A DNA stretch of 64,000 nt, from contig NZ_JAHKPT010000025.1 of NCBI RefSeq assembly GCF_018860635.1, forward strand, positions 105,867-169,866, written 5' to 3'. Each line of letters starts with the position of its first letter. Position 1 is the first letter of the stretch. Positions 1-64,000 of the stretch are shown piece by piece. Below the pieces are notes generated by a model. That model saw only the letters and a program-made list of their open reading frames with translations, was not told the DNA's origin and ran no database searches. Position numbers and translations under genes: made by a program. The DNA comes from Aliiglaciecola lipolytica. GTDB taxonomy: Bacteria > Pseudomonadota > Gammaproteobacteria > Enterobacterales > Alteromonadaceae.

Positions 1-97
1 GGCCATGGAAAAACCGAACATCCACGAGGCCGTAGCATGGCCTTTAGGCCATGGAAAACCCCAAACAACCGCGGGGCCGTAGCACCCGCCTACAGGT
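1..97. repeat. REP-like palindromic repeat array, left copy (enters from outside the window)
   Basis: Units of about 46 bp carry the perfect palindrome CATGGCCTTTAGGCCATG (stem CATGGCC, loop TTTA), preceded by GAGGCCGTAG and followed by an A-run and CCAAACA-type spacer. The array ends with a variant tail, GGGGCCGTAGCACCCGCC followed by TACA. The same units recur in the same orientation at 3079-3292, so the two arrays bracket the three-gene operon between them. Simpler relatives of the family lie at 48214-48293 and 53720-53766. The spacers are themselves conserved, so this is not a CRISPR array. The pattern is typical of REP/BIME elements mobilised by RAYT transposases; no such transposase is in the window. 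Confidence 0.85.
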
Positions 98-192
98 TTG
101 GCTTTTGCACAAAAAATCCCCACCAAATCAATGTATGGCGTTCAATGATTCTCATTCATCAGTAGGTTTGCTATATTGCGCTCAGTAGTAGC

Positions 193-209
193 AAGGAGAG
201 CCAGTCGTG
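193..209 (+). promoter_or_regulatory. Shine-Dalgarno and GTG start of the 429-residue protein
   Basis: AAGGAG at 193-198 sits eight bases before the GTG at 207, which decides the non-ATG start of the first gene of the three-gene operon. Confidence 0.7.
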
Positions 210-1496
210 GTTTCGAATTCCCCCCAACAAGATCCATCCGATAATCAAATTTGTTTCACCGCCATTTCTCCAATAGATGTGCCTTTCTCTTTAATTAGGG
301 GATTTAACCGCAAATCTAACAATTTCAAAAAGCTCATGACGTCTTTGAGTCAAAGAAAAGATATCGAGAGTGTAACTTGGCTCAATGATGGCCCCGAGTA
401 TGTAAACCTTGATAGTGATGTATCTTCAATGTCATTTTTCCTGTGGAAAACACAATGGGAAAATGTTGAGGTCAAGTTTCATATATTTCCAAATGAATTG
501 GCGGTAGTGGAATGCCAACTGGTCTTGCCTATTCAAGCTGATATTAAACAAATGGAATCACAAGTTCAGCAACAAGCCGAATTCGCTATACAACAATCAT
601 TGCCAGCCCTTGAGGCAGTTATTAAAGATATATATAACAGTATTAACAATCCACTGCTTATTAAACCTAGGTCTCGCTCGACCCGTCTATATTGGACCGC
701 TCGTTCACTGAATATCCATAGATCACAACTAGAAAACACGGATATACGTCAATTAATACATCAGTGGCTAGCTGAAACGGAATGTCCACAAGACGCAGAA
801 AAAATTTGCAATCTAATCAACTTCGACAGTGTCACAAGCGCTAATGGTTTTGACCAAGTAAAAACTGAATCCATGACTTGGTTAAACTACGTGATTGTTG
901 ATAAGCGAGCGAAAAGTGATCCACGCATAGACACCATGATACTTGCTCAATACTGCTACACAGCGCAAGAAAAATGTAACCTGCGCTTACATGAAGCTAT
1001 CGCCCATGCATATATTGATGGCAATTTATTGGGTGCACAGAATCAACTTGAAGACAGTCGAATTCAATCAAAACTTCACCAAGTTTCGATAAATGAACAC
1101 AAAAAATACTTAACTCGACAAAAACGGAAATACTTAGACGAAATTTTTGAATCTTGGGAATTCGATTTGTTGATAAAGAACGGCGATGATATGAAAGAGA
1201 TTTGCTCAAACAAAATTGAAGAAGCAAATTCCAAACAAAGCAAACTTAATAGTATAAAAACCGATAGGATTTTATTCGCCATCAGTCTGTTCACCATTTT
1301 CGAATTATTAATATTTTTGTCTCAGCACAGTAGAGAGGTGATGTCCCGTCCGGCTCTAGATTACAACGACGAAAGCTCTTCTTGGATACTCACATTAATA
1401 GCTAGTTTAGATGCAGATACCATGTTTGGAATAGGAATTGGTTTGATGATTGCCCTTGCCTTTATTTATATGTCTGTTGCCAAAAGGAAACTGTAA
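207..1496 (+). CDS. Uncharacterised protein with two C-terminal transmembrane helices
   Basis: No family is recognised. The 429-residue protein has a long soluble N-terminal part without a signal peptide, a charged, probably helical stretch around residues 285-350 (many K, E and Q), and two hydrophobic helices at about 354-373 and 406-424 separated by a loop of about 32 residues. With a cytoplasmic N-terminus, that loop would face the periplasm and the short RKL tail the cytoplasm. The architecture resembles coiled-coil sensors or tethers anchored by a C-terminal helical hairpin, but this is only shape. It is the first gene of a tight operon: the next start follows two bases after its stop. 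It starts at GTG with a good ribosome binding site. The operon lies between two REP-like arrays. Confidence 0.85.
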   Translation: MVSNSPQQDPSDNQICFTAISPIDVPFSLIRGFNRKSNNFKKLMTSLSQRKDIESVTWLNDGPEYVNLDSDVSSMSFFLWKTQWENVEVKFHIFPNELAVVECQLVLPIQADIKQMESQVQQQAEFAIQQSLPALEAVIKDIYNSINNPLLIKPRSRSTRLYWTARSLNIHRSQLENTDIRQLIHQWLAETECPQDAEKICNLINFDSVTSANGFDQVKTESMTWLNYVIVDKRAKSDPRIDTMILAQYCYTAQEKCNLRLHEAIAHAYIDGNLLGAQNQLEDSRIQSKLHQVSINEHKKYLTRQKRKYLDEIFESWEFDLLIKNGDDMKEICSNKIEEANSKQSKLNSIKTDRILFAISLFTIFELLIFLSQHSREVMSRPALDYNDESSSWILTLIASLDADTMFGIGIGLMIALAFIYMSVAKRKL

Positions 1497-1498
1497 TC

Positions 1499-2512
1499 AT
1501 GGGCAAAAAACTCCTTATTTTAGTCGCATTGGTTTTATGCTCAACGATGCAAACACAACGGTTATACGCACAAGACGTATCAATAGAAGTTTTGACAGAT
1601 GTATGGGCTCCATACATTAATCCAGAAAGTGAACCTATGGGTCGAGCTGCAAAAGTGTTAGATACAATTGCCGCTTACGCACAAGCCAATGTTAAGTGGC
1701 GTTACGTGCCCTATAGAGACGCCGCATTGTTATTGGAAAAACAAAAAGCACAACTTGGTTATCCGTATTTTTATACACAGCAACGGGCAGAAAAACACTA
1801 CTACTCAAAACCTATATTCTACCTCACGAGTCGACTCTATTTTAATCGTCACTTTGTGTCTTCTGAGTTAGCAAATAACAACTATGAATCCCTCAAAATA
1901 GCCAAAGTGGCTGGTTATAGTTATGGCGAAAAAATAGATAGTATTGTCACAGATGGCAAACAGTATGAAACCGAAGAAGATGCACTCATCGCTTTATTAA
2001 ACAATGAAGTACAAATATTACCGATGACCGAAGGCGTAATGAACAACTTACTGGATACCCGATTTTCAGAGCAAAAACAGTTGATTATTCCAGTTGATGA
2101 AGTGAAAGATGAATCTAGTCTACATATTATTGCTAGTAAAACAGCCGAAGGTAAGGCATTAATTGAAAAGTTTGATCAAGCCATTACGATGCGACTCAAT
2201 GGCGAAGATGCACAGTTGCAACCAACTCAAAACCTTAAGCAACAGGTCGATTTAGCGACATTAGTAACATCAGAAGGGTTTCCGGCAATACTTGGAGAGT
2301 TTACCAATCAAAACGGTGATATTGATTATTACACCATTCCAATAGGAACCAAAGTTATCGTTCTTCAATGGAGTTCAAAAATTCTAAAACCATCACATTC
2401 AGACCGCATTTATAAGAACATGATGGAAACCAGTAAGGTTGTGATTTTAAATGGCCCCCATGTAGGCAAAGAATTGCGAGTTAAAAACATGCATATTCAG
2501 TTAGAGCCATGA
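1499..2512 (+). CDS. Secreted periplasmic solute-binding-like protein with extra C-terminal domain
   Basis: A clear signal peptide (residues 1-25, cleavage after YAQ or similar) is followed by a region like bacterial solute-binding protein family 3: VLTDVWAPYINPES near the start, then GYPYFYTQQRAEKHYYSKP and LTSRLYFNR, which is the usual pattern of the Alteromonadales orphan periplasmic binding proteins. Residues of about 245-337 form an additional C-terminal region containing EFTNQNGDIDYYTIPIGTK, which I do not recognise. No ABC permease or ATPase is adjacent, so transport is not implied; a sensory or envelope role with the membrane proteins on either side is inference. The stop overlaps the next gene's start by four bases (ATGA), indicating translational coupling. 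Confidence 0.8.
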   Translation: MGKKLLILVALVLCSTMQTQRLYAQDVSIEVLTDVWAPYINPESEPMGRAAKVLDTIAAYAQANVKWRYVPYRDAALLLEKQKAQLGYPYFYTQQRAEKHYYSKPIFYLTSRLYFNRHFVSSELANNNYESLKIAKVAGYSYGEKIDSIVTDGKQYETEEDALIALLNNEVQILPMTEGVMNNLLDTRFSEQKQLIIPVDEVKDESSLHIIASKTAEGKALIEKFDQAITMRLNGEDAQLQPTQNLKQQVDLATLVTSEGFPAILGEFTNQNGDIDYYTIPIGTKVIVLQWSSKILKPSHSDRIYKNMMETSKVVILNGPHVGKELRVKNMHIQLEP

Positions 2513-3066
2513 TTACAATAGGCTTAGGATGGATAGGTACGGTTTTATATTTACTCAACCATGCATACTTATCCTTAGTAACAAACTGGTCGCCAAGAGT
2601 CTATTACGCGGGTAATTTGGTCGCGGCCACTAGCCTGATAATAAACTCACTATTGGTTTCATCATGGCAAGCTGTCGTAATAAATGGATTTTGGGCTGTC
2701 ATTAGCTTGTTATTGCTGCTGAATATCACCCTAAAGAACACACCAATCACATTTCGAATGATGGCGGTTGCCGTAGCCTTTATGTGGATAGCTGCCCTGT
2801 TAGGTTTATTTTATCAACTTGATTTGTCGATTCGTATCTTAGGTTGGACATCGGCATTAGTTTTTGGCGCCGCTTATTTGCTATTTTGCGCACAGAAAAT
2901 GACGCAAAAAACCTATTTGTATTTAAATGTTTATGCGGCCTTAGCACTAACACCGCAATTGTGGATAGATAAAAACTACCCTGTACTCACCTTAGAAGTC
3001 ATTTGGGCATTGATTTCTATTCATGGTGCATTGCGTCAGCCCGACAATGCCCATTTAATCGACTAG
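2509..3066 (+). CDS. Polytopic inner membrane protein, function unknown
   Basis: The 185 residues are strongly hydrophobic, with about six predicted transmembrane segments, for example around residues 3-20, 33-50, 54-72, 81-99, 107-127 and 131-150. No conserved motif is recognised. It is the last gene of the three-gene operon and overlaps the preceding solute-binding-like gene by four bases, so it is probably made with it. It ends just before the right-hand REP-like array. The combination soluble anchored protein, periplasmic binding protein and small polytopic protein suggests one envelope module, but no function can be assigned. Confidence 0.8.
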   Translation: MITIGLGWIGTVLYLLNHAYLSLVTNWSPRVYYAGNLVAATSLIINSLLVSSWQAVVINGFWAVISLLLLLNITLKNTPITFRMMAVAVAFMWIAALLGLFYQLDLSIRILGWTSALVFGAAYLLFCAQKMTQKTYLYLNVYAALALTPQLWIDKNYPVLTLEVIWALISIHGALRQPDNAHLID

Positions 3067-3078
3067 TAGATATTGTCA

Positions 3079-3292
3079 CGAGGCCGCAGCATGGCCTTTA
3101 GGCCATGGAAAAACCAAACATCCATGAGGCCGTAGCATGGCCTTTAGGCCATGGAAAACTCCAATCATCCACGAGGTCGTAGCAAGGCCCTTAGGCCATG
3201 GAAAAACCCAAACAGCCAAGAGGCCGTAGCATGGCCTTTAGGCCATGGAAAACTGCAAACATCCAAGAGGCTAAAGCACCCGCCCACAATCC
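3079..3292. repeat. REP-like palindromic repeat array, right copy (four units plus tail)
   Basis: Four tandem units of 46-47 bp each contain a CATGGCCTTTAGGCCATG palindrome or a close variant; the third unit has AAGGCCCTTAGGCCATG. They are separated by AAAACCCAAACATCCA-like spacers. The array finishes with GAGGCTAAAGCACCCGCC and CACA, the same kind of tail as at 71-97. Orientation is the same as the left array. Substitutions are scattered between units, so the array is not freshly expanded. It occupies most of the 310-base gap before the next gene. Confidence 0.88.
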
Positions 3293-3376
3293 CTTAAACT
3301 CTACGACCTATGTCTTATTGTTTGCATTAGGGGTTAATGACATTCTAATCAAAATACAATGGCAAAGGTTGTTATA

Positions 3377-3724
3377 ATGAACACAGCAAACCGTTTAAAA
3401 CTGATTGGATTAGCCGCTTATTTACTCGCAATGTTTGCGCTGCAACAAGTGGTCATCATTCCATTAATTGCTTTACTTTCCATTGTGGCGATATACAAAA
3501 GTAAGTCTGAAATTATCAAGTCCCATGCTAAATATATCATCTCAGTATTTGTCGTTGTGATTTCAGTAGTATTAGTCACGGCTAATGTGTTTAGCGGTGA
3601 GCAACAGGTGTTTGCTGCTATGGTTGCTATTGGCATAGCCTTTATCATGTTGGCTTATGGCGCATTACGAATAGGATTTTCTAAAAAGCCATTCGCGAAT
3701 CGATTAACCACCAATTTGGAATAA
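3377..3724 (+). CDS. Small membrane protein, function unknown
   Basis: The 115-residue protein starting at 3377 has three to four hydrophobic helices and a short basic tail. I prefer the ATG at 3377 over the in-frame ATG at 3359: AAAGG lies eight bases before 3377, and the upstream extension would put a polar stretch ahead of the first helix. No family is recognised. It is monocistronic and convergent with the DyP peroxidase gene. Confidence 0.65.
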   Translation: MNTANRLKLIGLAAYLLAMFALQQVVIIPLIALLSIVAIYKSKSEIIKSHAKYIISVFVVVISVVLVTANVFSGEQQVFAAMVAIGIAFIMLAYGALRIGFSKKPFANRLTTNLE

Positions 3725-3760
3725 CGTTAAAAATATAATTGCTTTAAAAAGACCAATGGA

Positions 3761-3784
3761 GGTGTCGGCTATCGGCACGACACC
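3761..3784. terminator. Hairpin between convergent genes
   Basis: GGTGTCG at 3761-3767 pairs with CGACACC at 3778-3784 across a 10-base loop, in the gap between two convergent genes. There is no clear T-run, so it is only a possible bidirectional transcription stop. Confidence 0.35.
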
Positions 3785-3803
3785 TGACACCTTGCGGTCT
3801 GTT

Positions 3804-4727
3804 TTACTTGTCTTTATTAGCTTTAATAAAGTTAAGTGAAGGGGCAAAAAACGCAGCACCGGTTTCTGCTACAGTAAAATCCAATAACCTATCATATATG
3901 CCGTTTTCATCGCCAAACACCATACTGCTTAACATCTGCGTAAATGGTTTAGGACTGTTAGCCAATGATACAAAAAATAGTCCTTTCACTGTCATATCAC
4001 CGTAAGGCATGCTTTGCCGCAATATCTCAAGGCTATTTCCGTCAGCATCCTTAATTCCCGAGCGTTTGACATGTGAAAATGCGGGTTTATCTTCGCGAGC
4101 ATATTCGACGTTGTCCTCTTTGGTGCGACCAATTATATCTTCTTGGTTTTTAACCGGTAGTCTTTGCCAACGATCCATATGGGTTCGGTAACGTTGAATA
4201 TGAATATAACTACCGCCAGCAAAATCGGGATCTTTATCGCCAACTACGGCTACAGTTCGTTTGTGCATGCCCTTGGGGTTTTCTGTGCCATCTACAAAAC
4301 CAATCAAGTCCCGCCCATCTAAATAGCGGAATCCTTTAACTTCCTCGAATAACTCCACATGTCCTTTGAGCAACTCACACACCTCACTACCTATGGCAAA
4401 ACAAACGTCCGCTCGGTCAGCACGGATTTGAATAAATAAATCACATGGTGTTGCTGGCGCATTGCGATCATCACACTCCATATCTGGAAAAGGCGCGAGT
4501 TCCATTGGAATTAGGCCCGGATATAAATCAGTCCAATAACTAGTGCCAACCGCTATGATACCCGACACCATGGCCTCATAATGCTCCTCATCATAGTGTT
4601 CATATACATTGAGGATATGAGCCAGTTTTGCGCGTATCACTTGCGCATCATCATCGATAACATTAAACATCAAATATTGCGCATGTAAATTGGGTTCTGC
4701 GCAAATGCCTTTTTGGGGTTGTGTCAT
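3804..4727 (-). CDS. DyP-type heme peroxidase, YfeX-like
   Basis: Dye-decolourising peroxidases use heme and H2O2 to oxidise varied substrates. The family signature GFVDGTENP is present near residue 145, supplying the catalytic Asp of the GxxDG motif. The region around QRYRTHMDRWQRLP and the later HVKRSGIKDADG block carry the proximal His and distal Arg seen in the YfeX/EfeB group. Length (307 residues) matches cytoplasmic YfeX-type members, and there is no signal peptide or Tat motif, so it is probably cytosolic. It lies just downstream of the gamma-glutamyltransferase gene on the same strand, 46 bases away, possibly cotranscribed. Confidence 0.92.
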   Translation of the reverse strand: MTQPQKGICAEPNLHAQYLMFNVIDDDAQVIRAKLAHILNVYEHYDEEHYEAMVSGIIAVGTSYWTDLYPGLIPMELAPFPDMECDDRNAPATPCDLFIQIRADRADVCFAIGSEVCELLKGHVELFEEVKGFRYLDGRDLIGFVDGTENPKGMHKRTVAVVGDKDPDFAGGSYIHIQRYRTHMDRWQRLPVKNQEDIIGRTKEDNVEYAREDKPAFSHVKRSGIKDADGNSLEILRQSMPYGDMTVKGLFFVSLANSPKPFTQMLSSMVFGDENGIYDRLLDFTVAETGAAFFAPSLNFIKANKDK

Positions 4728-4773
4728 ATTTTTCTTGTTCTTTTTTATTAATAGAAGAGCATTGTAAGTTCAG

Positions 4774-6462
4774 TTAATAGCCGGCAGCTTGGCCATCTTT
4801 CCGGCTTTCAGAGGCGCCAAAGTATACACCAGTTTTGCTGTCTCTAAGAATAGCTTGATAACCACCAAAGCTGCCAGATACATCTCGTAATATATGTCCC
4901 TTTTGCACTAATTCTCGTCGAGTCTTGGCTGAAAAACCGCTTTCGAGGCTCACATAGCCCCCATCTTCCATCAAAGTACCTGTCGGTTGGCTTGAACCAC
5001 TGTGCAGTATTCTTGGTGCATCTCCAGCTTCTTGCAGGTTCATTCCAAAATCAATTAAATTGACTATTATCTGGGCATGCATTTGTGGTTGTGTACCACC
5101 ACCCATTACTCCAAAACTCAACCAAGGTTTGCCATTTTTTGTCACAAAAGCAGGAATGATAGTGTGGAATGGTCGTTTCGCTGGTTCATAAACGTTAAAA
5201 TGTCCTTCTTGCAGAGAAAACAGTTCACCGCGATCTTGCAAGATAAATCCCAAGCCTGTGGGTGTCATACCTGAGCCCATCCCGCGATAATTGGATTGGA
5301 TAAGCGATACCATATTACCGTCTTTATCTGCGGTGGTTAGGTAGATAGTATCGCCTTCATTGAGGCCGGCATCATAACGATTGGCTGCCTTTTGTTGATT
5401 CAGTAGCTTCACCCGTTGTTGGGCATATTGTTTGGATATCAGCCAATCAGTTGGAATCTGATTAAATGCCGGATCGGCGTAATATTTTGCGCGATCTTCA
5501 AACGCCAGTTTTTTAGCTTCTACAAATGTATGAATGTATTCAGCCGAACCAAAGCCCATTCCTTCGATATCAAACTGTTCAAGCATATTTAAAATTTGCA
5601 AAGCCGCAATGCCTTGCGAATTTGGTGGCAATTCCCAAACATCATATCCACGATAATTACTCGAGACGGGTTCTACCCAAGTGGATGTGTGACTAGCTAA
5701 ATCCTCATAACTAAGGAATCCACCTTGCGCTTTCATATAGGCGGCAATAGTTCGAGCGATATCACCTTTATAAAAAGCATCGCGACCACCTGTAGCTATT
5801 TTTTCCAATGTGGCGGCTAAATTCTGATTTACGAATATTTCACCTTTTTTAGGTGTTGAACCATTGGGCATATAAGTATCGGAAAATCCCTCATACTTAC
5901 TTAAAATTGGCGCGCTACGTTGCATGTACCAAGCAATAAGTTCGCTTACTGGAAAGCCTTTTTTAGCATACTCTATGGTTGGAGATAAGATACTAGTCAT
6001 CGGCAATGAACCAAATTTACCGTGTAGTTCAAACCATCCATCAACAGCGCCAGGAACGGAAACCGGCAAAGGACCATGGGATGGAATCTTTTCCATACCT
6101 TGCTCTTTAAAGTATTCTAACGTTAACGATTTAGGCGAACGGCCTGAGGCATTTAATCCATAAAGCTGCTGCGTTTTTGCATCCCAGACGATAGCAAACA
6201 AATCACCACCAATTCCATTGCCGGTTGGTTCTACTAAGCCCAGCATGGCGTTCGCAGCAATAGCGGCATCAATAGCGTTACCACCTTGCTTTAAGATGTC
6301 TAAGCCAACTTGCGTGGCTAATGGTTGGCTAGTGGCAACCATACCATTGGTCGCTATAACCTCAGAACGTGAAGCGAAGGGTTCACCAGTGATACGATCA
6401 TAGGCTGAACTGTATTGACTGAATACAATCAATGAACCAAAGATACACGCAAGAAATCTCAT
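4774..6462 (-). CDS. ggt: Gamma-glutamyltransferase (glutathione hydrolase)
   Basis: A periplasmic enzyme that cleaves the gamma-glutamyl bond of glutathione and related compounds. A signal peptide covers about residues 1-20 (MRFLACIFGSLIVFSQYSSA). The N-terminal block VATSQPLATQVGLDILKQGG and GNGIGGDLFA are classic family motifs. The autoprocessing site lies in IYLTTADKDGNMVSL, where a threonine becomes the N-terminal nucleophile of the small subunit. GVMGGGTQPQMHAQ is the small-subunit glycine motif. The His usually following TT in TTHxS is Ala here, as in YwrD-like members, so substrate range may differ from E. coli Ggt. Length 562 is normal. Confidence 0.95.
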   Translation of the reverse strand: MRFLACIFGSLIVFSQYSSAYDRITGEPFASRSEVIATNGMVATSQPLATQVGLDILKQGGNAIDAAIAANAMLGLVEPTGNGIGGDLFAIVWDAKTQQLYGLNASGRSPKSLTLEYFKEQGMEKIPSHGPLPVSVPGAVDGWFELHGKFGSLPMTSILSPTIEYAKKGFPVSELIAWYMQRSAPILSKYEGFSDTYMPNGSTPKKGEIFVNQNLAATLEKIATGGRDAFYKGDIARTIAAYMKAQGGFLSYEDLASHTSTWVEPVSSNYRGYDVWELPPNSQGIAALQILNMLEQFDIEGMGFGSAEYIHTFVEAKKLAFEDRAKYYADPAFNQIPTDWLISKQYAQQRVKLLNQQKAANRYDAGLNEGDTIYLTTADKDGNMVSLIQSNYRGMGSGMTPTGLGFILQDRGELFSLQEGHFNVYEPAKRPFHTIIPAFVTKNGKPWLSFGVMGGGTQPQMHAQIIVNLIDFGMNLQEAGDAPRILHSGSSQPTGTLMEDGGYVSLESGFSAKTRRELVQKGHILRDVSGSFGGYQAILRDSKTGVYFGASESRKDGQAAGY

Positions 6463-6572
6463 TAAACCACCCTTTATACTATTTGATGATTTAAAGGATA
6501 CGCTTTGCGACCATTGGTTTAAAGAAAATATAAACGCAAGTGGTGTAAAAGCACTTTTCTATGCTTTAAAGC

Positions 6573-7571
6573 CTATTCATTAACGTCCTCAAAATTGACT
6601 ACTCCCTCAGTTTTAGCATCATCTATGCTGACTTCTTGAATTTGTACAAAGCCTACTTCGTCATCTAACTCTGGATCATCAGTAAGATCGCAACTGAGTG
6701 CCAGCGTGTAACTTCCATAGGGAACAAAACCAATATCAAAGGGGTAAGTAGTTTGTGAAGCATCAAAATAGACACTTGTACTGGCAAAAGGAAGAACCTG
6801 TTCTAAACCACCATTATCTGCCAATTTACTAGATTCTAAGTTCATGCCTTCATACAAATACACAACCGCAGGAGAGCCATTGATATCAGCTAACGGCTCA
6901 CATAATTGATTAATCAAAAGCGTTTCTGAAACTTGCCCCTTGATTTGCCCAGCTTGCTGATTATCTACCAACCTTATTCCAGTTGATTGTAAAAAATATT
7001 CATCTTGTCCCACGGGGTTGGTCAAGGCGTTTCGTAAATCGAATTCAACCGTAAAATCTGCTGTGTTGTTTTCAGTTACAGTAAACCCGTCAAAGGTGAT
7101 TTCATTGGATGCGATGGTTATCGGATTTTTTGTATGCTTTAGTTTATCTACCGTGTATGAACCATCTGTCATACCAAGGCTTATTTGAGAGTATTGACCG
7201 GCTTGTATATTAATCTCTTCTACTAGCGGTATTGAGAGACTACCAGTGTACTCAAGAAGGTCAATTCCAACCGCATTAGGCACCACATTATTGGTATCAT
7301 CCAAACATAAATCGTTGGCCGTAAGAGCAAACTCTGGCTCACCAACTTTGAAAGTAAGATCTTCTTCCTCGCCTTTGAGGGTAATAGTCGAAAAACACAA
7401 AATTACATCTGCTAAACCGTCTGCTGGTGCATCACTCACGGCTAAGGAAAAAGACGGTAGAGTGGTTTTAACGGGAGCGGCAAAAATCGGCAAAGCATCA
7501 TCATTAGAACCACAAGCGGATAGCATTGCAATGAAACAGAGTAAAGACACATGAAGGGGCTTTATAATCAT
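6573..7571 (-). CDS. DUF4382-type lipoprotein
   Basis: The start at 7571 is preferred because AGGAG lies just upstream and translation then begins with a lipoprotein signal peptide whose lipobox LSAC gives a lipidated Cys near residue 19-20. The body starts with FSLAVSDAPADGLADVILCF, the characteristic opening of DUF4382 domains, and continues as a beta-rich region; the C-terminal part resembles carboxypeptidase-regulatory-like folds with SYTLALSC. Probably anchored in the outer membrane. A longer frame begins at 7619 but adds 16 residues without a ribosome binding site. Function unknown. Confidence 0.85.
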   Translation of the reverse strand: MIIKPLHVSLLCFIAMLSACGSNDDALPIFAAPVKTTLPSFSLAVSDAPADGLADVILCFSTITLKGEEEDLTFKVGEPEFALTANDLCLDDTNNVVPNAVGIDLLEYTGSLSIPLVEEINIQAGQYSQISLGMTDGSYTVDKLKHTKNPITIASNEITFDGFTVTENNTADFTVEFDLRNALTNPVGQDEYFLQSTGIRLVDNQQAGQIKGQVSETLLINQLCEPLADINGSPAVVYLYEGMNLESSKLADNGGLEQVLPFASTSVYFDASQTTYPFDIGFVPYGSYTLALSCDLTDDPELDDEVGFVQIQEVSIDDAKTEGVVNFEDVNE

Positions 7572-7750
7572 AATTTCTCCTGAAAAAGTCACGTCAGTTT
7601 TCAAAATGTCTATAGGCATCTGACAACTAACATTGATTTAGTTCAGAGCAGGAAGGATACCCAGAGTGTTAAAAACTGTGTAAGTTCAAGATATTCAGAT
7701 AGTTACAATTAACTTCGAAAGGATGATTCAGAATAATCAGAGCTGAGCAT

Positions 7751-7780
7751 AAAAAAAACCCCGCTGATTAGCGGGGTTTT
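7751..7780 (-). terminator. Intrinsic terminator of glnK-amtB
   Basis: AAAACCCCGC (7755-7764) pairs with GCGGGGTTTT (7771-7780) around TGATTA. On the minus strand the stem is followed by eight T residues. It lies about 95 bases past the amtB stop. Confidence 0.93.
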
Positions 7781-7873
7781 GTCTGTTTTTAACAACAGTA
7801 GGACGATGTTGTTATTATTCTGATTATTCTTATTTTTTTATTCGCCCTCTGTGTTTTTCTTAAAGAGTAGGTA

Positions 7874-9118
7874 TTAAGAACGTCCACCAGTGAAGTCTGG
7901 GTATGCTTCCAAACCACATTCGCCAATATCTACACCTTCGAACTCTTCTTCTTCGCTTACACGAATACCGATGATAGCTTTAAGTATTAACCATACAACC
8001 AAGCTAGTTACGAATACCCATACAAAGATTGTGATAGCACCGATGATTTGACCAGAGAAAGAAGAACCATCATTTGTAATAGGTACTAGTAGAAGTCCTA
8101 AAAGACCTACCACACCGTGAACAGAGATAGCACCTACTGGATCATCAATTTTCATTTTATCTAGAGCAACAATGCTTCCAACTACCAATAGACCGCCGAT
8201 AGCTCCGAACAAAGTAGCTTGCAGTGGAGTTGGAGTAGAAGGCTCTGCAGTAATAGCAACCAAACCAGCTAACGCACCGTTTAAAGCCATAGTAAGGTCA
8301 GCTTTACCAAACAAGATACGCGCTAGAATAAGTGCAGCAACTAGGCCACCAGCAGCAGCAGCGTTAGTATTCATAAATACTACAGCAACAGCATTAGCAC
8401 TTTCTACAGTAGCTGTCGCAAGAACAGAACCACCGTTGAAACCAAACCAACCCATCCACAGGATAAATGTACCTAATGTTGCTAACGGTAAGTTAGCGCC
8501 TGGAATCGCATTAATTTTGCCATCGGCAGTATATTTACCTTTACGAGCACCTAGTATCAACACACCAGCTAAAGCAGCTGCAGCACCGGCCATATGTACA
8601 ATACCTGAACCAGCAAAGTCAGAGAAACCTAGGTCACCAAGTGTATACATACCGAATACAGAAGCGCCACCCCAAGTCCAAGAACCTTCCATTGGATAGA
8701 TGAAACCAGTTAAGATTACGGCAAATGCAAGGAAAGACCACAATTTCATACGCTCAGCGACCGCGCCTGAAACGATTGACATTGCAGTTGCAACAAATAC
8801 TACTTGGAAGAAGAAGTCTGCTGAAGGAGCATAGGTAGCAGGTTCTGCTTCACCCGTTGCGCCGTCACCTACGATTCCGCTAAGGAACAATGTGAAGTCG
8901 TCTCCACCGTACATAATTGAGTAGCCACATACCATATACATGATACAAGCGACTGCGTACAAAGTAATGTTTTTAGTTAATATTTCAGTGGTGTTTTTAG
9001 CACGCACTAAACCGGCTTCTAGCATTGTAAAGCCAGCTGCCATCCACATGACTAAGGCGCCACATATCAAAAAGTAAAAGGTATCTAGTGCATACCCAAG
9101 TTCAAATGTAATTTCCAT
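7874..9118 (-). CDS. amtB: Ammonium transporter AmtB
   Basis: An inner membrane ammonium channel of the Amt/Rh family, 414 residues with about 11 helices. Diagnostic elements are the conserved GFTMLEAGLVRAKN segment in the first helices, GSGIVHMAGAAAAL with the first pore His and SVHGVVGLLG with the second, and the FGFNGGS block. There is no cleaved signal sequence of the E. coli type: the protein starts directly with the first helix. It lies 21 bases downstream of the P-II gene, the usual glnK-amtB pair in which GlnK plugs the channel when ammonium is high. Expression probably comes from the sigma-54 promoter upstream of the P-II gene. Confidence 0.97.
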   Translation of the reverse strand: MEITFELGYALDTFYFLICGALVMWMAAGFTMLEAGLVRAKNTTEILTKNITLYAVACIMYMVCGYSIMYGGDDFTLFLSGIVGDGATGEAEPATYAPSADFFFQVVFVATAMSIVSGAVAERMKLWSFLAFAVILTGFIYPMEGSWTWGGASVFGMYTLGDLGFSDFAGSGIVHMAGAAAALAGVLILGARKGKYTADGKINAIPGANLPLATLGTFILWMGWFGFNGGSVLATATVESANAVAVVFMNTNAAAAGGLVAALILARILFGKADLTMALNGALAGLVAITAEPSTPTPLQATLFGAIGGLLVVGSIVALDKMKIDDPVGAISVHGVVGLLGLLLVPITNDGSSFSGQIIGAITIFVWVFVTSLVVWLILKAIIGIRVSEEEEFEGVDIGECGLEAYPDFTGGRS

Positions 9119-9139
9119 GATTTTCTCCTGCCCTGCTAC

Positions 9140-9508
<369 letters not shown>

Positions 9509-9531
9509 TTATTGAAACGCTCCATTCTTAA

Positions 9532-9547
9532 AACAAGTCTTATGCCA
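9532..9547 (-). promoter_or_regulatory. Sigma-54 (-24/-12) promoter of glnK-amtB
   Basis: On the minus strand TGGCAT-N5-TTGTT gives the GG element and the -12 element with the exact sigma-54 spacing. The -12 element is TTGT rather than TTGC. It lies 54-69 bases before the glnK start. Two NtrC-type sites follow upstream at the usual enhancer distance, which supports the call. Confidence 0.7.
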
Positions 9548-9610
9548 CTAATGTTTACACATAAAAATCAAAGACTTAGATTAAAAAAAGCAGATTAAAC
9601 AGTCAACTTA

Positions 9611-9656
9611 CGCACCAATTGTGTGCAAATACCTATTTTTGCACGTTCTGGGTGCG
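9611..9656. promoter_or_regulatory. Two tandem NtrC-type binding sites
   Basis: CGCACCAATTGTGTGCA (9611-9627) and TGCACGTTCTGGGTGCG (9640-9656) each match the NtrC dyad TGCACC-N5-GGTGCA closely. Centres are 29 bp apart, almost three helical turns. They lie about 65-125 bp upstream of the sigma-54 promoter, where enhancers normally sit. Confidence 0.72.
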
Positions 9657-9762
9657 CTGTCTGGATGTATTTCGAAAGTGTTGCTTTTAGGGAACTAAAG
9701 GAGGTACTGCAAGTCTATTGTCGAATCAAGTTCACAAATATTAATGCTGGATAGCGCTCACC

Positions 9763-10587
9763 TTGGATTTTGAACGTCAACAACACCTTCCAACCAAAAC
9801 GAAAAACAATTCTCTACGAAAAGTGTTGTTTATTTCCGTGCTTGCTCATGGCCTGATTGGTTGGTGGATTTTGTCTCAACAACGAATTATTATCCCAACA
9901 AAAATCGAGCAAGAGGTTTCTGCGATCAACGCCAAACTCGTATTTTTGCCAGCGCCAAAAGTTGTGGAAGAAGCTGCCGAAATCGAAACTGTTGAACCGT
10001 TATCGGAACCAGAAGCGCTGGCCAAACCTGATGATAATCAACAAAAACAACAAGCAGACCAAGTTATTGAAGACGTAGAAGTAACTGAAATAGAAGTGTC
10101 AGAAACGTTACCACCAGCAGATACCATCGAACCTAATGAAGCGCCCGAAATTGTTGAACAGGTAACACCGCAAATCCCCCCTATTGAAAATGATTCAAGA
10201 CGGGAAGATTTGCCTTCGATTGATTTTCCAGACAAAACTAACACTGACACTCAGGTTGAGACCTCACGAAACTTAGCGCAAAAACATTTGTTAGATCACT
10301 CAGCCCAAGCCAATCAACGCATGGCTGAACAGGAGGCGCAGCGCTATCGTCAGCAAAGAGAGTCGCCTGATTTGAATTTACCTAAGTTTGATCCCTTTAA
10401 AACGGACGATGAAAAACTAAGAGAAAGTAACTCGGTACGAGTGGATTGCAGCTCAACAGTAAATAAAACCATTGCCGTTTTATCCACCTTTACTGGTGGT
10501 AGTTTAGATTGCAGTAAACCGACCGATTTAGCGCCGTTCTTAGACAAACATGTGAAAAAACCAATGCCCCCCAAAGACAAACGTTAA
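9763..10587 (+). CDS. TonB-like N-terminus protein without a TonB C-terminal domain
   Basis: One N-terminal membrane helix (about residues 20-38) contains SVLAHG, matching the SxxxH motif that TonB uses to contact ExbB/ExbD. A long Pro/Glu/Gln-rich periplasmic linker follows (residues 60-200), as in TonB or TolA. The final 70 residues contain two cysteines (VDCSS, LDCSK) that may form a disulphide, and do not look like the TonB receptor-binding fold. The start is a TTG with no strong Shine-Dalgarno sequence, so the N-terminus is uncertain. There is no exbBD nearby. It ends 35 bases from the convergent mrcB gene. Role unknown; perhaps an envelope-spanning energy coupler or scaffold. Confidence 0.7.
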   Translation: MDFERQQHLPTKTKNNSLRKVLFISVLAHGLIGWWILSQQRIIIPTKIEQEVSAINAKLVFLPAPKVVEEAAEIETVEPLSEPEALAKPDDNQQKQQADQVIEDVEVTEIEVSETLPPADTIEPNEAPEIVEQVTPQIPPIENDSRREDLPSIDFPDKTNTDTQVETSRNLAQKHLLDHSAQANQRMAEQEAQRYRQQRESPDLNLPKFDPFKTDDEKLRESNSVRVDCSSTVNKTIAVLSTFTGGSLDCSKPTDLAPFLDKHVKKPMPPKDKR

Positions 10588-10621
10588 TGTCAGTTTTGAA
10601 TATTAATAATTAACTTTTTGG

Positions 10622-12922
10622 TTAATTACCAAAAAGCCTTTCCCAAAAGCTCTTGCGCTCTTGGATCTTCGGATTTTTGGTATCACATTTATCGGCTCGT
10701 TTCGGCAGCACTTCTAATATGGCTGGCAAACTCATGCTTGTTTGACATCCCGCTTGCGTCGCTCTACCGGTTTGCGGATTAAAATGTGCGATCCCTAAAC
10801 CTTTAGGGAAGCGACGAACGAGTGACTTAGGTTCTTGCAATAACTGGAAATCCATAAATAATCGCAATGCACCACTGGCACCAGTTAACCCGGTACTTTT
10901 GTTATCATCAGTGCCAATCCAACTGGTTACTAATATATTTTTGTCGTAACCACTGAACCAACTATCTCGATAATCATCAGTTGTACCGGTCTTGCCGGCC
11001 ATATTAATCGTTGGAAAACGCCGTCTAATTTGTTTCGCGGTGCCCTCTAAGGTGACTTTATGCAGCGCGTAATTCATCAAATAAGCTACTTTTTCATCGA
11101 TGATTCTAGTGGCCTGAGAAGAAAATGAATACATTAATTGGTCATCTGCAGACATGATTGCGTTAACTGTATGAAGAGGGATTTGCACGCCATTATTTGC
11201 AATCGTCTGATATACCTGATTGACTTGAATAGGCGATAAATCTAGGGCACCTAAGGTCAATGCAGGATATTGGGTAATAGGTTCAGTTACCCCTAAACGC
11301 TTGAGTGTTTGAGTAATATTTTCTAAGCCTAGTTCCATACCTAAGCTTACAGTGGGAACATTCAGTGATTGTGTTAATGCTGTATACAATGGCACTTGAC
11401 CACGAAACTTTTTATCTGCATTTTGCGGCTCCCAAGTTTCCCCACCTTCACTGGGTAATTTGATTGGATCATCGAACAGAGGTGTGGCCAGATTATATTC
11501 TTCTGGATGTTCTAAAGCAGTGATATAAATTGCTGGTTTGATTAAAGAGCCTATGGAGCGTTTCGCATCCAATGCTCGATTAAAACCACTAAAACCGGTG
11601 TTGCGATCTCCTACCATAGCGCGAATTTCACCACTATCAATGTCAGTGACTACCATAGCGGCTTGTAAATTCTCTAATTTACGTTGCTTCTCAATACTGG
11701 TTAATCCACCAGACAGGGCGGTCTCGGCTTTGCGCTGAGCGTTTGAGTCAAGGGACGTAAAGAGTTTCACACCAGAATCACGAATATCTGGATTATCTAG
11801 AATAGTACGTAATTCTCGCCCTACTCTATCCATGAAGGCTGGATGTTTCCCCCTAACCAGAGTTGCGCCAGTGGCGACTTGAATTGGCTTATCCAACAAC
11901 TGTTCAAAGGTTGTTTTGTTAATCTTTCCAGCTTCAAACAGCAGCCTCAACACCAGATTACGTCGCTCAATGACACGCTCAGGATGACGCCTTGGATTGT
12001 AATAAGACGGCCCTTTGATCATACCAACTAGGGTGGTCATTTCTTCTAGATTTAGTTCGTTTAACGGCCGATCGAAATAGAAGTAACTGGCCAAACCAAA
12101 TCCATGCACCCCAGTATTCCCGTTTTGTCCTAAAAACACCTCATTTAAATAAGCTTCCATTATTTGATCTTTGCTATAACGGGCATCGATCAATATTGAC
12201 ATAAACGCTTCTTTGATTTTACGGGTTATCGACTTTTCATTGGTTAAATACATGTTCTTAACCAATTGCTGGGTCAAGGTACTGCCACCTTGCACCGCGC
12301 GTCCCGCTGAGATATTAGCAATCAAAGCCCGTAAAATTGAAAGCGGAGCTATTCCATGATGCTGATAAAAATCCTTGTCTTCTACCAGAACTAAAGCTTC
12401 AACTAGTTCTTTAGGCACCTGACCCAAAGACACCAACATACGATCTTCTTTCCCCTCACTGATCAATCGTGTAACTAACCATGGCTCTAAACGGAAACTA
12501 TCAATTTGTTTGCCACTATTGAGGTTAACAATGTTAGACACACGCCCCGATTTAACGGTCAGAGATAAAGCTGTCTCGGCTTGAAAGCCATCAGGAAAAT
12601 GGAACGCTCGACGATAAACTTCGAAATGATTATTGTTGTACTGATATTCACCAGTGCGACTCGCTTTAGCAACCCGTCGATACCCCAATAGCGTCAGCTC
12701 TTCTATAATTTCTTTACTGGTGATTTCTTCTTTTAAGCTTAGCACCAAAGGACGAGCATAAATTTGCGCGGGAACTTGCCATTTATTACCAGAAAACTGA
12801 TGGGCAATAATAGCATCTAAATAAACCATGTAGGCACACATAGCAACGACGCAAACCAGAAACAACTTCCAGAAATACTTGCGGAACCAAGGTAAGGGAT
12901 TCAATTTTTGGGCTAATGACAT
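10622..12922 (-). CDS. mrcB: Penicillin-binding protein 1b, bifunctional transglycosylase/transpeptidase
   Basis: A class A PBP that polymerises and cross-links peptidoglycan. A membrane anchor covers residues 18-40; the UB2H-type domain follows to about 150. The glycosyltransferase catalytic motif EDKDFYQHHG is at 181-190, with GGSTLTQQL and KNMYLTNEKSITRKIKE after it. The transpeptidase has SLIK (459-462), SLN (519-521) and KTGTT (644-648). Length 766 is normal. It is convergent with the TonB-like gene and monocistronic. Confidence 0.96.
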   Translation of the reverse strand: MSLAQKLNPLPWFRKYFWKLFLVCVVAMCAYMVYLDAIIAHQFSGNKWQVPAQIYARPLVLSLKEEITSKEIIEELTLLGYRRVAKASRTGEYQYNNNHFEVYRRAFHFPDGFQAETALSLTVKSGRVSNIVNLNSGKQIDSFRLEPWLVTRLISEGKEDRMLVSLGQVPKELVEALVLVEDKDFYQHHGIAPLSILRALIANISAGRAVQGGSTLTQQLVKNMYLTNEKSITRKIKEAFMSILIDARYSKDQIMEAYLNEVFLGQNGNTGVHGFGLASYFYFDRPLNELNLEEMTTLVGMIKGPSYYNPRRHPERVIERRNLVLRLLFEAGKINKTTFEQLLDKPIQVATGATLVRGKHPAFMDRVGRELRTILDNPDIRDSGVKLFTSLDSNAQRKAETALSGGLTSIEKQRKLENLQAAMVVTDIDSGEIRAMVGDRNTGFSGFNRALDAKRSIGSLIKPAIYITALEHPEEYNLATPLFDDPIKLPSEGGETWEPQNADKKFRGQVPLYTALTQSLNVPTVSLGMELGLENITQTLKRLGVTEPITQYPALTLGALDLSPIQVNQVYQTIANNGVQIPLHTVNAIMSADDQLMYSFSSQATRIIDEKVAYLMNYALHKVTLEGTAKQIRRRFPTINMAGKTGTTDDYRDSWFSGYDKNILVTSWIGTDDNKSTGLTGASGALRLFMDFQLLQEPKSLVRRFPKGLGIAHFNPQTGRATQAGCQTSMSLPAILEVLPKRADKCDTKNPKIQERKSFWERLFGN

Positions 12923-13040
12923 GGCTGAATAAGGGGATCTTTGTTGGGGTTATTTTCAAGAAGCCAGTATATCAGTGCAACGTGGTTGGCTCAAACAACT
13001 AACGCTGGAATACTATACTGCGACATATTAGGCTTGAGCA

Positions 13041-15533
13041 CTACATATATTTCTTAACGCGCGTTGTTGCTTGTGCTGTCGCTGGATTGTCGGGCCAAAA
13101 ATGTTTGGGGTATCGGCCTTTCATTTCTTTTTGAATTTGGCTGTAGCTACCTTGCCAAAACCCTGCAAGATCTTGGGTTTTCTGCAATGCTCTACCGGCT
13201 GGTGATAGCAGTGTTAGGGTTATTGGTACTTTGCCATTGGCAACACAGGGTGAACCATCGTAACCATACATATGCTGCATTTTCACTTGCATTTCAACTT
13301 GTTCATCGGCTGAATATACTAGTTTACAGTCTTGCCCTGTTGCGTCTTTCATTTTAAGTGGATAGTGATGATCTAGTTGTTGTTGCTGCTCCCAAGTTAA
13401 TCGATTTTTTAAGATAGTTAACCAATCTAACTGCTGTAGCTTATTGCCTGTAACTATGCCATCGAGAAAAGGTTCCAACCATTCTTCGAGCTCAGCCAAC
13501 AAGCTAGTCTCTGAGAAATCAGGCCAATGCTCACCTTCCACTTTACGAGCCAAACTTACTCGATAAATAAACGTCCAAACCTTCTCTTTCCAAGGTAAAA
13601 ATGAAAGTCCTTGTTGTTTGATTTGCGCTATCAATATTTGCACGCATTGCAGCCCATCTGAGGCTTCGATTTGTTTTTCCCATAGCGTAATAGCGCCGAA
13701 TATTTGTTTTTCTCGCGCGACAACTTTTGCCAATGTATGGGACCAACTATATTCACTTTGTCGTTTAAAATGATGTTTAAATCGCTCAAAAACCAAGTGT
13801 TCGTCTATTGGTTCGGCCATTTGTATGAGTGCATCAGCCTGATCACTGATGGTTAATTTGGTCACGATAATCCATTTACTCAACGCACTAGTGCCTTGAT
13901 CTTTTGAGTTGAAGTATTTAGCTCCTGTTCCATTTACTAGCTGATAAGTTCCATTGTCTCGCAAGCGACCTATCTGATCAGGATATGCCACACTTAACAG
14001 TTCACTGAGATTCCCCTTTTCAAGGCTTACCGAACGGCTATCACAAGAACATCCAAGCCGCTTTGCCCAACGTTTTGCTTGCGTCCAAATAGGATGCGAG
14101 GGCTGCGTGAGTAGAAAACGTAAATGCTGACGTAGCTGGGTTTCTCTTCGCAGTTCACTAATGGGACGAAATTCAAGCATTGCCACCAATAAGCACGCTA
14201 GCGCTTTTTGCAAGGGCTGCCCTTTTTGACTGTCTACTAACATCCCAGCCAATCTTGGATGGCAACCAAAGCCGTTCAACGCTCTGCCATGGGGGGTTAT
14301 TTTAGCGGAGGAATCTATCGCACCTAATAACGATAACACCCATTTTGCATAGTCGAGTTGAGAACGACTAGGGGTGTCCAACAAAGGTAATTCAGATAAT
14401 TCACTGCCCCATACTTTTGCATCTAAATACAAGCCACTAATATCTGTTTCTAAAATTTGCGCGGGGCGCTGTGCAATTAAACGTTGTTGAGTATCCTTAG
14501 ACCACAATCGGTAACAATCTCCAGCAGTTAAACGCCCCGCCCGACCTGCCCGCTGAGTAGCTGAGGCTTTAGAAATTTGTTTGCTGCTTAACTGCTCGAT
14601 GCGCCGCTGCCAATTAAAACTTGCAACATTCTCTAAACCAGAGTCAATTACCACTTTAATACCGTCGATGGTTAAGCTAGTTTCAGCAATATTGGTTGCC
14701 AGCACAATTTTGCGCATGCCTTGTTTAGCCGGTCGTATTGCTAAACGCTGCTTTTGTTTATCCAGTTGTCCAAACAAAGTATAAGTTTCAATATCTTGTT
14801 CAAAGTATTGCTCACACAATTGTTGCGTTGCCAATATTTTTCGTGCACCGGGCAGAAAGACAAGAATATCGCCATCGTGGCTATTCACTGCTTCTTTGAT
14901 AATCTTAAAAACATGTTGCTCTAAAAGAGTACTTTTATCTCGTGGTCGGTAGTGGCTAGTGACCGGAAAACTGCGGCCATGACTTTCCAATTGTTTGGCA
15001 TCAGGCAATAAATTAGCCACCGCTGCTGCATCCAAAGTCGCCGACATTACCAATAACCGTAAGTCATCACGGAGCGCTTGCTTTACTTCCAAACATAACG
15101 CTAAGGCAAAATCAGAATGGATATTCCGCTCATGGAATTCATCAAATATAATCAGTCCAACATTGGCTAACTCTGGATCGTTTTGCAACATACGGGTAAG
15201 CAACCCTTCAGTAACAATCTCCAATCTAGTGTGAGCACTTACTTTAGTTTCACCTCGCATACGATAACCGATGGTGTGCCCAACGGTTTCATTTAGCTGC
15301 TCTGACAAATAGTTGGCGATCGACGTCACTGCTATTTGTCGCGGTTGCAGCATAATGATTTTCTGATCAGCAAATTTAGGATGTTGTAGCAGTTTCAAAG
15401 GCAAATATGTGGATTTACCCGCTCCAGGTGGAGCCACTAAAATCACATCTTGATCTTCAATGTATTTTTCTAATGCTGGCCAGCAAGTTTCTACAGGTAA
15501 CACGCAGTCAAACCAAAAATCCTCTATAATCAC
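13041..15533 (-). CDS. hrpB: ATP-dependent RNA helicase HrpB
   Basis: A DEAH-box helicase of the HrpB group, cytosolic, with a largely unknown physiological substrate. Walker A is APPGAGKSTYLPL near residue 37, the DExH box is DEFHER, motif III is SATLD, and motif VI is TQRAGRAGR. The C-terminal HrpB-specific region reaches residue 830, normal length. The start is a GTG at 15533 inside the short divergent gap with thpR; a second in-frame GTG ten codons later is possible. Confidence 0.94.
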   Translation of the reverse strand: MIIEDFWFDCVLPVETCWPALEKYIEDQDVILVAPPGAGKSTYLPLKLLQHPKFADQKIIMLQPRQIAVTSIANYLSEQLNETVGHTIGYRMRGETKVSAHTRLEIVTEGLLTRMLQNDPELANVGLIIFDEFHERNIHSDFALALCLEVKQALRDDLRLLVMSATLDAAAVANLLPDAKQLESHGRSFPVTSHYRPRDKSTLLEQHVFKIIKEAVNSHDGDILVFLPGARKILATQQLCEQYFEQDIETYTLFGQLDKQKQRLAIRPAKQGMRKIVLATNIAETSLTIDGIKVVIDSGLENVASFNWQRRIEQLSSKQISKASATQRAGRAGRLTAGDCYRLWSKDTQQRLIAQRPAQILETDISGLYLDAKVWGSELSELPLLDTPSRSQLDYAKWVLSLLGAIDSSAKITPHGRALNGFGCHPRLAGMLVDSQKGQPLQKALACLLVAMLEFRPISELRRETQLRQHLRFLLTQPSHPIWTQAKRWAKRLGCSCDSRSVSLEKGNLSELLSVAYPDQIGRLRDNGTYQLVNGTGAKYFNSKDQGTSALSKWIIVTKLTISDQADALIQMAEPIDEHLVFERFKHHFKRQSEYSWSHTLAKVVAREKQIFGAITLWEKQIEASDGLQCVQILIAQIKQQGLSFLPWKEKVWTFIYRVSLARKVEGEHWPDFSETSLLAELEEWLEPFLDGIVTGNKLQQLDWLTILKNRLTWEQQQQLDHHYPLKMKDATGQDCKLVYSADEQVEMQVKMQHMYGYDGSPCVANGKVPITLTLLSPAGRALQKTQDLAGFWQGSYSQIQKEMKGRYPKHFWPDNPATAQATTRVKKYM

Positions 15534-15559
15534 CCCATTCTATCTTTGCTGGAGTTTCA

Positions 15560-16090
15560 ATGCGCTACTTTTTAGGATTTGATTTAGATGCCAAATCAAA
15601 AATTGCATTAGATGATTGGCGCAACAAAGCCTTACCAAGATTTGAGCGCTGCGTGCCTGCTAAAAATTTTCACATCACTAGTGTGTTTCTAGGAAAAGTT
15701 AGAGAACAACAATTAGACCACCTTTGTTGTGCCATACAAGAAAGCCAATTTCAAAATTTTAACCTGCAAATTGATACCTTAGGTTATTGGTCAAAACCGA
15801 AAATATTATGGCTCGGTAGTACCCAAATTCCAGAGCACATGTTGCAAACGACAAAACGGTTGACCGAATATGCACAACAAGCAGGACTGAACTTGCCCAT
15901 TAGAGAGTATATTCCTCATATCACCCTAGTTAGAAACGCTAAAAACAATCCTCCGGCGCCACTATATGAACCAGATTTCGAGTTAAAGATAGATCAATTG
16001 CATTTATTTGAATCTGTTAGTGGCAAAAACGGGGTGCAATACCCTATTCGACAGACTTGGCCTTTGCATCGTCCCATTCGCCCAAGATAA
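15560..16090 (+). CDS. thpR: RNA 2',3'-cyclic phosphodiesterase ThpR
   Basis: A member of the 2H phosphoesterase superfamily (LigT/ThpR). Both catalytic HxT motifs are present: HITS at residue 38 and HITL at residue 120, with typical spacing. The length of 176 residues is full. It opens or hydrolyses 2',3'-cyclic phosphate at RNA ends; the family was first noted for tRNA half ligation in reverse. It is divergent from hrpB with a gap of only 26 bases, so promoters overlap. Confidence 0.93.
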   Translation: MRYFLGFDLDAKSKIALDDWRNKALPRFERCVPAKNFHITSVFLGKVREQQLDHLCCAIQESQFQNFNLQIDTLGYWSKPKILWLGSTQIPEHMLQTTKRLTEYAQQAGLNLPIREYIPHITLVRNAKNNPPAPLYEPDFELKIDQLHLFESVSGKNGVQYPIRQTWPLHRPIRPR

Positions 16091-16189
16091 ACTTTTATGT
16101 AATTCCAATAAGTGCTTTACCTCAGGCCTATTCCGGCAGCACAATAAGGGGATTAGTAGTAAGTCCGATTTAACAAGAGTAATTTATTC

Positions 16190-17044
16190 ATGCAACAAAC
16201 CTTCAGGCTGGTAATCGATTGTCCCGATCAAGTAGGATTAGTCGCTGCTGTGAGTCAGTTTTTAGCTGATCATCAAGCCACTATTGTAGAAGCAAGCCAC
16301 CATACAGACGCCAAATTAGGGCGCTTTTTTATGCGTCATGAAATAAAGACTGACACGCTGAAATTGACTTTAGAGAGTTTCAAACAGGCCTTTGAACCCA
16401 TCGCTAAACAATTTTCAATGAAGTGGAAAGTATCCGATTCCTTGCAAAAACAAAAAGTGGCTTTGCTTGCCAGCCATGAATCTCATTGCCTCATTGATAT
16501 TCTGCATCGCTGGCACAGTGGTGAGCTTGATTGTGAAATACCTTGCATCATTGCGAATCACCCGCAAATGAAACAATTTGCAGATTGGTATCGAGTACCT
16601 TTCCATTGGGTAGATTTCAAAAATCAAGACAAAGCAGTAGCCTTTGCCCAAGTTGAAGCTTTACTAGAAGAGTATCAAGCAGATCTCACAGTACTTGCGC
16701 GATTTATGCAAATTGTGCCTGACAACTTATGTCAAAAATTAGCAGGCAAAGCTATCAATATCCACCATAGCTTTTTGCCGTCCTTTGCCGGAGCTAAACC
16801 TTATCAACAAGCCTATGACCGCGGTGTTAAACTGATTGGCGCGACTTGTCATTATGTGACAAAAGACTTAGATGAAGGGCCAATTATTGAGCAAGAAGTG
16901 ATACGCATCAGTCACAGTGACTCGGCTGAAGATATGGTTCGTAAAGGCAAGAATTGTGAAAAAGCCGCGTTAGCCAATGGCGTTCGTTACCACTTGCAAG
17001 ATCGCGTGATTATTCACAAAAATAAAACCGTTGTATTTGCATAA
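16190..17044 (+). CDS. purU: Formyltetrahydrofolate deformylase PurU
   Basis: Hydrolyses 10-formyl-THF to THF and formate, balancing one-carbon pools and feeding formate to PurT. An N-terminal ACT domain (VIDCPDQVGLVAAVSQFL) precedes the formyltransferase domain, which contains INIHHSFLPSFAGAKPY with the catalytic His, and DEGPIIEQEVIRISH with the Asp of the active site. Length 284 is typical. The downstream histidine phosphatase gene begins 12 bases later, so they are probably cotranscribed. Confidence 0.95.
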   Translation: MQQTFRLVIDCPDQVGLVAAVSQFLADHQATIVEASHHTDAKLGRFFMRHEIKTDTLKLTLESFKQAFEPIAKQFSMKWKVSDSLQKQKVALLASHESHCLIDILHRWHSGELDCEIPCIIANHPQMKQFADWYRVPFHWVDFKNQDKAVAFAQVEALLEEYQADLTVLARFMQIVPDNLCQKLAGKAINIHHSFLPSFAGAKPYQQAYDRGVKLIGATCHYVTKDLDEGPIIEQEVIRISHSDSAEDMVRKGKNCEKAALANGVRYHLQDRVIIHKNKTVVFA

Positions 17045-17056
17045 ATTAAGGGCTTA

Positions 17057-17662
17057 ATGATGTCTATTTATTTGGTCCGCCACGGTGAGACAGACGGCAA
17101 CCGAAATAGGATTGTACAGACGCCAGAGACTCCGTTATCCGCTCATGGTCAGCAACAAGCAAAAGATTTGGCCGATGCTTATCAACACCACGCTATTTCT
17201 AGAATATTGTGTAGCGATCATACTCGCACCCAGCAGACAGCAAAGCCGGTTCAGCAACTATTGGGCTGCGAATTAGTTTTATCGGAACTGTTACAGGAAC
17301 GTAATTTGGGAGCGCTCAGAGGAACCCCTTGGAAGCAAATTGACTTTGATTTTTTAGCCGCCGATTATCAACCCGAAAATGGCGAAAGTCAGCACCAATT
17401 TGGACAACGTGTTGAGCTAGCGTGGCAACACATTATTGAGCAGGCGAACGCGGTAGAAGACAGCTTGATGGTCATGACTCATGGCTTGGTCTTACGATAT
17501 ATTTTAGAACACATTTTAAAAATTGATCGGCTGAGTTTAGAGCGCGCTGGATTTGAAAATACCTGTGTAACCCAGATAGCTAAAAACGATTTCAGTAAAA
17601 TTCAGTTACTTTGTGACATTAAACATTTACGTCAAACAGTCGTAAAGGGGGCTGCGGTTTAG
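17057..17662 (+). CDS. Histidine phosphatase family protein (phosphoglycerate mutase-like)
   Basis: The catalytic RHGET motif is at residues 8-12 (VRHGETDGNR), followed by SDHTRTQQTA with the second phosphate-pocket Arg, and MTHGLVLR carrying the distal catalytic His. These fit the cofactor-dependent phosphoglycerate mutase/CobC/SixA superfamily. Size (201 residues) suits CobC/GpmB-like phosphatases; the substrate cannot be told. Two ATG codons in tandem (17057, 17060) follow an AAGGG ribosome binding site. It ends 16 bases from a convergent gene. Confidence 0.9.
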   Translation: MMSIYLVRHGETDGNRNRIVQTPETPLSAHGQQQAKDLADAYQHHAISRILCSDHTRTQQTAKPVQQLLGCELVLSELLQERNLGALRGTPWKQIDFDFLAADYQPENGESQHQFGQRVELAWQHIIEQANAVEDSLMVMTHGLVLRYILEHILKIDRLSLERAGFENTCVTQIAKNDFSKIQLLCDIKHLRQTVVKGAAV

Positions 17663-17678
17663 CACTGCGAACTTAGCG

Positions 17679-18248
17679 TTAGAAAAATGCGGCGTAATTA
17701 ACATTTAGCTTATTATCGATTAATCCGTTGTCAAACAAAGTGCCAAATTCATCGTTAGCATCCCAATGGTGACTACTCAATGCGATATCCACCTGATGGT
17801 CATCTCGGATGCCTTTGAAACGACTGCTAATCTTATAAATTTTACTTTTCGGTAAGGCGAGCTCTAATCCCTGAGAAGTACTAAATTCAGGCGCAGATTG
17901 CAGGATGACACCCGCACTTAGACTAATTTTACGATTGACACTATAGCGTGGTAAAAAAGAGTAACGCTTAAGACTGATTTTTTGGCTATTGATGCCCCAC
18001 TGCAGCTTACCGTTCGCATAGCTCATACCGCCTTCAAATGACAAACGTTGGTTAACCGGTTGACTAAATGTTAATTCATATTCCCGATGACGACAGCCAT
18101 CAAATTTAATACGAGATTTATTAAATTCAATTTTGGTAGTCTCTGGTACTAGGTTGTTTAGCCAATTCACCCCTTTAGCAATAAAAAACTCACCTGCTTG
18201 GCAACTACTGCCAACTAAGGTCATAAACAAACACAAATACTTGAACAT
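17679..18248 (-). CDS. Secreted protein, probable small outer membrane beta-barrel
   Basis: A signal peptide covers residues 1-18 (MFKYLCLFMTLVGSSCQA). The mature part of about 170 residues shows alternating hydrophobic and polar strands and ends in NYAAFF, a terminal Phe as in outer membrane beta-barrel proteins. No family is recognised. It faces purU and the phosphatase convergently and is probably monocistronic. Confidence 0.75.
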   Translation of the reverse strand: MFKYLCLFMTLVGSSCQAGEFFIAKGVNWLNNLVPETTKIEFNKSRIKFDGCRHREYELTFSQPVNQRLSFEGGMSYANGKLQWGINSQKISLKRYSFLPRYSVNRKISLSAGVILQSAPEFSTSQGLELALPKSKIYKISSRFKGIRDDHQVDIALSSHHWDANDEFGTLFDNGLIDNKLNVNYAAFF

Positions 18249-18612
18249 GATGGCTAACTCAAAGGGTTTATTTAACTTGATTAAATAGTACTCAAAAAAC
18301 AGCAGCTGTAACGTACATCAACCGACATTAGGTATTCGAAACAATACGTGAACAACAGACGATTCAAACACGCAACAATACTTTTCAATCACTTAGTTAA
18401 AAAGACCAAACTCAGCACTTCGGCTTAAAACTAGAAAAAGATATGTGAAATTTACTTTGTAAGGGTTTGTAGACGATATGTAAAAGTAGATTTGGCCTTA
18501 GCGCTTGTAGTTTTGACACTAAAGATTAGTATTATCCACAATGCTCATTTCAGAGCATACAATGAATAATAATAATGACGGAACTATCTCTCAAATAATT
18601 GGTAAAAATTAA
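18249..18612. other. Intergenic region, 364 bases, no gene seen
   Basis: A divergent promoter region for the 189-residue secreted protein and the Dcp-type peptidase. No convincing small ORF with a ribosome binding site or hairpin. A TTGACA occurs at 18513, but no -10 hexamer lies at proper spacing. Confidence 0.5.
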
Positions 18613-20781
18613 ATGAAAAAATTTGCTCTGACACTAACAAGTGCAATGCTAATTGCAACATTAGGTGGGTGCTCTCAAAGCACAACCCCCACTAAAACAG
18701 AAGATAAAACATCCATGACTGAACAAGTCGCACAAGAAACAAATCCATTACTTGCTGAATATTCAGGCCCTTATGGCGGTGTTCCAGCTTTTGATAAAAT
18801 GGACTTAGCCCTACTAGTTCCAGCGTTAGAAAAAGGAATGGAAATCAATTTAGCCGAAGTAGACGCGATTATTAACAATCCTGAAGCGCCTACATTCGAA
18901 AATACTATTGTTCCGTTAGAAAAGTCTGGTGCAGAGTTAGGTCGCGTATTCACCTACTGGGGTATTTGGAGTTCCAATAAGAATAGCCCTGAGTTCCGTG
19001 AGATTCAAAAGGAAATGGTTCCTAAGATCTCCGCGTTTAGTTCAAAGATAAACCAAAATGAAAAGCTTTTTGCACGGGTAAAAGCAGTGTATGAAGGCGA
19101 AGAATATAAACAGCTCAATTCTGAACAGCAACGTGTGACTTGGTTGACATACAACGGTTTTGCACGCAATGGCGCGACCTTGGAAGGGGAAGCGAAAAAG
19201 CGTTATGCAGAAATAAACCAAGAAGTAGCAAGTTTACAAACCAAATTTGCAAATAATGTGTTGGCTGATGAAGAAAACTATGTGCTCTACATCGACGCTG
19301 ATCAACTTTCTGGTTTACCTGAGTCCTTTGTGACTGGTGCAGCATCAGCCGCAGCCCAGCGAGGCCATGAAGGTAAATATGCGATTACCAACACCCGTTC
19401 ATCAATGGACCCGTTCTTAACCTACTCTGAAGAACGTGAACTACGTAAAAAAGTTTGGGAAACATATTACAGCCGCGGCAACAACGGTGACGAATATGAC
19501 AACAATGAATTGATCAAACAAATTTTAAAATTGCGTCATGAGCGTGTTCAACTGTTAGGTTACGAAAACTATTCACAGTGGAGACTAGAAGATCGCATGG
19601 CGAAAAATCCTGAAAACGCCATGGACTTGATGCAGAAAGTTTGGCCTGCGGCTATTGCTCGTGTGGATGAAGAAGTAAAAGACATGCAAGCCGTTGCGGA
19701 TGCAGAGAATGCGAATATCACCATAGAGCCATGGGATTATCGTTTTTATGCTGAAAAAGTACGTAAACAAAAATACGACCTAGACTCAGACCAAGTAAAA
19801 CAATATTTGCAGTTAGACAAACTTCGCGAAGCAATGTTTTATGTTGCAGGTCGTCTCTTCAACTTCAAATTTACACCTATCGAAGAAGGCAAAGTACCTG
19901 TTTTTCACCCAGATGTTAAAGTATGGGAAGTGACAGATCTTACGTCTGGTGAACATATAGGTTTATGGTATTTAGACCCATTTGCTCGCACTGGTAAACG
20001 TTCTGGCGCTTGGGCAACGACTTACCGCAGTTACACCACTTTTGATGGTAAGAAAACGGTACTTTCTTCGAATAACTCAAACTTCGTGAAAGGTCCTGAA
20101 GGCGAGCCAACATTGATTTCTTGGGATGATGCGGAAACTTACTTCCATGAATTTGGCCATGCATTGCACTTCTTATCGGCCAAGGTAGTCTACCCAACGT
20201 CACATTCAGGTGTGCGTGATTACACTGAATTCCAATCTCAATTGTTAGAGCGTTGGTTAATCACTGATGAAGTAATTAATAATTATCTAGTGCATTACAA
20301 AACCGGTGAACCTATCCCACAAGAGTTAGTAGCTAAAATCAAAAAAGCATCTACTTTCAATGAAGGTTTCAAAACCACTGAGTACATGGCATCTGCAATA
20401 ATGGACTTGTTGTATCACACAACAGATCCTGCTGCGATTGATCCTCAGAAGTTTGAACAAGAACAACTTGTGAAATTAGGCATGCCGGAAGAAATGGTAA
20501 TGCGTCACCGTAGTACTCAATTTGGGCACATCTTTAGTAGTGAAGGTTATGCGTCTAGTTATTACGGGTACATGTGGGCTGAAGTTTTAACCTCAGATGC
20601 TGCTGAAGCCTTTGCTGAAGCACCTGGTGGATTCTACGACAAAGAACTAAGTGAAAAGCTAGTTAAGCATTTATTCGCCATTCGAAACGCAATGGACCCT
20701 GCTGAAGCTTATCGTTTGTTTAGAGGTAGAGATGCAAATGTAGAAGCCCTGATGCGCGATCGCGGATTCCCAGTGAAATAA
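18613..20781 (+). CDS. dcp: M3 family metallopeptidase, Dcp-like lipoprotein
   Basis: A peptidyl-dipeptidase of the oligopeptidase M3 clan that removes C-terminal dipeptides from peptides. The zinc motif HEFGH (YFHEFGHALHFL) lies near residue 515, with the third ligand Glu in the following TEFQSQLLERW helix. The N-terminus carries a signal peptide with lipobox LGGC, so unlike E. coli Dcp this is probably a periplasm-facing lipoprotein. Length 722 fits. A strong terminator follows directly. Confidence 0.92.
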   Translation: MKKFALTLTSAMLIATLGGCSQSTTPTKTEDKTSMTEQVAQETNPLLAEYSGPYGGVPAFDKMDLALLVPALEKGMEINLAEVDAIINNPEAPTFENTIVPLEKSGAELGRVFTYWGIWSSNKNSPEFREIQKEMVPKISAFSSKINQNEKLFARVKAVYEGEEYKQLNSEQQRVTWLTYNGFARNGATLEGEAKKRYAEINQEVASLQTKFANNVLADEENYVLYIDADQLSGLPESFVTGAASAAAQRGHEGKYAITNTRSSMDPFLTYSEERELRKKVWETYYSRGNNGDEYDNNELIKQILKLRHERVQLLGYENYSQWRLEDRMAKNPENAMDLMQKVWPAAIARVDEEVKDMQAVADAENANITIEPWDYRFYAEKVRKQKYDLDSDQVKQYLQLDKLREAMFYVAGRLFNFKFTPIEEGKVPVFHPDVKVWEVTDLTSGEHIGLWYLDPFARTGKRSGAWATTYRSYTTFDGKKTVLSSNNSNFVKGPEGEPTLISWDDAETYFHEFGHALHFLSAKVVYPTSHSGVRDYTEFQSQLLERWLITDEVINNYLVHYKTGEPIPQELVAKIKKASTFNEGFKTTEYMASAIMDLLYHTTDPAAIDPQKFEQEQLVKLGMPEEMVMRHRSTQFGHIFSSEGYASSYYGYMWAEVLTSDAAEAFAEAPGGFYDKELSEKLVKHLFAIRNAMDPAEAYRLFRGRDANVEALMRDRGFPVK

Positions 20782-20807
20782 GCCTGATTCAATACAGGTT
20801 TTAATCT

Positions 20808-20839
20808 TAAAAATAGCACTTTTAAAGTGCTATTTTTTT
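20808..20839 (+). terminator. Intrinsic terminator after dcp
   Basis: AAATAGCACTT and AAGTGCTATTT form a stem with a short loop, followed by a T-run. It lies about 30 bases after the dcp stop. The A-rich left flank could also serve the minus-strand gene ending at 20867. Confidence 0.9.
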
Positions 20840-20866
20840 GTCTTCACATCAGCGCAGGAAATCGAC

Positions 20867-21046
20867 TCAAGAGCGGTTAGACATATGTTTTTTAGACGTC
20901 TTTAAAATACCAATCCACAGAGCCACCTCCAACAAAAAGCCTAATGCAATGAATGCGATTGCGCCAATGACACTGCCAACGTAATAGCAGACAAAGGCGA
21001 GGCAAAATAACGCTGATATTAATAAATACTTAGTTGTTTTCGACAT
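20867..21046 (-). CDS. Small membrane protein of 59 residues
   Basis: ATG at 21046 to TGA at 20867 encodes MSKTTKYLLISALFCLAFVC and then a second hydrophobic segment (VIGAIAFIALGFLLEVALWI) ending in a basic tail, so two helices. The ribosome binding site is weak (GAG about seven bases upstream). It lies 18 bases after the 100-residue secreted protein on the same strand and probably ends that short operon. Function unknown. Confidence 0.6.
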   Translation of the reverse strand: MSKTTKYLLISALFCLAFVCYYVGSVIGAIAFIALGFLLEVALWIGILKTSKKHMSNRS

Positions 21047-21064
21047 ATCAATCTCATAGGTTTG

Positions 21065-21367
21065 TTAAGGGCATTTAAATGAAACTTCATTCTCAGCACA
21101 AGGAAAGCAACTGCGAACTTCTTTGCCTGTATAGGCATTGCAAACCTTACCGGTTTCAACATCTACCAAATAAGACTCATTCTCAGTTTGATAGTAGTAA
21201 TGAACAAAAAGGTCTCCTTGATCTTCAAACTCATGTTGGGAATTGGGCTCACCTTTGGCGACCAATAAATCTTCCTGACTTGCCAATTGAAGTCCATCGT
21301 TTGCTATCCCACTTTTGAAGATAAAAATTGATCCACAGACTAAGAATATGAATACGGACTTCTTCAT
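21065..21367 (-). CDS. Small secreted protein with cysteine-rich tail
   Basis: The 100-residue protein has a signal peptide of about 22 residues (MKKSVFIFLVCGSIFIFKSG). The mature part contains GDLFVHYYYQTENESYLVDV and three cysteines near the end (CNAYTGKEVRSCFPC) plus a final KCP, which suggests disulphides in the periplasm. The pattern with a short E-rich N-part and YLVDV resembles DUF2845-type small envelope proteins, but I cannot place it firmly. It is in line with the two flanking small genes on the minus strand, eight bases after the 81-residue membrane protein. Confidence 0.7.
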   Translation of the reverse strand: MKKSVFIFLVCGSIFIFKSGIANDGLQLASQEDLLVAKGEPNSQHEFEDQGDLFVHYYYQTENESYLVDVETGKVCNAYTGKEVRSCFPCAENEVSFKCP

Positions 21368-21374
21368 TTAGCGC

Positions 21375-21620
21375 TTAACTCCCCATTATTTTTAAAGCAA
21401 TATACGGAGAAACAATAAAAACCAATGTCATGACTTTATAAAGACTCAGAAAGTTAATATACAAAGGTGGCAATGTGCTTTTTTCAACTTTGAATACCTT
21501 ACTATGAATTGAAGCTATTGCATCAGGCATAAGTGTTACAATTAATGTAGCAAGTAATAAATAGGCGAGATTAATTATTGACGCCCAACCAAATAGCTCA
21601 GTTATTTGTATAATAGTCAT
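21375..21620 (-). CDS. Small membrane protein of 81 residues
   Basis: Two hydrophobic helices, about residues 12-35 (IINLAYLLLATLIVTLMPD) and 58-77 (MTLVFIVSPYIALKIM). No motif is recognised. First gene of a small minus-strand group with the secreted Cys-rich protein and the 59-residue membrane protein. Confidence 0.7.
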   Translation of the reverse strand: MTIIQITELFGWASIINLAYLLLATLIVTLMPDAIASIHSKVFKVEKSTLPPLYINFLSLYKVMTLVFIVSPYIALKIMGS

Positions 21621-21947
21621 AATGGATTACCCTTAGTACCAATACTTTAATCAGTCTTAGTCTAACTAGTATAAGAGTATAGCGGTCCAAACTCATTTTT
21701 TATTACAACTCAAAAGATATCAAACTGAATTCACAGCCTTGCTAGCTCCCAAGTGATATTAATTTTACAAGCAATATAAAACAAACTTAGGTGATGCAAA
21801 GTCATCACAGCTAAATCAACTTCGGTCAAAACAGACTCGGAATTCAATCACTTTCATAAATATCTAATTTTTTTTAAACCAACAACTGATTTCAAAAATG
21901 ATTAGGGTATATTTGTCCCATATTGAATACACTCACAGGATTATGCT
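21621..21947. other. Divergent intergenic region, 327 bases, no gene seen
   Basis: An AT-rich spacer between the minus-strand small envelope genes and the plus-strand PqiA-like gene. No ORF with a ribosome binding site, no hairpin terminator and no recognised operator. Confidence 0.5.
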
Positions 21948-22526
21948 TTGAAACGTCATATTGGTTTTGCACTAAATATTCTTGCAATAGGTTTGTTTTT
22001 CCCTGGAATATTATTACCTATGTTTTCGTTAGATATGGAGATGGCTGCATCATTAGGGGGATCGACTCTGAGCTCCAGTATTGTCGATAAAGAGCTATCG
22101 ATAATGGCAACCATCGATGAGTTATGGCACGACCAAAGAATATTAGTCGCGGCACTAATTTTACTGTTTTCAGTGGGGATACCACTGATAAAAACGAGCA
22201 TGGTTTGTGTCGCTTATTTCCAACCTGGTACAAGGCTAGAACGGGCTTTTTTAAGTGTGGTTTCAAGCATTGGGAAATGGTCGATGGCTGATGTGTTTGT
22301 TGTAGCGGTTTTCCTCGCTATTTTATCCACTAACCACGCAGAAACAACTGACTCTCATAATTTTGCGGTATTCGGATTTAAAATGTCGTTAGATATCAGC
22401 ACACAAACACTATCTAATGCAGGCCAAGGATTCTACTATTTTGCTGGTTATTGTTTACTATCTTTATTAGGAACGCATTTCGCAATGCGGGGGGCGCAGC
22501 CCTCTAAACCAAAAGCGCTTATGTAA
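21948..22526 (+). CDS. PqiA-domain membrane protein
   Basis: Paraquat-inducible protein A family: four helices and the family hallmark IGKWSMADVFVVAVFLA around residue 105-120, plus GIPLIKT. Half the size of the two-domain E. coli PqiA/LetA proteins (192 residues), so it has a single PqiA domain; no zinc-binding CxxC pairs at the N-terminus. PqiA/LetA proteins work with MCE proteins in lipid transport across the envelope; no MCE gene is adjacent here. Confidence 0.87.
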   Translation: MKRHIGFALNILAIGLFFPGILLPMFSLDMEMAASLGGSTLSSSIVDKELSIMATIDELWHDQRILVAALILLFSVGIPLIKTSMVCVAYFQPGTRLERAFLSVVSSIGKWSMADVFVVAVFLAILSTNHAETTDSHNFAVFGFKMSLDISTQTLSNAGQGFYYFAGYCLLSLLGTHFAMRGAQPSKPKALM

Positions 22527-22701
22527 AAACTATTCACGTTTATTTTTATACACAATCAAAAGTTGTTTAAAAATGCAGCAATTAATCTGAAAAAATGTTA
22601 AACATATTAGGACAGGTTAAGACAATCGCCATTGTAAACAGTGGCAAACAGTCGCAGTAAATAACCGGTAAATTTCACCCTAACTAAAGAAAGGAGTCAT
22701 T

Positions 22702-23175
22702 ATGGCTATTGGAATTATGGAATTTATTGGCGGTATTTTTAAGCCAGCTGCAGATTTGATTGATAATGTGCACACTTCAGATGAAGAACGCTTAGTACTT
22801 AAAAAACAACTCGATGAAATTAGGGCTGGTGTACAACTTAAGATGATTGAGTTGGAGCACAAAGTTTTAGAGTATGAAACTAAAGTACTTCAAGCTCAGC
22901 AAGCCGTCATTGTCGCCGAAGCTCAAGGCAAAAGTTGGATACAGAGAAATTGGCGGCCGGTCTTAATGATGGTGATTATTTTTATTGTAGCGAATAACTA
23001 CATTCTGTTTCCTTACCTCAATCTGTTTACCGACAAAGTGGCAATGTTAGAACTGCCAGAGGAACTGTTTACGCTGTTAACCGTAGGTGTAGGCGGTTAT
23101 GTTGTCGGTAGAAGTGGCGAAAAAATAGCCCAATCTATGCGCAAACAACCAAGTGTAGAGAATGAAGGAAAATAA
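22702..23175 (+). CDS. 3TM holin-like protein (gene-transfer-agent holin family)
   Basis: The pattern fits the 3TM holin family described for gene transfer release: an N-terminal amphipathic start, an acidic/coiled region (residues 35-70), then NWRPVLMMVIIFIVANNYIL as a helix and LFTLLTVGVGGYVVGRSGEK as a final helix and glycine-rich turn. A perfect ribosome binding site (AAAGGAG) precedes the ATG. No endolysin, terminase, capsid or tail gene is nearby, so this is a single gene, either a relic or a domesticated holin. The following inverted repeat may terminate it. Confidence 0.85.
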   Translation: MAIGIMEFIGGIFKPAADLIDNVHTSDEERLVLKKQLDEIRAGVQLKMIELEHKVLEYETKVLQAQQAVIVAEAQGKSWIQRNWRPVLMMVIIFIVANNYILFPYLNLFTDKVAMLELPEELFTLLTVGVGGYVVGRSGEKIAQSMRKQPSVENEGK

Positions 23176-23190
23176 ACCAGAACAAATATT

Positions 23191-23218
23191 CCCATAGTGA
23201 CCATGAAGTCACTATGGG
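23191..23218. terminator. Perfect 11-bp inverted repeat between convergent genes
   Basis: CCCATAGTGAC (23191-23201) pairs perfectly with GTCACTATGGG (23208-23218) around CATGAA. No strong T-run is present on either strand, but the position between two convergent genes suggests a bidirectional transcription end. Confidence 0.6.
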
Positions 23219-23239
23219 GAAAACATTACCATCTGCATG

Positions 23240-24175
23240 TTAAGTTTTCGATATTACCACCGAGTCCATCTGAGGCTGAAGTTTAAACTTCACCGTTTGT
23301 AATGCTAGGCACAGCGAAATCAGCCCCATACCAAACCAACCAATCAACTTAAAATCTTCTCCCACAATGATAACCGCTAAAAAAGTAGCAACCAAGGGCT
23401 CGATTAGCGTTATTAACGTGGCGCGACTAGCATCAACAAGTTTCAAGCCAAATCCAAACAATAAATACCCTAGAAACATCGGAAAAAAGGCCATGTACAA
23501 AGCAACCGAGGTATTTGTAACGGTAGAAAATAAATTAGCACCGGTAAACCATAAAGACGGTAGTAACAACAATGCAGCCAAGCCAAATAACCCTGCCATC
23601 GAAGATTGTGAATCAATACCTTTTTCAATCAAATGTTTAGCTGCCCAAGAATAGCCAGCATAGGTTAGCCCTGCCAATAAACCCAAAATAATCCCCACAT
23701 ATTGTAAGGTTTGGTGAGTTGATGTGACTAAACCGTCAGTTTTGCCAATCACTAACAGGACAATTCCAATAACGCCGATAACAAAACTCACAATCCACTG
23801 AACAGAAATATTCTTTTTACTAATAACCCGTTCATACAATGCAGCAAAAAAAGGTGCACTAGCAATAGAAATGACAGTACCAATAGCAACACCAGAAAAT
23901 CGCATCGAGGTATAAAAGGCTAACGGGTAGATCGCGACACACGCGCCTCCGAACAACACGAAATGGGGATACGCGAGCATTAATCTAAAATCAGCGCGTA
24001 ACTTGGAACGGGCAGAAAACACCAAAAGCACGCCGCCGATACCCATCGAAAAAGCCCCTATCGCCAATGAGTTAATATCTGGCGCATAGCTTGCTGCTAC
24101 CCCAGTGGTTCCCCAAAGAAAGCTAGCAATAACTATTGCAAAAATACTTTTAAAAACGTGGAATTGCTGAGACAT
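23240..24175 (-). CDS. EamA/DMT family transporter
   Basis: Ten predicted helices in two repeats of five, with FLWGTTGVAA in helix 1 and the second-repeat signature LIEPLVATFLAVIIVGEDF, both characteristic of drug/metabolite transporters. Substrate unknown; such proteins export amino acids, metabolites or drugs. Length 311 normal. An AraC-type regulator lies 103 bases downstream on the same strand. Confidence 0.9.
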   Translation of the reverse strand: MSQQFHVFKSIFAIVIASFLWGTTGVAASYAPDINSLAIGAFSMGIGGVLLVFSARSKLRADFRLMLAYPHFVLFGGACVAIYPLAFYTSMRFSGVAIGTVISIASAPFFAALYERVISKKNISVQWIVSFVIGVIGIVLLVIGKTDGLVTSTHQTLQYVGIILGLLAGLTYAGYSWAAKHLIEKGIDSQSSMAGLFGLAALLLLPSLWFTGANLFSTVTNTSVALYMAFFPMFLGYLLFGFGLKLVDASRATLITLIEPLVATFLAVIIVGEDFKLIGWFGMGLISLCLALQTVKFKLQPQMDSVVISKT

Positions 24176-24278
24176 AACAAAATGTGAGAATGTGTATTTA
24201 ATGGTAGTAAAACTATACGCCTTTAAAATTCAAAAAATTTGACAAATAAGACACTTTCTTTGACGAAGCAGACTAAAT

Positions 24279-24986
24279 TTAATGTTTAAATTTTGTTGGA
24301 GGAAGACCAAAATAGCTTGAAAACTTTCGGCTAAAGCTCGAAAGATCACTAAATCCGACCCTTTCACCAACTAGTTGCAAAGGATAATCCGTATGGCGCA
24401 GTAATGCCTGAGCTTTTTCCATCCTTAAGGTGGTGACATATTTCATTACAGTAGTACCAGTCTGCTGCTTAAACAATTTTTTAAGTTGTGTTTCACTCAA
24501 ACATGCAATTTTAGCCAAGTGTTTAATTTGTAGTTTGTTGGCAATATTCTGTTCTATGTAGGCAATAGTAGCGCCAATTCGTCTATCCACTTTTGGTAGT
24601 AAAGCTTGTTCACTCAATATAAGAAAGAAAGTTTCGTACATCGCTTGCTCAAGAGACGGGCTTAGCTGGTATTCAAGTTGATTCTCGACAAATCCTAAAT
24701 AACTGATAAGACTTGAATTAATTGTAAAAACAACCTGTTCTGACAGTTCCAGGTTTTTTGGCAGAACTTGCATATCAGCGACTACAAACCTAGCTTCAGT
24801 ATTTGCCGTAAAAAGATGAGATTCATTGGCTTTCACAACGACACACTCACCTGGCGCTACCTTGCCGTTAAAGTTACCTACTTTAATGTTGATAACGCCT
24901 CTGAGAGGCAAAACCAATTGATTGAATGTGTGGCTATGATTAGTTGGCTTAGTACTGTACGACCGTATAGACAGATGGTTTGGCAT
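24279..24986 (-). CDS. AraC family transcriptional regulator
   Basis: The N-terminal cupin-like half contains LPLRGVINIKVGNFNGKVAPG, a typical sensing domain. The C-terminal half has two helix-turn-helix motifs, IKHLAKIACLSETQLKKLFK and LQLVGERVGFSDLSSFSRKF, the AraC/XylS signature. At 235 residues it is on the short side but complete. The EamA transporter gene follows on the same strand, so they may be one unit, and the regulator may control it. Confidence 0.92.
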   Translation of the reverse strand: MPNHLSIRSYSTKPTNHSHTFNQLVLPLRGVINIKVGNFNGKVAPGECVVVKANESHLFTANTEARFVVADMQVLPKNLELSEQVVFTINSSLISYLGFVENQLEYQLSPSLEQAMYETFFLILSEQALLPKVDRRIGATIAYIEQNIANKLQIKHLAKIACLSETQLKKLFKQQTGTTVMKYVTTLRMEKAQALLRHTDYPLQLVGERVGFSDLSSFSRKFSSYFGLPPTKFKH

Positions 24987-25235
24987 AAAAACCTTATCAA
25001 TTTCAGTTTACTTCAAGCTCTAGCCATTGAACTATTGTAATCTACTAGGCCAGAATGACAGTGTCGAAAGCAATATTACGCAAATTCATTAGCCTCTGTC
25101 ATCCTAAAACAGTCGCAATTCAGCTAGCAAAGTGGAATGTTAGCTTATTTGACGTTTACGACATAATACGCGGTTAATTCACCTCCCCTTCCTGTTAATA
25201 GCAGTTGCTATAATTCCGATAAATTTGTCGCTAAA

Positions 25236-26057
25236 TCAATTTAAATTTAGTGCGCTCAGTTTAAGCTTGTATTTACGACTTACCTTGAGCTCAACGCCAG
25301 AGACTAATCTGGCCATATATTCGCCATTTGAATTAGGGGTTAGATGTGTAATCTGGTTCAAATTTATAATGCTTGACCGATTGATCCTTGGAAAACACCT
25401 TTTATCCAATTCGGCTTCAAATTGGCGAAGTGTTTTACGCACTATATGTGTCTCATCAAGAGTATGGATACACATATAGTCACCAGCGGCTTCAATCCAC
25501 AAAATGTTTTCTAGCTTGATCCGTAACCATTGAGTGCCGCTTTTAATTGAAATAGTTTGTTGCAAATCCGTTAGTGTAGCTTGCTTCGAATGTTCTAGGC
25601 ATTGCATAAAACCATCCAACGACTTACCGGTTTTACTACACAACAATTGATTAAGTTTAGTTTGCGCAAGCAACGCTTGATTCTCTAACAATGCATTTCC
25701 TAGCCTATCTAAACAAGCCTTAAGACGGCAATTGGAGATGGGTTTTAATAAATAATCAAACACCTTGTATTCAAACGCTTGCATCGCAAACTCGCTAGAT
25801 GCTGCGACAAAAACAATTTTAGGTAGTGGTACTATTGCTCCATTGAGCTTATCTAGCAGTTCAATACCACTTGCGCCAAGCATTTCGATATCAACAAACA
25901 CGACATCAGGCTGGTAATCAAGAATATAGCTATAGCCACACTTTTGATTATCACAATGGGCTAATACGTTAATGTTTTCGAATGCCGTTAAACGAGGCGT
26001 CAAGCATCTATCTATAACGGCTTTATCTTCAACAACTATTGCTGAAATGGTATCCAT
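25236..26057 (-). CDS. LytTR family response regulator
   Basis: Receiver domain with Asp56 in VFVDIEML as phosphoacceptor, then the KPI motif Lys near VFDYLLKPI, then a LytTR DNA-binding domain (IKLENILWIEAAGDYMCIHT and CFPRINRSSIINLNQI). Starting at 26057 gives MDTISAIVVEDK with a GGGGAA ribosome binding site; an upstream start at 26105 would add 16 residues without support. No partner histidine kinase of the LytS/AlgZ type is adjacent, so it is an orphan regulator in this window. Confidence 0.9.
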   Translation of the reverse strand: MDTISAIVVEDKAVIDRCLTPRLTAFENINVLAHCDNQKCGYSYILDYQPDVVFVDIEMLGASGIELLDKLNGAIVPLPKIVFVAASSEFAMQAFEYKVFDYLLKPISNCRLKACLDRLGNALLENQALLAQTKLNQLLCSKTGKSLDGFMQCLEHSKQATLTDLQQTISIKSGTQWLRIKLENILWIEAAGDYMCIHTLDETHIVRKTLRQFEAELDKRCFPRINRSSIINLNQITHLTPNSNGEYMARLVSGVELKVSRKYKLKLSALNLN

Positions 26058-26279
26058 CAAATTTCCCCATAAAATTTGCATGTGGGTACTATTGTGATGC
26101 CTCACTGGTGACCTGCAAATTCAAGATGTAACAAGGTGTTGATGGGATTTAGCAAATAAAAAGGATAGAGCAGTGCTGAGCCTCGCGTAAACCGCTAACG
26201 CCAACTTATAAGTTGAAAAATAATTTTGGATTCAGGATATGCGAAAAGCTGCCACCCAAGTGCGCAGCAGCAGATAATA

Positions 26280-27101
26280 TTAGTCAGCTAATTTACGTTT
26301 AATCCGAGCCATCAAACCCAATAATCCGATAGCAAAAAAGCCCAGCGTTGCAGGCTCCGGAACTTGTGATACGGTGATGCGTGCCACTTCAAAACCAGAT
26401 GCTGTAAAATCGGCAGCAGCTTGGTCTAGAGTATAACCTGTGGCAGTAGTTCCACCGATGATTGCTAATCCTCCGGGTAAGACTTCAAGTCCGTTGTGAA
26501 AGGTGACCACCCCATTTTCGTTTTGACGTGCTTCGGCCTCAGCTCCTTGCAAGAAAGGCGCACCAAATCCTCGGTTTAATTCAGTACCAGAATCGTAGAC
26601 TGATGAACCTAGCACTAAGATGTCCAATCCTACAAAGTTACCATCGTCATTGAATAGTGAATATGCCATTGGGTTGTCATTGCCAATGAACGCATCGTTT
26701 GTAGGAATAAGCATGGATAAGAAGCTGAAATAACCACTGCTCATCGCTTCTATTTCTAACAATCCGCTAGTTGCCGTTTCACCCGGCTCAAAAACGGGCG
26801 CCGCACCAGTGGGAGCGGCTAACACACTTTGAACTCCCATTGGGTTACTCATTGCAAAATCCGCTTCAATCCCCGCAGTCATGCCATTTTCCGCTAAACT
26901 TTGTAATGACGAAGACGCCACAGAGCCTGCGTCAAAAGCATCGTACATACCGTCATGAAAGCCTAACCAGACTGGCGTCATAGCTAAACCTCCATCGTCA
27001 AATAAACTGCTAACCTGCACCTGAATAGTTGTAGCATTGGCTGAGAGGCTTAGGCATGCCCCCAAAGCAGTAGTGATAATTCCTTTGTTTAATGTTTTCA
27101 T
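26280..27101 (-). CDS. Spondin-domain PEP-CTERM exported protein
   Basis: A signal peptide (MKTLNKGIITTALGACLSLS) leads to a spondin N-type domain, seen in TIQVQVSSLFDDGGLAMTP, VWLGFHDGMYDAFDAGS and the SLQSLAENG region. The C-terminus ends in VPEPATLGFFAIGLLGLMA and a basic tail, the PEP-CTERM sorting signal for exosortase. The start at 27101 has GGAAG before it; the upstream frame to 27146 is less likely. A secreted surface or matrix protein, probably linked to exopolysaccharide. It is divergent from the ECF sigma factor, with a shared control region of 267 bases. Confidence 0.88.
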   Translation of the reverse strand: MKTLNKGIITTALGACLSLSANATTIQVQVSSLFDDGGLAMTPVWLGFHDGMYDAFDAGSVASSSLQSLAENGMTAGIEADFAMSNPMGVQSVLAAPTGAAPVFEPGETATSGLLEIEAMSSGYFSFLSMLIPTNDAFIGNDNPMAYSLFNDDGNFVGLDILVLGSSVYDSGTELNRGFGAPFLQGAEAEARQNENGVVTFHNGLEVLPGGLAIIGGTTATGYTLDQAAADFTASGFEVARITVSQVPEPATLGFFAIGLLGLMARIKRKLAD

Positions 27102-27368
27102 AATTATGATCTTCCAATATTCTAAGTAAACACGCTTTTGAAACAATAATTAAAGCGTTCCCGTGGCTTACATCCCTTTCGTTTGTCTTATTAATGTTAG
27201 AGATAGAAACATTGGCATTAATAAATTCACTACTAATCGTCAAGCAATGAGGGATAACTACTAGCAATTGTCAGATTACGAATGATTTATCACAAAAGTA
27301 TCGCGGGCGAATCACGAAAGATTAAAGAAATACTGAACCGCTTGAGCTTATTGACAGACCTATAAAGT

Positions 27369-27905
27369 ATGAAAAGAAATAGTGAAACAGTTTTAACTGA
27401 GTGGTTAGTCATAAACGCTCAAATGGGCGATGAAAAAGCACTCGAACAGTTGCTTCGTGTCTGGTATCCCAAATTAATTGGTTATGCGTCAAGACTTCTG
27501 GAAGACGAACACTTAGCAAATGATGCAATCCAAAACGCGTTGCTTGATATGTGCAGGAATATTAAAAAAATTAAAGATCCTGCGGCTTTTCCTAAATGGA
27601 TTTTTAAAATACTACAAAACAAGTGCGCTGATTCCATCAAACATTTACAAAAAGAGCGTCACAAAGCCCGTGCACTTGAAGCAAGTCAATACCTTGAAAT
27701 CGAGAAAGTTGAGTTGCTAGACAACACACCAGAAGTTGATCTTTCTAATCTAGATAACAACGCATACCAGTTAGTGTACTTACACTATTTTGAAGAGTTT
27801 ACGCTAACCGAGATTAGCCATATTGTCGGACTCCCGGTAGGTACATTGAAATCGAGGCTGCATGGGATTCGACAAAAACTTAAACTAAGCAATAAAGGAC
27901 ATTAA
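27369..27905 (+). CDS. RNA polymerase ECF-type sigma factor
   Basis: Sigma70 region 2 (residues 18-90) has the helix-rich LRVWYPKLIGYASRLLEDEH block, and region 4 is a helix-turn-helix near residues 130-175 (LTEISHIVGLPVGTLKSRLH). At 178 residues it is typical for an extracytoplasmic function sigma factor. The next gene begins one base after its stop, a membrane protein that could be its anti-sigma factor. The regulated genes cannot be told from sequence, though the divergent spondin gene is a candidate. Confidence 0.93.
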   Translation: MKRNSETVLTEWLVINAQMGDEKALEQLLRVWYPKLIGYASRLLEDEHLANDAIQNALLDMCRNIKKIKDPAAFPKWIFKILQNKCADSIKHLQKERHKARALEASQYLEIEKVELLDNTPEVDLSNLDNNAYQLVYLHYFEEFTLTEISHIVGLPVGTLKSRLHGIRQKLKLSNKGH

Positions 27906-27906
27906 A

Positions 27907-28299
27907 ATGAGTGATATTAATCAAAAAATTTTAGCGGCCATGCAACAACAAAGCAATGCTGAAAAGGTATCTGAACAAGAAGCAAATACATTGCAACTTA
28001 TTGGTCGAAGCTTTAAAGGGACATTCAAATTTACGGCCATCGCGATTATTTCCCTGCAAGTTATATTCATAGGATTGGCAATTTATTTCGGGTTTAATCT
28101 ATTCAATGAACAAAATATTGGAATTAAATTACACTGGCTGCTTGGAACACTTGTGGCTTTTATCATCTTCGCAGCTATGCGCTTATGGTTGTTCATGGAA
28201 TTAAATCGATTGTCTGTACTCAGAGAAGTTAAACGAGTTGAGCTACAGCTAGCTTTGTTATCCAACCAATTGATTAATAATAATAAATTTGACGGTTGA
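27907..28299 (+). CDS. Membrane protein, possible anti-sigma partner
   Basis: Follows the sigma factor with a single-base gap, so it is translationally linked. The 130 residues have a soluble N-terminal segment of about 37 residues, then two helices (FTAIAIISLQVIFIGLAIYF and LLGTLVAFIIFAAMRLWLFM) and a short soluble C-terminal region with RVELQLALL. Resembles DUF6768-type partners of ECF sigma factors. No zinc-finger (HxxxCxxC) anti-sigma motif is present. Confidence 0.75.
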   Translation: MSDINQKILAAMQQQSNAEKVSEQEANTLQLIGRSFKGTFKFTAIAIISLQVIFIGLAIYFGFNLFNEQNIGIKLHWLLGTLVAFIIFAAMRLWLFMELNRLSVLREVKRVELQLALLSNQLINNNKFDG

Positions 28300-28436
28300 A
28301 CTTTTTCTGACATTAAACGTTTATATATTGAGAGATTGATATAGTGAAGCGATATACTCAATCGATAAAACTAATTATACAAAATTTTCTAAACGACTAT
28401 ACTGATTAGCAGATTCTTAGATAACAAGGAGAAATT

Positions 28437-28904
28437 ATGAAAATTGACATTGGTATTAATGAAACAGATCGTAATCAAATCGCTGAAGGTTTGAAAAAGT
28501 TACTGGCAGATAGCTATACCTTGTATCTCCAAACCCATAATTTTCACTGGAATGTGACGGGTCCTCAATTCAGAGAGTTACATTTGATGTTTGAAGAACA
28601 TTATACTGAGTTAGCGGTTGCTGTTGATGATATAGCAGAACGGATCCGGACTTTGGGTATGGTTGCACCAGGGACCTATAAAGAGTTTGCAAAACTGAGC
28701 GCAATTAAAGAAGTCGATGGCGTCCCCGCGTCAGAAGAAATGGTTAAAATTCTATTGCAGGGTCATGAGCAAGTGGTTAAAACTTGTAGAGAGGCCCTTA
28801 AAGTAGCTCAAGATGCAGATGACGAATCTTCTGCAGCATTGGTATCAGATAGAATGCGTGTACATGAAAAGACCGCATGGATGCTTAGAGCAACTCTAAG
28901 ATAG
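28437..28904 (+). CDS. dps: DNA starvation/stationary phase protection protein Dps
   Basis: A dodecameric ferritin-like iron-storage and DNA-protecting protein. Ferroxidase ligands are visible in [20 protein letters not shown] and [20 protein letters not shown] (His, Asp, Glu of the intersubunit site). Length 155 is normal. The ribosome binding site AAGGAG lies before the start at 28437. It is monocistronic with a 137-base gap upstream. Confidence 0.95.
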
Positions 28905-29126
28905 TAGTTGGCAACCTACTTGATTGTAAACTTGTAGGCTAACTGTGCATCATTATCATACTTACCGTCTTGTCGACTTAATATTTATTTTGAAGTGGAC
29001 AAAGACGGTATTTTGTTTCTGACGTATGCAAAATGTTGGGATTCTGACTGCCTAGTAGGCCAGACAATCTGGTTAACTCAGGCCGCATTTTGAATCAGTT
29101 ATTCCATCAAGCAAGTAACAGTCAAA

Positions 29127-31040
29127 TTAGCCCGTAGGTTCTACTTTGTGTTTAAACTGCATCTCATCTGTGTATGTTTGCACCTGATTCTTACCTTTGG
29201 CTTTGGCTTCATAAAGTGCTGCGTCAGCTAAGCTGGCGAGCTCAAGAAAGTCATTGCACTGCTCAAAGTTTGCCGCCAAACCAAGACTAAAAGTAACCTC
29301 GCCCACTTTTAAACCCGCTTGTGAGATGTGCTCTTGAATATTTTGGAAAAGACGTTTGGCTAATTGATTGCCTTCTTTTTCACTGCTATTTGGTAAAACG
29401 AATAGAAACTCTTCACCACCAATTCGCCCTACATAGTCGGAAGCCCGTAATGCCTCTTTGCAAATTGAAGCAACGAACTTCAGCACTTTATCTCCTTCAG
29501 CGTGTCCGTAATTGTCATTTACTAATTTGAAATTATCCACGTCGAGCATCAGTACACATAAGTTCTGTTTGTAACGTTTACTAATAGCAAAGGCCTGCTC
29601 CCCGGATTCCAAGATACTCCTGCGATTGCGTAATCCAGTCAGATTATCCAATATGGCTAGGCGTTTATTTTTGCGATAAAGCTGGTATATTATCGCAAGA
29701 AATAACATCACAATAACGGTAAAAACCACTAAACCAAGGACTATCCATTGCTGTCTTTTTTGCAATTGCGTTTGCTGTTCTAACTGGGTTTGTAACAATT
29801 CATTCTTTTCGTCTAAAAACTGATTTTCCAGTTGTTGTTGTGCCAAATTAAATTCACTGTTTAATCTTGCGGTTTGACTTGTAATATCTAATCGAGCTTT
29901 GGCCAAAAGAGCACGTTCCGACTTATACATATAATCGTAGGCCTTCTGAAATTCACCTTTTTCGTTTAGTATTCTTGCATATTGATTAAATGCATCCCAT
30001 TGGCCTGCTAAATCATCGGTTTCGGCAGCCATTAACGCAGCTTTTTCAGCGTAACTTAAAGCTCGGTCAAGAAACCCATTAGCGTTTAAAATTGAACTGT
30101 AATGCACGTAAGAGTTAGCGATAGTGACTGGGTTGTTCAATTCTTCCCGTAAAGTCACAGATTCGCCAATCCACCTCAAGGCTTCGGTATCATTACCATC
30201 TTTACTGTGAAAATACGATTTAAGCAGGTAGGCATACGCCAAAGAAGAAATATCTTCCATTTTGACAAATACCTGAATTGCATTATCCAATAAAAAGAAT
30301 GCCTGTTTTCGGTCGCCTACAATATTGATCATTTGCCCTTCACTCATTAATGAGATGGCCCTAAATATGGTGTCATGTTCGGCAAACATTTGTTTAGATA
30401 ATCGATAAAAAACTTCAGCTTGTTCGTAATTTTTCAGCTCGTAATTTACATCGCCACTGTAGTACAGAGATAGCCCAGAAAGTATCGACCAATTATTAGC
30501 GTTGGCAATATGGTTCACCTCAGACAGTGATTCAGTAGCCTTAGTGTAACGTTGCAAATACCCATCATTGATACCGCTGTACATGGTCAATACGGCAGCA
30601 AGATAAATCAACTCAGGTTGCTGTTTATTTGCGATGTTTAAAATATCCAGTATGTCTTTCGCTTGGTTAAAAGAGGTATCTGCAGCAACATATTGACTTA
30701 ATGAAAAGTAACTATACCCCCTAAATATCTGCCACTTGAGTGAATTCACATCATTGGATTGGCCTACACCCAGCTCAGCCAACTCATCTAACACTTCGGT
30801 TAGCAACTCAACCCGATCAAATTGCAATAACAACGATGCCAAAGAGAAATTGTTTTTCACCTGCTCTTCAACGGTTGCAGAATCAGCAATACGATTTACT
30901 AATGTGGCGTGTATTTGTGAAAAAGGAGTTTGATTATCAGCATGTTGAAAGAAAAACGCAGTTTCTGCTCTGACTAAAAAACTACAGAACATAAGCATTA
31001 TTGCCAGTAGAGGTGGAATATTAATTGAGCGCAACGTCAT
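29127..31040 (-). CDS. TPR-containing diguanylate cyclase (GGDEF)
   Basis: A signal peptide (about residues 1-25) leads to a periplasmic domain of several TPR-like repeats (residues 60-380), then a coiled-coil stretch rich in Q (residues 395-430), one transmembrane helix (WIVLGLVVFTVIVMLFLAII) and a C-terminal GGDEF domain with GGEEF active site (RIGGEEFLFVLPN) and DNLTGLRNRR at its start. It should make c-di-GMP in response to a periplasmic input. No I-site RxxD is clearly seen before GGEEF; the segment there is RASDYVG, where RASD is a candidate RxxD. Confidence 0.92.
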   Translation of the reverse strand: MTLRSINIPPLLAIMLMFCSFLVRAETAFFFQHADNQTPFSQIHATLVNRIADSATVEEQVKNNFSLASLLLQFDRVELLTEVLDELAELGVGQSNDVNSLKWQIFRGYSYFSLSQYVAADTSFNQAKDILDILNIANKQQPELIYLAAVLTMYSGINDGYLQRYTKATESLSEVNHIANANNWSILSGLSLYYSGDVNYELKNYEQAEVFYRLSKQMFAEHDTIFRAISLMSEGQMINIVGDRKQAFFLLDNAIQVFVKMEDISSLAYAYLLKSYFHSKDGNDTEALRWIGESVTLREELNNPVTIANSYVHYSSILNANGFLDRALSYAEKAALMAAETDDLAGQWDAFNQYARILNEKGEFQKAYDYMYKSERALLAKARLDITSQTARLNSEFNLAQQQLENQFLDEKNELLQTQLEQQTQLQKRQQWIVLGLVVFTVIVMLFLAIIYQLYRKNKRLAILDNLTGLRNRRSILESGEQAFAISKRYKQNLCVLMLDVDNFKLVNDNYGHAEGDKVLKFVASICKEALRASDYVGRIGGEEFLFVLPNSSEKEGNQLAKRLFQNIQEHISQAGLKVGEVTFSLGLAANFEQCNDFLELASLADAALYEAKAKGKNQVQTYTDEMQFKHKVEPTG

Positions 31041-31365
31041 AAATGGTAACTGCCCACTATATGCTTAAAAAAACAGATACGTAAATAGTTGTTTATTCGT
31101 GCAAAATAAGCAACACATAAATACTAATTTAGGTTTAGAAAGTACAATCAAAGTGGCTTTTGAGAACATTATTGCCCTTATGAAAAGCGTGTAGATATCC
31201 TAAAGCTTGGATGTGTGAATGCTAAACTTGTTTGTTACTGGAAAGGCATGAATTCGAGATAATCATAGAAAAACCGATAATTATAGGCAAGGCGTTATTG
31301 CGGCAGTGTCGGCTAAATCGTCTTAATACTGATTGCGCTTAGGCGCACCATAGTGAGTATCTGGT
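31041..31365. other. Intergenic region, 325 bases, no gene seen
   Basis: Lies between the GGDEF gene start and the 3' end of the prepilin gene, both on the minus strand. A small TGCGC-TTAG-GCGCA hairpin near 31334-31347 is the only structure noted. It contains the promoter of the GGDEF gene, not resolved. Confidence 0.5.
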
Positions 31366-31902
31366 CTACATATTAACTTTTTGAATTTCACCTGCTGAGC
31401 CGGCATATGTCTGACCCAATAAAGTTATACCAGCTACATCATTAATAAAATATGCAAAGTGCGGAAGATCACCAGACGCAAAGGTACTGTCGTTGTATTT
31501 TTTCCCATAAATACACACATTGCTTAATCCAATCGCACTCCACCCAGTGACTTGGGGGCTGCTGTTACTAATTGCGTTCATGGTTGCTGCATCTTCCATC
31601 AAACTATCCCACAAACTAATACACAGAGCCGTTCCGACACCGGTGCCAGTAGGCCATTCGGAGGTGCTATCAATTTCAACAGTTGAGCCGTGCACAACTA
31701 TCGGACTCGTTTTCCTTACCAAGTAAGTATTGCGGACCAAATCAACAGAAGACTTAAACGCCGCCGTCTCACCTTTCATAACGGCAAGATTCGCGTCATC
31801 AGACAAGTTGATATAACGTGGCAAAGCGGTAACCGCTAAAATCCCTAATATCACAATGACAATGATGAGTTCTATGAGTGTAAAACCACGTTGTTTTAAC
31901 AA
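31366..31902 (-). CDS. Type IV prepilin-like protein (MSHA-type N-terminus)
   Basis: The prepilin cleavage site and hydrophobic helix are clear: RGFTLIELIIVIVILGILA, processed after Gly, with Glu at mature position 5. The start is TTG at 31902 with an AAGGA ribosome binding site eight bases upstream. The following LPRYINLSDDANLAVMKGET region resembles MSHA pilin subunits. Two Cys (LCISL, NVCIYG) may form the pilin disulphide loop. It is isolated from other pilus genes, so it may be an accessory pilin or pseudopilin. Confidence 0.88.
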   Translation of the reverse strand: MLKQRGFTLIELIIVIVILGILAVTALPRYINLSDDANLAVMKGETAAFKSSVDLVRNTYLVRKTSPIVVHGSTVEIDSTSEWPTGTGVGTALCISLWDSLMEDAATMNAISNSSPQVTGWSAIGLSNVCIYGKKYNDSTFASGDLPHFAYFINDVAGITLLGQTYAGSAGEIQKVNM

Positions 31903-32094
31903 AGTTCTTTTCCTTGCTCTTTTCCTTTCTTTTTTCCATTCTTGAAAGGCGAATTCAGTAGAGTAATTTATTGAAAGTAGGCTGAAACGATAAAATAAAT
32001 AAAGATTAAAAACAAGTAATTAGAATATTTTTTAAGCATAAAAAGAAGTGCAAACTACAGCAATGAGGAATTTCAAACAATATAAAAAAAGCCA

Positions 32095-32122
32095 TTGCAA
32101 TTTATGTGTAACAAATTAAAAT
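32095..32122 (+). promoter_or_regulatory. Promoter of the Mn riboswitch leader
   Basis: TTGCAA at 32095-32100 and TAAAAT at 32117-32122 are spaced 16 bp, placing the transcript start just ahead of the riboswitch aptamer. Confidence 0.6.
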
Positions 32123-32127
32123 TCAAT

Positions 32128-32305
32128 TATCGCTTCGGGGGAGTAGCCTGCTCAATTCATTGAGTAAATCTGTCAACATAATTGTGCGAAAGCGGCACGT
32201 GGTAGATTTGTATCCACTAGGATATCGGCAAGACCTGAGGTGCAAGACTATTCGACTAGCGGGCGGATGGTTTTGTACCTTTTTTTACCCCGCAGAGAAT
32301 CATTT
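32128..32305 (+). promoter_or_regulatory. yybP-ykoY manganese riboswitch
   Basis: The leader carries the conserved landmarks of the yybP-ykoY family in order: GGGGGAGTAGCC near 32135, GTCAACATA near 32172 and CGGCAAGACC near 32225. These form the cross-helix Mn2+ binding junction. A run of seven Ts (32280-32286) lies in the expression platform just before the start codon. It is followed directly by a GDT1/MneA-type Mn exporter, the typical target. High Mn2+ should increase expression. Confidence 0.9.
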
Positions 32306-32860
32306 ATGGAAGCTTTTTTCACTTCAACTTTAACCGTTTCCCTTGCCGAAATAGGCGATAAAACCCAGCTACTTGCATTACTCCTAACAATTAAATTTCG
32401 AAATAAAAGCGCGCTCGTAGCTGGAATAATTATAGCCACTTTGATCAATCACGGTATATCCGCCTGGTTTGGCTTATACATCGGCAACTTTTTGTCTTCT
32501 GACATCGCAAATTGGATTATTGGGGCTAGTTTTATCGCCGTCGGTCTGTGGCTGTTAATCCCCGATAAAGACGAAGAAACAACAAATCAGTTTGATAAAT
32601 ATGGGGCATTTATCGCGACCTTTATTTTGTTTTTTATTGCCGAAATTGGTGATAAAACACAAGTAGCAACCGTGTTGTTAGGTGCGCAGTATCAATCTAT
32701 ATGGCTGGTTACTGCAGGGACAACCTTAGGAATGTTAATTGCCAATGTGCCGGTTATATTTTTAGGTAAGAAACTAATGCAAAGACTGCCTGTGAAGGCT
32801 GTCCACATAGCAGCTGCAATATTATTCTGTCTTATTGGAGTATCAAGTTTTATTTGGTAG
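32306..32860 (+). CDS. mneA: GDT1/TMEM165 family manganese exporter (MneA-like)
   Basis: The family UPF0016 has two homologous halves, each with the ExGDKT motif: AEIGDKTQLLALLL near residue 15 and AEIGDKTQVATVLL near residue 115. Six helices, 184 residues, inner membrane. The start at 32306 is chosen because the family begins with an EAFFTSTLTVSLAEIGDKTQ-like segment; a longer frame beginning at 32240 would lie within the riboswitch. Mn2+ export is inferred from the family and from the upstream Mn riboswitch. Confidence 0.93.
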   Translation: MEAFFTSTLTVSLAEIGDKTQLLALLLTIKFRNKSALVAGIIIATLINHGISAWFGLYIGNFLSSDIANWIIGASFIAVGLWLLIPDKDEETTNQFDKYGAFIATFILFFIAEIGDKTQVATVLLGAQYQSIWLVTAGTTLGMLIANVPVIFLGKKLMQRLPVKAVHIAAAILFCLIGVSSFIW

Positions 32861-32907
32861 AAAATCAATGGCGTAGTCTAGTCTAACAAAGTAATTGCCC
32901 ATAGATG

Positions 32908-33711
32908 CTAACAGCTTGTTTTAGATGCTAATTCAGTAGCTCCACCGTGAAAGCGAATCGAATCACTCAACTGACCGGAATTTTGAAAAATACGCCATTG
33001 CTGATTCAAGTTGGAAATAATATCGCTTCGTTGTTTATTTATCACGAAGGCTATCGGAGCTTCATGAATAGAATTAGGTGATTGATAAAAAGTAGTATCA
33101 CAAAATTGCTTCTGGTTGAGTACAGCGTTGGCATTGTACTCATTCATAACAGCATAATCACAACGGCCTTTCACTAGCATATTGGCGATAGCTATTTGTG
33201 AACTTGAATCTACCCTTATAAGTTTTTTATCCTTGAATAACTGAGTTAAGGATGGATATATATATCCCCTGCGTGCACAAATTAATGATTTAGGTAAGGT
33301 AGACAATGAGAATGGCTGACTAAATTGATTCACAGAATACAAAAAAGTTTTGTGAAGTATCAAATCATCGCTATATAGGACTTCGTCAGGATTATCTAAC
33401 CACACTGGACTTGATAGAAAAAGATCAGCTTTTCCATTTAAAACCAAGTATTCGTTTCTGGCTCTACTAGAATCTAAAAACTGTACATCAAATCTGTTTT
33501 CTTCTGTAAAACTGTTGAAAAAGTCTACAATGATTCCTTGGTATCGGCGATTTTCATCATCAAAATATAAATACGGTGGTGAACCTGGATCATTTATCGC
33601 AAATAGAATTTTGCTTGCGCCATTTTTTTGAACTGAATTTGGGCTGGCATTAAGCGTTCCCCAAAAGATTAAACTGCCAACAAGCAATATTTTACTGAAA
33701 CACTTTAGCAC
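32908..33711 (-). CDS. Orphan periplasmic solute-binding-like protein (family 3)
   Basis: Similar in design to the 34 kb neighbour: signal peptide then LFAINDPGSPPYLYFDDENR, the N-lobe of family 3 solute-binding proteins, and VDFFNSF, ADLFLSSPVW and FVINKQRSD elements. The GTG at 33711 gives a proper signal peptide (MLKCFSKILLVGSLIFWGT) behind a GAGG; the longer frame starts with a GTG at 33756 without a ribosome binding site. No transporter genes adjoin. Ligand unknown. Confidence 0.8.
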   Translation of the reverse strand: MLKCFSKILLVGSLIFWGTLNASPNSVQKNGASKILFAINDPGSPPYLYFDDENRRYQGIIVDFFNSFTEENRFDVQFLDSSRARNEYLVLNGKADLFLSSPVWLDNPDEVLYSDDLILHKTFLYSVNQFSQPFSLSTLPKSLICARRGYIYPSLTQLFKDKKLIRVDSSSQIAIANMLVKGRCDYAVMNEYNANAVLNQKQFCDTTFYQSPNSIHEAPIAFVINKQRSDIISNLNQQWRIFQNSGQLSDSIRFHGGATELASKTSC

Positions 33712-33997
33712 TTCTAAAACCTCGAACGACAAAAACGCTAACTTTAATTTAATCACAAAATTTAGTTGGACTATATAGATTAAAAGCTCAGAAGCAAACT
33801 TTTATCGAACTTGCTATCTCGCCCAAAAGGGAAGCCATGGATATAGATAGTACCCATAATATTCGTATTTCGATTTGATTCCTTACACAATCTACAGCAA
33901 AACCAAGATTAAATATTTGTTGTGAGCCGACAACTCCTGAAGATAGTGATAATAGTGTACGAACATTGTAAAACTATGCGATGTTCAGAATGAAATT

Positions 33998-34765
33998 TTA
34001 GTATGGTTTATCCTCTTTTTCAGAAAAAATTTGTTCGGGTACAGATACCCCATATTTCTGAAAATACCGATTAACTTGACCTGTCTTTCGGTACTTAAGC
34101 ATAACTCGGGCTATATCATCATAAAAGCGGATTGCTTTAGAATTTCTAGGAATACTAATGTAATAATAATTTAAAAAAGCATCTTCAAAGGACACCTTTT
34201 CGAAACGGCCTTCAAATAAATCGATATTGTGTGACGGTGAAGTTACTACAACATCAATTCTTGCCATCTCTAACATGCCGATTAATTGCTCAGTCCTGCC
34301 GACCAATATCAGCTTATCTTGGTTAAGTTTAGAAAATTCGGCTGAGTAAAAAACACCACGAATCGCGCCCAATTTGACGTGTTGTAAATCTTCGTAGGAG
34401 GTTATATCACCTTTAAATTCATTGGATTTAAAAAAAGACAGAGTTCTTTTTCTAATCCCGTAATTAATCGGCTTTAAAACAGCCAGACGCTGCTCGGTCA
34501 TAGAATGTCGAACTAACAAATCAACATTACCGCGTCTGGCCTCTTTCATTGATCGTATCCACGGTGCATAAATCCAATCTATATCGTGACCTAACTCGTT
34601 GAGAACGTCTTCAACTAGCTCAGGAATAACACCTATACACTTTTTACCATCAAAATATAATTCCGGCGGAAAATCTCGGCAGTGGGATACAAAGGTGTCT
34701 GCCATGACGGGCAAAGGCGATGTGGCGACAATCAGCATCATCATTATTTGAACAGCTTTAATCAT
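33998..34765 (-). CDS. Orphan periplasmic solute-binding-like protein (family 3)
   Basis: Signal peptide of about 22 residues, then FPPELYFDGKKCIGVIPELV and DIDWIYAPWIRSMKEARRGN, typical N-lobe of the family 3 binding proteins common as orphans in Alteromonadales. The C-lobe has YYYISIPRNSKAIRFYDDI and MLKYRKTGQVNRYFQKYG, the usual final helix. 255 residues, full length. It sits where the spc ribosomal operon would be expected, just past the S10 operon terminator. Confidence 0.87.
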   Translation of the reverse strand: MIKAVQIMMMLIVATSPLPVMADTFVSHCRDFPPELYFDGKKCIGVIPELVEDVLNELGHDIDWIYAPWIRSMKEARRGNVDLLVRHSMTEQRLAVLKPINYGIRKRTLSFFKSNEFKGDITSYEDLQHVKLGAIRGVFYSAEFSKLNQDKLILVGRTEQLIGMLEMARIDVVVTSPSHNIDLFEGRFEKVSFEDAFLNYYYISIPRNSKAIRFYDDIARVMLKYRKTGQVNRYFQKYGVSVPEQIFSEKEDKPY

Positions 34766-34872
34766 ATAATTATTTTAAATTTAAGACCTCCACAGTATAG
34801 CCATAGTCTTGTCCAATTTTACACTTATATTAATAATAGGCAGTTTGATGGTCATTTTTTAATATAAGCCGA

Positions 34873-34903
34873 AAACAAAAAAGCCGCTCAATGAGCGGCT
34901 TTC
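34873..34903 (-). terminator. Intrinsic terminator of the S10 operon
   Basis: AAGCCGCTCA (34881-34890) pairs with TGAGCGGCTT (34892-34901). On the minus strand the stem ends in a T-run. It is 22 bases past the rpsQ stop, closing the operon before the usual spc genes. Confidence 0.9.
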
Positions 34904-34924
34904 TAATTTTACGTAAAGCTCTAC

Positions 34925-35185
34925 TTAAATAGCAGTAGCTTTAGTCACTACGTCAACCAAAGTCCAGTTTTTAGACTTTGACAAAGGACGACATTCAGTA
35001 ATAGTTACTACGTCACCTTCGTTACACTGGTTAGTTTCGTCATGGGCGTGAAGTTTAGTCGAACGCTTTTGGAACTTCCCATAAATAGGGTGTTTTACGA
35101 AACGTTCAACAACAACAGTAATGGTTTTATCCATCTTGTTGCTTACCACACGACCGCGAACTGTACGAATTTGTTGTTCAGTCAT
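34925..35185 (-). CDS. rpsQ: 30S ribosomal protein S17
   Basis: An 86-residue S17 with [20 protein letters not shown] at the start and [19 protein letters not shown], binding the 5' domain of 16S rRNA. Last gene of the S10 operon; its start overlaps the rpmC stop by one base. Confidence 0.98.
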
Positions 35186-35373
35186 TAGCTATCAGCCTTT
35201 TCAGTCAGAATGGTTTTAACACGCGCAATGTTACGACGCACTTTACGTAGCTGGTCAGTCTTTTCCAACTGTCCAGTGCTGTGCTGCATACGTAGGTTAA
35301 ACTGTTCGCGAAGAAGGTTTAACAACTCTGCGTTCAATTCTTCTACGTTTTTGGCTTTCAGTTCAGCTTTCAT
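35185..35373 (-). CDS. rpmC: 50S ribosomal protein L29
   Basis: A 62-residue helical-hairpin protein near the exit tunnel of the large subunit; [20 protein letters not shown] is the family core. Start and stop overlap the flanking rplP and rpsQ by one base each, so translation is coupled. Confidence 0.97.
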
Positions 35374-35786
35374 TACATCACCGTCCGAGTTACAAAGGTT
35401 GTTTTAAATGGCAATTTAGCCGCTGCCAATTCAAACGCTTCGCGAGCCAATGATTCTGGAACACCTTCCATCTCATATAACACACGGCCCGGTTGAATTT
35501 GGCATACCCAGTACTCAACGTTACCTTTACCTTTACCTTGACGCACTTCTAGAGGCTTCTCAGTAATTGGCTTGTCAGGGAAAACTCGAATCCAAATTTT
35601 ACCTTGACGTTTAACGTGACGAGTCATAGCACGACGGGCTGCTTCAATTTGACGAGCGGTCATACGACCACGGCCAATTGATTTCAATCCGTAAGTACCA
35701 AAGCTAACTTTGCCGCCCGCAACTGCCATGCCGCGGTTGCGACCTTTATGCATTTTGCGGAATTTCATACGTTTAGGTTGTAACAT
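35373..35786 (-). CDS. rplP: 50S ribosomal protein L16
   Basis: 137 residues, with [19 protein letters not shown] at the start and [20 protein letters not shown] near the end, as in E. coli L16 (136 residues). Helps form the A-site tRNA region of the 50S subunit. Confidence 0.98.
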
Positions 35787-35791
35787 AATTA

Positions 35792-36493
35792 TTAGCCCTC
35801 ACGCTTAGCAGAACGGCCTTTCTTCTTAGGTGCTTGAGCAGGTTGCTCTTGCGTAAGAGGCAATCCGCCTAGTACTTCACCTTTGAAGATCCAAACTTTT
35901 ACGCCAATGATGCCGTAAGTAGTCAAAGCTTCTGAAGTTGCATAGTCGATATCAGCACGGAAAGTGTGTAGTGGTACACGACCTTCACGATACCATTCTG
36001 AACGTGCAATTTCTGCTCCGCCCAAACGACCGCTTACTTCAACCTTGATACCTTTAGCGCCAAGACGCATTGCATTCTGTACAGCACGCTTCATAGCACG
36101 ACGGAACATTACGCGACGTTCTAATTGGCTAGAAATACTGTCAGCAACAAGCTGGCCATCTAGTTCAGGTTTACGCACTTCAGCAATATTGATCTGAGCT
36201 GGCACACCGGCTAGCTTAGATACAAATTTGCGAAGCTTCTCTACATCTTCGCCTTTCTTACCGATTACAACACCAGGGCGAGCTGTGTGAATAGTCACAC
36301 GTATGCTTTTTGCTGGGCGCTCGATAACGATTTTTGAAAGAGACGCGTTTTTCAATTCTTTAGTCAGGTATTTACGTACCTGGTGATCATTAAACAGGTT
36401 GTCTGCATATTCCGCTGTGTTAGCGTACCAAGTAGACGTCCATGGTTTGCTGATACCCAGGCGTATACCTGTAGGATGTACCTTCTGTCCCAT
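35792..36493 (-). CDS. rpsC: 30S ribosomal protein S3
   Basis: 233 residues. Starts [22 protein letters not shown] domain with [15 protein letters not shown], then [20 protein letters not shown] and a basic C-terminal tail ending [11 protein letters not shown]. Part of the mRNA entry channel. Confidence 0.98.
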
Positions 36494-36503
36494 TTCTAAT
36501 CTC

Positions 36504-36833
36504 CTAGTCCGCTACTACAACAGTGATATGACTGCTGCGTTTAAAGATACGATCAGCTCGGCCTTTGGCTCTTGGCTTGATACGCTTCATAGTTGGGCCT
36601 TCATCAACGAAGATTTTTGCGACAGTCAACTCATCGATGTCTGCGCCTTCATTGTGTTCAGCGTTCGCAATCGCAGACTCTAGTACTTTTTTGACTAGAG
36701 CAGCACTTTTCTTCGGACTATAAGTCAGAACTTCAAGCGCCTTTTCAACGTGTAAACCGCGAATTTGATCTGCAACCAAGCGTGCTTTTTGAGCCGAAGA
36801 ACGGGCAAAACGATGTTTAGCTAAAGCTTCCAT
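36504..36833 (-). CDS. rplV: 50S ribosomal protein L22
   Basis: 109 residues, with [18 protein letters not shown] and the C-terminal beta-hairpin containing [20 protein letters not shown], which lines the peptide exit tunnel. Confidence 0.98.
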
Positions 36834-36844
36834 AATTTTTCCTC

Positions 36845-37120
36845 TTATCTCTTCGCTTTCTTATCCGCGACATGGCCGCGGTAAGTACGCGTTGGAGCAA
36901 ATTCGCCCAACTTATGGCCAACCATTTCGTCAGAGACGAAAACAGGTACGTGCTGGCGACCGTTATGGACCGCAATGGTCAACCCAATCATATCTGGGAT
37001 GATCATGGAGCGACGAGACCAAGTCTTAATTGGTTTCTTTTCGCCCTTTTCCACTGCAGCCTCTACCTTCTTCAGCAAGTGCAGGTCAATAAATGGACCT
37101 TTCTTGAGAGAACGTGGCAT
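36845..37120 (-). CDS. rpsS: 30S ribosomal protein S19
   Basis: 91 residues, [20 protein letters not shown] at the start and [20 protein letters not shown] near the end. It is at the subunit head, contacting the A site. Confidence 0.98.
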
Positions 37121-37135
37121 GGTGAATCCTCGCTG

Positions 37136-37960
37136 TTACTTGTTACGACGACGTACGATAAGTTTATCGGTACGCTTGTTACTACGGGTTTTCTTACCCT
37201 TAGTTGGTACACCCCAAGGTGAAACTGGATGACGGCCACCAGAGGTACGACCTTCACCACCACCATGTGGGTGATCTACTGGGTTCATGGCTACACCACG
37301 AACTGTTGGACGCACACCGCGCCAACGTGTTGCACCAGCTTTACCCAGTGAACGTAGCATGTGTTCAGCGTTACCAACTTCACCAATAGTGGCGCGGCAA
37401 TCAGCTAGAACTCTGCGTACTTCACCAGAACGTAGACGAAGTGTTACATAACCTTCGGCACGCGCTAATATTTGTGCATATTGTCCTGCAGAACGAGCAA
37501 TTTGAGCACCTTTACCAGGCTTCATCTCAATAGCGTGTACAGTTGTACCTACTGGGATGTTGCGCATTGGCATGGCGTTACCCGCTTTGATCGGAGCATC
37601 AGCGCCAGACTGTATAGGTTGTCCAGCTTGAGCACCTTTCGGAGCAAGAATATAACGACGCTCACCATCAGCATAAAGCACAAGTGCAATATTAGCTGAA
37701 CGGTTAGGATCGTATTCCAAACGTTCAATTTTGGCTGGAATGCCATCTTTGTTACGTTTGAAGTCAATTAAACGATAATGCTGTTTGTGACCACCACCAA
37801 TGTGACGCACAGTAATGCGACCATTGTTGTTACGACCACCAGACTTGCTGTTTTTCTCAAGCAATGGTGCGTAAGGTGCGCCTTTATGTAGATCAGGGTT
37901 TGTAACCTGAACTACGTGACGACGACCAGCAGAAGTCGGCTTAGCTTTTAATAATGGCAT
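37136..37960 (-). CDS. rplB: 50S ribosomal protein L2
   Basis: 274 residues. N-terminal [13 protein letters not shown], middle [20 protein letters not shown], and the C-terminal [20 protein letters not shown] with the conserved His near the peptidyl transferase centre. Confidence 0.99.
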
Positions 37961-37974
37961 ATCAAATCCCCTTC

Positions 37975-38277
37975 TTAAGCTTCGCCACCGACGAAGTCGA
38001 TGTCTTGACCTTCTTTAAGCACAACGTATGCTTTTTTCCAGTCGTTACGCTTACCAAAAGACTGACCGTGACGCTTGGTTTTACCCTTCACGTTTAAGGT
38101 ACGAACACTGCTAACTTCAACTTCAAACAGTTTTTCAACTGCAGCTTTGATTTCAGCTTTGTTTGCGTCTTTTACGACTTTGAAAACAACAGCGTTGTTG
38201 CCTTCAGCAGCCATGGTTGATTTTTCAGAAACATGCGGTGCTAAAAGCACCTTAAGTAAACGCTCTTCAGAGATCAT
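37975..38277 (-). CDS. rplW: 50S ribosomal protein L23
   Basis: 100 residues; [20 protein letters not shown] and [20 protein letters not shown] are the family landmarks. Docking site for trigger factor and SRP at the exit tunnel. Start overlaps the rplD stop by four bases. Confidence 0.98.
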
Positions 38278-38882
38278 GCTAACGACTCCTCTAGCTGTTT
38301 AACTGCATCGGCAGTGATTAACACTTTTTCGAATGCAATTAAGCTTACTGGGTCAATGCCTTGAACATCACGAACGTCAACTTTATACAAGTTACGAGCA
38401 GCTAAGAACAAGTTCTCTTCTACTTCTGACGTTACGATTAACACGTCGTTAAGCTCAAGTTCGTCAAGCTTAGCAATCAATGCTTTTGTTTTAGGTGCAT
38501 CAACACCAAATTTTTCTACCACAATCAAGCGATCTTGACGTACCAATTCAGAAAGGATGCTACGAATAGCTCCACGGTACATCTTTTTATTTACTTTTTG
38601 ACTGTGATCTTGAGGTTTGGCTGCAAACGCACGGCCACCACCAACCCAAATTGGGCTGCGGATTGTACCAGCACGGGCACGACCTGTACCTTTTTGACGC
38701 CAAGGCTTCTTGCCACCGCCTCTAACTTCAGAGCGTGTTTTTTGTGCTTTAGAACCCTGACGGGCACCTGCACCGTAAGCCACTACTACTTGGTGTACTA
38801 GCGCTTCGTTAAAATCACGTCCAAAGGTTGCTTCGGAGACTTCAAGAGCGCTATTCGCGTCTTTCAATACTAATTCCATCAC
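38274..38882 (-). CDS. rplD: 50S ribosomal protein L4
   Basis: 202 residues. The extended loop [20 protein letters not shown] enters the exit tunnel. In E. coli L4 also represses this operon by acting on the S10 leader and causing early termination; a similar leader hairpin precedes rpsJ here. Confidence 0.98.
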
Positions 38883-38896
38883 TTAACTCCCAGACG

Positions 38897-39535
38897 TTAC
38901 GCTTTAACTGCAGGCTTGACGATAACGTCACTGCCTGGAGCACCAGGTACTGCACCTTTGATTAGAAGAAGGTTGTTCTCTGCGTCAACACGTACTAATT
39001 CCAAAGATTGAGTAGTCACAGCTTTATTGCCTAATTGGCCAGCCATTTTCTTCCCTTTGAAAACTTTACCTGGAGATTGGTTTTGGCCAATCGAACCAGG
39101 AGCACGGTGAGACAAAGAGTTACCATGTGTCATACGTTGGTGACTAAAGTTCCAACGTTTGATAGCACCGGCAAAACCTTTACCTTTAGAAGTTCCTGCA
39201 ACATCAACTTTTGTAGCTTCAGCAAAGATTTCAACAGTAATTTCACTGCCTACTTCAATACCTTCGCCTTCGTTGCTGTCTAAACGAAACTCCCATAAAC
39301 CACGGCCCGCTTCCACGCCAGCTTTAGCAAAATGACCTGCTGAAGCTTTATTAACGCGGTTTGCTTTTTTATCACCAGCGGTTACTTGTAGCGCGCGATA
39401 CCCATCTGTTTCTTCAGTACGTAACTGAGTCACACGGTTTGGGGTCGCTTCTATAACAGTCACAGGAATTGAAACACCATCTTCAGTGAAGATACGCGTC
39501 ATTCCTACTTTACGACCGATAAGACCAATCGCCAT
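38897..39535 (-). CDS. rplC: 50S ribosomal protein L3
   Basis: 212 residues; [20 protein letters not shown] start and [20 protein letters not shown] plus [20 protein letters not shown], the tentacle reaching the peptidyl transferase centre. The Gln in GQNQSP can be methylated by PrmB in this group. Confidence 0.98.
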
Positions 39536-39553
39536 TGTTAAAACCCTCTCTTG

Positions 39554-39868
<315 letters not shown>

Positions 39869-39888
39869 TTAAGCTCCAATCGAAAGAA

Positions 39889-39932
39889 CAAAAAAAACCA
39901 TCCACACCAACCTTTCATTAGGTGGGAGGATG
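39889..39932 (-). promoter_or_regulatory. S10 leader attenuator hairpin
   Basis: On the minus strand, CATCCTCCCACCT and AGGTTGGTGTGGATG form an imperfect hairpin around AATGAA, immediately followed by a T-run. This is the arrangement of the E. coli S10 leader, where L4 binding promotes termination at the U-stretch. It lies about 24-67 bases before the rpsJ start. L4 control is inference from position and shape. Confidence 0.75.
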
Positions 39933-40059
39933 CATGTAAACCGATGACCCACAATTGGGGTCTTGTTCATAATATTTCAGCTTTTTCTCAAACTCTCCAC
40001 TTACATGGTTAATTATTGATAGGGCTGAAATCACTACCCATCAGGGCGAGTGGGCGCGA

Positions 40060-40087
40060 ATTATACATGTATGAAGATTTATTGCAA
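40060..40087 (-). promoter_or_regulatory. Promoter of the S10 operon
   Basis: On the minus strand TTGCAA (40082-40087) and TATAAT (40060-40065) are separated by 16 bp, giving a leader of about 190 bases before rpsJ. A GC-rich stretch (CGCGCCCACTCGCCC) follows the -10, as in stringently controlled discriminators. Confidence 0.8.
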
Positions 40088-40324
40088 CGCCTATTACTAA
40101 TAAAAGTCGAGTTTAGAAGGTTTTTTTATAAGTACAACAATTAAGAGAAATAATAGCGATAAAAAACTGTACCAAGGGACAGGTGTATTTTAGTTACCAT
40201 TTCACTAACCTTTTGTTATTGCATTGATGTAGGAAAGTATTAACAACCACATTAGCGCAATAAAGAGTTCGTAGGCGATGTTTAGCCATACGACGAATTT
40301 TAATTAATCAAAAGGAATTCGCAA

Positions 40325-40492
40325 ATGCGAGAATTGAATGTAATGCAATTAGAAGAAGTGAATGGTGGTGTAGCCCCTTTAGTTGTGGCTTTTGGCGCCG
40401 GCATGTCAGCGGTAGGCTATATTAACAGCCTACCGGGGCTCATGGCATTTGGCAGAGGGCTTGGTTTCGGTTGGTATGATGCTACTCATTAA
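40325..40492 (+). CDS. Double-glycine-leader bacteriocin-like peptide 1
   Basis: ATG at 40325 behind an AAGGA encodes 55 residues. The first 15 (MRELNVMQLEEVNGG) form a classic double-glycine leader (hydrophobic at -4, -7 and -12, GG before the cut) as in class II bacteriocins and microcins processed by C39 peptidase ABC exporters. The mature 40 residues are hydrophobic and Gly-rich, with GRGLG and GLGFG near the C-terminus (overlapping GxxxG at mature residues 28-34). The second peptide follows 15 bases later with the same kind of leader. No C39 exporter is in the window, so a trans-acting system is implied. Antibacterial activity is inference. Confidence 0.82.
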   Translation: MRELNVMQLEEVNGGVAPLVVAFGAGMSAVGYINSLPGLMAFGRGLGFGWYDATH

Positions 40493-40507
40493 TTAAAAGG
40501 AGCTTTT

Positions 40508-40663
40508 ATGATCGAATTAAATAAAATTGAATTAGTAGAAGTTTCAGGAGGAATGCCCGACAACGAAGTCACAGGTTACGCTATCGGCTACGGTGTTGGG
40601 TATGTGTTCGGAGGAAAAGCTGGTTACCAACTTGGGATCTCCATATATAACTTATTCCACTGA
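40508..40663 (+). CDS. Double-glycine-leader bacteriocin-like peptide 2 with GxxxG ladder
   Basis: 51 residues, start at 40508 with AAAAGGAG before it. The leader MIELNKIELVEVSGG matches that of the first peptide in length and layout (ELN at 3-5, EV four residues before GG). The mature 36 residues contain glycines at positions 8, 12, 16, 20, 24 and 28, that is, five consecutive GxxxG steps, within TGYAIGYGVGYVFGGKAG. Such ladders pack transmembrane helices in two-peptide (class IIb) bacteriocins. It shares the transcript with peptide 1 and is followed by a terminator-like hairpin before the two small membrane genes. Confidence 0.82.
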   Translation: MIELNKIELVEVSGGMPDNEVTGYAIGYGVGYVFGGKAGYQLGISIYNLFH

Positions 40664-40679
40664 TTTAGCTCAATGATAG

Positions 40680-40708
40680 AAGGGGATATGCCTCCCCTTT
40701 TATTTTTT
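40680..40708 (+). terminator. Terminator or attenuator between the peptides and the immunity-like genes
   Basis: AAGGGGA (40680-40686) pairs with TCCCCTT (40693-40699) around TATGCC, followed by TTTATTTTTT. It would separate high expression of the two peptides from lower read-through into the two membrane genes. Confidence 0.85.
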
Positions 40709-40736
40709 ATAAAACAAAAATTTTTAAGGAAGTGTT

Positions 40737-40949
40737 ATGGACCGTAAATTTATAATATTCGCCAATGCTATTTTATTTTTTATGATAGCTACTAATCTCT
40801 GGAGTGCGACTTATAGTTGGATTGTGAATGATATTGATATGTCAACTAATCCCAATTTACAAACCGCTTTGCTCTATATCATCTGCGGTTTTTTGTTCAA
40901 TGAGTACACAACAGAAAAATCCTCAAAAACAGATAGCAATGAAGGCTAA
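40737..40949 (+). CDS. Small two-helix membrane protein, possible immunity protein 1
   Basis: 70 residues with two hydrophobic helices (about 5-23 and 43-55) and a polar charged tail. It resembles the following gene: both are 70 residues, share the pattern K-x-I-x-F near the start, NP in the loop, ALL-x-I-x-GFLFN at the second helix, and an S/K/D-rich tail. AAGGA lies seven bases before the start. Small membrane proteins next to two-peptide bacteriocins are commonly immunity proteins; here the number of proteins matches the number of peptides. Confidence 0.75.
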   Translation: MDRKFIIFANAILFFMIATNLWSATYSWIVNDIDMSTNPNLQTALLYIICGFLFNEYTTEKSSKTDSNEG

Positions 40950-40953
40950 TAAT

Positions 40954-41166
40954 ATGCCACCTAAATTAATCACCTTTATAAATTGGATATTTTATATAGC
41001 GATTGGATTCGCCTTCATACAGGCAATCGGTGACTGGTATGGACAAGGAACTGATATACTCGCAAATCCTATTATGCATGGCGCAATGCTGTTAAGCATT
41101 ATGGGCTTTTTATTCAACCAAAATGTGAAACCAAGCGAGTCCGATAAGAAGCAATCTAAATCTTAG
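40954..41166 (+). CDS. Small two-helix membrane protein, possible immunity protein 2
   Basis: The ATG at 40954 gives 70 residues, the same as its tandem relative; AAGG lies before it. The frame is open upstream to 40828, but that part overlaps the previous gene. Helices around residues 7-26 and 41-56, GFLFNQN followed by a Lys/Ser-rich tail. The pair looks like a tandem duplication that has diverged, suggesting each protects against one peptide, or both together. Inference only. Confidence 0.75.
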   Translation: MPPKLITFINWIFYIAIGFAFIQAIGDWYGQGTDILANPIMHGAMLLSIMGFLFNQNVKPSESDKKQSKS

Positions 41167-41228
41167 GTTTTGTTAATGATTACACTCAGTTATAGTTAGG
41201 GAATAAGTAATGACACTGACCGTAGTAG

Positions 41229-43451
41229 ATGGCAACAGAACTTGTGATTGAAGAGACTCTTCAAAAAATAGACAGATTGTTAGAAGCACATCCTTCATTG
41301 ATGGATGCTTATCAGCAATTGGAACCGATTATTCTGAATTTGTTTGAAGCGCAGCGTATGAGTATTTTTCAACGCAGGCGTCAACATCAAGACTTGGTTG
41401 CCCGTTTTAAAACGGGTAAAGAGACACTTCAAATTAAAGTTCCTATCAGTCCCCAGTCCATAGCTGGGTATGTTGCACTGAGTCAAAAACCATTATTGAT
41501 TAGTGATCCTTATAATGCGCAAGAGCTCGCGGAAATACATCCTCGCCTAAAGTTTGCCGACAAATTTGATAAAAACAGTTCCTTTAAAACTGAAAATATC
41601 ATTTGTGTGCCGATTTTGAACGCCGGCGTGTTGATGGGCGTAATGCAGATTATTAATAAAAAAGTAGGTTCCTTTGGTGATGCCGACCTGCGCTTAGCGA
41701 ATTCGTTGTCAGAAATATTAGGCAATAAATTTCGTTATGAGTTAGGTGGCACCACTAATCCGTTTGATTATCTTGTTCATCGCAAATTGATGTCTGAAAA
41801 AGATCTCAAACAATTTACTGAATCCAGTAAAGATATCCGCCAGTTAATCCAACGCATGGTATCAGAAGCCCGTATCCCTGAAGATGAATTGGGTAATGCA
41901 TTATCAGTTCACTATCAAGTTCCTTATATTAGTTATCTTCCTGAGAAATATCACGTATTACAAAGTGGCAATAAATTAAACCTGTCTTATTTAAAACGAA
42001 ACTACGTTGTGGTGTTAGCAGACGCCTCTGAAAACCCGATAGTTTTAATGGCAGAACCTAACAATGCTGCACTTTTGATGGAAATTGAAAGCGCATTAGG
42101 GATAGACAGTTATGAAATCTCCGTAGGCTTGCCCAATCAAGTTTTACAATATTTAGGGGCAGGCGGTGGTGGTGGTACGCCAGGCGAGATGGATGAAATA
42201 CTGGACGAAATTGGTACCAGTAGTGAAGAATTAGATGATACCAGTGAGGAGATGTCGGATGATGCTCCTGCAGTGGTACGTTTGGTTAGTCGTGTTCTGC
42301 ACGACGCAAAACGACTAAATGCGTCAGATATTCATGTGGATCCAGAAAAGAACGGTCCAACTCGGGTACGAATGCGTATCGACGGTGTTTGTCGAGATAT
42401 TACACAAGTTCCAGCGTCCCACCATAGTGCGGTCATTGCCCGTATAAAAATCATGTCAAACTTGAACATCGCAGAAAAGCGTGTCCCTCAAGATGGCAAG
42501 TTGGCATTTAAAATGTCTGGCCAATTGGTTGAAGTTCGGGTCGCGACAATACCCACAGTAGCCGGCGAAGGCGTGGTCATGCGGATATTGGCCTCAGGTG
42601 GCGCCTTGCCTATTGAAAAAATGAACATCTCACCAAAAAATATGAGCATGTTGCGGGTAATGATCAAAAAGCCCCATGGAATATTGCTAGTTGTAGGTCC
42701 AACTGGTTCAGGTAAAACTACCACTTTGCATGCAATATTGGGATATTTAAACACACCAGATAAGAAAATTTGGACTGCCGAAGATCCGGTGGAAATAACC
42801 CAACCTGGTTTACAACAAGTTCAGGTCAGTCCCAAAATAGGTTTTACCTTTGCTAATGCATTGCGGGCTTTCTTGCGGGCCGATCCGGATATCATCCTGA
42901 TTGGTGAAATGCGGGATAAAGAAACCGCTCATGCCGGTATTGAAGCATCCTTAACCGGTCACTTGGTGCTTTCGACTCTGCACACAAATTCAGCGCCAGA
43001 AACAATAACCCGATTATTAGATTTAGGATTAGATCCGGTTAACTTTTCTGATGCCTGTGTTGGTATTATGGCGCAACGTTTGATTCGTACATTATGCTCT
43101 AACTGCAAAGAAGAATATGAAGCTTCCGAAACAGACATGGCATTTATCCGCCGTCAATACGGTGAAGAATATCTTCAAGAACTGGATCTTCAAGAGCCAT
43201 TGAGGTTGCACCGAGGAAAAGGTTGTGATGATTGCGGTGACACTGGTTATAAAGGAAGAACCGGTGTACATGAACTTCTCACCATGACTCCAGATCTTCG
43301 CTCGCTTGTCTACAAAGAAGCATCGGTAACAGAAATGAAAGCCCAGGCAATGCGAGACGGTATGCGTACTCTTACCCAAGACGGTATTTTGAAAGTCTTA
43401 AAGGGTGACACTGATATCGCGCAAATTCAGATCATCAGTGGGGCTGATTAA
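41229..43451 (+). CDS. GspE/PilB family secretion ATPase with N-terminal GAF domain
   Basis: 740 residues. An N-terminal GAF-like region (about 20-170; FKTENIICVPILNAGVLMGV, LANSLSEIL), then a type II/IV secretion N-domain (about 180-290), an acidic linker and a T2SSE ATPase with Walker A GPTGSGKTTT, Walker B RADPDIILIGEMRD, and the zinc-binding C-terminal part with CSNC and CDDC. It should power a pilus or secretion machine, but no partner pil/gsp/msh genes adjoin. The GAF domain suggests ligand or signal control. It follows the immunity-like pair by 62 bases without clear promoter. Confidence 0.93.
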   Translation: MATELVIEETLQKIDRLLEAHPSLMDAYQQLEPIILNLFEAQRMSIFQRRRQHQDLVARFKTGKETLQIKVPISPQSIAGYVALSQKPLLISDPYNAQELAEIHPRLKFADKFDKNSSFKTENIICVPILNAGVLMGVMQIINKKVGSFGDADLRLANSLSEILGNKFRYELGGTTNPFDYLVHRKLMSEKDLKQFTESSKDIRQLIQRMVSEARIPEDELGNALSVHYQVPYISYLPEKYHVLQSGNKLNLSYLKRNYVVVLADASENPIVLMAEPNNAALLMEIESALGIDSYEISVGLPNQVLQYLGAGGGGGTPGEMDEILDEIGTSSEELDDTSEEMSDDAPAVVRLVSRVLHDAKRLNASDIHVDPEKNGPTRVRMRIDGVCRDITQVPASHHSAVIARIKIMSNLNIAEKRVPQDGKLAFKMSGQLVEVRVATIPTVAGEGVVMRILASGGALPIEKMNISPKNMSMLRVMIKKPHGILLVVGPTGSGKTTTLHAILGYLNTPDKKIWTAEDPVEITQPGLQQVQVSPKIGFTFANALRAFLRADPDIILIGEMRDKETAHAGIEASLTGHLVLSTLHTNSAPETITRLLDLGLDPVNFSDACVGIMAQRLIRTLCSNCKEEYEASETDMAFIRRQYGEEYLQELDLQEPLRLHRGKGCDDCGDTGYKGRTGVHELLTMTPDLRSLVYKEASVTEMKAQAMRDGMRTLTQDGILKVLKGDTDIAQIQIISGAD

Positions 43452-43474
43452 TCCAAAGGCACTTCAGTTTATGC

Positions 43475-43512
43475 ACTAGTGCCACAGCCTGTTAATAAAC
43501 TGTGGCACTAGT
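43475..43512. terminator. Perfect 13-bp inverted repeat between convergent genes
   Basis: ACTAGTGCCACAG (43475-43487) pairs with CTGTGGCACTAGT (43500-43512) over a 12-base loop. It lies between two convergent genes and lacks a T-run, so it is a probable bidirectional end signal. Confidence 0.65.
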
Positions 43513-43519
43513 CTCTAAA

Positions 43520-44929
43520 CTATTGTTCAGATTCAGATGATTGATTTGCAGTGGGCAAATTATTCAATAACTGTTTATTGAATGCATGAAAATCATTGAT
43601 TGCCGACACCAAATCATTTGTACCTAAATCCTGCACTTCATTAATAATGCTATTAATCAAAGTTTCGTACTGATCACCATCGGCTAACTTTTGCTGTGAT
43701 TGCTCAAACACATTCAACATTTTTTGTAAGTAATCACTTACTCTCTCCACCGGCTTTGATGACTGTTCTTGACTACCTTGCTCATCGCTGTAATGTGAGA
43801 CTGACTCGTAAGTTTTAACTACTTCCACTTGCTCTTGTCGAGTTAACTGTAAAGCGAAGCCGGTTAGCTCCTGTTCATCAAAACCAATTTCTAAGGCCTG
43901 TTCGAAGGCCCGTTCGATATCACCATCAAAAAACGTCGTAGCCAAATCATTAGCATCAGAAACTAACTGGCCAATGGACTGCAACTCACTTTCGTCTAAC
44001 TCTCCAGATACAGAAAAGCTGTAATTATTCTGTGCAATAAACACCGACTGCTGCACTTCTGTTTGTTTAGTGGCGGCTTGAGACGTTTCAGATTGAGTAT
44101 TAGATTGAGCTGATACTTCTTCAGCTTCGTTGTTGGCAGTTTCTACTGTTTCATTTCCAGCACTGTCAATACCAGCCCGTGGCAATACATCATTGTGCTC
44201 AATGTTTGGTTCTTGCTTAATCTGTTTTTCTTGTTGCAATAAAACCTGTCGATTTAATTCGAATTGTTTTAAATCTTCGAAACGAATAACCACTTCATCA
44301 CCGTCTCGAGTGCGGATCTGTAATTCGCCATTTTGTTGGCTGGAGGCAGAAAGACTCTCTGTTATTAACGAAGTATCTGATTGCAATTCCCTATCTTCTG
44401 GATCACTCTGACTACCGAAGAGTTTATCTTGTAAACGCTGAATTCCCTGTTCAATCAAATCGGCACTTCGGCCTATTCCGTCGGAAATTTCTTCGTTCAT
44501 AAAACCAGATAAATCTTTTTCAGCCAGCTTAATACCTTTAGAAACACCGGAACGTGCTTGTTCGAATAAACTAACTAATGTTTCTTCATCTGCCCCATTA
44601 CGAGCAGCGCCAGATATCACTCCACCAACAAATTGGAGCACATTCTTGGCCACTTCCTCGAAGTCAAACAGACTCTTGTTAGTTTCTTCTGGGTTTTTAA
44701 GATTGGCACGCTTCTCATCAATTTGTAATGTTTGATTGAGCGAGTTATTGTAAATTCTTAACCCGACTGTGGTTTGCGAGCTGAGTTTGCTAACCGTAGA
44801 TTCTGCAGGCGCACTTATACCCGCTTCAGCTTGTCTTAAACCCGCTTCGCGCAATTGATTTTTCACAGCGTCATTGGGATTAACCTGAGTTTTATCTCCC
44901 ATAAACGCTTTAATTTCACCGAAATTCAT
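43520..44929 (-). CDS. DUF5610 domain protein
   Basis: The N-terminal part fits DUF5610: VNPNDAVKNQLREAGLRQAE, then LRIYNNSLNQTLQI, and the LFDFEEVAKNVLQFVGGVIS and GISKGIKLAEKDL-like segment. The rest is acidic, Gln/Glu-rich and low-complexity (residues about 230-330), with a structured C-terminal part. No signal peptide, so cytosolic or secreted by an unseen route. The ATG at 44929 with GAGG is preferred over a TTG at 44935. Function unknown. Confidence 0.85.
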   Translation of the reverse strand: MNFGEIKAFMGDKTQVNPNDAVKNQLREAGLRQAEAGISAPAESTVSKLSSQTTVGLRIYNNSLNQTLQIDEKRANLKNPEETNKSLFDFEEVAKNVLQFVGGVISGAARNGADEETLVSLFEQARSGVSKGIKLAEKDLSGFMNEEISDGIGRSADLIEQGIQRLQDKLFGSQSDPEDRELQSDTSLITESLSASSQQNGELQIRTRDGDEVVIRFEDLKQFELNRQVLLQQEKQIKQEPNIEHNDVLPRAGIDSAGNETVETANNEAEEVSAQSNTQSETSQAATKQTEVQQSVFIAQNNYSFSVSGELDESELQSIGQLVSDANDLATTFFDGDIERAFEQALEIGFDEQELTGFALQLTRQEQVEVVKTYESVSHYSDEQGSQEQSSKPVERVSDYLQKMLNVFEQSQQKLADGDQYETLINSIINEVQDLGTNDLVSAINDFHAFNKQLLNNLPTANQSSESEQ

Positions 44930-45145
44930 GTGCAATACCTCACTATCCTCATGTAATAGTATCGGCTATAAATTCACTTTATTGAGAAATTAAATTAAAT
45001 AACTCCGCTAATATGGGAAATAATCAGTCAAATTAGTGCTTTACCCTATGTACGATAAAACAAAAACCAAATTGCATTTGCAAGCGCGCAGGAAATCTTT
45101 AAAATTCGCGAATCTTCTTTCAATGCCAACCTAATCGAGTTTTTG

Positions 45146-46246
45146 ATGCGTCCAACAGAAATAGATCCCCAATTTTACCAAGCTCAACTCGATGAAAAAG
45201 TGACAGCTTTAAGCGCTCAGTTTAGCCAATTTAAAATGCCCAAATTAGAAGTGTTCGCTTCGCAAACTCTGAATTACCGAATGCGTGCGGAGTTTCGTGT
45301 TTGGCATGAAGGTGATGAGCTGTTTCACATCATGTTCGACCAACAAAGCAAAGAGAAATACCGCGTCGATCAATTTCCTCCCGCGAGTAAACTGATCAAT
45401 CAAGTAATGGCCGATTTGGTGGTGCTATTAAAAGACAATGAAATAGCGCGACGCAAACTATTTCAAATCGACTATTTAAGTACTTTAAGTGGTGAAATTG
45501 TCGTTTCCCTGCTTTACCACAAGCCATTAGATGAAAGCTGGCATGCACAGATAAGTAAAATTTTAAAACAGCTAAGACAGCACTATCCAATAGATATAGT
45601 GGGTCGAGCCCGTAAACAAAAAGTCATAGTGGATAAAGATTTTGTCATCGAGCGTTTACCTATAGGACAAAGAACCTATGAATTTAAGCAGGTTGAAAAT
45701 AGCTTTACTCAACCAAATGCGTTGGTTAATCAAAAAATGCTTGAATGGGCACTTGATGTTACCGCAAATAGCGGAGGTGATTTACTCGAATTATACTGCG
45801 GCTTAGGCAACTTTAGCATTCCCTTGGCGCAAAACTTCAAACGGGTTTTAGCCACCGAAATTTCAAAAACCTCAGTTGCTGCAGCACAATATAATATCAG
45901 CGCCAATCAGGCTGACAATGTGACAATTCTTCGTATGTCTAGCGAAGAGTTTGTACAAGCCCAAGCAGGGATAAGAAAATTCAATCGACTAGAAGGGGTG
46001 GATTTAGCCCAATACGATTGCCGCACAGTGTTAGTCGATCCGCCAAGAGCAGGTTTAGATGATGAAACAGTTTCAATGATCAGTAAATATAACAATATCG
46101 TGTATATTTCATGTAACCCAGAAACCTTGCAAAATAATTTGGACCTATTAAGCAAAACTCATGAAGTCCATCGTTTTGCTCTATTTGACCAGTTCCCCTA
46201 TACCCACCACGTTGAAGCCGGTGTATATTTAGTGCGAAAAAACTAA
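45146..46246 (+). CDS. trmA: tRNA (uracil-5-)-methyltransferase TrmA
   Basis: Makes m5U54 (ribothymidine) in the T-loop of tRNA with SAM. 366 residues from the ATG at 45146, the same as E. coli TrmA; a TTG just before is less likely. SAM domain with [19 protein letters not shown], nucleophile Cys in [14 protein letters not shown], and the DPPRAGLD motif. It is convergent with fabR, six bases apart. Confidence 0.96.
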
Positions 46247-46252
46247 CAAGAT

Positions 46253-46870
46253 TTAAATAGGTTCATTGCTTTTAGCGAACTCTAACGAGCCATTTGTAAT
46301 GAACCTTAACTGAATTTTTAATCGAATCGCCAATTGTTCTCTTTGAATAGGATCTAAATCCAGCGCCTCAGCACCAGTGCTAAACACCAGTTTAACCATT
46401 GCTTCAGCTTGTAAATTCGCTAGTTTTCTATTTAAACCAGTTGTTGCCACAGTATAGTCGGTCAGTTCTTCGGTAAAGTGCTGAATCTCTCTGAACACAG
46501 CAGCTCTGAAGGCGTTTGAGGTCCCAGTGTGTTCTCTTAATAACAATCTAAAAATATTGCTGTTAGCCGAGATAAATTCCATAAACGTATCTATTGAAGT
46601 ACTAATAACTCCGCCTCCTGACGCTATTCTTACTCTAGCTTGACGCATTAATTGACGCAAAGTTAACCCAGCTTCATCCACTAGCGTTAACCCTAACTCA
46701 TCGATATCTTTGAAGTGACGATAAAAGGACGTAGGCGCGATACCAGCGGCCCTTGCCACTTCCCTGAGACTCATACTTGAAAAACTATGTTGTTCATCTA
46801 ACAGACCAAAAGCTGCATCTATGATTGCACGACGGGTTTTTAACTTTTGTTGCTGTCGAGTTTGAATCAC
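46253..46870 (-). CDS. fabR: HTH-type repressor FabR of unsaturated fatty acid synthesis
   Basis: TetR family. N-terminal helix-turn-helix [20 protein letters not shown] (residues 35-54), and [20 protein letters not shown], as in E. coli FabR. It represses unsaturated fatty acid genes in response to membrane acyl-CoA/ACP balance. GTG start with GAGGG upstream. The divergent desaturase gene has a FabR-type palindrome overlapping its promoter, strongly supporting the identity. Next to trmA as in E. coli (there with yijD between). Confidence 0.93.
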
Positions 46871-46955
46871 TTACTGCCCTCAGGTGTTTTACACTAATGA
46901 TAAAGTTATCAGCTTGAATTACACCTCAGGTTAACAGTCTTTTCAATTTATTTAC

Positions 46956-46984
46956 TTGATAAAATACCTAGCTCAGGATAAATT
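46956..46984 (+). promoter_or_regulatory. Promoter of the fatty acid desaturase
   Basis: TTGATA (46956-46961) and TAAATT (46979-46984) with 17-bp spacing. The FabR-type operator starts at the next base, overlapping the expected transcript start. Confidence 0.6.
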
Positions 46985-47002
46985 AGCGTACAGTTGTAAG
47001 CT
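46985..47002. promoter_or_regulatory. FabR operator
   Basis: AGCGTACAGTTGTAAGCT is a near-palindrome of the FabR/FadR-family type AGCGTACA-N2-TGTWMGCT as known from fabA and fabB. It lies between the -10 element and the desaturase start, where binding would block initiation. Confidence 0.85.
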
Positions 47003-47016
47003 CAAAAGTATATTAA

Positions 47017-48132
47017 ATGAATAAACCTCCTCTGCTACTGACCAACATTTTGGTCTTTCTTATTACCGGTGTAATCGCTGTTATTGGCGTACCATTAGAA
47101 GCCTATTTCAATGGTTTCGACATGTTTGAAGTGATTACATGTGTTTTCTTGATCTACTTTTCAGGCATGTCAATAACGGCCGGCTACCATAGATTATGGT
47201 CCCATAAAGCTTATGAAACCAATTCTGTTGTTCGATTCATATTAGCGGTTGGCGGTGCTATGGCACTGCAAAATAGTATTTTACACTGGAGTTCGGATCA
47301 TAGAGTTCACCACAAATTTGTGGACCAAAATGGCAAAGACCCCTATTCCGCTAAACGTGGATTTCTATTTTCTCACATAGGCTGGATGCTCAGAGATTAT
47401 GAGTCACACCGCTTTGATGATTATAAAAACTGTAGAGATTTGCAAAAAGACGCTATTGTCATGTGGCAACATAAATACTATTTACCCATAGTGTTAGCGA
47501 CTAACTTTGGAATTCCAATCGCATTAGGATTTTTAAATGGCGACGTATTAGGCATGCTGCTGCTAGCTGGCGTTTTTAGATTAGTTGTTGTTCACCACGT
47601 GACTTTCTTTATCAACTCCCTTGCGCACATTTGGGGTAAACAGCCTTACACAGATAAAAACACTGCTCGAGACAATGGTATCTTAGCCTTTTTCACCTTT
47701 GGTGAGGGCTATCACAATTATCATCATATTTTTGAGTACGATTACCGAAACGGCATCCATTGGTGGCAATTTGATCCAACTAAGTGGTTGATTCGTGGAC
47801 TTTGTGCGCTAAAACTGGCGAAAAACCTTCGTCGTTGCCCTGAAGAAAGAATTGAAAAAGCCCGTTTTGAAATGATGATGAAACGTACGCAGAAGAAAAT
47901 CTCTAATTTACCAGACGCTGAAGAAATTATGGTTAAACTACAACATGAGTACGATGTGCTAGTTGCCAAAATGAGTGATTATTATGCGACTAAGAAAAAG
48001 TTGTTGGAATTTAATCAAGCGCGGATCAAAAAGAGTTACGACAATTTTGAATTGGCAAACAAATACAAAGAACTGAAATTAAGTATGTTGCAGCAGAAGC
48101 AAAAGTTCTACGAACTTTATCAAATGGCTTAG
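47017..48132 (+). CDS. Fatty acid desaturase (delta-9 acyl desaturase family)
   Basis: An inner membrane di-iron enzyme adding a double bond to acyl chains, for cold adaptation. Four helices and three His boxes: HRLWSH near residue 58, HRVHH at about 96, and HNYHH at about 232. The family normally ends near residue 300; this protein adds a charged C-terminal tail of about 90 residues with strong coiled-coil character. The promoter is overlaid by a FabR operator. Confidence 0.94.
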   Translation: MNKPPLLLTNILVFLITGVIAVIGVPLEAYFNGFDMFEVITCVFLIYFSGMSITAGYHRLWSHKAYETNSVVRFILAVGGAMALQNSILHWSSDHRVHHKFVDQNGKDPYSAKRGFLFSHIGWMLRDYESHRFDDYKNCRDLQKDAIVMWQHKYYLPIVLATNFGIPIALGFLNGDVLGMLLLAGVFRLVVVHHVTFFINSLAHIWGKQPYTDKNTARDNGILAFFTFGEGYHNYHHIFEYDYRNGIHWWQFDPTKWLIRGLCALKLAKNLRRCPEERIEKARFEMMMKRTQKKISNLPDAEEIMVKLQHEYDVLVAKMSDYYATKKKLLEFNQARIKKSYDNFELANKYKELKLSMLQQKQKFYELYQMA

Positions 48133-48213
48133 CGTTGGCTTTAATAAACCCTAAACTGAACAAAGTTTTTTGCTAGTGATGTTTATGGCACGACCTGCGG
48201 TTTAGGTAGATTT

Positions 48214-48293
48214 CATGGGCTAATGCCCATGCTACATTTAGATTTGATGTTGGGTTTGATTGCTATATGTAGGCGGGTGCTTTAGCCCCGCGA
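48214..48293. repeat. REP-like pair (BIME-like) after the desaturase
   Basis: Two palindromes: CATGGGCTAATGCCCATG with CTACA (48214-48236) and TGTAGGCGGGTGCTTTAGCC followed by CCGC (48268-48293). The CTACA and TGTAG ends are complementary, so the pair is inverted. The same elements recur, closer together, at 53720, and the tail of the arrays near 1 and 3290 is the reverse complement of the second. Confidence 0.8.
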
Positions 48294-48319
48294 ATGTCGA
48301 AAGCTAAAATACGAAACAA

Positions 48320-48347
48320 AAAAAACCTGACGATTGTCAGGTTTTTT
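48320..48347. terminator. Bidirectional intrinsic terminator
   Basis: AAAAAACCTGAC (48320-48331) pairs with GTCAGGTTTTTT (48336-48347) around GATT, T-runs on both strands. It serves both the desaturase (plus) and the 103-residue protein gene (minus), which end on either side. Confidence 0.92.
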
Positions 48348-48362
48348 TAAAAGCTTAATAAC

Positions 48363-48674
48363 TTAGCGTTGCACTGCTGCTGTTAGCGATTGGTCCGCTA
48401 ACGCATCTCTGTGAGCGACAACTTCGATTAACGCGTCTTTTGGATAATATTTTATAGTGGCCATAATTGCATCACTTTGAATATTTGCTTTTTCAGCAAT
48501 GTCCATTTGCACGTTTCGATAAGTCATATTTTGGCTAATCTTATTTGCCATGCATTGACTATTCACTTCAAACGATTGCTTGTCTACACAATCAAAGGTT
48601 TTTAACTGATCGGCTTGAGCATGCGCAACCGTTCCTAAAGATAAGACGGCAAGAAGAGAAAATAATTTACGCAT
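48363..48674 (-). CDS. Small periplasmic protein
   Basis: 103 residues with a clear signal peptide (MRKLFSLLAVLSLGTVAHA). The mature part has two Cys (FDCVDKQ, QCMANK) likely to form a disulphide, and no known motif. Monocistronic; function unknown. Confidence 0.75.
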   Translation of the reverse strand: MRKLFSLLAVLSLGTVAHAQADQLKTFDCVDKQSFEVNSQCMANKISQNMTYRNVQMDIAEKANIQSDAIMATIKYYPKDALIEVVAHRDALADQSLTAAVQR

Positions 48675-48774
48675 TGTGTTACTCCTATTAATTTATCGGT
48701 TTTCCGATGAAAAGAATATAACACAGACTATGGATGGTACCAAGAAATACGGACCATAGTTTTATGACAGTATT

Positions 48775-49356
48775 ATGACAGAGTGTAATTTATTGAAAAA
48801 AAATGACTTTTATTTAGCAAGAAACTGCCGAGAATGTGTGAATATTCTGCCGTTGCAACCTAACCCAATCATTCAAGGAAGTGCGAATAGCCAAATTTGT
48901 ATAATTGGTCAAGCACCTGGTCTCGCCGCCCATAATTCTAGCTTAGCATGGAACGATGCTTCGGGAGATAGATTAAGGACATGGTTAGGTATGAATAAAG
49001 CAACTTTCTACGACGAAAATATCGTCGCTATTTTACCCATGGGGTTTTGTTATCCTGGAAAGTCATCTTCTGGAGATCTTCCCCCCATAAAAAAGTGTGC
49101 AGAGATTTGGCATCAAAGATTGCTATCTTCATTTACACCCAAAATAACCCTTTTGATTGGTCAATATGCACAAAATTACTACTTAAACGACAAGTTAGGT
49201 GTCACTAACAGAGTAAGGAACTGGCAAGACTATTTGCCAGAATACATAGTGTTACCCCACCCTTCACCACGGAATAATATTTGGTTAAAAAAGAACTCTT
49301 GGTTTGAAGAATCTGTTTTACCTGAAGTTAAAACAATCATTCAGGATAATACCTAG
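48775..49356 (+). CDS. Uracil-DNA glycosylase family protein
   Basis: UDG superfamily fold. IIGQAPGLAAHN is the catalytic motif 1 region (GQAPG as in families 4 and 5 and in related proteins), WNDASGDRLRTWLGM and LPMGFCYPGKSSSGDLPP follow, and LPHPSPRNNIW corresponds to the C-terminal HPSxxN motif. 193 residues. Cysteines CRECV near residue 18-22 recall 4Fe-4S members, but the full Cys set is not clear. DNA repair activity is likely but unproven. Confidence 0.85.
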   Translation: MTECNLLKKNDFYLARNCRECVNILPLQPNPIIQGSANSQICIIGQAPGLAAHNSSLAWNDASGDRLRTWLGMNKATFYDENIVAILPMGFCYPGKSSSGDLPPIKKCAEIWHQRLLSSFTPKITLLIGQYAQNYYLNDKLGVTNRVRNWQDYLPEYIVLPHPSPRNNIWLKKNSWFEESVLPEVKTIIQDNT

Positions 49357-49407
49357 AGCGAATGAGCAATTTCCTTTTGGATAACTTAGCAAAAAGAGTT
49401 TGATATA

Positions 49408-51633
49408 TTATTGATAGCTATCTAAAAATTTGACAAGTTCATCAAATGCCATCGGCTTTGCATATAAATAACCTTGCGCTTCATCACAGCCTAACTTTAA
49501 CATATAGCTAGCTTGCTCTCGTTTTTCTACACCCTCAGCAATTGTCTGTAAACCAAGACGATTACCCAAAGTTACAATAGTTTCGGCAATGAATGCAGAT
49601 TTATTGGGCTTTATCTCGTTAATAAATGACCTGTCTACCTTCAAGCGATCTAATGGCAGTTGCTGCAAGTAACTCATTGATGAAAATCCAGTACCAAAAT
49701 CATCAATGGCGATTTTCACTCCAAACTCTTTAAGTTCCTTGAGTGACTCTACAACAATTTGCGGTTCGTCCATCACAACACTTTCAGTAATTTCCAATTC
49801 CAATTGCGCCGGCACTATTGAATTGTCGTTTACTGACGTTTTAACCGTTTGAATGAAGTCTGGGTCTCTGAATTGCGGCATGGAAATGTTCACAGCCATG
49901 CGCAAATCGGTGTAACCTTTGTTTATAAGCTCTTTGAGATGACAGCATGACTCCTCTAAAACCCAAGCACCAATTTCAATAATCAGACCCGAATACTCTG
50001 CCAACGGAACAAATACCGCAGGGGAAATAAAGCCCTCATTTTCAGTTGGCCAGCGCAACAACGCTTCCATACCAACAACACGTTCAGTGACTAAATCTAC
50101 TTGCGGTTGATACCAAACTTCTAACTTGCGTGCAGAAAAATCAGTTCGTAGCTGGCGAATCAAACCTAATCGCCAAGTCGTCTTTTCTTCCATTTCCGGT
50201 TCGTAATAACCAAAATTGGTGTTGAGATCTTTTTTCGCTCGATTTAGGGCAATATTAGTTTGTTTTAATAAATTAATACCAGAGCATTCATCATCTACTA
50301 ACTTACAAAAGCCCATGGTTATATTAATAGGTAAGGTGTGATCTCCAGCCTTGAACGGGAACGCAAACAATGCGTTAACTCGTTCAGGATTCACCACTTC
50401 TTCAGAACCAATCAAACCAAAAACATCAGCACCGATACGGCCCATTCTGACATTTGCCCCTAAACTGTCCTGAACTCGCTTAGATACAGCTTTTAGCAGG
50501 TTATTCCCTGCATCTTGTCCTAATCCATCATTTACATCGGAAAAATGCTTAATATCAAGCAACGCGACTACGTTGTAACCGGTACTTGTCATTACTGCAG
50601 TTTCATCAAGCATATTGATGAATTCATTACGATTGGGCAGTTTGGTCAACCAGTCTTTAAATGCTGCTGTGCGCAATTGGTGGAACAGATTTACATTTTC
50701 ATAGCCGATGGAAATACTGTGTAAAAACACCTCTAGCAGTTTTCGGTCTAGTGAATTGATCTGCTTTTTTGCATTGAGAAAAACCGCGGCATCGTAACCG
50801 GAACTGTTTAAATACAAGACCGAGTAATTGTCTTCATATAAGTGTTGTTTTTTGCTTAAACAGCGACTTACTGAATCAACGATTTTTTTATCGTGCAGGT
50901 TATCTAAACTTTCATTGATGTACTTGGCAAATTCACCAGCGGCCCCTAACACATACACGCTGTTATCTTCTTTATCTAAAATAGCACCAGCCCGCGCGCA
51001 GACAACACCGCCAGCATCTAGACCAATTAATGAGCTAATTTGGGTTACTATGCCTTCGCAGTACCCCTTCACTGAGTGCTCTTCTAATAGGTTAGCTGAG
51101 GAGTGAATAATTTTTTCCAAGCCTTGGCGACTTTGATTTATGGTGAGTATTTGCTGATACGAACGAAGAGAGGCGATTATTGTAGTAACCAGTTTACTGC
51201 GAGTAAGTTCGGTTTTTGTTTTGTAATCATTAATATCGTATTCTTTAATGACACTTTCTTCTGGTGCATAACCAGGCTGACCTGTTCGCAGGATTATTCT
51301 GGGTTCCATTAATTTAAGTTCTTCGCGCATTTTGCGCGCGACCACTAACCCAGCATCATCGGTTTCCATTACGACATCGAGAAGAATAATGGCTAGTTTA
51401 CTGCCTAACTTTTCAATGATAGTGAGTGCTTGCTCTCCTGAGTAAGCATGATGAAAATGTAGCTTTTTGTCATTGAGCTGTAAATCAGACAAAGCTAATC
51501 TGGTTACTGAATGAATTTCTTCGTCATCGTCAACTACTAACACATTCCAGCGACCGAAATTAGTCTCTTGTTCCTGTGATTCGTCTTCTTCCAAGAAAAT
51601 CAATTCATCATTTTCATAATCCGTTGGAGACAT
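49408..51633 (-). CDS. Response regulator with DUF3369, degenerate GGDEF and EAL domains
   Basis: 741 residues: receiver domain (residues 25-150, phospho-Asp in ILLDVVMETDD), DUF3369 (about 160-300), GGDEF (about 315-470) and EAL (about 490-735). The GGDEF site reads RIGADVFGLI, so cyclase activity is lost. The EAL domain keeps MEALLRW, ITESVVMDE, DDFGTGFSS and KVDRSFI, so it is probably an active c-di-GMP phosphodiesterase. No kinase is adjacent. Confidence 0.93.
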   Translation of the reverse strand: MSPTDYENDELIFLEEDESQEQETNFGRWNVLVVDDDEEIHSVTRLALSDLQLNDKKLHFHHAYSGEQALTIIEKLGSKLAIILLDVVMETDDAGLVVARKMREELKLMEPRIILRTGQPGYAPEESVIKEYDINDYKTKTELTRSKLVTTIIASLRSYQQILTINQSRQGLEKIIHSSANLLEEHSVKGYCEGIVTQISSLIGLDAGGVVCARAGAILDKEDNSVYVLGAAGEFAKYINESLDNLHDKKIVDSVSRCLSKKQHLYEDNYSVLYLNSSGYDAAVFLNAKKQINSLDRKLLEVFLHSISIGYENVNLFHQLRTAAFKDWLTKLPNRNEFINMLDETAVMTSTGYNVVALLDIKHFSDVNDGLGQDAGNNLLKAVSKRVQDSLGANVRMGRIGADVFGLIGSEEVVNPERVNALFAFPFKAGDHTLPINITMGFCKLVDDECSGINLLKQTNIALNRAKKDLNTNFGYYEPEMEEKTTWRLGLIRQLRTDFSARKLEVWYQPQVDLVTERVVGMEALLRWPTENEGFISPAVFVPLAEYSGLIIEIGAWVLEESCCHLKELINKGYTDLRMAVNISMPQFRDPDFIQTVKTSVNDNSIVPAQLELEITESVVMDEPQIVVESLKELKEFGVKIAIDDFGTGFSSMSYLQQLPLDRLKVDRSFINEIKPNKSAFIAETIVTLGNRLGLQTIAEGVEKREQASYMLKLGCDEAQGYLYAKPMAFDELVKFLDSYQ

Positions 51634-51846
51634 TCATCCTTCCACTATACGAACACCATAATTGGTGAATACTATTGTTTACAGCTTAAACATATCTCAA
51701 TATGCAGCAAAGAGGAATAATAATTGTAGCAAAATTCAGCAAAACCGCTTGTTTTTGTCACAATTTCATAATGTCAGTCGAATTCGTCAATTGTTGTGGA
51801 TTTCGGGTATAATCATTCTCCTATTATCTAGGTCAATTTCACTTAT

Positions 51847-52746
51847 ATGAAAATAGATTCCAATATCCCACCTCCCAACCTCTTACAGGGGAAAGATTCC
51901 GTTGCCAAAAGCACTGCGCAAGGGCAGGTGTCATCGACACAAAAAGCCAGCACCGAGCACGCTAAACAGGTGAAAACCAAAATGCTGCAATGGTTTAGTA
52001 GGGCGGGCATTGCAATAGGGCAAAAGAGCGCTATTGAACAAGACCTGCATAAAAAGGTGAGTCGCCATCAGTTTGTAAAAGCACAACGAAAATTAAAAAA
52101 TTTAGAACGTATACTTACTTTAGCGACAGATTTCAGCCAAGAGCAAGCAGTTCAAGATGAACTGGATCCCGATTGGTTCTTCAGTTTTAGCGAAATGGCA
52201 GAAAATATCAATTCACCAGCAATGCAAGAATTATGGGCTAAAATTTTCACAGTAGAGATAAGCGTTCCCGGCTCTTTTTCACTTAAAACCTTACATACTT
52301 TAAAAAACTTAACCCATAGAGATGCCAAAATCCTCAAGTTAGCGGTAGGAATGGCAAGTAGACGAAAAGGTGAACACGGTTTAAAAATCATCTACGGTTA
52401 TCATCGAAAACCTAATATTTTGTCAGTGTTTAGACTGATTAAAAACGAACAAATAAATTTAGCCGCATATGGTTTAGCCTACCCTGACCTATTATCGTTA
52501 ATGGATCTAGGGTTAATTTATAATAGTGAAATAGAGACTAGTGAGCTTGAAATACAGAGTAGATTTCAATATCGCTGTGCCAGCGAAAGCTTTCATTTAG
52601 CCCCGAAAAAAAGAGGATTAAGCCTACAATATTATAAATTTACCTCAATTGGCTCTGAACTAGCGCGCTTGATAAATAGCACTGCCAATAAACACTATAT
52701 TGATGACCTGTTAGTATTACTTTCAGGTGAGTTTGAATTAAATTGA
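51847..52746 (+). CDS. TIGR03899-like conserved protein
   Basis: 299 residues, no signal peptide or helices. The block DELDPDWFFSFSEMAENINS and PAMQELWAKIFTVEISVPGS recalls the TIGR03899 family and DUF2806 proteins of gammaproteobacteria; assignment from memory. The N-terminal 35 residues are low-complexity (Ser/Thr/Gln). Function unknown. Confidence 0.75.
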   Translation: MKIDSNIPPPNLLQGKDSVAKSTAQGQVSSTQKASTEHAKQVKTKMLQWFSRAGIAIGQKSAIEQDLHKKVSRHQFVKAQRKLKNLERILTLATDFSQEQAVQDELDPDWFFSFSEMAENINSPAMQELWAKIFTVEISVPGSFSLKTLHTLKNLTHRDAKILKLAVGMASRRKGEHGLKIIYGYHRKPNILSVFRLIKNEQINLAAYGLAYPDLLSLMDLGLIYNSEIETSELEIQSRFQYRCASESFHLAPKKRGLSLQYYKFTSIGSELARLINSTANKHYIDDLLVLLSGEFELN

Positions 52747-52833
52747 AGTTCATTACTTTAAGTTTTTCAATTGACCCCAATCTAAATATTCTATGCGATC
52801 CTATACGCTTATCTAATTTTATCAGGAGCTAAA

Positions 52834-53694
52834 ATGAGTGACTCTTATACCCCACCTAAAATATGGACTTGGAATAAAGAAAGCGGTGGGAAATTTGCAA
52901 ATATTAACAGGCCAATATCCGGTGCAACTCACGACAAAGAGTTAGCAGTGGGCAAACATCCCTTGCAACTTTATTCTTTAGCGACACCAAACGGCGTTAA
53001 AGTGACTGTATTGCTAGAAGAACTGTTAGAAAAAGGGCACAAAGGAGCGGAATACGACGCGTTTTTGGTCGATATTTTAGAAGGCGATCAGTTTAGCAGT
53101 GGTTTTGTGGCCGCTAATCCAAACTCTAAAATTCCAGCCCTTGTTGATCACAGCACATCACCACCTACTCGCGTGTTTGAATCAGGTTCAATACTGTTGT
53201 ATTTGGCTGAAAAGTTTAACGAATTCATACCTCAAGACCCCACTCAACGCACAGAATGTCTATCATGGTTATTCTGGCAAATGGCTAGTGCGCCTTTGTT
53301 AGGCGGCGGTTTTGGTCATTTTTACGCGTATGCACCTGAAAAACTTGAATACCCTATAGATCGCTACACCATGGAAATAAAACGTCAACTTGATGTGCTC
53401 GACAAGCTACTGGCTGACAACGAGTACATGTGTGGTGATGAATATACGATTGCGGATATTGCAACTTGGCCTTGGTATGGCGCTTTAGTCAAAGGGTTAG
53501 CTTACGATGCAGCTGAATTTATTGAAGCCCATACATACAAAAATGTTATCCGCTGGGCAGATCAGATTGCTGAGCGTCCAGCAGTACAGCGTGGTCGCAT
53601 GGTAAATAAAACTTGGGGAGAACCAGAATCACAGTTGCATGAGCGTCATGATGCCAGTGATTTTGATACCAAAACCCAAGACAAAATTGGATAA
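52834..53694 (+). CDS. yghU: Glutathione S-transferase-like disulphide-bond reductase YghU
   Basis: Nu-class GST-like enzyme using two glutathiones. KIWTWNKESGGKFANINRPI at the N-terminus and ELAVGKHPLQLYSLATPNGV are specific to YghU. Then EYDAFLVDILEGDQFSSGFV and NPNSKIPALVDH (cis-Pro). Length 286 normal. The ribosome binding site AGGAG lies before the ATG. Confidence 0.95.
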   Translation: MSDSYTPPKIWTWNKESGGKFANINRPISGATHDKELAVGKHPLQLYSLATPNGVKVTVLLEELLEKGHKGAEYDAFLVDILEGDQFSSGFVAANPNSKIPALVDHSTSPPTRVFESGSILLYLAEKFNEFIPQDPTQRTECLSWLFWQMASAPLLGGGFGHFYAYAPEKLEYPIDRYTMEIKRQLDVLDKLLADNEYMCGDEYTIADIATWPWYGALVKGLAYDAAEFIEAHTYKNVIRWADQIAERPAVQRGRMVNKTWGEPESQLHERHDASDFDTKTQDKIG

Positions 53695-53719
53695 AGTGCC
53701 GGCTGTTTCTTAAATTAAT

Positions 53720-53766
53720 CATGGGCTAAAGCCCATGCTACATTGTAGGCGGGGATTTATCCCCGC
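53720..53766. repeat. REP-like pair (BIME-like) between yghU and cysH
   Basis: CATGGGCTAAAGCCCATG with CTACA (53720-53742) followed at once by TGTAGGCGGGGATTTATCCC and CGC (53744-53766). Same pair as at 48214 but nearly abutting. Its right edge touches the cysH stop. Likely an RNA-stabilising or terminating hairpin between the convergent genes. Confidence 0.82.
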
Positions 53767-54530
53767 TAAATGCCGTCACCAAACTCATGCAACCCACATT
53801 CGCGCTTCAATCCAAAGAAACGCGTATCTTGCTCACTCATACCAGCTTCCAAAGCTTTCGAAGTATGCCAGTCACCAATAGACACAAAACCTTTCTCCCA
53901 AAGTGGATGGTAAGGCAGATCATGTGCTTTTAAGTACTGATGCAGTGCTTTGTTTGACTGATCAATAATTGGATAAACTTTGGTTTGTCCGTTTAATCTT
54001 TGCAGCACATTTAAGTTTTCACGAGAGTCTGACTGAGAACGTCTTAAACCAGCAAACCAAGTTCCAACCTTCAGCTCTTTCAAAGCCTGCTGCATAGGTA
54101 GAACCTTGTTCATCTTGTTGTATTTCTCAATACCTTCGATACCTTGTTCCCATAATAACCCGTGACGAGCTTCTTGCCATGCAGCGGACTCTGGAGCCCG
54201 ATACACTTTCAAGTTAAGCTTTAATCGCTCCGTTAACTCATCAATGAATTTGTAGGTTTCAGGAAAAAGATAACCGGTATCAGTTAAGACAACAGGAATA
54301 TCGGCATATTCTTGAGATAATAAATGTAACATTACCGCTGATTGAGCACCAAAACTAGACGAAACGATGTGCTCACCTGGCAGATGCTTGAGCGCCCAAA
54401 CCACCCGTTGTTGAGGTGTTTGTTTTTCAAGATCTGCATTAAGCTCAGCGAATTGCTCAGTGTCTAGACTGTTAATCCAATCTGCTGCATGAGCATTTTC
54501 GGCTGAATTTTGGAATACTGCGTTAGGCAT
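53766..54530 (-). CDS. cysH: Phosphoadenylylsulfate (PAPS) reductase CysH
   Basis: Reduces PAPS to sulfite with thioredoxin in assimilatory sulfate reduction. P-loop-like [29 protein letters not shown] and the catalytic C-terminal ECGLHE (single Cys of the PAPS-type enzyme; no FeS CC pairs). The ATG at 54530 overlaps the cysI stop by eight bases and has AAGGA before it; a longer TTG frame starts at 54554. Last gene of cysJIH. Confidence 0.95.
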
Positions 54531-56232
54531 AAAAATCCTTGGCTGAATTAACAACCGGAGCGATGACTTTAGCGCGAATCAAAAAGTCACCAAAACCTTC
54601 GTCTTGGTTACCTTCTTTAGCCCAACGACCTATAAGTTCGTCGAGGTGAGCTAAAATCTCTTGCTCGCTAATATTTTCTTTGTACATTTTGGGGATACGC
54701 GTACCCTGACGATCGCCACCGAGGTGGAAATTGTATTTACCAGGGCCTTTTCCAACCAAACCAACTTCTGCAAGCATGGCTCGACCACATCCATTAGGAC
54801 AACCAGTAACACGGAATATTATGCTGCGGTCAGCGACATTATGTTTAGCCAGCAAACCTTCGATATCCGTTACCGCATCAGGTAAATAGCGTTCTGCTTC
54901 CGCCATTGCCAAAGGACAAGTCGGCAATGAAACACAAGCCATGGAATCTAATCGTTGATTACTCACGTCATCTGAAATCAAGCCATGAGTTCTGGCTAAA
55001 GATTCAATTTCCTGTTTTTGCTCAGCAGGCACGCCAGCAATAACCAGATTTTGATTCGCGGTTAAACGAAAATCACCAGTGTGAATTTTAGCAATTTCAG
55101 CACAGCCTGTTTTTAAGGTTTTCCCTGGGTAATCTAGAATACGGCCGTTTTCAATGAAAACGGTTAAATGGTATTTGCCATCAACGCCTTCAACCCAACC
55201 GAAACGATCTCCACGAGAAGTAAACTCATACGGACGGCTTTGCGCAAACTCAATGCCCGCTCTAGCTTCAACTTCAGCTTTAAAGTTCTCAACCCCAACA
55301 CGTTCAAGAGTGTATTTGGTTTTCGCGTTTTTACGGTTTACACGATTCCCCCAGTCCCGCTGAGTACCAACAACAGCAGCTGCGACATCCAAGGTTTTAT
55401 CCAATGGGATATAACCGAAGTCATCAGCCTTACGAGGATAAGTAGAGTGATCACCATGGGTCATGGCTAAGCCGCCGCCCACTAATACGTTAAAACCAAC
55501 TAGTTTGCCGTTTTCAGCAATGGCCACAAAGTTAAGGTCATTTGCATGCACGTCAATATCGTTATGCGGTGGAATAACCACTGTCGTTTTAAATTTACGC
55601 GGTAGATAGTTATTTCCTAGAATGGGCTCATTTTCAGTCGTTTCGACCTTTTCTCCATCCAACCAAATTTCAGCATAAGCGCGCGTTTTAGGCAGCAAAT
55701 GTTCACTAATTTTCTTAGCCCATTCGTACGCCTCTTGATGTACTGCAGACTCCACTGGATTTGACGTGCACAGCACGTTCCGATTTACATCGCCAGCGGT
55801 GGCGATTGAATCAATCCCCACTTTATCAAGCATTTGGTGCATCATTTTAATGTGTGGCTTTAATACACCATGGAACTGAAACGTTTGACGAGTAGTTAAA
55901 CGAATACTGCCGTAAAGGCTATGCTCTTCTGCAAACTTGTCGATTGCTAACCATTGTTTTGGAGAAATAATTCCTCCAGGTAAACGTGCGCGCAACATCA
56001 CATTTTGTAATGGCTCTAGTTTTTGTTTCGCTCGTTCAGCACGAATATCACGGTCATCTTGCTGATACATACCGTGGAATCGAATTAACTGAAAATTGTC
56101 AGCGGTAAAGCCACCGGTCAAATCGTCTTTAAGGTCTTGGGCAATCGTCCCGCGCAAAAAGTTACTATCGCCTTTAATACGCTCGTTTTCTGCCAATTTA
56201 CCTTCAACTATAAACTTTTTATCGGAAACCAT
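54523..56232 (-). CDS. cysI: Sulfite reductase hemoprotein beta-component CysI
   Basis: The siroheme and 4Fe-4S subunit reducing sulfite to sulfide. Cluster cysteines are in [20 protein letters not shown] and [15 protein letters not shown]; siroheme-binding [13 protein letters not shown] near residue 115. 569 residues, full. Its start abuts the cysJ stop at 56232. Confidence 0.97.
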
Positions 56233-58055
56233 TAGTACACATCCTTCTGATAACGCTTACTACGACGCATTTCGGTTAAATACGCCTCAGCATCTTCTTC
56301 ACTTTTACCACCATGTTCTTGAACAACAGTCAAAAGTGCATCATGAACATCTTTAGCCATGTGGGTCGCGTCACCACATACGTAAAAATGCGCGCCTTGT
56401 TCTAGCCAATCAAATAATTCAGCACCATTTTCTAAAATGCGGTGCTGTACATAAATCTTTTGCTCTTGGTCACGGGAGAATGCCAAACTTACTTTGTCTA
56501 CCACGCCATCTTTAACAAAACGTTGCCATTCCGTTTGATATAGGAAGTCTTGAGTAAAACTTGGATTTCCAAAGAACAACCAGTTTTTACCTTCGGCATC
56601 ATCTTCTGCACGCTGTTGCATGAAAGCTCTAAACGGAGCGATTCCTGTGCCTGGACCAACCATGATCACCGGTGTTTCTGGGTTTTGTGGTAAACGGAAG
56701 TTATTGTTATGTTCGACAAACACTTTGAGCTCTTGACCTTCTTCTAGGCGTTTCCCCAAGAAGTTGGAAGCTGAACCTTGGCGCACATTGCCATTGACGT
56801 CATATTCAACCATTGCAACAGTAAGGTGCACTTCATCATCTACTTCTGCTTGACTCGAAGCGATTGAATACAGTCTTGGGGTAATGGGCCTGAGTGCTCT
56901 AGCCAGCTGCTCAGCGCTAATTTTTGCTGGGAAATCAGTCACAATATCAACAATTTGCTTATCCGCTAAATACTCTCTTAGCTTCGCTTTATCATCGAAT
57001 AATGCTTGTAATTTTTCATTCGGAGCAGACTCTAAATAGCTCTTCACAAATGTAGGATAACTCAAGGTTAACTCAAATTTTTCGATTAACGCCTGTTTAA
57101 CGCTAAGAGTATCCTTGCCAACCACCACGGTTTCATTTTCATCAACAGCAACAAGCTTCAATAATTCGTCAACTAGCGCTTCGTCATTGGTAAACCAAAT
57201 TCCTAATGCATCACCTGGTTGATATTGAATACCAGATTCTTCAAGAGAAATTTCGATATGACGAATATCTTTAATTGAATCTCGCCCAGTGATTTTTTGA
57301 CTTTCTAATAAAGTAGCCGTAAATGGATTTTTCTTAGAATATTCTGATTTGCTTGCCGTTCCAGAAGTACTAACTACAGCCCCAGCGACAGGTGCAACTT
57401 GCGCTTGACTAGCGGCAAATTCTTCTTTTAACTGAATGGCTATTTGATCAAAAAATGCGTTGGTTACAGTTTCGTAATCTACGTCACAATCGACTCTTGG
57501 AGTAATGCGTTTGGCCCCCAAGGCTTCAAGACGGGCGTCAAAGTCTTTTGCGGTCTGGCAGAAGAATTCATAACTGCTATCACCTAAGCCAACTACAGCA
57601 AAATTTAATTCTGGCAGTTTTGGTGCCTTTTTACTGCCAACAAACTCATGTAACTCAACTGCATCATCTGGCGCATCGCCCTCACCGTGAGTACTGACCA
57701 CGATAAGTAGATGAGTTTCACTTTTCAACTGCTTAGCTTTGTAGTCAGCCATACTCAGTAAGTTGACTTTCAAACCAGCATGTTCTGCCTTTTCTTTATA
57801 GTCTTGGGCAACACCTTTGGCATTGCCAGTTTGTGATCCATAAAGAATTGTAAGTTGCTTTTCAACAACGGCACCAGTTGCAGCAGGCGCAACGACTTGC
57901 CCACCGGTTTGTTGATGTGCTAAACCCGCCAAATAGCCGCTCATCCAAGTAAGCTGGTCATTGTTTAGCGGCGCGATGGCGCTATTAATTTGTTGCCATT
58001 GTGATTCGTTAATAACAGCAGTTGGCACAAGTGCCTGATTGTTCTTTGAAGACAT
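56232..58055 (-). CDS. cysJ: Sulfite reductase flavoprotein alpha-component CysJ
   Basis: Carries electrons from NADPH through FAD and FMN to CysI. Flavodoxin domain (residues about 65-205; [18 protein letters not shown]), FAD domain ([20 protein letters not shown]) and NADPH domain ([20 protein letters not shown], ending in YQKDVY). 607 residues. The region just before the start forms a strong hairpin with a T-run that may control it. Confidence 0.97.
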
Positions 58056-58100
58056 AAAAACGCTAACCTTTTAATTGATGCAAGCAGGTTAGCGTTTTTT
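58056..58100 (-). promoter_or_regulatory. Hairpin with U-tract abutting the cysJ start
   Basis: AAAAACGCTAACC (58056-58068) pairs perfectly (13 bp) with GGTTAGCGTTTTT (58087-58099) over an 18-base loop. In the direction of cysJ the T-run ends directly at the ATG. The only SD-like AAAAGG lies at the foot of the 3' arm. It could be a terminator/attenuator for upstream transcripts, or a structure hiding the cysJ ribosome binding site. Confidence 0.7.
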
Positions 58101-58169
58101 ATTATTAACAGGAAAGACCTAAATAGGATTTTTTATTACTTATTGGACTTAAAACCAAACTTTATTGAC

Positions 58170-58928
58170 TTAGAAGTGTATTTCGATCCCGGCAAATGCA
58201 CCACTAAACTCTAAATCTGAGTAGATATCATCTAGATCTTCCAACTCTAAAGAAGTCGCTCTGTAGCCCAGTTGTAGCGTCATATCAATCGCCAAATTAT
58301 CGACAAATTCGTAAGCTAACGCGATTTCATAATCACTCAAAGAGTGGTCATCTATCGCCAAATAACTGCCCTCCGCGTAAACTCCTAAGCCGGTAAAAGG
58401 TAGGCCAATGTAAAGTTTTGAATACACCATAGGCACAACGCCAGAAAACTCTTCTCTGGCAAAGTTAGAGGCGTCCGCCGTTTCTCTGACAAATATTTCA
58501 CCGTCTACGTATTTCCCATTGATGCCGAAATCAAAACTAATCAAATCGTTATCAAATAATTCGTAATACAAAATAAAGTCGGTATTGCTCATATCCACTT
58601 CCGTGGTCAGCGCCGTGTCTACACTAAAAATCTCACCATTAAAGGTGAAAGTGCTATTTAGTGTAATATCGCCACTGGTATCTAGGGTTGTTTGACGTAC
58701 TTTGATATTCGGTAACAACGGGATCGGATGCTCTAATGCGGCATAAAAACTCGACTTAGTTTCAGTATCAAAATTAAATCTGGTTATATCAGCATCGTTG
58801 GCAAATCCACCTTCGGTATCCATATTCCAGCCTTGGGCACCCACATACAAACCGAGTAGAGTATCTGCTTGGGCAGGTACAGCGACTACGGATGCGGCTA
58901 AAATTAATGATTTGACTCTATGTTTCAC
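58170..58928 (-). CDS. TIGR04219-type outer membrane beta-barrel protein
   Basis: A signal peptide of about 21 residues, then an outer membrane barrel whose strands include LLGLYVGAQGWNMDTEGGFA and LPNIKVRQTTLDTSGDITLN, as in the TIGR04219 family, ending in FAGIEIHF with terminal Phe. 252 residues. Follows the DUF2333 gene by four bases, so cotranscribed. Confidence 0.88.
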   Translation of the reverse strand: MKHRVKSLILAASVVAVPAQADTLLGLYVGAQGWNMDTEGGFANDADITRFNFDTETKSSFYAALEHPIPLLPNIKVRQTTLDTSGDITLNSTFTFNGEIFSVDTALTTEVDMSNTDFILYYELFDNDLISFDFGINGKYVDGEIFVRETADASNFAREEFSGVVPMVYSKLYIGLPFTGLGVYAEGSYLAIDDHSLSDYEIALAYEFVDNLAIDMTLQLGYRATSLELEDLDDIYSDLEFSGAFAGIEIHF

Positions 58929-58932
58929 TCTT

Positions 58933-59925
58933 TTATCCTTGATTTAACAGTTCATTTAATTCGATTAAAGCAGCATTTGCTCGGGAAATATAGTTCGCCA
59001 TGACTAATGAGTGATTAGCTAACATACCTAAGCCACTTCCATTTAAAATCATCGGACTCCAAATTGTCTGTTGAGTAGATTCGAGTTCACGAATAATTTG
59101 ACGCAAACTGACTGTGGCATTTTTCTTTTCAAGCACGTCAGCAAAATCGACTTCTACCGCTTTGAGAAAATGAATCAGAGCCCATGCGGCACCTCTTGCT
59201 TCATAAAAATTATCGTCGGTTTTCCACCAGCTGGTTTTTTCATAACGCTGTTTAGGTTCAGGTGTAGACTGTCTAGCTTGCGCATCCCCAGCTAAATCTG
59301 TGTTTAGCACTTCTTGGCCGACACTGGCACTTAGCTTCTGTGAAAGATTGCCCAATCGTTTTTCTACTTGCTTCAACCAATCCCTCAAGTTATCTGCTCG
59401 AGAGAAAAATTGCGCACTGCCTTGGCCTTTATCAGCCAAATCAGTTCGATAAGCATACAAATCTTTAAGCGCGTCTTGGTACATTGACTCTGCTGAAGGA
59501 AGCATCCAACTCAGGTGATTCATATTTAACGCTGGCTGCGCTTTTATTAACTCTGGGTTTTCCATAGATTGTGACTGCGAGCGACTAAAATCTTTGCGCA
59601 TTGCCAACGCAAGATCACGGGACATTTCTAACACTCCAAATTCCCATCTAGGCATGTTATCCATGAATATTCCCGGCGGCATAACGTCGTTTGATAAATA
59701 ACCACCTGGTTTATCCATTAACGATTCCACCACACGAATCAGTGTATGAGTTGTTGTGTAACCTACAACCACATTTTCCGAATTCGCTTGAGCATATGAT
59801 TGAGCTTCCGTTCTCACATTGAACGAATCAGGTTCTGAACTCCAATAGATAGAAACTAACCAACCTATAAACACAATTATTAGGAAAGTGGTGGTGAGCC
59901 ATTTCGCATTTAAAAAACGTTGCAT
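58933..59925 (-). CDS. DUF2333 family membrane-anchored protein
   Basis: One N-terminal membrane helix (residues 10-30), then a large periplasmic helical domain with VVESLMDKPGGYLSNDVMPP and PRWEFGVLEMSRDLALAMRK, characteristic of DUF2333 of marine gammaproteobacteria. 330 residues. Function unknown; it is paired with the TIGR04219 barrel here. Confidence 0.9.
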   Translation of the reverse strand: MQRFLNAKWLTTTFLIIVFIGWLVSIYWSSEPDSFNVRTEAQSYAQANSENVVVGYTTTHTLIRVVESLMDKPGGYLSNDVMPPGIFMDNMPRWEFGVLEMSRDLALAMRKDFSRSQSQSMENPELIKAQPALNMNHLSWMLPSAESMYQDALKDLYAYRTDLADKGQGSAQFFSRADNLRDWLKQVEKRLGNLSQKLSASVGQEVLNTDLAGDAQARQSTPEPKQRYEKTSWWKTDDNFYEARGAAWALIHFLKAVEVDFADVLEKKNATVSLRQIIRELESTQQTIWSPMILNGSGLGMLANHSLVMANYISRANAALIELNELLNQG

Positions 59926-59981
59926 AATATGCTTCCTGTATTTTGAATTAATGACACCTTACACGCATAACATCATCTATT

Positions 59982-60440
59982 CTAATGATGGCTATGTGAC
60001 TTTTCTTTTCCGGGCATAACCGCTTTTGCTGCTACCTGAATCGTTTTTTGATCTTCGCTGACCAAGGTAATTAAAACCCTTTGATTTTCTGACAATGGCT
60101 TTTTAAGACCAAATATCATTACGTGTAAACCACCAGGTTTGAAGGCGACTGTTTCCCCAGCTGGTATTTTAATTTGTTCTTGTTGTTGCATACTCATCAT
60201 ACCGTTTTCCATAACATGAGCATGCAATTCAGCTTTTTCAGCAATGTCGGTGCTGGCGGATACCAGAACCACATCTTTGTTGGAAGTATTTTGGATTTTA
60301 AAATAAGCAGCTGTATTAGGAACTGTTGGCGGTAATAAACGTACTGTTGCATCTGATATTTTGATATTTGCAGAGCTAGCAAAACTACAAACCAATAATC
60401 CGATGAAAATCAACCACGGTTGCTGCTTGACGAATTTCAT
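59982..60440 (-). CDS. Copper chaperone PCu(A)C
   Basis: A periplasmic Cu(I) carrier for oxidase assembly. Signal peptide of about 24 residues; metal-binding pattern with HAHVMENGMMSM and GGLHVMIFGL (His and Met ligands), and a His-rich tail SHSHH. 152 residues. No SCO or cox genes adjacent, so possibly a housekeeping copy. Confidence 0.93.
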   Translation of the reverse strand: MKFVKQQPWLIFIGLLVCSFASSANIKISDATVRLLPPTVPNTAAYFKIQNTSNKDVVLVSASTDIAEKAELHAHVMENGMMSMQQQEQIKIPAGETVAFKPGGLHVMIFGLKKPLSENQRVLITLVSEDQKTIQVAAKAVMPGKEKSHSHH

Positions 60441-60621
60441 AAACTGCCTTTCCTGAATAATAAATTTCCCGTAATTATCAATTAATTCACGCGCTTTTAC
60501 CAGAATAGTCAGCGCTTTTTCAGTTGTGAGTTGTTTATCGTCTCACCTAATAATGGCGGCAGATTATGTTGGGCGGTTAATAACGGTAATTGGTATTCAT
60601 GCGGCCCGGCGATTTTTACCG

Positions 60622-60951
60622 TTAATATTGAGTTGGCCGCTTGTCTTTTACTAACCAGATAATGAAGGCAATCACCAGTAACATTGGCCAAAACACAGTA
60701 ACGCCAGCCAATAACATAGCCACAAACGCAACAAACAAAGCCAATGCTATGGCACCAAACACGCTGATAGCGACAATAACACCAACAATGGCCAATACGG
60801 CGCCAATAGCGGTAACCCCTACAACCGACTCCATCGGACCAAATATATGCTCATCTAAATGAATCGAGAAATCAAACCACTCGCTAACCAAGATACCGCA
60901 ACTGTAAGTAATAAGTACGGCAATCAAAATAGCTAAAATAAGATTTTTCAT
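60622..60951 (-). CDS. Hydrophobic membrane protein of the psp cluster
   Basis: 109 residues, three to four helices; AGGGAG precedes the ATG. It is 24 bases after pspC on the same strand. Glycine/valine-rich helix VGVTAIGAVLAIVGVIVAIS may act like PspG/PspB-type accessory proteins, but no family is recognised. Confidence 0.7.
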   Translation of the reverse strand: MKNLILAILIAVLITYSCGILVSEWFDFSIHLDEHIFGPMESVVGVTAIGAVLAIVGVIVAISVFGAIALALFVAFVAMLLAGVTVFWPMLLVIAFIIWLVKDKRPTQY

Positions 60952-60975
60952 CGCATTCTCCCTACGAAACTAAGG

Positions 60976-61176
60976 TTATCTTGTTGGAATTAACAAAACC
61001 GCTAACAGATAAGCCACACCAACAACCATTGGCATAAAAATAAAGGCTGCGATAGCTGCGATTCTTACAATCCAAGCATCAACACTAAAATGCGTTGCAA
61101 TGCCTGCACATACGCCGCTAATTTTGCCACGAACCGTGTCACGATATAGTTGATTTGTATTTAAATAGTCTTTCAT
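60976..61176 (-). CDS. pspC: Phage shock protein C, short PspC-domain protein
   Basis: The 66-residue PspC domain has LYRDTVRGKISGVCAGIATH and a following single hydrophobic helix pair VRIAAIAAFIFMPMVVGVAY. The start at 61176 has GTAGGAGT upstream; the frame open to 61221 would add 15 residues without reason. In E. coli PspC relays envelope stress to PspA. Confidence 0.92.
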   Translation of the reverse strand: MKDYLNTNQLYRDTVRGKISGVCAGIATHFSVDAWIVRIAAIAAFIFMPMVVGVAYLLAVLLIPTR

Positions 61177-61272
61177 GTTGATACTCCTACAGAAATTAGT
61201 ACGTTTTAATCGAAGGCCCAAAAATTTCAGGCCTTACGAATAAACATTTTAGAGATTGCCAAGCCGACTTTG

Positions 61273-61932
61273 TTACGCGACTTTCTTGCGCAGCGCAGCC
61301 AACTCTTTTTCGATATTTTCGTCTTGTTCAAGCTTCTCGATTTGCGCACTTAAAGATTGGCTTTCAGATACCAAATCATAAGCTTCGACTTGTGATTCTA
61401 AGTCGTCGATACGACTTTCATAATGTTCGAACCGAGCAATTGCATCGTCAATTTTCTCAACACTCTGAGAGGTTTTCGCTTTCAGACGTACTGACACTGA
61501 TTGCTGTCTAATATCCAACGCTTTTTGACGACTTCTTGCTTCTTTAAGTTTCTCTTGCAAACGTGAAGTGTCGTCTTGCAATTTAGCAATAGCCTCTTCA
61601 ACCACGTCCATTTCTTTGGTTAGCAATTTTAACGACTCTTGCGCTTTGTTTTTTTCAACTAAAGCGGCTCTAGCTAAGTCTTCACGCTCTTTTTTAAGCG
61701 CGACTGTGGCTTTGCTCTGCCAATCTTTAACTTGTCCCTCTAGCTTTTCCTGTTTGCGCACTAAGTGTTTTTTATCAGCTAAACTTCTTGCCGCAACTGA
61801 GCGTATTTCTACTAAGGTCTCTTCCATTTCTTGCACTATTAGGCGAATGACCTTTTGTGGATCTTCCGCTTTGTCTAAGATGGCATTAAGATTTGCTTGT
61901 ACTATGTCTGACATTCTTGTGAACATACCCAT
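61273..61932 (-). CDS. pspA: Phage shock protein A
   Basis: IM30/PspA/ESCRT-III family: coiled-coil of 219 residues, beginning MGMFTRMSDIVQANLNAILD with the amphipathic membrane-binding helix and AEDPQKVIRLIVQEMEETLV. GGAGG lies before the ATG. It binds and repairs stressed inner membranes. First gene of a pspA-pspC-membrane protein unit, expressed from a sigma-54-type promoter. Confidence 0.96.
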   Translation of the reverse strand: MGMFTRMSDIVQANLNAILDKAEDPQKVIRLIVQEMEETLVEIRSVAARSLADKKHLVRKQEKLEGQVKDWQSKATVALKKEREDLARAALVEKNKAQESLKLLTKEMDVVEEAIAKLQDDTSRLQEKLKEARSRQKALDIRQQSVSVRLKAKTSQSVEKIDDAIARFEHYESRIDDLESQVEAYDLVSESQSLSAQIEKLEQDENIEKELAALRKKVA

Positions 61933-62022
61933 TTTTCGATCCTCCGAGATTTATATGAGTGTTGTATTTTGAATTACTTTGATAATTCTAAATTCAATTT
62001 TCTTTACCAGTACTTCTCTTAT

Positions 62023-62038
62023 TACAAACTACGTGCCA
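62023..62038 (-). promoter_or_regulatory. Sigma-54 (-24/-12) promoter of pspA
   Basis: Minus strand TGGCAC-GTAGT-TTGTA, with a perfect -24 element and correct spacing, 91-106 bases upstream of pspA. Psp operons are driven by sigma-54 with PspF. A divergent pspF is usual but absent here. Confidence 0.8.
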
Positions 62039-62039
62039 A

Positions 62040-62386
62040 ACTTTCAAATACAGCTAAACCATTGTTTATTATCTACTTTTAATATTGCCATCTGAATTTA
62101 AAAAATACGTTTTGAATTTCAAATTAGGATATTAGTCAAATTCGCTAATTAGTTGGTCAAAATATTAAAACTAGGAAAGCGTTATAAAATAGCGGCAGAT
62201 AAATGTTCGATGTCTGAATTAAGGGCGTGAAAAAAACGTCATAGTGATGGGAGTATGTTGTCGGCGCACAACATATCTTTAGAGAGATCGCGATCTCACT
62301 AGGCAGACCAACAAACCTCTGAAAAGTGAATAGTACTTTTAGCAAGTCCGCTAAACCTAATACTAGGGTTTGAAACGGACGGGCAA
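62040..62386. other. Region upstream of the pspA promoter, no gene seen
   Basis: Should contain enhancer sites for PspF and possibly IHF, not identified by eye. A 62-codon frame at 62157-62345 has no good ribosome binding site or signal and is rejected. Confidence 0.5.
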
Positions 62387-62806
62387 CTAAAACTTCTTAA
62401 GTACTTCCAGAACAGACTCCATTTGATATTGCCTTAAGTCAGATACACTATTCTCAGAAAAGTGTTTAAAGCTGACAGATGCATCTTCATACAATGCAGC
62501 ACCTGTGGCCGATAACTTAACCAAACTTATTCTGGCGTCTCTTGGATTTTTTTGTTTTTCAATGAGGTGAATTTTTTCTAGAGGATTCAACATACGTGTT
62601 ACACCTGAAGCTGTCATACCTAAAGCTTCAGCTAAGGCGATTCGACTCATTGTGTGCATCGGTTGATTAGACAAAACATGCAATGCCATGTACTCACTAA
62701 AGCTAACCCCGTGCACACTTAAACTACGATCAAGCTTTTTATTAACCTTTACAGCAGCTAAGTTCAAATTGATTAACAGCGACATAGAGTCAGTTAGTTT
62801 TTTCAT
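62387..62806 (-). CDS. MarR family transcriptional regulator
   Basis: A winged helix protein of 139 residues; MSRIALAEALGMTASGVTRM is the recognition region and KNPRDARISLVKLSATGAAL the wing, both diagnostic of MarR. Control targets unknown; the adjacent gap and the two small envelope genes are candidates. Confidence 0.92.
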   Translation of the reverse strand: MKKLTDSMSLLINLNLAAVKVNKKLDRSLSVHGVSFSEYMALHVLSNQPMHTMSRIALAEALGMTASGVTRMLNPLEKIHLIEKQKNPRDARISLVKLSATGAALYEDASVSFKHFSENSVSDLRQYQMESVLEVLKKF

Positions 62807-62961
62807 TTCATATCCAAATTATTAATTGACACATCAAGTATATATCAACAATTAATTTAGTGAACCATTATTTTAGATGACAAAGCGGACAGGATGGAAA
62901 GTTATTTAAGCTAAGGATGGATAAATTTCGAGAGGGTAATTTAAATAAAAGATGACGGTCT

Positions 62962-63123
62962 CTACTGCGCGTTGCGACCGTCATGATATTGGAGATTAGA
63001 ACCATTAACCGGTACTGCATGGCTGTTCTTTTTACACTCGACCAGACTAAATACTAATGCTGCTGCGAGGTAGGCCATTACCGGTGCTAATAATAGAGTA
63101 AGTAGATGTATGTGGTTAAACAT
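62962..63123 (-). CDS. Small membrane protein of 53 residues
   Basis: ATG at 63123 behind a perfect AGGAG encodes MFNHIHLLTLLLAPVMAYLA and further hydrophobic residues, then a polar tail. One helix, signal-anchor like; a CKKNS follows the helix. It begins 14 bases after the stop of the 95-residue secreted protein, so they form a two-gene unit. Function unknown. Confidence 0.68.
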   Translation of the reverse strand: MFNHIHLLTLLLAPVMAYLAAALVFSLVECKKNSHAVPVNGSNLQYHDGRNAQ

Positions 63124-63137
63124 AGTTAGTCTCCTTA

Positions 63138-63425
63138 CTATTCAGCTTTATCACTTTCTTCTTTTTTAAGTTCAGTGTCACTGTTTAAATCTGTAATGGT
63201 TACGTTAGTTACATAATCTTGTGAATCAGACTCAAAACCAATTGAATTGTTTACTGTCAAAATGGCCTCTTCAACACCGTATGATATTTCTTCTTTAGTA
63301 ACGCTAACTGCTTGTGAAATAAGTGAACCAACAAGTTGTTCTACTGATACATTTGCTGCATGTACAGATGAAGCTACGAATAAACCTGAGATAAGTACTG
63401 TTGCTGCTGTGATTTTCTTAAACAT
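63138..63425 (-). CDS. Small secreted protein
   Basis: 95 residues with a signal peptide of about 23 residues (MFKKITAATVLISGLFVASS VHA). The mature part begins NVSVEQLVGSLISQAVS and has an acidic Lys/Glu/Asp C-terminus. No known motif. Upstream lies an AT-rich 220-base gap. Confidence 0.72.
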   Translation of the reverse strand: MFKKITAATVLISGLFVASSVHAANVSVEQLVGSLISQAVSVTKEEISYGVEEAILTVNNSIGFESDSQDYVTNVTITDLNSDTELKKEESDKAE

Positions 63426-63648
63426 AATAATTTCCTTAGTAGTTGTGCTGTATGTGTAACTGATTATTCAGTTACTAGTTAAGTCGCAATCATTATTGCG
63501 ATAGTTGTGCCAACTACTAAAAAAAATTTCATCCATTTGTTTTTTAAAGGATTTTCAAAAAACATGGGACGCGACAAATAAACCAAATAACATTTTTTTG
63601 AAGTAAAAAATAATATTTTAGTGTTTTTGACCAAGTCACTTAGCGTTT

Positions 63649-64000
63649 TTAACCAACTTGGTCAGGTGCATGAGTATTGCGAAATTGTTCCGCTTGGAAT
63701 TGAGCTTCATCCAGAGTATCTAATGCATCATGCAATAACTCAATGCCGACACCTTTTTGAGTACCATTCTGACTTAAGTATCTGCGCCAAATACGCGCAC
63801 CAGGTTGTCCTTGGAATAAACCGAGCATATGCCGAGCTATGTGCCAGATTCGGGTATGAGGTAACTCTAATTGGACCTCTGCATACTCAATCATTTTTTC
63901 AACAACCTGATGACGAGTTGGAATAGCATGGTTATCGTTGTAAAAAAGCTTATCAACCTCGGCTAAAATATACGGATTGCTATAAGCCTCGCGACCTATC
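63649..64000 (-). CDS. dusA: tRNA-dihydrouridine synthase A, C-terminal part (5' end outside the window)
   Basis: The frame runs from the window edge at 64000 to the stop at 63649. It reads GREAYSNPYILAEVDKLFYN, and later RHMLGLFQGQPGARIWRRYL, both DusA hallmarks. The enzyme reduces U20/U20a of tRNA with FMN. The ATG at 63894 is internal, not the start. Confidence 0.93.
   Translation of the reverse strand, partial: IGREAYSNPYILAEVDKLFYNDNHAIPTRHQVVEKMIEYAEVQLELPHTRIWHIARHMLGLFQGQPGARIWRRYLSQNGTQKGVGIELLHDALDTLDEAQFQAEQFRNTHAPDQVG

Follow-up and report, generated by a model that had tools for sequence, protein, structure and literature searches.

A four-gene cassette beside rpsJ

Four small plus-strand genes occupy positions 40325-41166 of the window (the whole 64-kb stretch of DNA that was analysed), flanked upstream by rpsJ (39554-39865, minus strand) and downstream by a gene for a GAF-containing T2SSE ATPase (41229-43451). 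Precursors of 55 aa (peptide 1, 40325..40492) and 51 aa (peptide 2, 40508..40663) are the products of the first two. Each precursor starts with a 15-residue double-glycine leader, MRELNVMQLEEVNGG and MIELNKIELVEVSGG, respectively, and each gene is preceded by a ribosome site of the AAGGA/AAAGGAG type, in agreement with a preliminary description of this DNA that had pointed to paired genes of 55 and 51 codons with such leaders and a ribosome binding site apiece. The mature part of peptide 1 has 40 residues and the end GWYDATH; that of peptide 2 has 36 residues. A scan of the 64 kb for the leader pattern returned only these two open reading frames, against a mean of 0.025 in 40 Markov shuffles, a null that is tilted in favour of the finding because the pattern was written after the peptides had been seen.

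Do these peptides have the character of class IIb bacteriocins? GxxxG steps had been claimed for both. The five steps in peptide 2 stand out from 100,000 composition shuffles (P = 0.0019), whereas the two in peptide 1 are at chance level by the same measure (P = 0.38). Peptide 1 passes the NCBIfam class IIb model TIGR03949 (27.8 bits, cut-off 21.5), with a match over residues 3-30 that is largely leader; peptide 2 matches none of the NCBIfam class IIb models. Class IIb mature peptides are usually cationic, and the net charges here are 0 and -1 (K/R minus D/E). Although it would function in the manner of a class IIb bacteriocin, the cassette is not filed as a full class IIb member because peptide 2 has no class IIb model match and the peptides are not cationic. 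Of the class IIb layout with immunity first proposed, the paired exported peptides and the membrane immunity proteins find support, whereas strict membership is only half borne out, the TIGR03949 match and the GxxxG enrichment each being confined to one peptide. Searches of plasmids with peptide 1 and of phages with the cassette DNA gave no match.

A terminator-like hairpin separates the peptide genes from the two genes that follow. It is real and has a T-rich tail; the stem lies at 40675..40704 (plus strand), the hairpin having originally been given as 40680-40708, and its energy is only modestly better than that of shuffles (z -1.2 to -2.1). A hairpin of differing letters is found at the same place in four species. 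Next are OrfA (40737..40949) and OrfB (40954..41166), homologous proteins of 70 aa each that are 30% identical and are candidate immunity proteins. That these resemble one another as two-helix proteins is upheld by the comparison and by an AlphaFold2 model of OrfA, which places helices at 3-31 and 39-68 (mean pLDDT 84.5, six-sequence alignment); the motif said to be common to both is only approximate, with ALLYIICGFLFN in OrfA and AMLLSIMGFLFN in OrfB. The OrfA model gave nothing at E <= 0.001 against the PDB, and neither protein gave anything above cut-off against Pfam and NCBIfam. One further feature lies ahead of peptide 1, a 20-bp imperfect palindrome, AAAACTGTACCAAGGGACAG, at 40163..40182 (plus strand), which is a candidate regulator site.

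Conservation of the cassette and its putative immunity family

All four genes are found at this site in the genome of the window (G000), in a second genome of the same species (G190) and in G001 and G003. A fifth cassette (G007) has both peptides and one membrane protein, the OrfB copy, and OrfA is absent. Three Aliiglaciecola species therefore carry all four genes and a fourth species three of the four. No such cassette is present within 1.5 kb upstream of rpsJ in G002, G004 and G006, and in G005, a 59% complete genome, the search for rpsJ gave no match. Peptide 1 homologues at the same site are 95% (G003), 85% (G001) and 65% (G007) identical, and peptide 2 is kept beside peptide 1 in G001, G003, G007 and G190. 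In a search with peptide 1, 27 of 60 relatives had a match at E <= 1, four of them a strong one with its own genome counted. Divergence within the cassette is mostly silent and the coding genes are conserved: between G000 and G003, dN/dS is 0.045/1.69 for peptide 1, 0.15/2.18 for OrfA and 0.16/1.71 for OrfB, and between G000 and G001 it is 0.11/1.58 for peptide 2, all with rough dS values that above 1 are near saturation (two peptide 2 comparisons were saturated). The leaders are kept while the mature parts diverge, most clearly in G007, as would be expected had the leaders been rightly recognized.

How widespread are such peptides? The preliminary description held this layout to be rare in Gram-negative marine bacteria, and that is contradicted by how common the peptide pairs are in the family. 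A peptide profile (A2) matches 76 of 295 family genomes at E <= 0.01, and adjacent pairs (two matches within 300 bp, among 150 listed matches) occur in at least 26 of the 295, a count that takes in G000 and G190 of one species. In similar pairs from other genera, one peptide has a glycine-rich stretch and a terminal Y-D-x-x-H and its partner has GYxxGY-type glycine repeats; the last Y and H are invariant in the A2 alignment (11 sequences). Individual loci show varied surroundings. In G019 (C1, L042) the HlyD and C39-ABC genes enclose a double-glycine pair, and a CPBP-like gene is nearby; another pair adjoins a C39-ABC exporter gene in G038 (C5, L043). In a different genus (G063:C21, L235), a double-glycine pair and a two-helix protein are found beside rpsJ in the orientation opposite to that of the window.

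The 70-aa proteins follow the peptides closely. A profile built from seven sequences (A1) has nine strong places, all within the five cassette genomes, and weak matches in 90 of 295 genomes at E <= 0.1, of which G285 and, through a later profile, G255 were inspected and the remainder dropped as chance without individual reading. The best weak match (G285, another genus, E 1.9e-4) sits directly behind two double-glycine peptide genes. Adding G285, G212 and G279 (the latter two met earlier beside peptide pairs) gave profile A3, which at E <= 0.003 hits 14 places, spread over 10 of the 295 genomes. Every one of the 14 adjoins double-glycine peptides, so that the co-occurrence on which the first proposal depended is exclusive. 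G285 was blind to A1, and G063 and G255, which are not rows of A3 and have a family protein beside two double-glycine peptides, were blind to A3. A single family protein accompanies two peptides in six genomes (G007, G212, G279, G285, G063 and G255), which favours one immunity protein per pair; Aliiglaciecola would then have a second copy. In G027 a CPBP/Rce1-like protein stands behind the peptide pair in place of the 70-aa family. Position, the two-helix model and the exclusive co-occurrence suggest that the OrfA/OrfB family behaves like small membrane immunity proteins.

An unlinked exporter locus and a shared palindrome

How would the peptides leave the cell? There is no C39 match in the window, as had been noted from the sequence, and a whole-genome search for the C39 peptidase domain (PF03412) found two places. 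One is a C39-ABC exporter of 719 aa on contig C24, not linked to the cassette on contig C4. The other is an open frame of 339 aa, too short to be such an exporter. The genome thus has a single candidate C39-ABC exporter, the complete absence of which would have counted against the first proposal, and the Cys, His and Asp of the C39 triad are visible by eye in its translation, as read directly and not from an alignment to CvaB. The exporter locus (L034:2927-7895) encodes, in order, a 417-aa HlyD protein, the exporter, a 73-aa LuxR-type (GerE) protein, a 61-aa peptide ending in TTMAIGEEGGSFGNWF and a 309-aa ATP-grasp protein. The graspetide-like label for this locus is tentative, since the ATP-grasp protein scores 116 bits against TIGR04187 (graspetide maturase type), below the cut-off of 350, and the 61-aa peptide is without a family match. 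Graspetide loci often contain C39-ABC and HlyD genes (PMC8939145). The exporter adjoins a precursor gene of its own, which counts against a role for the cassette. Use of one exporter by two systems has a precedent in the verified microcins, two pairs of which are described as each using one exporter (PMC9746304). The locus is present in all seven genus genomes inspected (G000-G004, G006 and G007), with or without the cassette. A C39 match over cut-off was found in each of the first eight pair genomes opened (G000, G001, G003, G007, G019, G025, G027 and G038), a co-occurrence that alone is weak because 40 of 60 relatives also have C39 domains over cut-off.

The exporter locus has its own copy of the palindrome, and this link to the cassette is new here. 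When the upstream regions are aligned, one block stands out as conserved against a diverged background; it contains AAAACTGTACC and GGACAGG or GAACAGG halves. The cassette palindrome is conserved in five genomes of four species, and in G000, G003 and G001 the same palindrome also occurs in the exporter locus, where it directly follows the LuxR-type gene and precedes the 61-aa precursor; at this graspetide-type position G007, G004 and G006 have only a half-site-like stretch. Within the 5 Mb of G000, the pattern AAAACTGTACNNNNGNACAG is matched exactly at just two places, the cassette and the exporter locus, and its reversed control at none. The exact matches in nine genus genomes number ten, at five cassettes, at four exporter loci and at one place in G004, and each precedes a double-glycine or graspetide-type precursor; seven of them had served to fit the pattern, and of the remaining three, two belong to G190, of the same species. 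A tolerance of one mismatch brings in 14 additional places, and two in the control. The G004 place (L139:1501-2094, C25), in a genome that lacks the cassette, has a different double-glycine precursor of 65 aa 141 bases behind the palindrome and then a 65-aa membrane protein.

Across the 295 family genomes there are 47 exact matches in 17 genomes (both strands counted), against one for the reversed control. Outside the genus, 28 distinct sites were inspected, among 43 listed of the 47 matches; the four others lie in G063. A leader rule applied within 300 bp marked nine of the 28, one falsely (a ComEA signal peptide), leaving eight; among the controls, it marked none of the 54 centres and 32 of the 1350 dense positions. 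The rule had been re-spaced after a first spacing marked none of the ten genus sites, and it now marks just six of these because graspetide leaders are missed; two chance open reading frames were also picked up. Two more double-glycine-like genes at palindromes outside the genus (L168 and L181) were judged by eye. Six palindromes outside the genus precede transposase genes and two precede comEA-like genes, and several have no clear partner.

Other neighbours of the palindrome are recorded here. It lies 59-168 bases before look-alike transposase genes at L166, L170, L175, L180, L184 and L185 (G063 and G161), whose REP-associated type was assigned from an NCBIfam match below cut-off, for the L139 copy only. 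That copy, a REP-associated-type transposase gene in G004, lies on the other side of the palindrome from the 65-aa precursor. In another genus, the palindrome stands about 90 bases before the comEA-like genes (L173 of G104 and L182 of G063). At L187 (G104:C1:4625300) the double-glycine frame behind it is broken by a stop codon and seems to be a member in decay. A near-match lies between def and a LysM-domain gene in G000 (L152:1501, G000:C16:7560) and was seen in G000, G190, G001, G003, G005 and G007, three of these six loci being inspected and LysM assigned by Pfam in G000 only. The gene that follows at the def locus is presumably dprA, going by the gene order in Vibrio (PMC6237807).

Which regulator might act on these sites? 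The short shared palindrome ties the cassette to the exporter locus, and from the two sequences a common regulator may be supposed. The palindrome may resemble a lux box. LexA sites have a CTGT-N8-ACAG frame, and the palindrome shares it. Could the palindrome be a LexA (SOS) site, the cassette being damage-induced as colicins are and the exporter link reflecting a shared SOS response? This concerns only the regulatory part of the interpretation. The yebG genes of G005 and G006 do have CTGTAC-type versions (L140 and L144). However, the G000 sites before recA, lexA, dinB and yebG are of the CTGTAT type, although the search fixed the T, and differ from the palindrome in the sixth base and in the centre within the same frame; most palindrome matches have a pyrimidine-NN-purine centre; and G007 and G004 have AACTGGAC at the homologous position of the graspetide-like locus, with the CTGT core broken. 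LexA is a less likely regulator of the cassette, though a live candidate.

It can be proposed only speculatively that, in Alteromonadaceae, killing by peptides and uptake of DNA are tied together in one regulon marked by the palindrome. Its single regulator, for which the LuxR-type protein encoded beside the exporter is a possible candidate, would activate the double-glycine bacteriocins and the exporter/graspetide locus, as well as comEA and REP-associated transposases in another genus. In the genus itself this link is mostly not borne out: comEA-like genes are found in all eight genus genomes searched, and the AAnACTGKAC half-site is present in none of the seven parsed upstream regions (L242-L248; L241 of G134 was left out), all seven of which share the stretch AAACTAGACTTTAC. 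If true, the regulon would be a Gram-negative counterpart of competence-linked fratricide, with secreted peptides replacing type VI secretion. QstR, a LuxR-type protein of Vibrio cholerae whose binding motif is described as not known, connects competence to type VI killing (PMC6237807); the comparison is only an analogy.

Function of the cassette and comparison with known systems

The cassette is probably best explained as coding for a two-peptide bacteriocin that is class II microcin-like, is exported in trans and comes with self-protection. The C39 domain of the exporter would recognize both double-glycine leaders and cut after GG, and the genome's only C39-ABC exporter and its HlyD partner would secrete both peptides. 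The two glycine-rich peptides may then act jointly on the inner membrane of related bacteria, with synergy in damaging it, and OrfA and OrfB, as two-helix membrane proteins, would protect the producer. The hairpin after peptide 2 may lead to more peptide than immunity message, and the palindromes, one ahead of peptide 1 and one at the exporter locus, would place cassette and exporter locus under one regulator.

Might the locus hold two separate one-peptide bacteriocins, with OrfA as immunity protein for one and OrfB for the other? The similar age of the two peptides and the two membrane proteins would fit this arrangement, as would the G007 cassette, where OrfA is missing and peptide 2 is most diverged; it is nevertheless unlikely, as pairing of the peptide genes is seen again and again, in at least 26 of 295 genomes, and six genomes have one family protein beside two peptides. 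It is quite improbable that the peptides serve as signals or act on the producer itself in autolysis, and not on competitors. Double-glycine peptides with C39 processing can act in autolysis, as described for the nap island of Neisseria gonorrhoeae (PMC11798529), and a LuxR-type regulator gene does lie in the exporter locus; but dedicated membrane proteins follow the peptides wherever the 70-aa family occurs, and elsewhere a CPBP/Rce1-like protein takes that position, both of which fit immunity better. If the two-peptide bacteriocin interpretation is true, a two-peptide form with its own immunity family across a marine family would offer a large set of narrow-spectrum antibacterial candidates. 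The immunity family would predict which genes belong to such systems, and, with the palindrome present at both loci, export in trans and co-regulation are open to direct testing.

Double-glycine bacteriocins of Gram-negative bacteria have already been described (PMC2761928 and PMC11798529). A literature search, mostly without subscription journals, found no report naming Aliiglaciecola together with a bacteriocin and nothing on a two-peptide GxxxG bacteriocin in Gammaproteobacteria; a two-peptide bacteriocin with Alteromonas gave just general reviews. Verified class II microcins numbered only ten in 2022, the majority from E. coli (PMC9746304), and a 2026 abstract adds Serratia.

Four known systems invite comparison. 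McbABCI of Moraxella catarrhalis is likewise a Gram-negative double-glycine bacteriocin and has a 74-aa immunity factor, but it consists of one 101-aa peptide with the exporter in the same operon, and its immunity factor is predicted to have four helices (PMC2761928). The N. gonorrhoeae nap island resembles the cassette in combining several double-glycine peptides with an immunity-like gene; it differs in that its peptides are cationic, in a separate C39 peptidase, in a FapF-like channel and in acting in autolysis rather than competition (PMC11798529). With the class IIb bacteriocins (lactobin A/cerein 7B, lactococcin G and plantaricins) the cassette shares an adjacent pair of double-glycine precursors, kept in four species here, glycine-zipper repeats in peptide 2, immunity genes that follow, and the passing of TIGR03949 by peptide 1. 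It is set apart from them by a Gram-negative producer, peptides that are not cationic, a peptide 2 without a model match and two related immunity-like genes. The class II microcins of Enterobacterales (microcin V type) have a double-glycine leader, a C39-ABC exporter, an HlyD-type partner and a small membrane immunity protein (PMC9746304), a likeness to the cassette that rests on components, not on a sequence match to verified microcins. They have one peptide, whereas the cassette has two short ones, and their exporter is next to the precursor, whereas that of the cassette would be supplied from an unlinked locus.
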